Below, in pieces: positions 1 through 30,149 of a stretch of DNA of 30,149 bases. Within the stretch, counting starts at the first letter, position 1. Each line of letters begins with the position of its first letter. The notes beneath the pieces are model-generated. The model did no database searches. It was not told the origin of the DNA and worked only from the letters and a program-made list of their open reading frames with translations. The DNA is from a virus: positions 6,602 to 36,750 of the IMG/VR virus record IMGVR_UViG_3300030419_001063; one strand, given 5' to 3'. The position numbers and the translations under genes were made by a program.

Positions 1-159
1 TATTTCCTCACGGGCGTAGGTAAGGCCCCGTATCTCACCTACCATGAGTTTGTACTGCTCCCAATCTTTGGCAGCATCATGTGCGAGAGCACTTGCAATA
101 TCTTGTTCGCGCTCTCGTAGTACCTTATAGATATATTTTGCGAAATCAACACCGTCCAT
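1..159 (-). CDS. Small phage protein of unknown function, 3' end cut by window edge
   Basis: An open frame runs leftward from an ATG at 159 for 53 codons and leaves the window without a stop. It starts MDGVDFAKYIYKVLRERE and is rich in charged helix-forming residues, so a soluble helical protein is likely. It follows the gene at 163-423 with only 3 bases between them, which places it in the same late transcript. Small acidic/basic helical proteins of this type are common beside phage structural genes, but I cannot assign a function. The C-terminus is missing. Confidence 0.6.
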   Translation of the reverse strand, partial: MDGVDFAKYIYKVLREREQDIASALAHDAAKDWEQYKLMVGEIRGLTYAREEI

Positions 160-162
160 GAA

Positions 163-423
163 TTAATATGTTTTACCTCTATTCGGATTGTGTCGGACAT
201 CACCCCCAAGTTCGAATTCTCTAACAGGTTCTCCTGTTGGCTCTTTGATAGGAACTAAAGGTGTTTTATCTAGAAGACCCTCGGCTTCTTTTTCAATTAG
301 TTTTTTCAATCGGTTGGCACGTCTGATTGTGCGCCCAGCTTCAATGTCTGCTATCTCCTCTTCAGATGGTCTAAGCTTTGGCCTCTTGGTTGGTCTGATC
401 TTCGGTCTTAATGAGGTTTTCAT
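163..423 (-). CDS. Small basic hypothetical phage protein
   Basis: This 86-residue protein has an Arg/Lys/Pro-rich N-terminus (SLRPKIRPTKRPKLRPS) and ends in GGDVRHNPNRGKTY. The RPK-RP pattern resembles the N-terminus of the protein at 5174-5650 (MKRPKVRPS), and the glycine-basic tail resembles the tails of the proteins at 5174 and 5650. This suggests a group of small virion-associated or assembly proteins sharing terminal signals. It lies 9 bases downstream of the endolysin in the late operon. A GAGCC/AGGAG-type ribosome site precedes the ATG at 423. Function is unknown. Confidence 0.6.
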   Translation of the reverse strand: MKTSLRPKIRPTKRPKLRPSEEEIADIEAGRTIRRANRLKKLIEKEAEGLLDKTPLVPIKEPTGEPVREFELGGDVRHNPNRGKTY

Positions 424-432
424 ATCCGGCTC

Positions 433-906
433 CTAATCTATGAGTTCAAAATGTGGCCCATCAATAAAGGGACGTTTGCCCTGAGATCGACGTAGATCTA
501 TGTAGGCATTCATGGCTTCTTCCATGGTGCCTTCCCACTTACGAATATCCATTGGATAACCCTTTTGAGGAACAGCCCATGCCGCGCCCCAGCAAATAGG
601 AACTCCCACCTGTATAGCTGCTTCTTTGATTGCGTCAGCCAAATCATCGTACAAGTTTAACTCCCACGATGCCCGTCCGTTCACGAACGCCATGATATCA
701 AAAGCTTTTCCCTCAAGGTGTTTAGATTTTAAGGTTTTCGATGCGCCCTTGGCTACAAGTTCCTTCTGCTGTTCAAGGGTTCTCATACCCTGCACCACTC
801 CGAAATCGGTTTTGGTCAGTGTTATTGCCATTTTCACAACAGCCTGTAACCTTTCGTCGATTCCCTCTAGTCTATCAAGACTTCTTCTACTCAGTTTGAA
901 ACTCAT
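433..906 (-). CDS. M15-family peptidase, probable endolysin
   Basis: The 157-residue protein matches the M15 (D-Ala-D-Ala carboxypeptidase / L-Ala-D-Glu endopeptidase) fold used by many phage lysins. The zinc ligand signature is visible as SKHLEGKAFD (His63, Asp70), and the closing histidine is in DGPHFELID near the C-terminus. The motif GMRTLEQQ near residues 40-47 is the usual family segment ahead of the metal site. There is no signal peptide, so release needs a holin, and a holin-like gene lies immediately upstream (906-1289, one-base overlap). The expected role is cleavage of peptidoglycan cross-bridges at the end of infection. Confidence 0.85.
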   Translation of the reverse strand: MSFKLSRRSLDRLEGIDERLQAVVKMAITLTKTDFGVVQGMRTLEQQKELVAKGASKTLKSKHLEGKAFDIMAFVNGRASWELNLYDDLADAIKEAAIQVGVPICWGAAWAVPQKGYPMDIRKWEGTMEEAMNAYIDLRRSQGKRPFIDGPHFELID

Positions 907-1289
907 TACTTTCTCCTCACAAACTGTTTGTACCCTTTCACACCGAAAGAGGCTGAAATTGCAATACCCAAGCTGTAAAAATACCAGTCTGGTGCCTTAT
1001 GAAGCTGCTCAAAGCCTCTGTCTACGATGCCCTCGGCACCTGGTATGAACGCCAAAATTAACGGAATTGACAACACAATAACGAAAAATTCGTCTTTCCA
1101 GGATGTCTTACTGTTCTCTGCCATGATGCGTTCCCAATCAGCAACGCTAGTCTTTTCTGACAGTAGTATCTTTGCTTTGGCCTCGGCTTCTGTGAGCTTT
1201 AACTTCGCTTCAGCCGCTTGCTTTGTAGTCTTGGCATCAAGCCAGCTACTAGCTAGACCAGCGACTGGTCCTAATAATTGTCCTATCAT
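906..1289 (-). CDS. Holin-like membrane protein (GTA 3TM holin type)
   Basis: This 127-residue protein begins with a short hydrophobic/amphipathic segment (MIGQLLGPVAGLASSWLD). A charged Ala/Lys/Glu helix spans about residues 20-55. Two hydrophobic segments follow: FFVIVLSIPLILAFIPG (about 68-84) and WYFYSLGIAISASFGV (about 102-117). The tail is basic (KQFVRRK). This order, including the SWKDEFFVIVLSIP motif, fits the GTA_holin_3TM family. It should form holes in the inner membrane that let the downstream M15 lysin reach the cell wall. It overlaps the flanking genes by one and four bases, consistent with a lysis cassette. Confidence 0.75.
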   Translation of the reverse strand: MIGQLLGPVAGLASSWLDAKTTKQAAEAKLKLTEAEAKAKILLSEKTSVADWERIMAENSKTSWKDEFFVIVLSIPLILAFIPGAEGIVDRGFEQLHKAPDWYFYSLGIAISASFGVKGYKQFVRRK

Positions 1290-1591
1290 TCCTTACCACC
1301 CATATTTGTGAAACCGTAATAGCTTGCGACGATTGCCGCTATAGAAACATAGTAAATATTACTCATGCTGGAAAGCATTACTGAAGCTTGCGGAAGCTCC
1401 ATCCACTCAGTAAATACTACGCCAAACGGGAACAGTAGCATCCCAGTCAAACTAAACCACGCCATTTTACGTTGAGCATCGCGTTTAGAGTCTTGGTCCA
1501 ACATGAGCCGACGGCGATCTTCAAGCATTATTTCGCGCTCTTCGGGATCTATTTTTCCGTTGTCGTTTAAGTCGTATTTTTGTTTGGGCAT
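1286..1591 (-). CDS. Small two-TM protein with an EF-hand-like segment
   Basis: The N-terminal segment YDLNDNGKIDPEERE carries the D-x-N-D-N-G-x-I-D-x-x-E spacing of an EF-hand calcium loop. It is followed by a charged helix and two hydrophobic segments (about FSLTGMLLFPFGVVF and IYYVSIAAIVASYYGF). I chose the ATG at 1591 because AGGAG lies 7 bases upstream. An in-frame ATG two codons earlier sits only one base after that site. The position next to the holin suggests a second holin or lysis-associated membrane protein, but that is inference from context. Confidence 0.65.
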   Translation of the reverse strand: MPKQKYDLNDNGKIDPEEREIMLEDRRRLMLDQDSKRDAQRKMAWFSLTGMLLFPFGVVFTEWMELPQASVMLSSMSNIYYVSIAAIVASYYGFTNMGGKE

Positions 1592-1769
1592 CTGCATACT
1601 CCTGTATTATTTGCCTATTATACCCTAAAATAATTAATCGTCCATTTTTATCGTAAGCGGCAAACTTTTTGCCTCTTTCTATTATTGTTGGGCGTTCACT
1701 TCGAGGCAAGCTACTTTCATTGAGTTGTGTGTTACCAGTATCTTTGCCTTTTCTGCTTGTTCGAGGCAT
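1521..1769 (-). CDS. Small basic hypothetical protein overlapping the next gene
   Basis: This 82-residue frame is strongly basic at its C-terminus (RLKRQRKNRSRRARNNA). It has a plausible core, KFAAYDKNGRLIILGYNRQIIQEYA. It fills an otherwise empty gap between 1597 and 1852 but overlaps the EF-hand membrane protein by about 70 bases in another frame. The ribosome site is weak: AGGA directly abuts the ATG. It is plausibly real because of the gap and the protein-like core, but it could be a shadow. Function unknown; the basic tail could bind nucleic acid. Confidence 0.45.
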   Translation of the reverse strand: MPRTSRKGKDTGNTQLNESSLPRSERPTIIERGKKFAAYDKNGRLIILGYNRQIIQEYADAQTKIRLKRQRKNRSRRARNNA

Positions 1770-1851
1770 TCCTGTTTATCCGAATACGTTCCTATTTGGT
1801 AATAGTGCAAGTTATCTGTGTTTATAAAGTGTAGAAAAATTAATACATAAA

Positions 1852-2307
1852 TCATGGAAAATAATCCCTTACATCAATCCAACCCATATAGTGTAAGTAA
1901 GCAGCCGCTCCTACAAACGTAAAGATAAGTAGAACAACTATACCAACAATTGTAATCATAAGCTCTTGCTGTGCTATCTGATCCCTTCTAGCTTGGGCTT
2001 CCGCTTCTCTCTTTTCTTGTAAAACTTCTCTACGAATTTTTAAAAGAGTTTGCCAATGAGATGGCCCCAAAGATTCAGATATGAATTTTTTTAATTCCTC
2101 TTCAGCTTCGGCAGCTTGCCTTAACTTGGCAAACCTTTCCATCGCAATAGCGTTTACATTCTTTCCGCTAACGCCTTTCTTCTGTAATTTCTTTTTTGCA
2201 CTATCAGTTGCATCAAAAAATTGTCCTATTTGTTTGCTCAAAGAAGCCACGGATTTTCCGGCGGCTATCCCGGTTTTCAGTCCGGCGAGCAGAGTAATGG
2301 GGTCGAT
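1852..2307 (-). CDS. Single-TM phage protein, probably with a non-canonical ATC start
   Basis: The conventional GTG start at 2250 gives 132 residues starting ASLSKQIGQFFD, with no good ribosome site. The frame stays open upstream and adds IDPITLLAGLKTGIAAGKS, which reads as natural protein. A perfect GGGAGG lies 5 bases before an ATC codon at 2307. I therefore place the start there (about 151 residues), with lower certainty. The protein has a long charged helix (about residues 55-115) and a C-terminal membrane segment (ITIVGIVVLLIFTFVGAAAYL). It belongs to the late cluster of small membrane proteins. A lysis-related or virion role is possible; function is unknown. Confidence 0.65.
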   Translation of the reverse strand: MDPITLLAGLKTGIAAGKSVASLSKQIGQFFDATDSAKKKLQKKGVSGKNVNAIAMERFAKLRQAAEAEEELKKFISESLGPSHWQTLLKIRREVLQEKREAEAQARRDQIAQQELMITIVGIVVLLIFTFVGAAAYLHYMGWIDVRDYFP

Positions 2308-2309
2308 TT

Positions 2310-2720
2310 TTACCTCCCATCAGACATTGTTGGGCGTCTTGCTAGAAAATCTAAAGAGTTTTCTAAAGTCTTCACTCTAGATTGTAGCTTAACAATCGCC
2401 ATCATATGACTTGCCATTCCCCCAACGTCCTCATGGATTTGATCTATATCTTCCCAAATTTCATTATCGCCATCTTCCATATCCTCGTAGACTTCTACAA
2501 GTATATCGATCATTTCATCAAGTTGTTCACTGTTTGCTTCTACATCTCTTATTAAGTTCGTTCTGTCAGTAGCGTTATTCTCAACAGTCAAAACATTTAC
2601 CGTCTCTTCAAGGTTAGATATTGTACTAGCTTGCTGTGCAGTCCACCATATAAAACCACCGATCTGGGCTATTACAACCCCAACTACTGCAATACTTACT
2701 TTTGGTAGTTTATCAGACAT
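2310..2720 (-). CDS. N-terminally anchored coiled-coil membrane protein
   Basis: The 136-residue product starts with a short basic stretch and a membrane segment (VSIAVVGVVIAQIGGFIWWTA, about residues 8-28). A long acidic helical region rich in Glu, Asp and Leu follows (about 35-125) and looks like a coiled coil. The layout (signal anchor, then extended periplasmic coiled coil) is shared by phage inner-membrane spanins and some injection or lysis proteins, but no lipoprotein partner was found. The stop overlaps the ribosome-site region of the next gene (1852-2307), suggesting translational coupling. Specific function is unassigned. Confidence 0.65.
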   Translation of the reverse strand: MSDKLPKVSIAVVGVVIAQIGGFIWWTAQQASTISNLEETVNVLTVENNATDRTNLIRDVEANSEQLDEMIDILVEVYEDMEDGDNEIWEDIDQIHEDVGGMASHMMAIVKLQSRVKTLENSLDFLARRPTMSDGR

Positions 2721-5174
2721 CTATCTATATCCTCTACGGGCTACAGCTTCGCGTTGCACATCGATACGCTCACGGTTTACATCGTTACGTTCATCTGCGA
2801 TTTGCTCCTGAAGCTCTAGTCTAGCTGAATCCGTCGTAGCTTGTTGCTCCATTTTCATCTGCTCTAAGTCAAGCTTGGCTTGATCGAGCGATGCTTTCTG
2901 CTGGCTTTCCATCTGCTTGATAGCCAACTCCTGCATACGGATATTGACAAGCGGATCTTGTTCCTGTCCGTCCTGTCCTTTGTATGTCAATAGAGGCATA
3001 ACCTCTTGTAGTAACTGAGTCTCCACCTGTGCCACACGAGCCTCAACCATATCTGGTGCCATAGGTTGCATCATGGGCGGCTGTGCCCCAACCTGCATCA
3101 ATGCTGCTTGCTGCGCCTGTTGTTGTTGGATCTCGCCCTGCACAATCGTACGAGCCTTCATATTAACGTGCTGCAATACATGACTAAACAACGCCGCCAA
3201 CACCTGTGGTGTCTGCTGTAGTATGCTCAATGCCAACAATGAGATGTGCGCTGCGATGTGTGCATCGTGATCTTGCTGTGGATATGCCTGTGGAGTCTTA
3301 CCGCCAATCATAGCCGCGTTCTCCGATGCTGGATCTTGTGGCTGTGGTTTAGGCATAGGTGGCAAGATCTCGTCTATATTCTGCACCTCCAATGCTTGGT
3401 ACATCCTTCGATAGGCTGCATGTAAGTTGTGCATCTGGGGGTTAGACTGCGCCAACTGCAACTGCGTTTGAGCCAAAGTCACCCGCTGCGCCATCGAGAA
3501 GATGTTCGGATCGCTGACTGGGAGGACGTCAATCCGACCATCGAAGTCTTGCGCTTTAACCTGTGATGGTGCACCCGCGACCGCGTACGGGTACATGGGA
3601 GGAAGGTTTTCAGCGAAGATACGCGCCAGTAAACGGAACTCCGTTTTCTGTGCGTAGTGCAGACGTTTGTGAATAGCAGACATGACTTTCATGCCGCGTT
3701 CAATTACAGCAACGGTTGTACCTACTGGCATCTCGTTGCTCATGTCCCCAATCTGTTGGTCAGCCAAAGCTACGAAACGACGACCGTCCTGTACCAGTCC
3801 GCCTAGCATAGCCGCCAATGTGCCCGATGGTTCTTTGTACGGAAGTGGTATAATAGCGTCTCTGATGCTCCCTCCTGGGGCGTCAATGTCTCTCCACTCA
3901 CCTGGTTGCAACGGCTCATCGTCATTGCGTACCCTCACTCCACGGGCTTTAAAACCAGCGGGAAGGTTAGCCAGAGTCCCAGCATCGATCAACTGACGTA
4001 GCAAACTGGTAGCCGCTCTGCCCAAGCCACCAATCATATGAATCAAACCAAATCCATAAAAACCCAAACCAGGCATAAACTTGTAGTGTACAAAGTACTG
4101 AACCTTTTTCTTGAGAGGATCGTCCATGCCGTAGTTCCTGCGAATAGACAGGATCTGGTTTGAGTTTTCGTCAATTGTAACGACATAGGGGAGCTTTATG
4201 CCTGTAGGCTCCCCCGTTGCTGGGTCTTTGTCTTCGAACCCTTCTATGTCCAGATCTGCGTGGATCTCCAAGATCGTCAGCACATCGTCGCTGTAGTTCT
4301 TCGACAGCCCCTCTAGTTCGTTGACCTTCTGCTTAACCGCATCTTCCTCTGCTTCTTCCGAAACCATGAGATCGACATCGCGGTACATTCCCGCATATTG
4401 CATCTTCTTAACTTCGTTCTCATCCATGCGTAGAACGTGCGTAACCCTAGTTGCCGTCGCCAGATCCGTAGCTGAATACGGTACAACCAAATCCTGCGCT
4501 GGGATAAACTTCGATACCGCCCTCTGTTTTGTAGGATCAAAGTACACTTTCTTAAACGTTGACCCCGATAGCGGTAAGTAAAATAACATCTGATCCATGT
4601 CTGGATCGTATTCTTCCATGACTTCCGTAATCTGGAAGTTCATAAAATCCTTGACACGAGTAGCCTGTTCCTCACGGGCCTGGTCCTTCAAACCCACGAT
4701 GTTGGTTCTAACTGGCCCACCCGACGGGAGCAGTTCCTTATATGCCTGTGCTTGGAACTGTGTTACGCTCTCACTTACCATCGGGTGGGTAATGCCGCTT
4801 GCCCCTTCAAACGGCGTTGTTCTGTCCTCTGCCTTAATACCTAATAGATCAAGACCGTTGACGTATGTTTCTTCCCACTCGGATCTTGAATCGAGGTCTT
4901 CCTTGTACGATCCCCGTAATTCTGATGACAATGACCCTAGTGTTGAATCATCTAAAAACTCTGCAAGGTTAGCATCAAACGGAATCAACTCTTCTTCTGG
5001 CATTTCGTCCGCCATCATCAGAGCTTGAACAATGGCTCCACCCATTCCGTCGTCTATGACTTCCGCACCACCCTCAAATTCTTCTGGTGCGTCGATAGGG
5101 ATTTCTACCTCTGGTAGTCCCTCTGTGTCATCCAGATCTAAACCTGGTGTGACCATGTTAGGTGGTAATGCCAT
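2721..5174 (-). CDS. Portal protein
   Basis: At 817 residues, this product has the length and position, just downstream of the large terminase, of a podovirus-type portal. It forms the dodecameric ring through which DNA is packaged and ejected. An acidic N-terminus is followed by a globular core with portal-like segments such as TPFEGASGITHPMV (about residues 120-133) and GLGFYGFGLIHMIGG. The C-terminal 200 residues are Gln/Met/Ala rich and probably form a long helical barrel (runs of Q in the QQQQAQQ region, then an EQMKMEQQ coiled coil). It starts at an ATG overlapping the preceding stop by one base. The family call rests on size, context and general sequence character. Confidence 0.8.
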   Translation of the reverse strand: MALPPNMVTPGLDLDDTEGLPEVEIPIDAPEEFEGGAEVIDDGMGGAIVQALMMADEMPEEELIPFDANLAEFLDDSTLGSLSSELRGSYKEDLDSRSEWEETYVNGLDLLGIKAEDRTTPFEGASGITHPMVSESVTQFQAQAYKELLPSGGPVRTNIVGLKDQAREEQATRVKDFMNFQITEVMEEYDPDMDQMLFYLPLSGSTFKKVYFDPTKQRAVSKFIPAQDLVVPYSATDLATATRVTHVLRMDENEVKKMQYAGMYRDVDLMVSEEAEEDAVKQKVNELEGLSKNYSDDVLTILEIHADLDIEGFEDKDPATGEPTGIKLPYVVTIDENSNQILSIRRNYGMDDPLKKKVQYFVHYKFMPGLGFYGFGLIHMIGGLGRAATSLLRQLIDAGTLANLPAGFKARGVRVRNDDEPLQPGEWRDIDAPGGSIRDAIIPLPYKEPSGTLAAMLGGLVQDGRRFVALADQQIGDMSNEMPVGTTVAVIERGMKVMSAIHKRLHYAQKTEFRLLARIFAENLPPMYPYAVAGAPSQVKAQDFDGRIDVLPVSDPNIFSMAQRVTLAQTQLQLAQSNPQMHNLHAAYRRMYQALEVQNIDEILPPMPKPQPQDPASENAAMIGGKTPQAYPQQDHDAHIAAHISLLALSILQQTPQVLAALFSHVLQHVNMKARTIVQGEIQQQQAQQAALMQVGAQPPMMQPMAPDMVEARVAQVETQLLQEVMPLLTYKGQDGQEQDPLVNIRMQELAIKQMESQQKASLDQAKLDLEQMKMEQQATTDSARLELQEQIADERNDVNRERIDVQREAVARRGYR

Positions 5175-5650
5175 TAGAATGTTCCCTTAAATTCATTTCC
5201 TTTGATCTCGGCTCGTCCGCCTTTAGTAAATGATGAGCTTTTAGCGCGAAGCTCCTCCATTTCACTTGGTAGTAATCCTGATAGAATACCATAACTTTGT
5301 CCGTCAGCATCTCTCAGTATCGCAGAGTTCTGATATTCTTCTGCTTGGTTGATAATTCTTTCAAGATTTCTTTTTCTTTCTTCTAAAGAAGACTTGCTTT
5401 CTTTACCTTGTACCGTTCGGATACCACGTTTAAGAGCCGTGATCATATCAAAAATAGGATCAAGTCTTGTAGGTTCCCTTGTGGATTTACCTGCAATAAA
5501 GTCAGCATTCAGATATTCTGGTATGGTAGATAACTCTTGCCTAATTTCACGAATACGGTTTTCAGCACTTCGGGTAAAGGGAGCTATGTCCCTCTCGTAA
5601 TTAACAGGGTCCATAGTGCTTCTAGAGGGTCTAACCTTGGGTCTTTTCAT
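5174..5650 (-). CDS. Small virion-type protein with shared C-terminal tail
   Basis: This 158-residue helical, charged protein begins MKRPKVRPSRSTMD and ends KGGRAEIKGNEFKGTF. The next gene upstream (5650-5988) ends in nearly the same residues (SGGRAAIKGTEFKGTF). Sharing confined to the tail suggests a targeting or assembly signal used by more than one small structural protein. It lies between the terminase and portal, overlapping each neighbour by one base in the stop-start form TAATG, so translation is probably coupled. No enzymatic motif is visible. Confidence 0.7.
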   Translation of the reverse strand: MKRPKVRPSRSTMDPVNYERDIAPFTRSAENRIREIRQELSTIPEYLNADFIAGKSTREPTRLDPIFDMITALKRGIRTVQGKESKSSLEERKRNLERIINQAEEYQNSAILRDADGQSYGILSGLLPSEMEELRAKSSSFTKGGRAEIKGNEFKGTF

Positions 5651-5988
5651 TAGAATGTTCCCTTAAACTCTGTTCCTTTTATCGCCGCCCGTCCACCAGA
5701 ACTCATCTTCTTTTTAGATGAACTAGCATCGTCATATACAGCGTCTATAAAAAGTTCGGCTTTAAATTTTCCCGCTTGTTTAGGAGTCATCTTCCCCTCA
5801 AGCATTCTGTTAGTAATAGCCTCGTTCATTTTTTTCTCAAGATCTGTATCAATGTACCGTCCCGTAGGGTGTGGACTAGGATTTTTTTTCAATCTTTCCT
5901 GACGTTGACTTTCAGATTGATAAAACTGAGCACCAGTTTCTGAACGCCTTAACCTAATCTTTTTTGGTTTTTTCTTTTTATCCGCCAT
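5650..5988 (-). CDS. Small basic protein with the same C-terminal tail
   Basis: The 112-residue product is Lys/Arg-rich at the start (ADKKKKPKKIRLRRSE) and ends in the GGRAAIKGTEFKGTF tail also seen at 5174-5650. I use the ATG at 5988, which overlaps the large terminase stop (TGATG); a TTG one codon earlier is less likely. The middle holds a predicted helix (LEKKMNEAITNRMLEGKMTPKQAGKF region). A head-completion, scaffolding or internal virion role is possible from position, but I do not recognise the family. Confidence 0.65.
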   Translation of the reverse strand: MADKKKKPKKIRLRRSETGAQFYQSESQRQERLKKNPSPHPTGRYIDTDLEKKMNEAITNRMLEGKMTPKQAGKFKAELFIDAVYDDASSSKKKMSSGGRAAIKGTEFKGTF

Positions 5989-7454
5989 CAATAATACACC
6001 CTTTTACGGGGCCTCCATTCTAAGTCGTCTTCGTTTTCTCCGTTGAGGTAAATGAATCCACCCCTACGAAAACGCATCAGTGCTAATGTCATGCTATCAC
6101 AAAAGTCGTCATGATCGCCATTAGGAAATGAAACTACTTCTTCGACCACTTCATCAGCAAACTTCTCATGCATCGGTGCCCATATCATACCAGCTTCAAA
6201 CAATGGCGCAACCATGTGCATTCTACTTATCTTATCATTTCCTTTGCCCGGTGAGAACCCTAAAGCTGGAATACCACGCAATCGAAGCTCGTCAATCAGC
6301 GGTGTACCCGTCGCTTTAGCCTCCACAATGACCATATCCGGCTCCCAATACTCGTGTTCTTCGTAGGCAATCTCCTTCAATTCAGGAAAATTCCACCGCC
6401 CCCGCCTTGCATCCAGCAGAATCGCGTGATCTGCCCCACCTTCCTCTGGTTTGAAGATCCCCCACGTTGTAATCGCGCTGTAATCCGCTGATTCCTTCTT
6501 GGAAAACGCCGTATCGTACGCCTGAATGATGTAATCTAGGTCAGGAATCTTCTCTTTTTCCCAATCCTGCCACCATTCGCGCTTGATTATAGCTGCTTCC
6601 GACGCTGTCGGCGTCTGTTGCCACTGTGCATTCCATTTTCCTACAGGAAGTGACGCCTTAATCGACAACAATGCGTCTTTTTCCCAAAATTCAGGCCACA
6701 ATGGGTTGTCCGACGGCAAAATCGCTGGAAATTCTACTATCTCCCACTGATCTGCCATCGAATCACCGCCCTGCGCCTGTATCAAACGGCCTGTCAAGTC
6801 CTTTTTACCCCATCTTGTCATCACCAAGATGATCGCACCACCTGGTTGGAGACGTTGTCGAGGCCCAGAAGTGTACCATTCGTACGCATTGTCAAACGCA
6901 CTCTCGCTCATCGCGTCCTGTTCCGAGTGCGGATCGTCAATAATAAACAAATCCGCACCACGACCAGTAACCGCAGCTCCAACACCAGCCGCGAAGTACT
7001 CACCACCCTTGTCCGTCTGCCATTTTCCCGCACCTTTGTTGTCCTCTTTCAGATTGGTATCAGGAAAGATGTCTTTATATTGTGGATCGTCTATAAGATC
7101 CCGAACCTTCCGTCCAAATCGTACCGCCAACTCCGTATTGTGCGTCGCCTGAATGATCTTCAACTTAGGATTTCGACCCAAGAACCATGCTGGCATCAAA
7201 TATGACGCAAATTCTGACTTCGAATGACGAGGAGGCATGTTGATTATCAACCGTTTTAGCTCACCTCGCGCTACACGTTCAAGTTTTTCCGCAATAATCC
7301 TGTGATGCCGACCCTCAATGAAGTTGTCATACACATGATGAGCAAACGGCATGAACTTCTCAACCGCCTCCTCACGTAAATCTAACTTCTTCTTGGCCTC
7401 AGTAAGTGCCAAGATCTCCTTCAGTGCTTCCTCTGGGAGAGCTTGGAGATTCAT
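5988..7454 (-). CDS. terL: Terminase large subunit
   Basis: This 488-residue motor ATPase and nuclease packages DNA into the prohead. The deviant Walker A is MPPRHSKSE (about 73-81), Walker B is LFIIDDP (169-175), and a coupling motif MTRW follows at about 212-215. The RNase H-like nuclease domain shows acidic residues in AYDTA (Asp313), VIVEAK (Glu378) and HDDFCDS (Asp449/450). These match the Terminase_6 type. The full length fits the family. It is followed immediately by small proteins and the portal. The small subunit sits about 5 kb away at 12627-13196, across an oppositely oriented early cassette, which is an unusual split. Confidence 0.93.
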   Translation of the reverse strand: MNLQALPEEALKEILALTEAKKKLDLREEAVEKFMPFAHHVYDNFIEGRHHRIIAEKLERVARGELKRLIINMPPRHSKSEFASYLMPAWFLGRNPKLKIIQATHNTELAVRFGRKVRDLIDDPQYKDIFPDTNLKEDNKGAGKWQTDKGGEYFAAGVGAAVTGRGADLFIIDDPHSEQDAMSESAFDNAYEWYTSGPRQRLQPGGAIILVMTRWGKKDLTGRLIQAQGGDSMADQWEIVEFPAILPSDNPLWPEFWEKDALLSIKASLPVGKWNAQWQQTPTASEAAIIKREWWQDWEKEKIPDLDYIIQAYDTAFSKKESADYSAITTWGIFKPEEGGADHAILLDARRGRWNFPELKEIAYEEHEYWEPDMVIVEAKATGTPLIDELRLRGIPALGFSPGKGNDKISRMHMVAPLFEAGMIWAPMHEKFADEVVEEVVSFPNGDHDDFCDSMTLALMRFRRGGFIYLNGENEDDLEWRPRKRVYY

Positions 7455-7460
7455 GGTCCG

Positions 7461-8612
7461 TTAACTTATTCTGCTCGTTACAGGGGCCAAGGACCCAAGA
7501 CCACCCTGCGGTGGCATGTTCGCCTGTTGCATCGCCAATGGATTTGCCGCCGCAACCCTAGTCGGTTGAAGCTGACCCAAGGTCACCGGAGCCATCTGCG
7601 TATATGGAGATAAATTAGATGTCATCACAGGACTAGAAGGCGTGGTCGCCGCATCCGCAAAATCTTGCTGAAACGGATCTAATACACACTCCTTGGTTTC
7701 AGGGTCCATCATATATCCCTTTGGACATGGATCATCTGGCTGTTTTCCGACAACCTCAGCCGCAACTGGCTTATCATCGTCGTCCGTACTACCCATATTC
7801 ATCATCGCCAACTGACGTTCTCGAACCTCTGGATCAATGTCCAAGGTGCTCGGAGCAGTGCCCACCTCTGGATCTGCAATGTCATATGGCAATCCAACCG
7901 CATCGAAAGCATAGAAACTTCCGTCCCTTCTTTGAAAAATAGGCTTACCACCCACCGTATTCACAATCTTGTCGTCACCACGAACACCAGCCAGATAACT
8001 AATACCCTTACCAATCAACGTATTTTGTAGTCCATACTTCGATGGACCCGTGGTTAAATCCTGTCCCGCCGTGTCCGTATACCCAGTACCAGTCTTAGGA
8101 TCAAAACCCGTGCCAATATTCGCACCAGCCGCCTTTGCCTCTTCCATCGATATAGAAGGTGAACCAGCCAAGTTGCGAATGGGTCTAGCATCTTTCAACA
8201 ACTTACCTGGAACGTTTACTTTTTCTTTTCCCCCTGGAGTATCTATCGTCTTCGTAGTACTAGGTCTTCGTAACTTACCAGCTTTCGCTAACTCGTTCGC
8301 CCTTTTCATAGACTCAGCAAACTCTCTTCCCGCTGCTATGTCCGAAGGTTTTGCCTTCGTAGTCGTAGGAACCGTCTTGATATTCGATAAAGGTTTGTCC
8401 TTGGGTCTCGATTTTTTAACCGCCGTATCTGTTGTATTACCAATATCCGCAGCCGTCACACCATACTGCGCCTGATACCGTCTCGCCCTGCCAGAATCCG
8501 CCGCACTACTCTTACCCTCATTAAGAGCAATAGTCCTCGCCGTCCTCGCTATGTAATCCTTGGTCTTCGGCTTCGCTCCAAAGCCCATCGCTAAGTCACT
8601 AAAAAACCCCAT
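7461..8612 (-). CDS. Possible virion protein of unknown function
   Basis: This 383-residue product is the first gene of the late minus-strand operon. It starts MGFFSDLAMGFGAKPKTKDY, has a Lys/Thr/Pro-rich low-complexity middle (about 65-140), and a Gly/Asp-rich section. A two-cysteine motif DPCPKGYMMDPETKECV (about 289-305) is like the CP-GY-xx-C signatures of phage structural proteins. The C-terminus is Gln/Pro/Ala-rich and disordered. Nothing catalytic is visible. Location directly upstream of terminase and portal suggests a minor head, neck or scaffold component, but this is inference. Confidence 0.65.
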   Translation of the reverse strand: MGFFSDLAMGFGAKPKTKDYIARTARTIALNEGKSSAADSGRARRYQAQYGVTAADIGNTTDTAVKKSRPKDKPLSNIKTVPTTTKAKPSDIAAGREFAESMKRANELAKAGKLRRPSTTKTIDTPGGKEKVNVPGKLLKDARPIRNLAGSPSISMEEAKAAGANIGTGFDPKTGTGYTDTAGQDLTTGPSKYGLQNTLIGKGISYLAGVRGDDKIVNTVGGKPIFQRRDGSFYAFDAVGLPYDIADPEVGTAPSTLDIDPEVRERQLAMMNMGSTDDDDKPVAAEVVGKQPDDPCPKGYMMDPETKECVLDPFQQDFADAATTPSSPVMTSNLSPYTQMAPVTLGQLQPTRVAAANPLAMQQANMPPQGGLGSLAPVTSRIS

Positions 8613-8776
8613 ATCTCAACCCTCGGTTCTTGGTTCACGACCACTGTACAACAATCCCAAATGAAAATACACCCACAATTTTTTCCGGGGGTCTGGAGTC
8701 CCGGACATGGGCCAATGAAATTATCCCCGAATGAATTTATAATACCAACTATATAGTACGCATAGACACAAACAGT

Positions 8777-8810
8777 CCCCCCAAATAGGGGGGATAGGGG
8801 GTCGCGACCC
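8777..8810. other. GC-rich hairpins in the divergent control region
   Basis: Inside the non-coding stretch 8613-8969 a run of six C and six G around AAATA forms a hairpin (8777-8793). A perfect 12-bp palindrome, GGGTCGCGACCC, follows at 8799-8810. Neither has a T-tract, so they are not clear terminators. They sit between two divergent operons and could insulate them or bind a regulator. The rest of 8613-8886 shows no ORF I can support. Confidence 0.5.
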
Positions 8811-8886
8811 TCGGACCTGCGAAACGATAGGGCAAAGTAACCCCTAAAAAAAGATTAATATTTGTAGATTATTTGTTGTTTTGATG

Positions 8887-8924
8887 TTGACAATTTGTTT
8901 TCTTATCGGCTAATCTAAGATTAG
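8887..8924 (+). promoter_or_regulatory. Probable early promoter with overlapping operator-like inverted repeat
   Basis: A consensus TTGACA (-35) lies at 8887-8892. A -10 candidate TAATCT is 18 bases on, at 8911-8916. The -10 lies inside an inverted repeat, CTAATC-TAA-GATTAG (8910-8924), placed where a repressor would block RNA polymerase. It is about 45 bases upstream of the first early gene (ATG 8970). The -10 matches consensus poorly, so the -35 and the repeat carry the call. Confidence 0.5.
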
Positions 8925-8969
8925 CGGGTCAAAGTGATTCGTTTTTAATAATTTGAAAGGAAAGAACAA

Positions 8970-9215
8970 ATGCAAGCTAAAGAAGTTTTTACATTAGATG
9001 ACGCGGTCGAAGGTTTACTTGATCAAGTTATCGACAATCCTAAAGAGTACGAAGCTACATGGAAACAGCTTAACTTGATCGGTCGTATGATCGATAAGTA
9101 TAAGAACGATCTATTGGATGAGGCGGTCGCGGTCGGCAAGCTTATCAAGCATGAGACCATTGTCGAAGTAAAAGCACATACTCGCAAATCTCATAAGAAA
9201 GAATGGATCAAGTAA
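8970..9215 (+). CDS. Small early protein of unknown function
   Basis: The 81-residue product is helical and charged, with an acidic N-terminal half (DDAVEGLLDQVIDNPKEYEA) and a basic C-terminus (HTRKSHKKEWIK). It is the first gene after the promoter at 8887 and has the GAAAGGAAAG leader (8955-8964) shared by the early genes. A hairpin follows its stop. No recognised domain. Early timing is inferred from the promoter and cassette position. Confidence 0.65.
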   Translation: MQAKEVFTLDDAVEGLLDQVIDNPKEYEATWKQLNLIGRMIDKYKNDLLDEAVAVGKLIKHETIVEVKAHTRKSHKKEWIK

Positions 9216-9222
9216 TTCAATC

Positions 9223-9240
9223 GGGGTGCTACGGCACCCC
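9223..9240 (+). terminator. Intercistronic hairpin after the first early gene
   Basis: GGGGTGC and GCACCCC pair around a TACG tetraloop, 7 bases after the stop at 9215. UNCG-like and related tetraloops stabilise RNA hairpins. No T-run follows, so it may be an attenuator or an mRNA end-protecting stem rather than a true intrinsic terminator. Confidence 0.5.
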
Positions 9241-9263
9241 TCCATTACGAAAGGAAAGTAAAA

Positions 9264-9536
9264 ATGGAAGATTTTATCAAAACTAAATTCGGATTATACG
9301 ACGAAGATACTCCCATATATGAGGGCTACTATCTACCAAACAATCGTTGGAACGGTTGGTTGCAACCATTGGTTGATGAGGAAAATTTTAAGAAAATCGT
9401 TAAAGATATATTTCCTACTGAATGGGACGACGTGGAGGATCAAGAATATTGGGAAGACTTCAAAAACCAAAAGCCCAACAAACACGGGCTTTACGATGTT
9501 TCATGGGGCATATGTTGGATGTCCGAAGACGATTAA
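9264..9536 (+). CDS. Small acidic early protein of unknown function
   Basis: The 90-residue product is acidic and aromatic-rich, with many Trp/Tyr residues (for example YYLPNNRWNGWLQPL and DVSWGICWMSEDD). It has the GAAAGGAAAG leader at 9249-9258 before ATG 9264 and is followed by a hairpin. Small acidic aromatic proteins of this kind often inhibit host enzymes or mimic DNA, but nothing specific can be claimed. Overlapping frames in this stretch are shadows. Confidence 0.65.
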   Translation: MEDFIKTKFGLYDEDTPIYEGYYLPNNRWNGWLQPLVDEENFKKIVKDIFPTEWDDVEDQEYWEDFKNQKPNKHGLYDVSWGICWMSEDD

Positions 9537-9544
9537 ATAAAACT

Positions 9545-9570
9545 TGTAGCCTGGTTGAAACTGGGCTACA
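9545..9570 (+). terminator. Intercistronic hairpin, 11-bp stem
   Basis: TGTAGCCTGGT pairs with ACTGGGCTACA (two G-T wobbles) around a TGAA loop, just after the stop at 9536. It shares the TGTAG...GGGCTACA arms with the hairpins at 9982 and 10411, so they form a family. A moderately T-rich stretch follows but no continuous T-run. Confidence 0.55.
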
Positions 9571-9610
9571 TTAAATTTGTTGTTAACATTACGAAAGGAA
9601 GGGAGATAAC

Positions 9611-9739
9611 ATGACTAGAGAAGAGTTTTGGGAGTGGCTTGCCACTTGTAAAGTACACAAGTATGAGATTGTGAATGATGATTATGGTTATGTCACTGTG
9701 ACATTTGAAGTAGAGGAGGTAGCAGGAGATTTATCATGA
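9611..9739 (+). CDS. 42-residue acidic early peptide
   Basis: ATG at 9611 follows a GAAAGGAAGGGAG leader, and the frame reads 42 codons to a TGA that overlaps the next ATG (ATGA at 9736-9739). The product starts MTREEFWEWLATCKVHKYEI and ends in an acidic tail (EVEEVAGDLS). The strong ribosome site and stop-start coupling to the next gene support it being expressed. Function unknown. Confidence 0.6.
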   Translation: MTREEFWEWLATCKVHKYEIVNDDYGYVTVTFEVEEVAGDLS

Positions 9740-9972
9740 CGATAGACGTTCGAGATATAAAGATAGGGGACCTGATTACATTCAGGTCCCCGACCCGCAG
9801 CGGGAACATTAAAGCAAGGCGCAAGGTTACAGCGTTCTGGACTGATCATTCACGCGGGTCAAAAGGCGTTCACGTTACTAAGTTTCACGGCTGGGATAAC
9901 TTCGTTGTATTCGAGCACGAGATACTTGAGCACGAGAAAACGGACGCAGGGCATTTAGAGTTAAGCCCATAA
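9736..9972 (+). CDS. Small basic beta-rich early protein
   Basis: The 78-residue product begins MTIDVRDIKIGDLITF, a pattern of short beta strands that often opens an SH3-like or other small beta-barrel fold. A basic stretch (RSGNIKARRKVTAF) follows, and two histidine/acidic segments lie near the end. It is translationally coupled to the 42-residue peptide upstream by a four-base overlap. A nucleic-acid-binding role is plausible from the fold pattern and charge, but unproven. Confidence 0.6.
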   Translation: MTIDVRDIKIGDLITFRSPTRSGNIKARRKVTAFWTDHSRGSKGVHVTKFHGWDNFVVFEHEILEHEKTDAGHLELSP

Positions 9973-9981
9973 TAAAAAACT

Positions 9982-10007
9982 TGTAGTCCGACAACAATCG
10001 GGCTACA
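9982..10007 (+). terminator. Intercistronic hairpin of the GTAGCCCGA family
   Basis: GTAGTCCGA pairs with TCGGGCTAC (one T-G wobble), extended by an outer T-A pair, around CAACAA. It lies 9 bases after the stop at 9972 and 34 bases before the next ATG. It is nearly identical in sequence to 10411-10434. No T-run follows. Confidence 0.55.
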
Positions 10008-10040
10008 CTAACCTTAGTCAATATTTGAAAGGAAAGACTA

Positions 10041-10403
10041 ATGGAAAAATGTAAAGTGATCGACCTTCCGAGGGAAGACGAAGTATCGGGCAATGGAGTA
10101 TGGAACAGTTATTGCGGCGCGGGTGTCGCGGTGCTTTACTTCGACGGACAAGACTACACGAGCCTCGAGTATGTCCCGCTGCGGGAAGACACTTCGATCT
10201 TAGTGACCTCCCCTATTCAGAAGCTGGTTAGACAGGCGCATAAAAAGAAATCCCTGGGACACAAGGCTCTAATAGGAATGTGCAGCTGTTACGAATTCTG
10301 TTTACCTACCGAGCTAGAGTTTGACAAAGAACCGACCGCTCGAGGCATAGAGTATCAGATCGATATGATATGCGGTCACAATGGTTTTGGATTGTTTCAA
10401 TAA
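10041..10403 (+). CDS. Early protein of unknown function, Cys-containing
   Basis: The 120-residue product has a GAAAGGAAAG leader at 10027-10036 and starts MEKCKVIDLPREDEVSG. It carries several cysteines (YCGAG, MCSCYEFC, MICGHN). These could bind a metal, although the spacings are not a standard zinc finger. A mid-protein basic segment (RQAHKKKSLGHK) is notable. It lies between two hairpins of the same family. I do not recognise it. Confidence 0.65.
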   Translation: MEKCKVIDLPREDEVSGNGVWNSYCGAGVAVLYFDGQDYTSLEYVPLREDTSILVTSPIQKLVRQAHKKKSLGHKALIGMCSCYEFCLPTELEFDKEPTARGIEYQIDMICGHNGFGLFQ

Positions 10404-10410
10404 ATAACTT

Positions 10411-10434
10411 GTAGCCCGACCACAATCGGGCTAC
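10411..10434 (+). terminator. Intercistronic hairpin, perfect 9-bp stem
   Basis: GTAGCCCGA and TCGGGCTAC form a perfect stem around CCACAA, 7 bases after the stop at 10403. The loop and arms match the hairpin at 9982. No T-run follows, so RNA processing or stabilisation is as likely as termination. Confidence 0.6.
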
Positions 10435-10468
10435 TATCAAGATATCAATTATTTGAAAGGAAAATGAA

Positions 10469-10825
10469 ATGTTAGATATCGATCTCAATAACTTCACTGG
10501 CACCGAGGCATACCACCGCTGGACACCGCTAAGTAGATCCGTGCTTACCGACGGGACAAAGTACGTCGCGGACAAACTCCAAGCTTACTGGCTGTTCGAC
10601 GCTTTAGCCTCGCATATTGACTTTGAGGAAATAGCCGACCTTGATATGTATTTCAGTACGCTAACAGTAAAAGATAAGACGGGAATACTCTCGATCGAGG
10701 ACGGTAACGGCGGCGTAGTCACGACACAAACCTTCGAATATACCGACTTTCCGTTACCAGAGATCAAGATCTGGTCCCAGAATAACGGGTCGTTCTTTGT
10801 TCACATGTTGCCCTCAGAATACTGA
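10469..10825 (+). CDS. Acidic early protein of unknown function
   Basis: This 118-residue product is acidic (MLDIDLNNFTGTEAYHRW at the start) with a GAAAGGAAAA leader at 10455-10464. The middle segment YWLFDALASHIDFEEIADLDMYF is followed by beta-like strands (LTVKDKTGILSIEDGNGG). That helix-then-beta pattern resembles the small DUF6876-type phage and mobile-element proteins I know, but the match is from memory and weak. No catalytic residues are evident. It is followed by a hairpin at 10838. Confidence 0.6.
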   Translation: MLDIDLNNFTGTEAYHRWTPLSRSVLTDGTKYVADKLQAYWLFDALASHIDFEEIADLDMYFSTLTVKDKTGILSIEDGNGGVVTTQTFEYTDFPLPEIKIWSQNNGSFFVHMLPSEY

Positions 10826-10837
10826 GTGTATTGATTG

Positions 10838-10859
10838 GCTGGCCCAGCCCAGGGCCAGC
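10838..10859 (+). terminator. Intercistronic hairpin
   Basis: GCTGGCCC and GGGCCAGC pair perfectly around AGCCCA, 12 bases after the stop at 10825. Its sequence differs from the GTAGCCCGA family but it occupies the same place in the cassette layout. No T-run follows. Confidence 0.5.
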
Positions 10860-10892
10860 ACTTCTATACATTTAGAAAGGAAGGAAAACAAA

Positions 10893-11003
10893 ATGAAACA
10901 TATACTCGACATACTCGCGTCGTTCGGCTTGGTTGTTTTGCCCGTAGGCGCAACGATCATAGTCTGGATACTGATAGCCAAAGAAATAATAAGGATAATG
11001 TGA
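10893..11003 (+). CDS. 36-residue single-pass membrane peptide
   Basis: ATG at 10893 follows a GAAAGGAAGG leader (10875-10884) and reads 36 codons to TGA at 11001. Most of the product is one hydrophobic segment (ILASFGLVVLPVGATIIVWI), ended by a short basic tail (AKEIIRIM). Its conserved leader and position before a strong terminator support a real gene. Small phage membrane peptides can act in superinfection exclusion or membrane takeover; that is inference here. Confidence 0.55.
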   Translation: MKHILDILASFGLVVLPVGATIIVWILIAKEIIRIM

Positions 11004-11009
11004 TCCCTG

Positions 11010-11070
11010 GCTCGAGGGTTATCGAGCACTTTCCTTTCCCCCTGGGGCCTGGCCCTGGGGGTTTTTATTT
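11010..11070 (+). terminator. Intrinsic terminator preceded by a small hairpin
   Basis: A six-bp hairpin (GCTCGA/TCGAGC, 11010-11027) is followed by a strong GC-rich stem. In the second stem CCCCC-T-GGG pairs with CCC-T-GGGGG (one T-T mismatch) at 11038-11061. The run TTTTTATTTT follows directly. This is the clearest rho-independent terminator in the early block and should end transcription from the 8887 promoter. Confidence 0.8.
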
Positions 11071-11078
11071 TCTTAAAA

Positions 11079-11146
11079 GGCGCAAGACAAGGCGCAAGGC
11101 GCAAGATTTAACCAAGCTGCGGGACCAGATCCCAACAAGGCGCAAG
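11079..11146 (+). repeat. GGCGCAAG short repeats, copy cluster A
   Basis: Exact GGCGCAAG occurs at 11079, 11091, 11098 and 11139, in a 70-bp non-coding stretch between the terminator and the promoter at 11158. A second cluster lies at 12288-12358, so the two clusters bracket the 11218-12196 gene cassette. The role is unknown; recombination or module-exchange boundaries are possible. Confidence 0.5.
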
Positions 11147-11157
11147 ACTTTTTTTAC

Positions 11158-11185
11158 TTGTGGTTTGGTTGTGGCATGGTATACT
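11158..11185 (+). promoter_or_regulatory. Candidate promoter carrying TTGTGGTTTGGTT
   Basis: TATACT at 11180-11185 is a good -10 element. Upstream, TTGTGG at 11158-11163 (16-base spacing) is a weak -35. The 13-mer TTGTGGTTTGGTT at 11158-11170 is identical to one arm of the inverted repeat flanking the promoter at 17869-17914, so a shared regulator is possible. The gene starting at 11218 lies just downstream. Confidence 0.45.
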
Positions 11186-11217
11186 TGGGTTGTTAACTAT
11201 TACGAAAGGAAAACAGA

Positions 11218-11898
11218 TTGAAACACGCTGTTATATACAAGGGACCTAGTCTATTGGATAACGAGCAAATTGTAGTTATCGCAACCTATTCCGATAGGAA
11301 TACAAAGACTGGCAAGGTCGTTCAGACTTACATATTATTAGAAAATATTAATCCGCTTGAGGCTTCAAAAACCGGTGCGGATTTTTCTATTTGTGGCAAT
11401 TGCATAATGCGCGGAACACCGACCGACGACCCAAAGCGCAAGATTGCAAAAGGTCGTCGCTGTTATGTTAACCTAGGTCAAGGGGTCTTGATCGTTTGGA
11501 AGTCATACAAGCGCGGAGTTTATAAGACTGGCGACGCAATCGAAATGGGTCGGGATAGATTCGTAAGGGTCGGAACATACGGAGATCCGGCAGCGGTTCC
11601 AAAATATGTTTGGGATAATTTGTTAAGCCAAGCCAAAACTTGGACAGCATACACGCACCAAAGCGCATGGTCGCCAGAGATTTGTATGCAATCCGCAGAC
11701 ACTTACGAGCAAGCCCAGGAACATTGGAAAGCTGGAAGGCGTACGTTTAGAGTGATCCAGGATCTAGCAGACTTAGACAAACAAAACGAAACACTTTGCC
11801 CAGCTTCCAAAGAGGCGGGTCGTCGGGTACAATGTACAGCTTGCAAACTTTGCAAGGGATCGAGCAAAGCAAAATCAATAGCGATAGTGGAGCATTAA
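11218..11898 (+). CDS. Cysteine-rich phage protein, DUF7227-like
   Basis: The 226-residue product starts at a TTG (11218) after a GAAAGGAAAA leader; no ATG competes. It has Cys59 and Cys62 (SICGNC), Cys82 (RCYV) and a C-terminal set at Cys194, 206, 209 and 212 (CTACKLC). Central segments VRVGTYGDPAAVP and TWTAYTHQSAW are strongly protein-family-like. The layout resembles the DUF7227 family found in phages and phage-like elements, where the cysteines presumably bind zinc or an iron-sulfur cluster. Function is unknown. It is the first gene of a three-gene cassette. Confidence 0.7.
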   Translation: MKHAVIYKGPSLLDNEQIVVIATYSDRNTKTGKVVQTYILLENINPLEASKTGADFSICGNCIMRGTPTDDPKRKIAKGRRCYVNLGQGVLIVWKSYKRGVYKTGDAIEMGRDRFVRVGTYGDPAAVPKYVWDNLLSQAKTWTAYTHQSAWSPEICMQSADTYEQAQEHWKAGRRTFRVIQDLADLDKQNETLCPASKEAGRRVQCTACKLCKGSSKAKSIAIVEH

Positions 11899-11900
11899 AA

Positions 11901-12047
11901 ATGAAAGACCTAAACGACTACCAAAAGCTAGATTGGATTAGCTTTGCAATCCAAGAAGCATTAAACGGAAATCTTGGGGAATTAGAGCAAGCATTAGAAC
12001 TCGTCGAAAACTTACTCGAGAACTCATTAACCGAAGTGGAGCATTAA
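11901..12047 (+). CDS. 48-residue acidic helical protein
   Basis: ATG at 11901 lies two bases after the previous stop. An upstream in-frame start at 11796 would overlap the DUF7227-like gene by about 100 bases and is rejected. The product (MKDLNDYQKLDWISFAIQEA, then an ELEQALELVENLLENSL helix) is acidic and helical. The junction at 11886-11908 is repeated at 12035-12057 before the next gene, and all three products end in EH. Function unknown. Confidence 0.55.
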   Translation: MKDLNDYQKLDWISFAIQEALNGNLGELEQALELVENLLENSLTEVEH

Positions 12048-12049
12048 AA

Positions 12050-12196
12050 ATGAAAGAACAAATTTTAGATTTTGTAAGGGATCATTGGCAACACTTCGGA
12101 GCCTATCCAATGGAAGTAGAAACCGATGATGAAATACTAACTTGGGATCAATACTGGTCTTATATAACCGAGGAAGAATTAGGAATAGAACACTAA
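12050..12196 (+). CDS. 48-residue acidic aromatic protein
   Basis: ATG at 12050 opens a 48-codon frame (MKEQILDFVRDHWQHFGAYP, ending ELGIEH). It has the same length and the same 5' junction sequence as the gene before it, with stops and starts two bases apart. It is acidic with several Trp and Tyr residues. The duplicated junction suggests stepwise gene addition. No domain recognised. Confidence 0.5.
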   Translation: MKEQILDFVRDHWQHFGAYPMEVETDDEILTWDQYWSYITEEELGIEH

Positions 12197-12202
12197 ACAA
12201 TG

Positions 12203-12222
12203 GGGCCAGGATATCCTGGCCC
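12203..12222. terminator. Perfect 20-bp palindrome, probable bidirectional terminator
   Basis: GGGCCAGGAT is followed immediately by its exact reverse complement, six bases after the stop of the plus-strand cassette and shortly past the end of the convergent minus-strand nuclease gene. A short T-containing stretch (TAAACTTTTCTC) follows on the plus strand. Position between convergent genes favours a terminator. Confidence 0.55.
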
Positions 12223-12283
12223 TAAACTTTTCTCTCGGACCTGGTCCTATCGTTTCCCTGGAATTATATACACGCACATAAAA

Positions 12284-12706
12284 TCAAGACGCAGGGCGCA
12301 AGGCGCAAGACATTCTAGATTCCAAAACAGGGCGCAGGGCGCAGAACAAGGGCGCAAGATTCTTGAACCGCTGACCACGCGCCTCGGATATCCCACCATT
12401 AATCAAATCTGTCCCCTGATCACCGTCAAATAAAATTAAATCGCTGTCCTTGAGGCTCTTTACTAAGAAAAAATTTGACCCACCTCGTGCCCAATACGCC
12501 ATATTCCATGCAACCTGATGAGGCGTGACTTTTACAGCGTTTCCTTTGCTTACCTTCAACTCACACCAAAACGGCAACCCATCCCAAACCATATGACAAT
12601 CTGGAACACCGCCCCCATGCTTGTTTTCAATCCTCGTTGCGAAGCACTTCTTCGGCAAGTTCTGCCTTATCATGCTCCAGAAGTTCGCTTCTTGTCCTTT
12701 GCTCAT
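12284..12706 (-). CDS. PD-(D/E)XK-type nuclease, Holliday-junction-resolvase-like
   Basis: In this 140-residue protein the core GGGVPDCHMVWDG followed by FWCELKVSKG gives the D-x(n)-E-x-K pattern of PD-(D/E)XK nucleases (Asp about 36, Glu about 49, Lys about 51). A later VTPHQVAWNMAYW segment is usual in VRR-NUC/resolvase-like phage proteins. It overlaps the small terminase gene by 80 bases and could process concatemers for packaging. The last about 25 residues (FCALRPVLESRMSCALRPAS) come from the GGCGCA repeats and look appended. Confidence 0.7.
   Translation of the reverse strand: MSKGQEANFWSMIRQNLPKKCFATRIENKHGGGVPDCHMVWDGLPFWCELKVSKGNAVKVTPHQVAWNMAYWARGGSNFFLVKSLKDSDLILFDGDQGTDLINGGISEARGQRFKNLAPLFCALRPVLESRMSCALRPAS
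12288..12358 (+). repeat. GGCGCAAG/GGCGCAGG short repeats, copy cluster B
   Basis: GGCGCAAG occurs at 12295, 12302 and 12351. Variants GGCGCAGG and GGCGCAGA occur at 12331 and 12338, and GACGCAGG at 12288. These cover the 3' end of the minus-strand nuclease gene, where they encode CALRP-type peptide repeats at its C-terminus. The cluster matches the one at 11079-11146 on the other side of the 11218-12196 cassette. Confidence 0.5.
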
Positions 12707-13196
12707 CGGTCACATCCTTGTAATCCCCTTCGATCTGGAATGCCTGTGGATATTGCTTCTGTAAAGACGCTAGTCTTGCAGTGATTTCATCCCTAGATAA
12801 TTGATCGATTGTGTTTATTGTTTCTCGCCTATCGATGGTTAATCCACCCAAAGCCGACCTGATTTTTTCCGCATTGATTGCGGCAGAGAATTGCCCTGCA
12901 TCTTCAGCACCTAGCGAAAGATTATACAGCCGTTCCAACTGACCAATAGTTGTGACACCATATCGTCTTTCTCTTTCGTCTCTCAGTTCTTGGATATACT
13001 CCACAACGTGTGGATAATCCCGACCGTTTAAAAGTATTGATGCCTGCTTCGGTGCTACGTCTTCAGAGTACCCTGCCTTCCGAGCACATTCAGCATTTGA
13101 ATAGATGCCTTCCACAATATGAGTAGCAAAAGTCATCTGTCTATTAGTCAATTGTCTCCCATGTTCTTCTTCAATTTTCTTTTTGATCGAAGCCAT
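12627..13196 (-). CDS. terS: Terminase small subunit
   Basis: The 189-residue product has an N-terminal helix-turn-helix segment typical of TerS (LTNRQMTFATHIVEG, then NAECARKAGYSEDVAPKQAS, about residues 15-60). A helical oligomerisation region follows. It recognises the packaging site and loads the large subunit. I start at the ATG at 13196, which has AGGGG four bases upstream; an in-frame start seven codons earlier is less likely. The 3' end overlaps the nuclease gene. The large subunit is 5 kb away at 5988-7454, beyond the early cassette. Confidence 0.8.
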   Translation of the reverse strand: MASIKKKIEEEHGRQLTNRQMTFATHIVEGIYSNAECARKAGYSEDVAPKQASILLNGRDYPHVVEYIQELRDERERRYGVTTIGQLERLYNLSLGAEDAGQFSAAINAEKIRSALGGLTIDRRETINTIDQLSRDEITARLASLQKQYPQAFQIEGDYKDVTDEQRTRSELLEHDKAELAEEVLRNED

Positions 13197-13225
13197 CGTT
13201 CCCCTCATTAGTAACAATCATTTTA

Positions 13226-13454
13226 GATTTACAGTATTTACGCTTAATTTCTAGATTTCTGCAAGCTTGGACATTTTCAAAACCTCAATATAAGGAAGTT
13301 ACCGTAAATCTAGGGGTGTTTTTGTAAATCAGCGTAAATCTTTTGGGCTATATAAAACAGGGTTGATTTACGGGATTTACAAGATTTACAAGATTAAATT
13401 CTCAAAAAAAAAAAAAAATATTTTTTTCGCTGAATGAGCGTAATAGTGTAAATC
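13226..13454. repeat. GTAAATC repeat cluster with an A15 tract; candidate origin or operator
   Basis: GTAAATC occurs on the plus strand at 13304, 13324, 13334 and 13448. Its complement GATTTAC occurs at 13226, 13365, 13374 and 13383. The last three are spaced exactly 9 bp apart, with a degenerate fourth at 13392. An A15 run (13404-13418), then TA and T7, follows. The cluster fills the divergent intergenic region 13197-13535. Iterons beside an AT-rich tract are typical of replication origins, but a multi-site operator would look similar. Confidence 0.6.
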
Positions 13455-13465
13455 TTATCTTTTTG

Positions 13466-13493
13466 TTGACACCCCTGACCGATCTGCTAGACT
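13466..13493 (+). promoter_or_regulatory. Probable sigma-70-type promoter
   Basis: TTGACA at 13466-13471 is followed after 16 bases by TAGACT at 13488-13493. It lies about 45 bases before ATG 13536 and immediately downstream of the last GTAAATC copy, so a protein bound to those repeats could control it. It should drive the operon 13536-17853. Confidence 0.6.
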
Positions 13494-13535
13494 ACAACCA
13501 TTCAACATTTGTAATACATATAGAAAGGAAAGATT

Positions 13536-14030
13536 ATGAATTTGGAAATGAAAGCTATTAAGTTCTCAGAGTGGGCAAGTGAAGAGACATATTGCTATCA
13601 GGCAAATGTCTATCTGGATGGTAAACCTTTTGCCATGGTTAGTAACGATGGTCATGGTGGATGTGACCGTGATTATGATCACCCAAAATTCAAAGGCGAC
13701 TATCGTGCGACCATGAAAAAGGTCGATGATTATTTCAAATCATTACCGAACACCGATCCGTGTGAATATTTCCCTGAAGGTATCGAACAGACTTTTGAGC
13801 GTTGGTGCCATGATCAGGTGTGCACGTTTCTATACCGCAAGGATCTGAAGAAAGCCTTAAAGAAGAACAAGGTTGTTCAAAAGAAAAACAAAGAAGGTAA
13901 GATGGGTCTTTGGGATTATGACCACAGATATACGTCTGAAAATATCAAACGTCATTTTCCTGATGCGGTAATCCTGAATGACTTGCCTGAAGACGAGGCA
14001 CTCACAATCTGGAGGGAGACTTTAGGATGA
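13536..14030 (+). CDS. Early/middle phage protein of unknown function
   Basis: The 164-residue product has a GAAAGGAAAG leader at 13523-13532 and is the first gene of the 13.5-17.9 kb operon. It starts MNLEMKAIKFSEWASEETYC. It has a Gly/His/Asp-rich stretch (VSNDGHGGCDRDYDHP, about 46-61) and a Lys-rich run (KDLKKALKKNKVVQKKNK, about 110-128). The basic run suggests nucleic-acid contact. It resembles uncharacterised phage proteins whose function is not known to me. Confidence 0.7.
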   Translation: MNLEMKAIKFSEWASEETYCYQANVYLDGKPFAMVSNDGHGGCDRDYDHPKFKGDYRATMKKVDDYFKSLPNTDPCEYFPEGIEQTFERWCHDQVCTFLYRKDLKKALKKNKVVQKKNKEGKMGLWDYDHRYTSENIKRHFPDAVILNDLPEDEALTIWRETLG

Positions 14031-14194
14031 AGACTTTCGAATGCACAATTGAACTGGGTTGCACAAACCCAGTTCGTGAAGCGGAAACCGTTGAGGAGTT
14101 CGTTGATAATCTAGTCGATGAGTACAACGGAATTTGCGGTGAACTTTTTACAATCACATCATCAATGATCCAGAACATTAAGGAGGTGGGCTAA
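14027..14194 (+). CDS. 55-residue acidic protein
   Basis: The ATG at 14027 overlaps the previous stop (ATGA). The frame reads 55 codons to TAA at 14192, which overlaps the next ATG. The product (MKTFECTIELGCTNPVREAE, then VEEFVDNLVDEYNG) has a beta-strand-then-helix pattern. Stop-start coupling on both sides supports it. Function unknown. Confidence 0.6.
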   Translation: MKTFECTIELGCTNPVREAETVEEFVDNLVDEYNGICGELFTITSSMIQNIKEVG

Positions 14195-14361
14195 TGATAG
14201 TTGAACTGTGTGAATTTACCAAACAAGAGACTGAGTGGCTCTCTGATTTGGTTCAAGAAAAATTGAGTGACATGGGGCACAACCCTGAAGTTTGTGCGTT
14301 TAATGTTCAGGTTTGGTTACCAGAGAATGGTTCTTTTGAGGAGGAAGAAAAGAATGCCTAA
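14194..14361 (+). CDS. 55-residue acidic protein
   Basis: ATG at 14194 is coupled to the previous stop (TAATG) and has AGGAGGTGGG upstream. The product begins MIVELCEFTKQETEWLSDLV and ends in an acidic run (SFEEEEKNA). It has the same length as the preceding gene but no clear similarity. Its 3' end contains the ribosome site of the next gene. Function unknown. Confidence 0.6.
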   Translation: MIVELCEFTKQETEWLSDLVQEKLSDMGHNPEVCAFNVQVWLPENGSFEEEEKNA

Positions 14362-14821
14362 TCATTGTTATCAGAGTGTCTACCTTGCAGGAGACCCAAA
14401 AGAAATTGACCGTCTGTACGAGGCGGTCAAGGAACAAAAGTTCTTGAATGCCGTGATCCCAGAACCAAGTAACATGTTCCATGGTGCGTTGGGCGAGGAG
14501 GAGCGCAAGATGTGTGAGGCGCAGGATCGTCCGAACTGGTACGACTGGCGCAATGAAAACTGGCTAACGAAGTGGGATATTTGTGAGGCTGAGATTATTG
14601 AAGAGCCACAGGAGATGGATCATTATCCTATGCCTACGAAATATTTTACGTTTCGATGTTGGACGGCATGGTCACCACCTATTCCAGTTTGGGAGAAGCT
14701 TCACGAGATGGGCTTTGATATTTCTGCGGATTATCAGGACGAAGGTTCGATGTTCGAAGGTGAGTATCAGAATGGCGAGGACAATTGTTGGCGACCAGTG
14801 GAGGCGGATCGATATGAGTAA
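14354..14821 (+). CDS. Api92-like / DUF1281 ferredoxin-like-fold protein
   Basis: The 155-residue product starts at ATG 14354 with GAGGAGG nine bases upstream. A longer frame from 14267 overlaps the previous gene and is rejected. The opening MPNHCYQSVYLAGDPKEI, the central WYDWRNENWLTKWD and the later RCWTAWSPPIPVWEKL are hallmarks of the DUF1281 / Api92-like ferredoxin-like domain family in phages and plasmids. Function of the family is unclear, and no metal site is implied. The motifs make the assignment fairly firm. Confidence 0.7.
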   Translation: MPNHCYQSVYLAGDPKEIDRLYEAVKEQKFLNAVIPEPSNMFHGALGEEERKMCEAQDRPNWYDWRNENWLTKWDICEAEIIEEPQEMDHYPMPTKYFTFRCWTAWSPPIPVWEKLHEMGFDISADYQDEGSMFEGEYQNGEDNCWRPVEADRYE

Positions 14822-14984
14822 CGAACCGAAGTGCGATAACTGTGGTTCGACTAGCGTGTACCGAAGGGAGGAAACTTTTTGGGACACGCAGAAAAAAGCT
14901 TGGAAGTCGGACAATTTTTATGAATTCATTTGTCTGGATTGTGGACAATACGATGTGCAGTTAGAGGAGGAGTTTCATGTCTAG
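14814..14984 (+). CDS. 56-residue zinc-ribbon protein
   Basis: Two CxxC pairs (CDNC at residues 7-10 and CLDC at about 41-44) frame a short insert, the pattern of a zinc ribbon. ATG 14814 overlaps the previous stop, and a strong purine-rich site is upstream. Short zinc ribbons in phages commonly bind nucleic acid or RNA polymerase; the target here is unknown. Confidence 0.65.
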   Translation: MSNEPKCDNCGSTSVYRREETFWDTQKKAWKSDNFYEFICLDCGQYDVQLEEEFHV

Positions 14985-15180
14985 AGATACGAAAACAATT
15001 CACATCATTAGTGACGAAGCAAGGACTTTGAGCGAGGGCGAAAAGAACGTGCTTCAGGTGGCGATGGATCACATGGTTGAGCACCTTGAGGATCTGGTTC
15101 ACGAGCACCCGACCGCAGAGCAATACAAGCGGAGACTTGTGGATGCTCGGATGCTACAGATTATGGTGCAACCATGGTAG
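14977..15180 (+). CDS. 67-residue helical protein
   Basis: The product (MSRDTKTIHIISDEARTLSE, then a helical EKNVLQVAMDHMVEHLEDLV segment) overlaps the zinc-ribbon gene upstream and the methyltransferase gene downstream by a few bases each. AGAGGAGGAG lies at a good distance upstream. It is acidic and histidine-rich. Coupling to the methyltransferase suggests co-expression, not necessarily joint function. Confidence 0.6.
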   Translation: MSRDTKTIHIISDEARTLSEGEKNVLQVAMDHMVEHLEDLVHEHPTAEQYKRRLVDARMLQIMVQPW

Positions 15181-16547
15181 CATATTATAATGAGATAGAC
15201 CCATACGCCGCAGAGTGGCTCAGATCGTTAATTCGGTCTGGGCATATTGCAGATGGGATAGTGGACGAAAGGAGCATATCAGATGTCCGACCAGATGAAC
15301 TTCAAGAATTTACTCAATGTCACTTCTTCGCAGGGATCGGCGTCTGGAGTTACGCACTCCGATCCGCAGGGTGGGAAGACGACCGACCAGTCTGGACAGG
15401 ATCTTGTCCGTGCCAACCTTTCAGCGGAGCAGGCAATAAAAAAGGGGTTGCTGACAAGCGGCACCTCTGGCCTCATTGGTTCCACCTCATCGAACAGTGC
15501 CAACCTTCAACGGTCTTTGGAGAACAGGTTGCGTCGAAAGACGGACTTGGTTGGATCGACCTTGTACAAGCTGACATGGAAGGAGCGGACTACGCCATCG
15601 GGTCTTTCGATCTCTGCTCTGCGGGCTTCGGCGCACCGCACATCAGGCAAAGACTCTGGTTCGTGGCAGACAAATGGATGGGCGACACCGACGACACGCG
15701 ACGGCAAGGGTGGATATCAGGGCGGTCGGATACGGAACGGCAAGATCAGCACGGACACGTTGGACGTGACGGCTCAACTATCGGGGTGGGCGACACCGAC
15801 ATCGATGACGGGCGGAACGAACATAGCCCCGTCACATCTGAACGGGAAGCACGGTTGGAACACGGGAGCGCAAGCGCAACTGGCAGGGTGGGCGACACCG
15901 ACGACATCGGATCACAAGGGAGCGGCAAAACCAGAGTCGGTCAAGGAGTGGAACAGTCGGGGTCACAATCTACCAGAGCAAGGACAGATGTCGGGATGGG
16001 CAACACCCAACACGATGGACAGTCTACCGTTACGCAGTCGAGAAGCAATGATCAAGATGTTTCTAACGTCAAAAAAGGGCGGATCATTTCCGAGCAATCT
16101 AAGGGAGCAAGTATCGCCAGAGATGATCGAAGCGGTGATGTTGGCGAAAATAGTAGCAGGGTGGGCAACACCCAACACGATGGACAGTTTACCTCTTCGA
16201 AGCCGAGAGGCGATGATCAGGATGCATCAGACGACGCGAAAGAACAGATCGTTTCCGTGCAATCTGAGGGAACAGGTGTCACCAGAGATGATCGAAGCTG
16301 TAATGGAAGCGAAGGGGGAGTTGATGCCCAAGCCAGAGCCAATGAGACTAACGGTTTCTGGAGAGATACTGATTGGCTCCTCTGCCGAGATGGAAAATGG
16401 AGGCCAGTTGAACCCAGCACATTCCCGTTGGTTAATGGGGCTACCGCCAGAGTGGGACGACTCCGCGCCTACGGCAACGCCATCACAGCGCAAGTCGCGC
16501 AAGGATTAATCGAAAGTTACATGGAGGTGAGAGATGATAGAATTTAG
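15174..16547 (+). CDS. DNA (cytosine-5) methyltransferase
   Basis: The 457-residue enzyme should transfer a methyl group from S-adenosylmethionine to cytosine C5, probably masking phage DNA from restriction. Visible motifs are I ([10 protein letters not shown], 51-60), IV with catalytic Cys80 (PCQPFSGAG), a VI-equivalent (FGEQVAS, 115-121), VIII ([14 protein letters not shown], 153-166) and a C-terminal RLRAYGNAI. Between about 168 and 395 lies a hydrophilic, low-complexity segment with repeats such as GDTDD and GNTQHDGQ in place of a typical target-recognition domain. A complete 408-codon ORF lies within it in the +1 frame. Confidence 0.9.
15283..16509 (+). CDS. Nested +1-frame ORF inside the methyltransferase gene
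   Basis: An uninterrupted 408-codon frame starts at ATG 15283 and ends at 16509, wholly inside the methyltransferase. It opens [20 protein letters not shown], continues with segments like [20 protein letters not shown], and carries five GWATP(T/N) repeats at 15676, 15784, 15886, 15994 and 16159. It ends with [21 protein letters not shown] recall similar W-x-TP repeat proteins ending in HSRWLMG-type motifs being annotated beside phage cytosine methyltransferases. The internal 165-bp duplication is better preserved in this frame than in the methyltransferase frame. Expression is unproven and no function is known. Confidence 0.65.
15994..16323 (+). repeat. 165-bp tandem duplication in the dual-coding region
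   Basis: Copy 1 is 15994-16158 and copy 2 is 16159-16323, both beginning at a GWATP repeat of the nested frame. By my hand alignment the 55-residue units are identical at 43 positions in the nested frame but at only about 26 in the methyltransferase frame. Many differences fall at the third codon position of the nested frame, so divergence has been filtered for the nested protein. Confidence 0.8.
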
Positions 16548-16770
16548 AGTGGAATGGCTAGACGGTTATGGTGATGTCGAACCTATAATTTGCACAATGG
16601 AAAACTTTGTTTCTGAAGATTGGAATTTAGACGCTTATTGGGGGGATGATGGCATGATTGAAAAGTTAAGAGAACTTTTAACTTCGAAGGTTGGACAAGA
16701 AGTAACGCTTGCCAATGGCATGGGAGAAAAGGTTATCGCTACAAGAATGGAGGTGAGAGATGATAGTTGA
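16534..16770 (+). CDS. 78-residue acidic protein
   Basis: ATG 16534 lies within the end of the methyltransferase gene, with GGAGGTGAG just upstream. The product ([18 protein letters not shown], then a DGMIEKLRELL helix) ends RMEVRDDS. The methyltransferase also ends in MEVRDD because a 20-bp junction sequence, ATGGAGGTGAGAGATGATAG, is present at both gene ends (16521 and 16747). Function unknown. Confidence 0.6.
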   Translation: MIEFRVEWLDGYGDVEPIICTMENFVSEDWNLDAYWGDDGMIEKLRELLTSKVGQEVTLANGMGEKVIATRMEVRDDS

Positions 16771-16897
16771 CGTTCGAAGTCCTGTGTCTGCCTACATCGA
16801 ACTAAATGGTTTTACTATTTATGTTGAGGTCAGTGAGGCTACAGAAAACAAACCGCAAATACATTATTGGAAGAAGGGAGAAGAAGATGCAAACTAG
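16760..16897 (+). CDS. 45-residue small protein
   Basis: ATG 16760 sits in the second copy of the duplicated GGAGGTGAGAG junction, at the same relative place as the preceding gene's start. The 45-codon product (MIVDVRSPVSAYIELNGFTI) reads as beta strands and ends in a charged tail (WKKGEEDAN). The same sequence shape, MIV followed by Asp or Glu, opens the 14194 gene. Function unknown. Confidence 0.55.
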   Translation: MIVDVRSPVSAYIELNGFTIYVEVSEATENKPQIHYWKKGEEDAN

Positions 16898-17090
16898 ATT
16901 ACCATTAAATCAAGACGAGTTAGAGAACCTTGTCTTACAACACATTCGCATGTGGGTTGAGCACACGAATGGTCATGAGTGTCCTGATTTATTTCGGGAC
17001 TACATGGATGACTTTACCAATTCGTTTCGTCGCAAGTGGTTCGAATACGAAAAAAAATATCATCCCAGAAAAAAGAAGGAGGTGGCGTGA
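16887..17090 (+). CDS. 67-residue helical protein
   Basis: I start at ATG 16887, preceded by AAGGGAGAAG; a longer frame from 16806 overlaps the previous gene heavily. The product is helical (LPLNQDELENLVLQHIRMWV) and ends in a basic run (YHPRKKKEVA). It overlaps both neighbours by a few bases, consistent with translational coupling. No domain recognised. Confidence 0.6.
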   Translation: MQTRLPLNQDELENLVLQHIRMWVEHTNGHECPDLFRDYMDDFTNSFRRKWFEYEKKYHPRKKKEVA

Positions 17091-17302
17091 TGGGAAGAGT
17101 AAAAGCTTGGATGATGGATCGTGAAGAGCGAGCTGCGGATCGCGGTTCGGCTGATCGATATTATGGTCGGCAACCAGAGCCACACATTTGGTTGGATAAC
17201 ATAGGCAGGAACGTTGTAGCCGAGGTTGATATGACCGAGGGCGAGGTTGATGCGTACTTCGAGGGGTGGCGCAACGAGGAAGACAGAAAGGATTGGGGCT
17301 GA
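17090..17302 (+). CDS. 70-residue charged protein
   Basis: ATG 17090 overlaps the previous TGA (GTGATG) with GGAGGTGG upstream. An earlier in-frame start at 17036 is inside the neighbouring gene and is rejected. The product is charged (REERAADRGSADRYYG) and ends in an acidic segment (EGWRNEEDRKDWG). Its stop overlaps the next start. Function unknown. Confidence 0.6.
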   Translation: MGRVKAWMMDREERAADRGSADRYYGRQPEPHIWLDNIGRNVVAEVDMTEGEVDAYFEGWRNEEDRKDWG

Positions 17303-17610
17303 TGGTTAAGTGGGATTTGTCTAAGCTTGAAGAGAAGTTCATGCCCAAGGACATAGGAGATTTTGTCTGGGCTATATCGGGATTGACCGAGGTTATTGGT
17401 GAGAGTTTCACGACTTCAAGTGACGAAGGGCGCATCGTGTCATGGTCGGATGGAGCGGAGGGATACTTCCTGATGCTTGTTTTGGATGACCATGGCAAGG
17501 CTCGTGCATTGATACATGATCACGAGGACGCAAAAAAAACCTATGCGGCGATAGGATATTGCCGTTATCATAACATTACAATTGAACTTTCATGGGAAGA
17601 GGAGACTTAA
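17302..17610 (+). CDS. 102-residue acidic protein
   Basis: ATG 17302 overlaps the preceding TGA. The start at 17266 lies in the neighbour and is less likely. The product (MVKWDLSKLEEKFMPKDIGD) has alternating strands and helices, including YFLMLVLDDHGKARALIHDH, and an acidic C-terminus (SWEEET). It ends one base before the winged-helix gene. Function unknown. Confidence 0.6.
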   Translation: MVKWDLSKLEEKFMPKDIGDFVWAISGLTEVIGESFTTSSDEGRIVSWSDGAEGYFLMLVLDDHGKARALIHDHEDAKKTYAAIGYCRYHNITIELSWEEET

Positions 17611-17853
17611 ATGTTCAAAGAACTATGGCAAAGGATCAAGACCAAACAGCGGACAGGCGCAAAACTTACGCGCAAGGAACAAATCCTGGCGGAACTAGAT
17701 CGAGATATCGGAACCGCAAAGCAACTGGCTGACAGATCAGGGGTGAAGCTGACGATTGTCCGCACGACGCTGTCTCAATTGAAAAGTTCTGGGAAGATCC
17801 GAGATACGGGTAAGGACGCAGGGAATGAAAGCATATGGGAGGTGGTAAAATAA
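17611..17853 (+). CDS. Winged-helix DNA-binding protein
   Basis: The 80-residue product has a basic N-terminus (QRIKTKQRTGAKLTRKEQ). A helix-turn-helix-like stretch follows (LDRDIGTAKQLADRSGVKLTIVRTTLSQLK, about 29-58, quoted in parts), then a beta-wing (SSGKIRDTGKDAGNESIWEV). It is probably a transcription regulator. Its promoter-proximal position just before 17869 and the large inverted repeat there make that repeat a candidate operator, though untested. Confidence 0.65.
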   Translation: MFKELWQRIKTKQRTGAKLTRKEQILAELDRDIGTAKQLADRSGVKLTIVRTTLSQLKSSGKIRDTGKDAGNESIWEVVK

Positions 17854-17868
17854 AAAAATAAAAAAGAC

Positions 17869-17914
17869 TTGAAACCAAACCACAAGTAGTTATATGATAA
17901 GTTGTGGTTTGGTT
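17869..17914 (+). promoter_or_regulatory. Promoter embedded in a 13-bp inverted repeat
   Basis: TTGAAA (17869-17874), 18 bases, then TATGAT (17893-17898) forms a good promoter. AACCAAACCACAA (17873-17885) and its exact complement TTGTGGTTTGGTT (17902-17914) flank the -10. The repeat could be an operator, or in RNA an early terminator-like stem, though without a T-run. One arm recurs at 11158-11170. It precedes the RAMP-like gene at 17968. Confidence 0.65.
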
Positions 17915-17967
17915 AATACTAAACTACATTGTGAAATTATTTTAACATTAAACAAGGAACTAAATAA

Positions 17968-18735
17968 ATGTCTACAAAAGTAAAAACGAAAACACCTGAA
18001 ACAGTTCAGATACATACAATTAAAAGAGGTATGTTGAAACTAAGAATAATAGGTGACACTGCTATGTACTTCAACAGCATGAGTTCAAAGGCCATGCGTG
18101 ACTTACTTGTAGGAGCGCAACGTAAAACAGCGGCAGAAAAAAAAGAGATCAAACACAATCCAGAAAAAGAGTATCGGGAAACCATGTACAAACAAAAAGA
18201 TGGTAAGACCATGCTCTATTTTCCTGCAACAGGAATTAAAAAAGGTTTGGCTACAGCGGCATTGGAAACCGCAGGGGTTACAAAAAAGAACGTGGATCGT
18301 TTAATATTTATTCCAGAGCACAAGATTAACATATGGGGAAAACCTTATCTTAAAATGGATGTTGTTCGAGCCGCTGATATGAACAGGACACCAGACATAC
18401 GCACACGTGCGTACTTACCAAGGTGGTGTTCCGAAGTAACTATCAAGTACTGCACACCTACTTTTAGCGCACAGGGAATTGTATCTTTGTTAGCTAACTC
18501 TGGTATGATCTGTGGTCTCGGGGACAACAGACAGGAAAAAGGCAACGGTTCATTTGGTTCTTTCTCAGTCTACAGTGCTGAAGATATGGGAGAGGGACAA
18601 GGTCTTTGGGATGAGATCGTAGCAGAAGGACGCGAGGTTCAAGAATTAGCTTACGAACATCCTGAGTGTTACGATGACATCACACAAGAGTTGATGGACT
18701 TCTTGAGTGAAGAACGTATGCGAAGAGCCGCATAA
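17968..18735 (+). CDS. Conserved phage protein with RAMP/Cas7-like sequence features
   Basis: The 255-residue protein follows promoter 17869 and lies directly upstream of the pentamer array. It opens with a beta strand (MLKLRIIGDTAMYF). A basic helical stretch follows (about 50-70), then FPATGIKKGLATAALETAG (about 89-107), which resembles the PxxxxKGxxRxA segment of RAMP proteins. A glycine-rich GLGDNRQEKGNGSFGSF (about 192-208) near the C-terminal strand resembles the RAMP G-loop. That points to an RRM-derived Cas7-like fold that could bind RNA or ssDNA. This is inferred from motif shape; no CRISPR genes are present. The acidic helical tail is an addition. Confidence 0.55.
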   Translation: MSTKVKTKTPETVQIHTIKRGMLKLRIIGDTAMYFNSMSSKAMRDLLVGAQRKTAAEKKEIKHNPEKEYRETMYKQKDGKTMLYFPATGIKKGLATAALETAGVTKKNVDRLIFIPEHKINIWGKPYLKMDVVRAADMNRTPDIRTRAYLPRWCSEVTIKYCTPTFSAQGIVSLLANSGMICGLGDNRQEKGNGSFGSFSVYSAEDMGEGQGLWDEIVAEGREVQELAYEHPECYDDITQELMDFLSEERMRRAA

Positions 18736-18759
18736 GTATTTATTGAGGACATTTGGAGT

Positions 18760-18777
18760 GGGGCGGTGCGCCGCCCC
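18760..18777 (+). terminator. Strong GC hairpin between the RAMP-like gene and the array
   Basis: GGGGCGG and CCGCCCC pair around TGCG, 24 bases after the stop at 18735. No T-run follows, so it is not a clear intrinsic terminator. Its 5' arm contains GGCGG, the core of the array nonamers, so it may be a boundary element of the array. Confidence 0.6.
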
Positions 18778-18795
18778 TGTGCCACGGGTTAAGGT

Positions 18796-19143
18796 ACGGC
18801 GGTTCAGGTTTGGACTGGTTTGTTGAGTTCGGTTGAGTTAGGGCGGTTGAGTTGAGTCATGTTCCGTTTTGTTTACGTTTGTTAGGGTCTGGCGGTTGAG
18901 TCGGGGTTTGTTGTTTTGTGGTACGCTTAGTTCAGGCGGTTGAGTTGAGTTGCGTTGAGTTGCGTTTCGTTCAGTTAGGTTACGGCGGTTAAGTTATGTC
19001 CAGTTATGTCTTGATTGAGGTCTGTTGAGTTTCGTTACGGCGGTTTAGGTGTGTTGAGGTGTGTTGAGTTTGGTTGAGTTTCGTTACGGCGGTTACGTCT
19101 GGGCGCGTTGAGTTGCGTTGAGTTTGGTTATGTCTTGGCGGTT
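18796..19143 (+). repeat. Pentamer array with GGCGGTT nonamer separators
   Basis: Eight NNGGCGGTT nonamers start at 18796, 18840, 18889, 18933, 18982, 19037, 19086 and 19135. Between them lie 7, 8, 7, 8, 9, 8 and 8 units of 5 nt with consensus NNGTT (often GAGTT, GCGTT, TCGTT). Spacings are 44, 49, 44, 49, 55, 49 and 49 nt, so length varies by whole pentamers apart from one extra base in block 5. The G at pentamer position 3 is nearly invariant. The region is about 350 bp, non-coding, and strongly G/T-biased on the plus strand. It lies between the RAMP-like gene and the gene at 19168. It is not a CRISPR array. Confidence 0.85.
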
Positions 19144-19167
19144 AATTTTAAATAGGAGGAAAATTTA

Positions 19168-19665
19168 ATGAGTAAATTTAATAAGAAGACACGTCAGAAG
19201 ATGGTCGATGACTATCTGAATGACACAGGTAGAAATACCTTTAAAGCGGATGAGTTTGTTTTGTGGTTGGAAACACAACCAGATCATCCCGCATACGATG
19301 CTTTTCATGGCAGAGACGATGAGTTGCTATGGCAAGCAAAACTTAACCTGGCTAGACAATTAGCTTCTGGCCTACGCATCGTAGTGAAGAGCGAAGTTAT
19401 CGAAGCAGAGATGCCTTCCATAAAAGTCACAGAATATCCTGCGTATATTTCACCAGTTGCCAATAGAAAACTGGGCGGAGGTTATGAAGCGTTTGATCCT
19501 GATAGTTCAAGATCACAGGAAGAATTGCGTAGACAAGCAGGGGTATACCTTGCAGGATGGTTGAATAGGTATAGGGGTTGTGCCGAGCACATAGGCGTAA
19601 ACCTAAAACCTATCGAAGACATTGTTCGTTTACTACGTGATGACAAGGTAGAGGATGTGGCATGA
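19168..19665 (+). CDS. Phage protein of unknown function downstream of the array
   Basis: The 165-residue product has AGGAGG at 19155-19160 upstream of ATG 19168. It starts MSKFNKKTRQKMVDDYLNDT and includes WLETQPDHPAYDAFHG (about 33-48) and IEAEMPSIKVTEYPAYISPV in the middle. Its C-terminus has a charged helix (DIVRLLRDDKVEDVA). The layout (basic start, mixed alpha/beta core) does not match a family I can name with confidence. It is the first gene after the array, so the array could control it or its product could act on it. Confidence 0.7.
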   Translation: MSKFNKKTRQKMVDDYLNDTGRNTFKADEFVLWLETQPDHPAYDAFHGRDDELLWQAKLNLARQLASGLRIVVKSEVIEAEMPSIKVTEYPAYISPVANRKLGGGYEAFDPDSSRSQEELRRQAGVYLAGWLNRYRGCAEHIGVNLKPIEDIVRLLRDDKVEDVA

Positions 19666-19901
19666 TCGAATACTTCACGGCACTTGTGATTGCTTATACT
19701 TTACACGGTCACGACATTGAAACGGCTGTGTGGTTCGAGAGCGAAAGACATTGTTCGAAAGCCATGCACAACAGGAGTGCAGATTTCATGTACGACTATT
19801 TGTACGACCTGTATGGCAATGACATCTCTATGGGATGCTATCCGACGGACAAAGTATCGAAGTTAATCAAACCGAAGTTAAGACCCCAAAAGGAGGAGTG
19901 A
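19662..19901 (+). CDS. Small possibly membrane-associated or secreted protein
   Basis: The 79-residue product overlaps the previous stop by four bases (ATGA). It opens with a hydrophobic segment (MIEYFTALVIAYTLHG), then has two cysteines (ERHCSKA, SMGCYPTD) and a basic tail (KLIKPKLRPQKEE). The start resembles a short signal or anchor segment. The function is unknown. Confidence 0.55.
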   Translation: MIEYFTALVIAYTLHGHDIETAVWFESERHCSKAMHNRSADFMYDYLYDLYGNDISMGCYPTDKVSKLIKPKLRPQKEE

Positions 19902-19902
19902 T

Positions 19903-20103
19903 ATGGGAGACGAGCAGTTGAGTATGTTCCAAGCTGCACAACTCAAATGGTTGAAACAACAGGTAGATAATTTACAAGACGAGAAGGGGCGCAGAGATGC
20001 CCGACCTGGGATTGAACAAGAGTTGTGGTCGGCAAGGGATGAGTTAAACGATTACGTTAATCAATTGAAAAGCATTGGAATACATATACATGGAGGAAGA
20101 TAA
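19903..20103 (+). CDS. 66-residue helical protein
   Basis: ATG 19903 follows AAAGGAGGAGTG and lies one base after the previous stop. The product begins MGDEQLSMFQAAQLKWLKQQ. It is helical and Gln/Glu-rich and is probably a coiled coil (QQVDNLQDEKGRR). Ends in HIHGGR. Unknown function. Confidence 0.6.
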   Translation: MGDEQLSMFQAAQLKWLKQQVDNLQDEKGRRDARPGIEQELWSARDELNDYVNQLKSIGIHIHGGR

Positions 20104-20105
20104 GC

Positions 20106-20282
20106 ATGGGTCGTTGGACAGATCTGCAAAAAGAAATGAACGGGCACAAGCGTAGGCTTGCAAATAGAAAAAATAAAGTGTCACTGAAGGTGGCACCATG
20201 GGAGAAAAAAGATGAAAGTGACAGGGATAATGGAAGTGGAACTAGTAAGCGTACTGAGAAAAAAGTTAGAGAAAGTACGTGA
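20106..20282 (+). CDS. 58-residue basic protein overlapping the next gene
   Basis: ATG 20106 lies two bases after the previous stop, with GGAGG nine bases upstream. The 58-codon product is very basic and unstructured (HKRRLANRKNKVSLK, then DRDNGSGTSKRTEKK). It overlaps the frame at 20212-20394 by 71 bases, so one of the two may be spurious. The basic composition could reflect nucleic-acid binding. Confidence 0.4.
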   Translation: MGRWTDLQKEMNGHKRRLANRKNKVSLKVAPWEKKDESDRDNGSGTSKRTEKKVREST

Positions 20283-20394
20283 CGATATAGAATGGGCAGA
20301 TCCAGATGATCCCAGGATCGAGGGTCTGGTAAATGAAATCAACTACTACAAACAAAAGGAAGAGGAAGGAATACTCTATGAACCAAATTTTTGA
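20212..20394 (+). CDS. 60-residue helical acidic protein
   Basis: ATG 20212 has GGGAG seven bases upstream; an internal ATG at 20230 is an alternative start. The product has two helical segments (VELVSVLRKKLEKVRDDIEW and GLVNEINYYKQKEEEG) and ends NF. Its 3' end overlaps the next gene's start region. It is more protein-like than the overlapping 20106 frame. Function unknown. Confidence 0.55.
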   Translation: MKVTGIMEVELVSVLRKKLEKVRDDIEWADPDDPRIEGLVNEINYYKQKEEEGILYEPNF

Positions 20395-20830
20395 TTTGAA
20401 TGAAACACGCAGACAGCAGATAATTATTGAATACCTGACCCCAACTGGCAGTGGGTTTGGTGTTACGCCAAGTGGAGATCAAGTGTTCTTGAACGCAAGA
20501 CTTGTTAACACTATGAACGTCCAACCTGGTGACATGTTTAATGCGTTCTTGTTGCCGAACTATCCAGACAAGCGTGAGCAGATACCATGGAGAGCGATGC
20601 GAGTTGAACCTGTGCACGTTGATTTGGACCTGGCCCATGTGGCGGACGATAATCTTGAGAATGAGATTGCCATGTACATAAAATCCAATGGAATGGACTA
20701 TCCGTACACGGCAAGCATGATAGCTGCTGACTTAGATCGGGAAGAATCTGAGGTGATCAACGCCATGGAAAACAACAAGGACAGATTCTATAAAGTTGAT
20801 GCTTATATGTTGTTCTTTGGTAACCAGTAG
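20378..20830 (+). CDS. Cold-shock-domain-like protein with C-terminal helical domain
   Basis: The 150-residue product starts at ATG 20378 (GGAAGGA upstream). A longer frame from 20333 overlaps the previous gene. The N-terminal half (GSGFGVTPSGDQVFLNARLV, then NVQPGDMFNAFLLPN) follows the cold-shock OB-fold order of strands and the usual GxGF-V-FxN-V-xGD spacing, suggesting single-stranded RNA or DNA binding. The C-terminal half (ENEIAMYIKSNGMDYPYTAS to EVINAMENNKDRF) reads as a small helical or winged domain. The assignment is from pattern only. Confidence 0.6.
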   Translation: MNQIFDLNETRRQQIIIEYLTPTGSGFGVTPSGDQVFLNARLVNTMNVQPGDMFNAFLLPNYPDKREQIPWRAMRVEPVHVDLDLAHVADDNLENEIAMYIKSNGMDYPYTASMIAADLDREESEVINAMENNKDRFYKVDAYMLFFGNQ

Positions 20831-20862
20831 TATATAAGTTCACTACAACCAAGGAGCAACTG

Positions 20863-21036
20863 ATGAAAAAAGAAATCAAAGTGGAGACCAGAAAGTTTTG
20901 TAACGTGGCACTGTTGCCAGAAGACCATGAGAAATTAAAAGAACTCGCGGACGACGAACAGCGCACCATGACAAGACAGTTATCTGTGATCATAAGAAAA
21001 GAGTATGCAAAACAGACTGGATCTGTTAGTGTATAG
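20863..21036 (+). CDS. 57-residue ribbon-helix-helix-like protein
   Basis: ATG 20863 follows AAGGAG and reads 57 codons to TAG at 21034. A short N-terminal strand (RKFCNVALLPEDHEKL) is followed by two helices (LKELADDEQRTMTRQL and SVIIRKEYAKQ). The order matches Arc/CopG-type DNA-binding proteins, which act as dimeric regulators. It is the last gene before a strong terminator. Confidence 0.6.
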   Translation: MKKEIKVETRKFCNVALLPEDHEKLKELADDEQRTMTRQLSVIIRKEYAKQTGSVSV

Positions 21037-21089
21037 GAACACTGCTCGAAGGACTAGACCCCAAGCCTGTGGTCTAACTGCCTCGATAA

Positions 21090-21332
21090 CTAGCCCCGCT
21101 CCGGCGGGGTTTTTCTTTTCTTGGATTTGAGTAGGTGCTCTGGTTCTTTCGAATACCCGCGAATCTCCGTCACATTATTTCTTTTCATTGCTTTAAGAAA
21201 ACAGGCAACGATATCTGGTTGTAATCCAGATATTCTGGCGATCTCTTCTGATCCTGTCTTCAGGTTTCGTAGTCCACGTTTGTAATCTACGACTGCTTCT
21301 ATTAGTTCTTCGTGGGCTTTAGACTTAGCCAT
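21090..21332 (-). CDS. Small helix-turn-helix-like protein
   Basis: The 80-residue product starts MAKSKAHEELIEAVVDYKRG and has a possible helix-turn-helix (TGSEEIARISGLQPDIVACF, about 27-46). It ends in a basic tail (KSKKRKTPPERG). It overlaps the SNF2 helicase stop by about 30 bases on the same strand and is likely co-transcribed. Its last codons are encoded in the terminator stem at 21094-21109. It may be a regulator or a partner of the helicase. Confidence 0.6.
   Translation of the reverse strand: MAKSKAHEELIEAVVDYKRGLRNLKTGSEEIARISGLQPDIVACFLKAMKRNNVTEIRGYSKEPEHLLKSKKRKTPPERG
21094..21119 (+). terminator. Intrinsic terminator ending the 17.9-21.0 kb operon
   Basis: CCCCGC and GCGGGG pair around TCCG (21094-21109), followed by TTTTTCTTTT. 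A weaker hairpin (TAGACC/GGTCTA, 21055-21076) precedes it. The 3' end of the minus-strand gene at 21090-21332 runs through the stem, so the two operons converge here. Confidence 0.85.
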
Positions 21333-22783
21333 TCTCTTGCTTCCTCTCCTAGTACTCTTGCTCCAATGTCGATCTTGTTTCTGAGTGCTTCGACTATCTT
21401 CTCGTCAATGGTGCCCTCGGATATGAGATCAATGTAAGTTACGTTTTTCTTTTGCCCGATACGATGGGCACGATCTTCTGATTGTATGCGTGTCTCCAGG
21501 TTGAAGTCGTTGGCATAGTATATCACGAGATCAGCTTCGGTCAAAGTCAGACCGTACCCTGCGGTCGCAGGATTCCCTACAAAAAACTTCAGGTCTTTTG
21601 AATTTTGGAAATTAGTTACGATGTCATTACGCTCATCGTCTGGTGTATCACCGTAGTATGCAGCGGCACTTCCCGCTCCAAACTTTTTGTTCAGCATGTT
21701 TGTTATCTGGATGATGTCATATCTGAACCGAGACCAAATGATTGCTTTGCCGTCGTGTTCTTCGAGGATCTCTTCCAATGCATCCATCCGACGTGAAGGA
21801 AAGTATCTCATCTCACCATCATCAGTCTTCAGATGTCCTGATAGAACCTGTTGTATGCGTAGCATCTGTGTAATGACAGCCGGAGCAGTCACCATCTCCC
21901 CATCTTCGAACAGCAACATCGCTTGTCTTTGTAGATCCAGATACATTTTCATCTGTTCACTGGTAAGGGAAACATAACGAGCCGTGTAGATTTTGTCTGG
22001 CAGATCCAAACAATCCTTCTTGAGTACACGGAAGCTGAATGAGTCGATCTTATCTGTCAGTTCGTCTAGGTTTCTGTATCCTACGATCTGTTGGAAAGCA
22101 TGGCTACCCATGGTTCGACGCTGAACGACAGCGTACCGACCCTGAAATGAATAGAAAGACTCATGACCCATGAGACCAGGGCGAAGGAACTCCGTCTGTG
22201 CATAGATGTCCAGTGGACTTTTTGTAATGGGAGATCCTGTTAGTAATCTTTTGTACTTGAAACCTTTTGCGATTTTGAGTAGGGACTTCGTGCGCTTGGC
22301 CTTATGGTTCTTAATAGTAGTTGATTCGTCGATTGCGATACATCCCACAGGCCCAAGCGCACCAGCCATCCACTCTCCGGCAACTTGGCCCTTGCGTGTT
22401 GAATACGATTCGACATTCATTACAAAGATTGTCAGTCCATCAAACGGATCTTTGACTGATCGCATTTCTTCCTGTTGCTTTTTGTTGGGAGAAGCGACCC
22501 ATCGGATCACTCGATGTGGCACATCATCGGACATGTGCTCTGGTATTTCTTTGGTTACCCAGTTCCGATACACACCCTTCGGTGCGATTATCAATGCGAA
22601 CTTAATACGTTTTGCTAAATACAGCATTCCCAGATTATCGAGCAGGACTTTCGATTTACCTGTACCCATCTCCATAAATAGTGCAAACTCTATCTTGTCC
22701 CATAGAGACCCAGCCCCTGCTTTGTTGAGTGCATCCTCCTGATGCTTGAATGGTTTCATTTTAAAATTGTACTTGACAGTCAT
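21302..22783 (-). CDS. SNF2-family (SF2) helicase
   Basis: The 493-residue product carries motif I FMEMGTGKS (about 36-44), motif II as IAIDEST (a DEST box), motif III LLTGSP, and C-terminal motifs V-VI in ATAGYGLTLTEADLVIYY and SEDRAHRIGQ. These define the SNF2/RapA-like superfamily 2 translocases used in phage replication or recombination. I start at ATG 22783 because GGAGG is 5 bases upstream and a promoter lies just beyond; the 24-residue upstream extension is rejected. It is the only large gene on the minus strand in this half, convergent with the 17.9-21 kb operon and divergent from the replication operon. Confidence 0.88.
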   Translation of the reverse strand: MTVKYNFKMKPFKHQEDALNKAGAGSLWDKIEFALFMEMGTGKSKVLLDNLGMLYLAKRIKFALIIAPKGVYRNWVTKEIPEHMSDDVPHRVIRWVASPNKKQQEEMRSVKDPFDGLTIFVMNVESYSTRKGQVAGEWMAGALGPVGCIAIDESTTIKNHKAKRTKSLLKIAKGFKYKRLLTGSPITKSPLDIYAQTEFLRPGLMGHESFYSFQGRYAVVQRRTMGSHAFQQIVGYRNLDELTDKIDSFSFRVLKKDCLDLPDKIYTARYVSLTSEQMKMYLDLQRQAMLLFEDGEMVTAPAVITQMLRIQQVLSGHLKTDDGEMRYFPSRRMDALEEILEEHDGKAIIWSRFRYDIIQITNMLNKKFGAGSAAAYYGDTPDDERNDIVTNFQNSKDLKFFVGNPATAGYGLTLTEADLVIYYANDFNLETRIQSEDRAHRIGQKKNVTYIDLISEGTIDEKIVEALRNKIDIGARVLGEEAREWLSLKPTKN

Positions 22784-22802
22784 CACATACCTCCAGTAGA
22801 GT
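22773..22802 (+). promoter_or_regulatory. Possible divergent promoter for the replication operon
   Basis: On the plus strand TTGACA (22773-22778), 18 bases, TAGAGT (22797-22802) matches the weaker -10 style of the promoter at 13466 (TAGACT). It overlaps the 5' end of the helicase gene and would transcribe from about 22810 towards ATG 22858. Only modest support. Confidence 0.4.
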
Positions 22803-22804
22803 CC

Positions 22805-22833
22805 ATAATACGGATGGCGAAATGGTTTGTCAA
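22805..22833 (-). promoter_or_regulatory. Near-consensus promoter for the SNF2 helicase
   Basis: Read on the minus strand, TTGACA (22833-22828), 17 bases, TATTAT (22810-22805) is an excellent sigma-70 promoter. The transcription start would lie about 15-20 bases before the ATG at 22783. Confidence 0.75.
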
Positions 22834-22857
22834 CCGAACCCTGAAGAGGAAACACTT

Positions 22858-23415
22858 ATGGATATATTTGAAGACTTAATCGATGAGGGCGACAAGTTTG
22901 CCAGTGTCGATACTGGAACAGGAAAGCAACTCAGTGATCTTGTTCGCCAACTCCGCAGCATTGAGCAAGACATCGAGGATGCAGAGTTAAACCTGAAAGC
23001 CTTGAAAGCTGAGAAGCATAGGCTGTCAGTTGAAAACATTCCTGGACTAATGGATGAGATGGGGGTTGATCGCTTAGATGTAGACGGTGTGTCTGTATCT
23101 AGAAAGATGATTGTACATGCTTCTATTCCACAAGACCGCAAGGAAGAAGCCTTCGCATGGCTACGGGAAAATGGATTGGACGACATTATAAAGAACGATG
23201 TCACCTGTTCGTTTGGTAAAGGCGAAGACAATATAGCAGGAGACGTTGTTGGTATCCTGCAAGAGAAAGGTTTTGATCCAAAGACCAAGACCCACGTTCA
23301 CCCATCTACACTCAAGGCGTTTGTTAAGGAACGTATAGTTGATGGTAAACCAATCGACCTCGATATGTTCGGGGCATTCATCGCTAACGCAGCTGAAATC
23401 AGGAGGAAAGCATAA
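22858..23415 (+). CDS. Coiled-coil protein preceding the SSB-like gene
   Basis: I start at ATG 22858, with GAGGAAACACTT upstream; the frame from 22822 extends into the promoter region. The 185-residue product has a long N-terminal coiled coil (LSDLVRQLRSIEQDIEDAEL to LKAEKHRLSV, about 23-60). A beta-rich segment follows (GVDRLDVDGVSVSRKMIV), then helices ending FGAFIANAAEIRRKA. This shape recurs in phage proteins next to SSB and primase genes and is probably a replication accessory factor. It is coupled to the next gene by TAATG. Confidence 0.65.
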   Translation: MDIFEDLIDEGDKFASVDTGTGKQLSDLVRQLRSIEQDIEDAELNLKALKAEKHRLSVENIPGLMDEMGVDRLDVDGVSVSRKMIVHASIPQDRKEEAFAWLRENGLDDIIKNDVTCSFGKGEDNIAGDVVGILQEKGFDPKTKTHVHPSTLKAFVKERIVDGKPIDLDMFGAFIANAAEIRRKA

Positions 23416-24194
23416 TGGCGACCGCAGTAGCAAAAGCAAAAAGCACAGACGTAAGCACCGATGTGCTAGATGACATCTTCGAGACTGCCGGAGATGGTGC
23501 ATCATTCGATAGCAGTGAGATGCAGATACCGTTTGTTCGGATCTTGCAACCCATGTCACCGCAACTCAAGAAAGGCAAAGCCGAACACATTGAGGGCGCA
23601 TCACAGGGTGACATCTTTAACAACGTCACTGGTCAATACTGGGAAGGATCGAACGGCATCGTAGTTATACCGTGCTACCAGACCACCAAGTATCTTGAGT
23701 TCATTCCAAGAGAACAGGGTGGTGGGTTTCAAGGTGAACTAGCCGCTAACGATCCCATGGTTACTGGTGCAAAGCGGGATGGATCTAAAGAAGTTCTGTC
23801 CAATGGCAACGAACTGGTGAAGTCTGATCAGCATTACTGCTTGATTGTTGGAGAGGACGGATCATTCCAACCTGCTGTGATAGACATGAAGTCTAGCCAG
23901 TTGAAGGTCAGCCGTCGTTGGAAGACCCAGATCGCAATGCAAAAGATCAAGAACCCAAAGACGGAGCAACTCGTTACTCCTGCTGTGTACGCCACAATGT
24001 GGAAACTATCTGTTACCGAAGAGTCTAACGACAAGGGTGATTGGTTCAACTATCAAGTATCGAAAGAAAGCTTGGTTAGTAATCGCGACCTGTTGGTGGA
24101 AGCAAAAGCTTTTAGGGAGTCTATTCAATCAGGAGAGGTTAAGGCACAGCCAGAGCCAGTTGATCCTGTAGGAGACGACGAAGTACCCTTCTAA
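23415..24194 (+). CDS. Probable single-stranded-DNA-binding protein
   Basis: This 259-residue protein has a disordered, charged N-terminus (about 1-35). A core follows with beta-like segments such as GIVVIPCYQTTKYLEFIP (about 76-93) and DQHYCLIVGEDGSFQPAVID. It ends in the acidic tip DPVGDDEVPF. An acidic tail ending in a hydrophobic Phe is the hallmark of SSB proteins (the bacterial tip is DDDIPF), used to recruit partners. Position beside primase and helicase fits. A strong terminator follows the gene. Confidence 0.65.
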   Translation: MATAVAKAKSTDVSTDVLDDIFETAGDGASFDSSEMQIPFVRILQPMSPQLKKGKAEHIEGASQGDIFNNVTGQYWEGSNGIVVIPCYQTTKYLEFIPREQGGGFQGELAANDPMVTGAKRDGSKEVLSNGNELVKSDQHYCLIVGEDGSFQPAVIDMKSSQLKVSRRWKTQIAMQKIKNPKTEQLVTPAVYATMWKLSVTEESNDKGDWFNYQVSKESLVSNRDLLVEAKAFRESIQSGEVKAQPEPVDPVGDDEVPF

Positions 24195-24202
24195 ACTTTT
24201 AA

Positions 24203-24239
24203 CACGGTAGATCTTTTCAAAAAGATTTACCGTGTCTTT
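24203..24239 (+). terminator. Intrinsic terminator after the SSB-like gene
   Basis: CACGGTAGATCTTT pairs with AAAGATTTACCGTG (one G-T wobble) around TTCAA-like bases, then TCTTTC follows. It separates abundant SSB-like expression from the primase. A candidate GTG start for the primase (24232) falls inside the stem, which supports the ATG at 24259. Confidence 0.7.
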
Positions 24240-24258
24240 CACCCAACAGGAGCCAAGC

Positions 24259-25800
24259 ATGTCATTAGCAGACGAAATGCTTGCGGCCTTCGAGGGTTCG
24301 AAGGTTGCACATGGTACAACTACAGTCGGTCGGATTGGCAGAAATGGTAAAGCCGATGCTGACAGTAGGATAGTACGTCAAGCATTAACAGTTGAGATTA
24401 TGCAAGGACACATTGATGGTGAGCAGGGGGTCGGGGCTATCCCGATCAATGAAGAAAACAAATGTAAGTGGGGCGCACTGGACATAGACATCTATGACTT
24501 GGATCACAACGAACTACAGCAACGGATACAGAAACTAAAGCTTCCGCTGTTGCATTGCAGATCGAAGTCAGGCGGTGCACATTTGTATTTGTTTCTCAAA
24601 GAGTACGAACAGGCAAAAGTTGTGCGGGAGTATCTGTTGGAAATGGCAGTTGCTCTGGGACACAGTGGATGCGAGATCTTTCCGAAGCAGGATATTATCT
24701 TGGCGGAAAGAGGTGACGTAGGAAACTTCATTAACTTGCCATACTTCAATGCGGACTTGCCACAAAGATACTGCTTCAACTCAAAGGTTGAGGCCATGGA
24801 GATTGAGGACTTTATAAAAGCTATCCATAAGAACACAGTCCCTGTTTCCAAGCTAGAAGGATTGAGATCCAAGAACAACAAGCCGAGGAAACTATTGTCG
24901 GATGCTCCGCCATGTCTTCAGCATTTGTTTCGTGATGGTCCGTCAGGCGAGGAGCGCAATAAGAAACTCTTTATGCTTGGCGTGTATTGCCGGATGAAAC
25001 ACGGGGACAACTGGAAGGCTGAGATGGAAACCATGAACCAACAGTTGTTTTCTCCACCGCTTGATGCCAAAGAAGTTCTAGCATTACAGAAGAGTTTAGA
25101 TAAAAAGGAATATTTTTATACGTGCGAACAGGAACCATTTAGAAGTTACTGTGACAAAGAACTTTGCATGTCCATGAAGTTTGGCATCGGGGATACAGGA
25201 ACAGAGGTTCCAGAGATAGGAAACTTACTGGTGATACTATCGGAACCCAGGCTATACTTTCTTACAGTGGCAGGAAAAAGAATACAACTGAACACGGAAC
25301 AGCTTCAGACCCAAAGCCTGTTTCAAAGGGCTTGCATGGAACAAGCACAGATGGTGCCACCAATCATAAAACCTAGAGCATGGCAAGCTTTGCTCCACAA
25401 GTTAATGACGGAAAGTTCTAGTCAGGAAGTGCCAGAAGAATTAACCGTAAGTGGGGAGTTTAAAGCATTGCTCAAAGCATACTGCACGAGTCGTATTAGG
25501 GCATTACACCCAGAAGAATTGTTACAAGGTAAACCATGGACAGATAATCAAGGGTATACGTCTTTTACCCTAGCAGGACTGATGGAGTTTTTATACAATC
25601 GTAGGTTTACTGCTTTTACAAGGGCACAGGTCCAAGAGCAGTTGAAGAAATTAAACAACGACCAAGAGTGTCATGGTCATAAAGCAATAGTAAATGACGA
25701 AGGAAAGAAATCCACCGTTCGTGTGTGGTGGGTTCCGGCATTTGAGAACGATGAGGTAGCAATACCTATAAAGGAGATGGACAATGAAATACCGTTCTAA
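24259..25800 (+). CDS. Archaeo-eukaryotic-type primase (TOTE-primase-like)
   Basis: The 513-residue product has the AEP core. The metal motif DxD is in WGALDIDIYD (Asp75, Asp77), SGGAHLYLF (104-112) supplies the catalytic histidine, and GCEIFPKQD (about 143) follows. A cysteine group (YTCEQEPFRSYCDKELC, about 283-299) could form a zinc site. It should synthesise primers for the family A polymerase. ATG 24259 has AGGAG six bases upstream. The C-terminus reads EMDNEIPF, the same SSB-like tip as the preceding gene (DDEVPF), which is unusual for a primase. Confidence 0.75.
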   Translation: MSLADEMLAAFEGSKVAHGTTTVGRIGRNGKADADSRIVRQALTVEIMQGHIDGEQGVGAIPINEENKCKWGALDIDIYDLDHNELQQRIQKLKLPLLHCRSKSGGAHLYLFLKEYEQAKVVREYLLEMAVALGHSGCEIFPKQDIILAERGDVGNFINLPYFNADLPQRYCFNSKVEAMEIEDFIKAIHKNTVPVSKLEGLRSKNNKPRKLLSDAPPCLQHLFRDGPSGEERNKKLFMLGVYCRMKHGDNWKAEMETMNQQLFSPPLDAKEVLALQKSLDKKEYFYTCEQEPFRSYCDKELCMSMKFGIGDTGTEVPEIGNLLVILSEPRLYFLTVAGKRIQLNTEQLQTQSLFQRACMEQAQMVPPIIKPRAWQALLHKLMTESSSQEVPEELTVSGEFKALLKAYCTSRIRALHPEELLQGKPWTDNQGYTSFTLAGLMEFLYNRRFTAFTRAQVQEQLKKLNNDQECHGHKAIVNDEGKKSTVRVWWVPAFENDEVAIPIKEMDNEIPF

Positions 25801-25987
25801 TTTTTTGAAGGCCAAGGATGTGGCTGACTGGCTCGATGTATCCGAGTCCGCCATATATAAGTGGGTAAACGAGGGAAACTTTCCAAAACCATACAAGTTT
25901 GGTAACGGAGACGCCCGAAGATCTGCCAGCCGTTGGAGCAGACAGGACATTGACGAGTGGCTAGAGGGTCGCCGTACTGATGATTGA
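25784..25987 (+). CDS. AlpA/excisionase-like MerR-type HTH protein
   Basis: The 67-residue product has the AlpA/MerR-type winged HTH order: FLKAKDVADWLDVSESAIYK for the recognition helix-turn-helix, then NFPKPYKFGNG for the wing, then RWSRQDIDEWLEGR. These proteins act as regulators or DNA architectural factors; no integrase is present to make it an excisionase here. It overlaps both the primase stop and the helicase start, so all three should be co-translated. Confidence 0.75.
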   Translation: MKYRSNFLKAKDVADWLDVSESAIYKWVNEGNFPKPYKFGNGDARRSASRWSRQDIDEWLEGRRTDD

Positions 25988-27509
25988 TAACGCTACGCTG
26001 ATCTTGGGACCTCCAGGTTGCGGCAAAACTTATACGTTAATCGAAAGAGTACAGGCGAAGCTTGAAGAAGGTGTGCATCCTTCGCGAATTGGTGTGGTCT
26101 CCTTTACCACCAAAGCGATAGGAGAGTTTGTTGCTAGAGCCTGTGACAAGTTCAATCTTACCAAGCAAGACTTCCCACACTTCAAGACTCTACATGCAAC
26201 TGGGTATCATGGGTTGGGCCTGGCCCCAAAGGATGTGATGAGCAAACAAGACTTTACCAAATTAGGCGAGATGCTTGCCGTAGACTTCGATGGCGCAGAC
26301 TCTACGTCCGTACACGATGGGGTAGCCATGCCAAGCATGAAGGGATCGGGAGCCAAGTACCTACAGATTATTATGCGGTCGGTCTATCGGATGTCTGACC
26401 TGGACTTTGAGTTCAACTACGAGGAGGATCACGACCTGAGTTTTTCCAAGCTTGTGCAGATTGAAAAGCAATTGCTTGAGTACAAGTCCAAAACCAACCG
26501 TGTGGATTTCTCTGACATGATTGCCAAGTACATAGACATCGCGGAGCCGCCGAATCTGGATCTCTTGATTGTTGACGAGGCGCAGGATCTTACACCCTTA
26601 CAATGGAAGATGGTAAGAAAGATGTCCGAACATGCGGACGAGGTGTTGATTGCAGGGGATGATGATCAGGCTATCCACCGTTGGACGTCTGTAGACGTCG
26701 ATGACTTCATTAACTGCACGGATAGGGTTGAGGTACTCAATCAGTCGTACCGCTTACCACGGAGCGTCTGGGAGCTTGCTATAGGTATCTCCCACCGCAT
26801 ACCGGGCAGACTAGAGAAGGAGTTCTTTCCCCGACAGGAAGAGGGCAAAGTTACGAGGGTCATGAACCGATGGGCACTGCCATTACATCAGGGATCATGG
26901 ACGATCATGGCTCGAACCAACTCGTTTGTGAACGATATAGCAGAGTTCTTGGAGCAAGAGGGATACTTCTACAGTCGCAAGGGTCACTGGTCTGTGCCTG
27001 AAAAGAAACTGGAAGCGATGTCTGTGTGGAAGGATATCACCACAGGGAAGGGCACGTACGTCGGGAGAGTCAAAAGATTGTATGAGATGGTGCCAAAGAT
27101 GGGAAAAGGTGCAGTTGTTAAACGTGGATCTATCAAACTATTAGACGCCGCTGCGCCTGACGAACTGTTGACTCATGCCAAACTGGTCAAGGACTTTGGG
27201 ATGTTGGCACCCATAGATACATCCCCTCTCGATGTCATTCGATTATCGGAACAGGAAAAGATTTACATCAGATCTATTGAGAGAAAAGGCGAGAGCGTTT
27301 ACAAAGAACCAAGGATCAAGATTTCTACGATCCATGCCATGAAGGGTGGTGAGGATGACAACGTAGCGGTATACTTGGGATCTACCAAAGCATGTGTAGA
27401 GGGTAAACATCCAGAAGATGAGGACAGAATATTTTATGTGGCGGTGACTCGTGCCAAACAAAACCTGTATCTTATAGAGTCAGACAAGAAGTACAGGTAC
27501 GAGATATGA
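25980..27509 (+). CDS. UvrD/Rep-family SF1 helicase
   Basis: The 509-residue product has motif I GPPGCGKT (10-17), motif Ia VVSFTTKA (about 39-46), motif II VDEAQD (198-203), and motif III GDDDQAIHRW (226-235). Motif IV QSYRLP, motif V STIHAMKGGE and motif VI VAVTRAKQN follow. It is a shortened SF1A 3'-5' helicase with the standard motif order, probably for replication or repair of phage DNA. It starts eight bases inside the previous gene and overlaps the next start by four. Confidence 0.9.
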   Translation: MIDNATLILGPPGCGKTYTLIERVQAKLEEGVHPSRIGVVSFTTKAIGEFVARACDKFNLTKQDFPHFKTLHATGYHGLGLAPKDVMSKQDFTKLGEMLAVDFDGADSTSVHDGVAMPSMKGSGAKYLQIIMRSVYRMSDLDFEFNYEEDHDLSFSKLVQIEKQLLEYKSKTNRVDFSDMIAKYIDIAEPPNLDLLIVDEAQDLTPLQWKMVRKMSEHADEVLIAGDDDQAIHRWTSVDVDDFINCTDRVEVLNQSYRLPRSVWELAIGISHRIPGRLEKEFFPRQEEGKVTRVMNRWALPLHQGSWTIMARTNSFVNDIAEFLEQEGYFYSRKGHWSVPEKKLEAMSVWKDITTGKGTYVGRVKRLYEMVPKMGKGAVVKRGSIKLLDAAAPDELLTHAKLVKDFGMLAPIDTSPLDVIRLSEQEKIYIRSIERKGESVYKEPRIKISTIHAMKGGEDDNVAVYLGSTKACVEGKHPEDEDRIFYVAVTRAKQNLYLIESDKKYRYEI

Positions 27510-28315
27510 AACTACCCGACGGAAATGTTCTCATCAGTTTCAGTGGTGGTCGCACCTCTGGGTATATGTTACATAGGATACTGGAGGCTAACGGAAATCT
27601 ACCAGATCGCGTGAAGGTTTTGTTTGCCAACACTGGGCGTGAGATGCCAGGGACACTGGACTTTGTGCACAACATAGAAAAGAACTGGGGCGTAGACATC
27701 ACATGGCTTGAGTATTCGAGGGCACCATCCAACCGATATCAAAATGGTAAGGCACACTTTCAGACGGTCAGTTGGGACTCCGCTGCGCGAGAGGGAGAGC
27801 CGTTTGATAAGTACCTGTCGTTCAACATGCTACCAAATGTATTCCGTAGATCCTGCACTCAGGAGTTGAAGGTCAAGACTATGCGTCGGTATCTGTTATC
27901 TATCGGGTGGGAGCACTGGACAAACACCATTGGCATCCGTGCAGACGAAGCCAAGCGGGTAAAACCAAGCAAGGACAAGCGGTGGGACAACTGGTTTCCA
28001 CTGGCAGATGCAGGGGTCACGAAGCAGAATGTTATGTTCTTCTGGAAACAACATGGGTTTGATCTAAGGATCACGCCAGGATCAGGGAACTGTGACGGTT
28101 GTTTCTTGAAGAGCGAAGCGACACTAGCGGCTATGTGGCGTGAGTATCCAGACCGCATGAAGTGGTGGCAGAACTGGGAAAAAACAAAGGACAGATCATT
28201 CCATGATGTACGCACGTACAAAGAACTGGGAGAGTTTGTAGGCAGACAAGGGGATTGGATTTTTGATGACGAAGCTTTCTTATGCCAGACGGACGATGGG
28301 GAGTGCACAGGATGA
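27506..28315 (+). CDS. PP-loop ATPase, PAPS-reductase-like
   Basis: The 269-residue product has the PP-loop motif ISFSGGRTSG (10-19) and later LFANTGREMPGTLDF, both typical of adenylyl-sulfate/PAPS reductase-type PP-loop proteins. A cysteine pair in GNCDGCFLKS (about 194-203) could bind zinc or iron-sulfur. In phages such proteins occur in replication or modification regions; their substrate is unknown, and DNA or nucleotide modification is a possible role. No dnd-type phosphorothioation partners were seen nearby. It overlaps both neighbours. Confidence 0.75.
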   Translation: MKLPDGNVLISFSGGRTSGYMLHRILEANGNLPDRVKVLFANTGREMPGTLDFVHNIEKNWGVDITWLEYSRAPSNRYQNGKAHFQTVSWDSAAREGEPFDKYLSFNMLPNVFRRSCTQELKVKTMRRYLLSIGWEHWTNTIGIRADEAKRVKPSKDKRWDNWFPLADAGVTKQNVMFFWKQHGFDLRITPGSGNCDGCFLKSEATLAAMWREYPDRMKWWQNWEKTKDRSFHDVRTYKELGEFVGRQGDWIFDDEAFLCQTDDGECTG

Positions 28316-28764
28316 AACTAATACCTGTGCCTATTAGTCTACGTGAGGCTCGTGAGTTTGTTGGAAACTTTCACCGTCACAATAAACCACCACAAGGTGG
28401 GAAGTTTGCCATAGGTGCAAGTTACGATGACTGTCTGGTTGGTGTTGCTATTGTAGGTAACCCAGTAGCTAGGCGCATGATGGATGGATTTACAGCGGAA
28501 GTAGTAAGGGTATGTGTGCAGGACGATGCACCAAAGAATACCTGTTCCTTTCTATACGGAAGGTGTTGGCGGATCTGGCAACAGATGGGAGGTAAACGAA
28601 TGATAACGTACACCTTACAATCGGAAGCTGGTTCGAGCCTGAAGGGAGCAGGATGGAAACTGGTTGGCGAAGTAGAACTGAAACCCAAGGGATGGCAGAA
28701 CCGTCCAGGGAGAAAGTGGCAACCAATATATGGGCAACTAAAATTTAAATGGGAGGCAGTATGA
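28312..28764 (+). CDS. XF1762-family, GNAT-like phage protein
   Basis: The 150-residue product begins MKLIPVPISLREAREFVGNF, followed by HRHNKPPQGGKFAIGA, VGVAIVGNPVARRM and EVVRVCVQDDAPKNTCSFLY. This order matches the XF1762 family, which has a GNAT-like acetyltransferase fold in phages and prophages. I use ATG 28312, which overlaps the previous stop; the start at 28282 is inside the neighbour. Substrate unknown. Together with the PP-loop gene it could act on nucleotides or proteins. Confidence 0.75.
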   Translation: MKLIPVPISLREAREFVGNFHRHNKPPQGGKFAIGASYDDCLVGVAIVGNPVARRMMDGFTAEVVRVCVQDDAPKNTCSFLYGRCWRIWQQMGGKRMITYTLQSEAGSSLKGAGWKLVGEVELKPKGWQNRPGRKWQPIYGQLKFKWEAV

Positions 28765-29048
28765 AACGCAACGATTATTTAGATACAGCGAAAGAACTGA
28801 TCAACGGTAACAGAGCAAAAGACTATGGAGATGCGAAGGATAACTTCGACCGAATAGCAACTGGTTGGAATGTAATAGTACAGGACGCATTCACAACACA
28901 TAATAAAATAACAGCAAAGCATGTGGCTCTGATGATGGACTGGGTGAAGACCTGTCGATTGTTAGAGACCATCGACCACAAAGATTCGTGGATCGACAAG
29001 TGCGGATATTCAGCATTGGGAGCAGAGTTTGAAGATGAATCAAAGTGA
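28761..29048 (+). CDS. DUF6378-like small protein
   Basis: I use ATG 28761 with GGGAGG five bases upstream; the frame from 28749 overlaps more of the previous gene. The 95-residue product has NRAKDYGDAKDNFDRIATGW (about 14-33) and KHVALMMDWVKTCRLLET (about 53-70). These match the phage DUF6378 family, which has a possible MazG-like all-alpha fold. A nucleotide-pool role is plausible but not shown. It overlaps the polymerase start by 14 bases. Confidence 0.7.
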   Translation: MKRNDYLDTAKELINGNRAKDYGDAKDNFDRIATGWNVIVQDAFTTHNKITAKHVALMMDWVKTCRLLETIDHKDSWIDKCGYSALGAEFEDESK

Positions 29049-30149
29049 TCTTTTTGGCAAGGATAGTGTCATTGCCGCGCAGATGAATTTACAGGCCAAG
29101 GATCTGTCATGGAACATTCCATCAGAGTTTCCTGACCTTACAAAATATAAACAGATCGCAATCGATCTAGAAACATGTGACCCAAACCTGAAGACGTTAG
29201 GGCCAGGATGGGTTCGTAAAGATGGGTACATCGTAGGCATAGCCGTAGCCGCAGGAGATTGGCAGGGATACTTTCCGATCCGCCATGAGAACGGTCACAA
29301 TATGGACGCGAGGATCGCGCTCAAATGGCTACAGAGACAGATGGCAACACCCGACATAGACAAGATCATGCACAATGCGACCTACGACTTGGGTTGGTTA
29401 CGTGCCGAGGGCGTCAAGGTTGAGGGGCGGATTATCGATACCATGATTACAGGGGCGGTGGTTGATGAAAACCGTTGGTCATACAGCCTGAATAATCTAG
29501 GTCGTGATTACCTCGATGAACGTAAGAATGAAAAGCTTCTACGTGTAGCCGCAGCGGAGTGGGGCTTCGATCCCAAAGCTGAGATGTACAGGTTACCGCC
29601 TGAGTTTGTAGGACAGTATGCAGAACAGGATGCGGGTATGACTCTGCGTCTCTGGGAACGACTGAAGATTGAACTGGATAAACAGGATCTTTGGAACATC
29701 TGGAAACTGGAGACAGGTTTGATCCCGATGATGTGTGATATGCGAGAACTTGGAGTCCGAGTTGATCTCGACAAAGCAGAGCAAGCAAGAACTGCGTTGA
29801 AGAAAAGAACACAGACAATCAAAGACGAGATCTTTGGGGAAACACAGATCAAGATTGAGCCATGGGCAGCGGCTTCAGTAGCCGCAGTGTTCGAGGAGTT
29901 GAACCTACCATACCCTAAGACTGACGCAGGTGCCCCCTCATTCACCAAACAGTATCTCAATGCCCATCCCCACCCGACGGCACAAAAGATCGTCAAGCTA
30001 CGCGAATTTGACAAGGCAGAGAGTACGTTCATTGAGACGATCATGAAGCATGAGCACAACGGTCGTATCCATTGCGAGTTCCATCAGCTTCGATCCGATG
30101 ACGGTGGGACTGTAACCGGGCGATTTTCGTCATCTAACCCAAACCTACA
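29035..30149 (+). CDS. Family A DNA polymerase, N-terminal part
   Basis: The frame starts at ATG 29035 (GAAGATG, overlapping the previous gene) and runs off the right edge after 371 codons. It has a 3'-5' exonuclease domain with ExoI DLETCD (Asp44, Glu46), ExoII HNATYDLGW (Asn114, Asp118) and ExoIII YAEQD (Tyr195, Asp199). A helical thumb-like part follows (about 210-330), then RSDDGGTVTGRFSSSNPNL at the edge. That is the conserved pre-palm motif of PolA-type enzymes. The palm, with catalytic motifs A and C, lies beyond the window. It should replicate the phage genome with the SSB, primase and helicases encoded just before it. Confidence 0.9.
   Translation, partial: MNQSDLFGKDSVIAAQMNLQAKDLSWNIPSEFPDLTKYKQIAIDLETCDPNLKTLGPGWVRKDGYIVGIAVAAGDWQGYFPIRHENGHNMDARIALKWLQRQMATPDIDKIMHNATYDLGWLRAEGVKVEGRIIDTMITGAVVDENRWSYSLNNLGRDYLDERKNEKLLRVAAAEWGFDPKAEMYRLPPEFVGQYAEQDAGMTLRLWERLKIELDKQDLWNIWKLETGLIPMMCDMRELGVRVDLDKAEQARTALKKRTQTIKDEIFGETQIKIEPWAAASVAAVFEELNLPYPKTDAGAPSFTKQYLNAHPHPTAQKIVKLREFDKAESTFIETIMKHEHNGRIHCEFHQLRSDDGGTVTGRFSSSNPNL

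Follow-up and report, generated by a model that had tools for sequence, protein, structure and literature searches.

A punctuated pentanucleotide array next to a Cas7-like gene is very probably the guide-RNA locus of a VIPR system in a marine phage

Class 1 CRISPR-Cas complexes work on the principle of an RNA-binding filament with periodic non-pairing positions. The locus described here also recalls TIGR-Tas systems, which are phage-borne tandem guide arrays that target DNA, although Tas proteins are not RAMPs and their guides pair contiguously. The closest described system is VIPR (Viral Interference Programmable Repeat), for which a preprint of April 2026 (doi 10.64898/2026.04.26.720920; PMC13142463) is so far the only source; in this system, a phage RAMP protein acts with guide RNAs (vrRNAs) made of alternating GGY and NN. 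The NN pair with DNA, one target base being skipped per pair and the skip falling usually at the codon wobble position; the targets are mostly competing phages and satellites, and viruses appear in this way to silence the genes of their rivals (PMC13142463). It has been proposed that CRISPR descends from VIPR; seven types of VIPR are distinguished, SUSP1 being type II (PMC13142463).

The window analysed here (the whole stretch of DNA under study) comprises 30.1 kb of an IMG/VR virus record that is 36.75 kb long. The terminase it encodes shares 58-61% identity with the terminases of Pelagibacter phage HTVC027P and phage 023Pt_psg01, and neither of these two phages figures in the set of phage records that match vipr. 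The original prediction, made on the letters of this DNA, had singled out an array of 5-nt units and held that no described element has such a layout, a statement that the posting of VIPR in April 2026 makes out of date (PMC13142463). We are confident that the array encodes the guide RNAs (vrRNAs) of a VIPR system carried by a marine virus of bacteria; of the defining features of VIPR, the system shows those open to testing here, whereas it lacks the tailed layout of type II.

Other features of the window are recorded here as observations in their own right. Short GGCGCAA-like 7-mer arrays occupy the intergenic regions on the two sides of one gene block (11077-11105 and 12285-12360), and three to four GATTTACAA copies are followed by a run of 15 A (13365-13418). 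A cytosine methyltransferase gene contains a 165-bp tandem duplication (79% alike; 15997-16305) and is overlapped by a second long ORF in another frame (15283-16509). Further on, a PAPS-reductase/SspD-like gene followed by a Mom-like gene (27506-28764) suggests phage DNA modification.

The vipr gene and its surroundings

The gene that precedes the array, vipr (17968..18735, + strand), is identified by a PDB profile match and by its predicted fold. It encodes a 255-aa RAMP (Cas7/Csm3-like) protein of phrog_4652, a family listed as function unknown in PHROGs and to which all 24 aligned members belong. The profile of 24 homologues has a sole PDB sequence match, 36pp, the 'SUSP1 Vipr protein' (E 2.5e-5), and when run against the SUSP1 genome the family profile again finds a match (E 1.8e-7). 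The top PDB matches of the AlphaFold2 model (pLDDT 86.5) in Foldseek are Csm3/Cas7-type subunits of type III and VII CRISPR complexes, and a viral protein named Cas-associated RAMP also resembles the model. In the homologues, the glycine-rich loop G.GD.R..KG is invariant. We conclude that the 255-aa protein is a Cas7-like RAMP of the Vipr family: a single-RRM RAMP with a G-loop, as in VIPR, and of the same family as SUSP1 Vipr, albeit longer than the latter (about 202 aa). The RAMP fold is also that of the Csm3/Cas7 backbone of Class 1 CRISPR-Cas. The locus nevertheless differs from CRISPR-Cas in its 5-nt units and non-contiguous code and in having no repeat-spacer layout and no recognised cas1/cas2; the identical repeats, contiguous spacers and cas genes by which CRISPR-Cas is recognised are not what is found here, no other cas genes being recognised among the window proteins scanned.

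Upstream of vipr, a pattern scan finds a promoter-like TTGAAA-18-TATGAT (17869..17914, + strand) in a 13-bp inverted repeat, possibly an operator, whose arms AACCAAACCACAA (17873-17885) and TTGTGGTTTGGTT (17902-17914) enclose the promoter-like site; this site is suggestive only, promoter-like matches in the region being not above shuffles. The 80-aa helix-turn-helix protein encoded just upstream (17611..17853, + strand; weak Pfam matches below cut-offs) could be the regulator of the inverted-repeat site. On the other side, a G+C-rich hairpin (GGGGCGG-TGCG-CCGCCCC, 18760..18777, + strand) lies between the vipr stop and the array. Nearly all relatives examined have a strong hairpin at the same place, with a different stem sequence and length and, in several of them, UUCG, UGCG or GAAA tetraloops.

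Array layout and turnover of its blocks

The array is intergenic, in the early/replication half of the window, and consists of 72 trinucleotides on the + strand, spaced by NN and split by GGC-G-GTT boxes. It begins slightly before the start first proposed, at 18788, and stops at 19143. GTT accounts for 60% of its trinucleotides, GGT for 12%, GGC for 12% and GTC for 8% (n=72 units in the window). The eight GGCGGTT boxes (starting at 18798, 18842, 18891, 18935, 18984, 19039, 19088 and 19137) stand at exactly the distances predicted, 44, 49, 44, 49, 55, 49 and 49, and no further + strand copy exists in the whole 30 kb. The 5-nt periodicity survives shuffling: against a baseline of 500 dinucleotide-preserving shuffles, the match autocorrelation has z = 7.4 at lag 5, 7.5 at lag 10 and 8.1 at lag 49, with another peak at lag 44. 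Likewise, a parser built to link trinucleotides across two free bases gives 18788-19139 a score of 137, compared with 9.8 +/- 2.7 (maximum 20.6) in 300 shuffles.

The units themselves combine constrained and hypervariable positions. Across the window and its closest relatives (599 units), 97% of the units have G at position 3, which bears out the near-invariance noticed at first sight, and 96% have T or C at position 5, where G never occurs; positions 1-2 take all 16 dinucleotides. The NN entropy is 3.78 of 4 bits. The 5-nt register, initially thought to be preserved throughout, is kept inside each block and moves by one at every box. The boxes, described at first as nonamers, are present but are better read as a full GGC and then GTT after one spacer base instead of two (a 4-nt step). 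The one extra base that had been noted in a block is real: it makes a 3-nt spacer at 19016-19018 in the block of 55 nt, and it is inherited, the same lesion being found in relatives L128, L129 and L203. A protein-coding reading of the array was considered and rejected, as no ORF of at least 80 aa runs across it on either strand, in keeping with what had been stated, and the spacings are not multiples of three. An Rfam 15 covariance-model search of the array gave no match up to E 1, nor did BLASTN against 50,697 phage records.

The eight boxes delimit seven blocks, each of 8-10 dinucleotides in the window (mostly 8-13 across the family), which, if one block is one guide, agrees with the about 9-16 repeats per guide RNA of VIPR. 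As read by the parser on the + strand, these putative guides are CA TT CT TT GA CG GA AG (block 1, 18802..18844), GA GA AT CC TT TA TT AG CT (block 2, 18846..18893), GA GG TT GT GT AC TA CA (block 3, 18895..18937), GA GA GC GA GC TC CA AG AC (block 4, 18939..18986), AA AT CA AT TT, the 3-nt spacer TGA with the extra base, then CT GA TC AC (block 5, 18988..19041), TA GT GA GT GA TG GA TC AC (block 6, 19043..19090) and AC TG GC GA GC GA TG AT TT (block 7, 19092..19139). Blocks travel between phages as cassettes: in the window's clade, 23 of the 73 block types are present in more than one contig, and the neighbours of blocks common to several contigs differ in 81 of the 93 comparisons made. Within common blocks, the NN positions show 0.032 and 0.036 substitutions per site (about 0.034) against 0.057 for each of trinucleotide positions 2 and 3, in comparisons whose pairs are not independent of each other. 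The NN are free between blocks and held inside a block, as expected of guides, which is support and not proof. Because the cassettes reshuffle, we read the boxes as guide borders, and they may mark guide boundaries or processing sites.

Several of these traits are shared with the SUSP1 system, namely a RAMP of the same family and tandem 5-nt repeats of a fixed trinucleotide plus free NN, and, as described below, 1-nt-skip, wobble-phased matches, the targeting of rival phages and of a rival vipr, and an accessory gene beside vipr. Others are not: the scaffold here is mostly GTT, a related consensus, where SUSP1 has GGY. The putative guides, moreover, are joined head to tail by GGC-N-GTT boxes, in which the spacing is one base, and lack a structured tail; in the SUSP1 arrays, the parser finds single runs of 13-17 units with non-repeat sequence after them. 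In type II, a structured 3' tail follows each repeat tract; here no such tail is found, and the array is not filed as type II because its blocks abut with one base between them.

Linkage to vipr and a skipping target code

Relatives were drawn from IMG/VR by the genes at 17968 (before the array) and 19168 (after it). In their comparison, similar arrays occur in many related phages, as the original prediction would have it; in close relatives the array is at the same place in all, and 66 of the 77 box spacings in the window's clade equal 4 modulo 5. Distant relatives (upstream protein 32-69% identical) have GGT, GGC or GAC scaffolds with boxes such as GGC-G-GTC or GGC-A-GGC, and the fixed trinucleotide varies among vipr relatives between GTT, GGY and GAC. 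A vipr relative with a GAC/NN scaffold, not GGY/NN, is found for instance at L223:4101-4700. In many relatives there are two arrays, on either side of genes.

The linkage of array and vipr is tight. All of the 122 vipr loci tested (122/122) have an array on the vipr strand and <=2 kb away, and among the loci fetched with the box pattern alone, no protein being used, 19 have vipr beside the array. With a stricter chain detector, arrays are found in nearly all vipr loci while mirrored sequence gives 1 chain, and loci fetched for other reasons contain an array, of different make, in 1 of 192 cases (1.8 Mb). Array loci that lack vipr are contigs beginning inside or just before the array, except for one coding repeat. 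For the lenient parser, mirrored sequence is unusable as a control (33 loci positive) because a reversed GGC/NN array still reads GGY/NN; the valid controls are shuffles, the strict chain detector and unrelated loci. When applied to SUSP1 as a positive control, the same pattern, parser and profile recover both vipr and the vrRNAs known from the preprint. L515, a 64.9-kb viral contig, has a further array of punctuated pentamers (G051:C1:55346-55870 and 58780-59138), which read GTC/NN, or GAC/NN on the opposite strand, and have GTCGCATT boxes; the vipr family profile finds nothing in this contig and no RAMP is recognisable between its two arrays, which are possibly an unrelated or a very divergent guide system.

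Cultured phages also have the pair. In the Gordonia phages UmaThurman and Ecliptus, a vipr homologue (27-29% identity) is followed directly by GGY/NN arrays that are boxed as in the window, with GGC-A-GGC boxes about every 10 units and a GGC/GGT scaffold unlike the GTT of the window; Gordonia phages Pipp and ODay have a vipr homologue too. The arrays are not annotated as such in the Gordonia phage records, and UmaThurman has a 'hypothetical protein' on its array. This call, UmaThurman gene 40 (NC_031249.1 33362-33685; L520:4628-4951), sits on a vrRNA array and is probably no protein gene.

The third member of the locus is a 165-aa accessory gene (19168..19665, + strand, preceded by AGGAGG), vap-like by position. 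In the window's clade the array lies between vipr and this gene, directly before its ribosome-binding site; in divergent relatives, the gene is directly behind vipr and the array comes after it or elsewhere. Among 45 divergent vipr loci, a homologue of the 165-aa protein is encoded directly downstream of vipr in 41; of the other four, two (L204 and L240) are contigs that stop shortly after vipr. By its position, the 165-aa family corresponds to the accessory gene (vap) that accompanies vipr in VIPR. Unlike the accessory gene of SUSP1, it is without a recognised relative: the protein (model pLDDT 84) gave no Pfam, PHROG, PADLOC or credible PDB/Foldseek match.

The target code was examined by running 612 guides, each 8-16 dinucleotides long, at skips of 0-3 over 4.6 Mb of phage DNA in which arrays were masked, the controls being the same guides with their dinucleotide order shuffled. 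At E<0.01, skips of 0, 1, 2 and 3 give 1, 9, 1 and 2 matches, against 1.5, 1.0, 1.5 and 3.5 in the controls; at E<0.1, they give 10, 24, 5 and 13, against 8, 10.5, 11.5 and 9.5. Only the 1-nt skip exceeds its shuffled control, a family-wide signal that is seen only with all guides and the 4.6 Mb, a first target test on a small database having shown little. The best target is that of an L235 guide, with 24/26 in a prohead protease gene of L238 (Pfam S78, 5e-50); an L231 guide matches another prohead protease at 19/20 (L426; 2e-37), and an L239 guide matches the end of rival vipr genes at 18/20 (L245 and L247), against 16/20 at the same place in its own vipr. In all of these best targets (L238, L426, L245/L247), the match keeps the codon phase and the skipped base falls on the wobble (third) position, and at the level of the family the matches follow the VIPR rule of a 1-nt skip placed at wobble. 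The NN of the window's clade are similar in composition to codon positions 1-2 (r 0.83) and to those of no other phase or strand, a correlation that is descriptive and partly driven by GA.

For the guides of the window's clade, seeds scanned against IMG/VR (8-dinucleotide seeds of three guides and a block-5 core seed) gave chance-level matches that stop at the seed, and the block-5 seed matches in helicase and small marine-phage genes are those expected for an AT-rich seed. The block 6 seed matched GTDB genomes at chance level, no match extending past the seed, and guides run against HTVC027P, HTVC023P and 023Pt_psg01 show no skip-1 excess. Block 6 does match an ArdA-like antirestriction gene at 17/18 in codon phase (L433:5503-6183; Pfam ArdA E 2.5e-4, below the curated cut-off), a candidate that is not significant. 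The L433 contig is from metagenome 3300017912, the source also of VIPR phages L145 and L178. We infer only that the window's own guides may be active.

Proposed mechanism, alternative readings and implications

By analogy with the published SUSP1 system, a + strand RNA would be transcribed from the array and Vipr monomers (RAMP fold) would line it, one per five nucleotides, each holding the conserved G-U-U (elsewhere GGY) and exposing two free bases. Each block between GGC-G-GTT boxes would be one guide of 8-13 dinucleotides, and its NN string, with one target base skipped per pair, would match the double-stranded DNA of rival phages. Synonymous mutation would be no help to the target because the skipped base is usually on the codon wobble position. 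Guide binding would repress the target gene, as in SUSP1, and guide blocks would be gained, lost and reshuffled as cassettes. The suggestion that a 5-nt register in RNA suits a protein binding one unit per subunit is in all likelihood correct, as the adjoining gene encodes a Cas7-like RAMP of the Vipr family. Counted against the VIPR reading are that no structured 3' tail of the kind seen in SUSP1 vrRNAs is found between blocks, that the dominant trinucleotide is GTT and not GGY, that the register is broken in one block, and that the window-clade guide scans in IMG/VR and GTDB gave chance-level matches only.

Could the array instead act as double-stranded DNA (replication origin, partition or packaging site), contacted by an oligomeric protein with one 5-bp unit per subunit? 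That two units make about one helical turn, and that the array is intergenic in the early/replication half, would fit such a site, which the original prediction had entertained as an origin, a centromere or a filament. It would not, however, predict the strand coupling to a RAMP gene, the reshuffling of cassettes with NN more conserved than the scaffold inside blocks, the codon-like NN composition or the 1-nt-skip target matches, and many relatives have two arrays flanking genes; this reading is not needed and we consider it most improbable. We would give similarly little credit to the idea that the array regulates the 165-aa gene downstream of it, as a 5' untranslated leader or as a protein sponge (in a TRAP-like manner or in Vipr autoregulation): the position of the array directly before the ribosome-binding site of this gene speaks for it in the window's clade, but in divergent relatives the gene stands right behind vipr with the array after it or elsewhere. 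The likeness to TRAP-binding RNA that had been proposed, short G-containing triplets two bases apart, is not supported either. TRAP requires AG triplets, and A precedes G in only about 40% of units; the (G/U)AG rule is not followed, there are far more than 11 units, a scan of proteins turned up no TRAP-like gene, and the layout is accounted for by the RAMP.

Slippage creates tandem repeats, and the array might be a functionless degenerate repeat. Yet G is kept at one position in 97% of 599 units while neighbouring positions take all 16 dinucleotides; the array is moreover tied to one gene family across phages and conserved in divergent ones, which makes this account scarcely credible. A different question, within the VIPR reading, is whether the boxes are borders at all, as the guides might be one long continuously coated RNA, or overlapping (staggered) guides cut across the boxes. 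The 5-nt register does span the whole array, and 'staggered arrays with overlapping vrRNAs' are reported for other VIPR types (PMC13142463); against this, blocks common to phages switch neighbours at the boxes and the best target matches end inside one block, so that we regard guides without such borders as rather unlikely.

Returning to the reading of the locus as a VIPR system with one guide per block, we propose tentatively, and with some doubt, that it represents a distinct VIPR type, with a GUU/NN scaffold, head-to-tail tail-less guides at one-base GGC-N-GTT boxes, a library of cassettes exchanged between phages and a protein that reads GUU where others read GGY. If so, the array would be a virus-borne counterpart of the CRISPR spacer array.

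More broadly, the analysis gives independent support for the VIPR code, in that the 1-nt skip and the wobble phasing emerge from phages other than the published ones. It extends VIPR to abundant marine phages related to Pelagibacter phages, with a scaffold and an array layout that differ from those published for SUSP1, and it points to Gordonia phages UmaThurman and Ecliptus as cultured examples whose arrays had gone unrecognised or under a hypothetical-protein call. The turnover of cassettes, finally, makes guide acquisition without Cas1 testable by comparing related phages.
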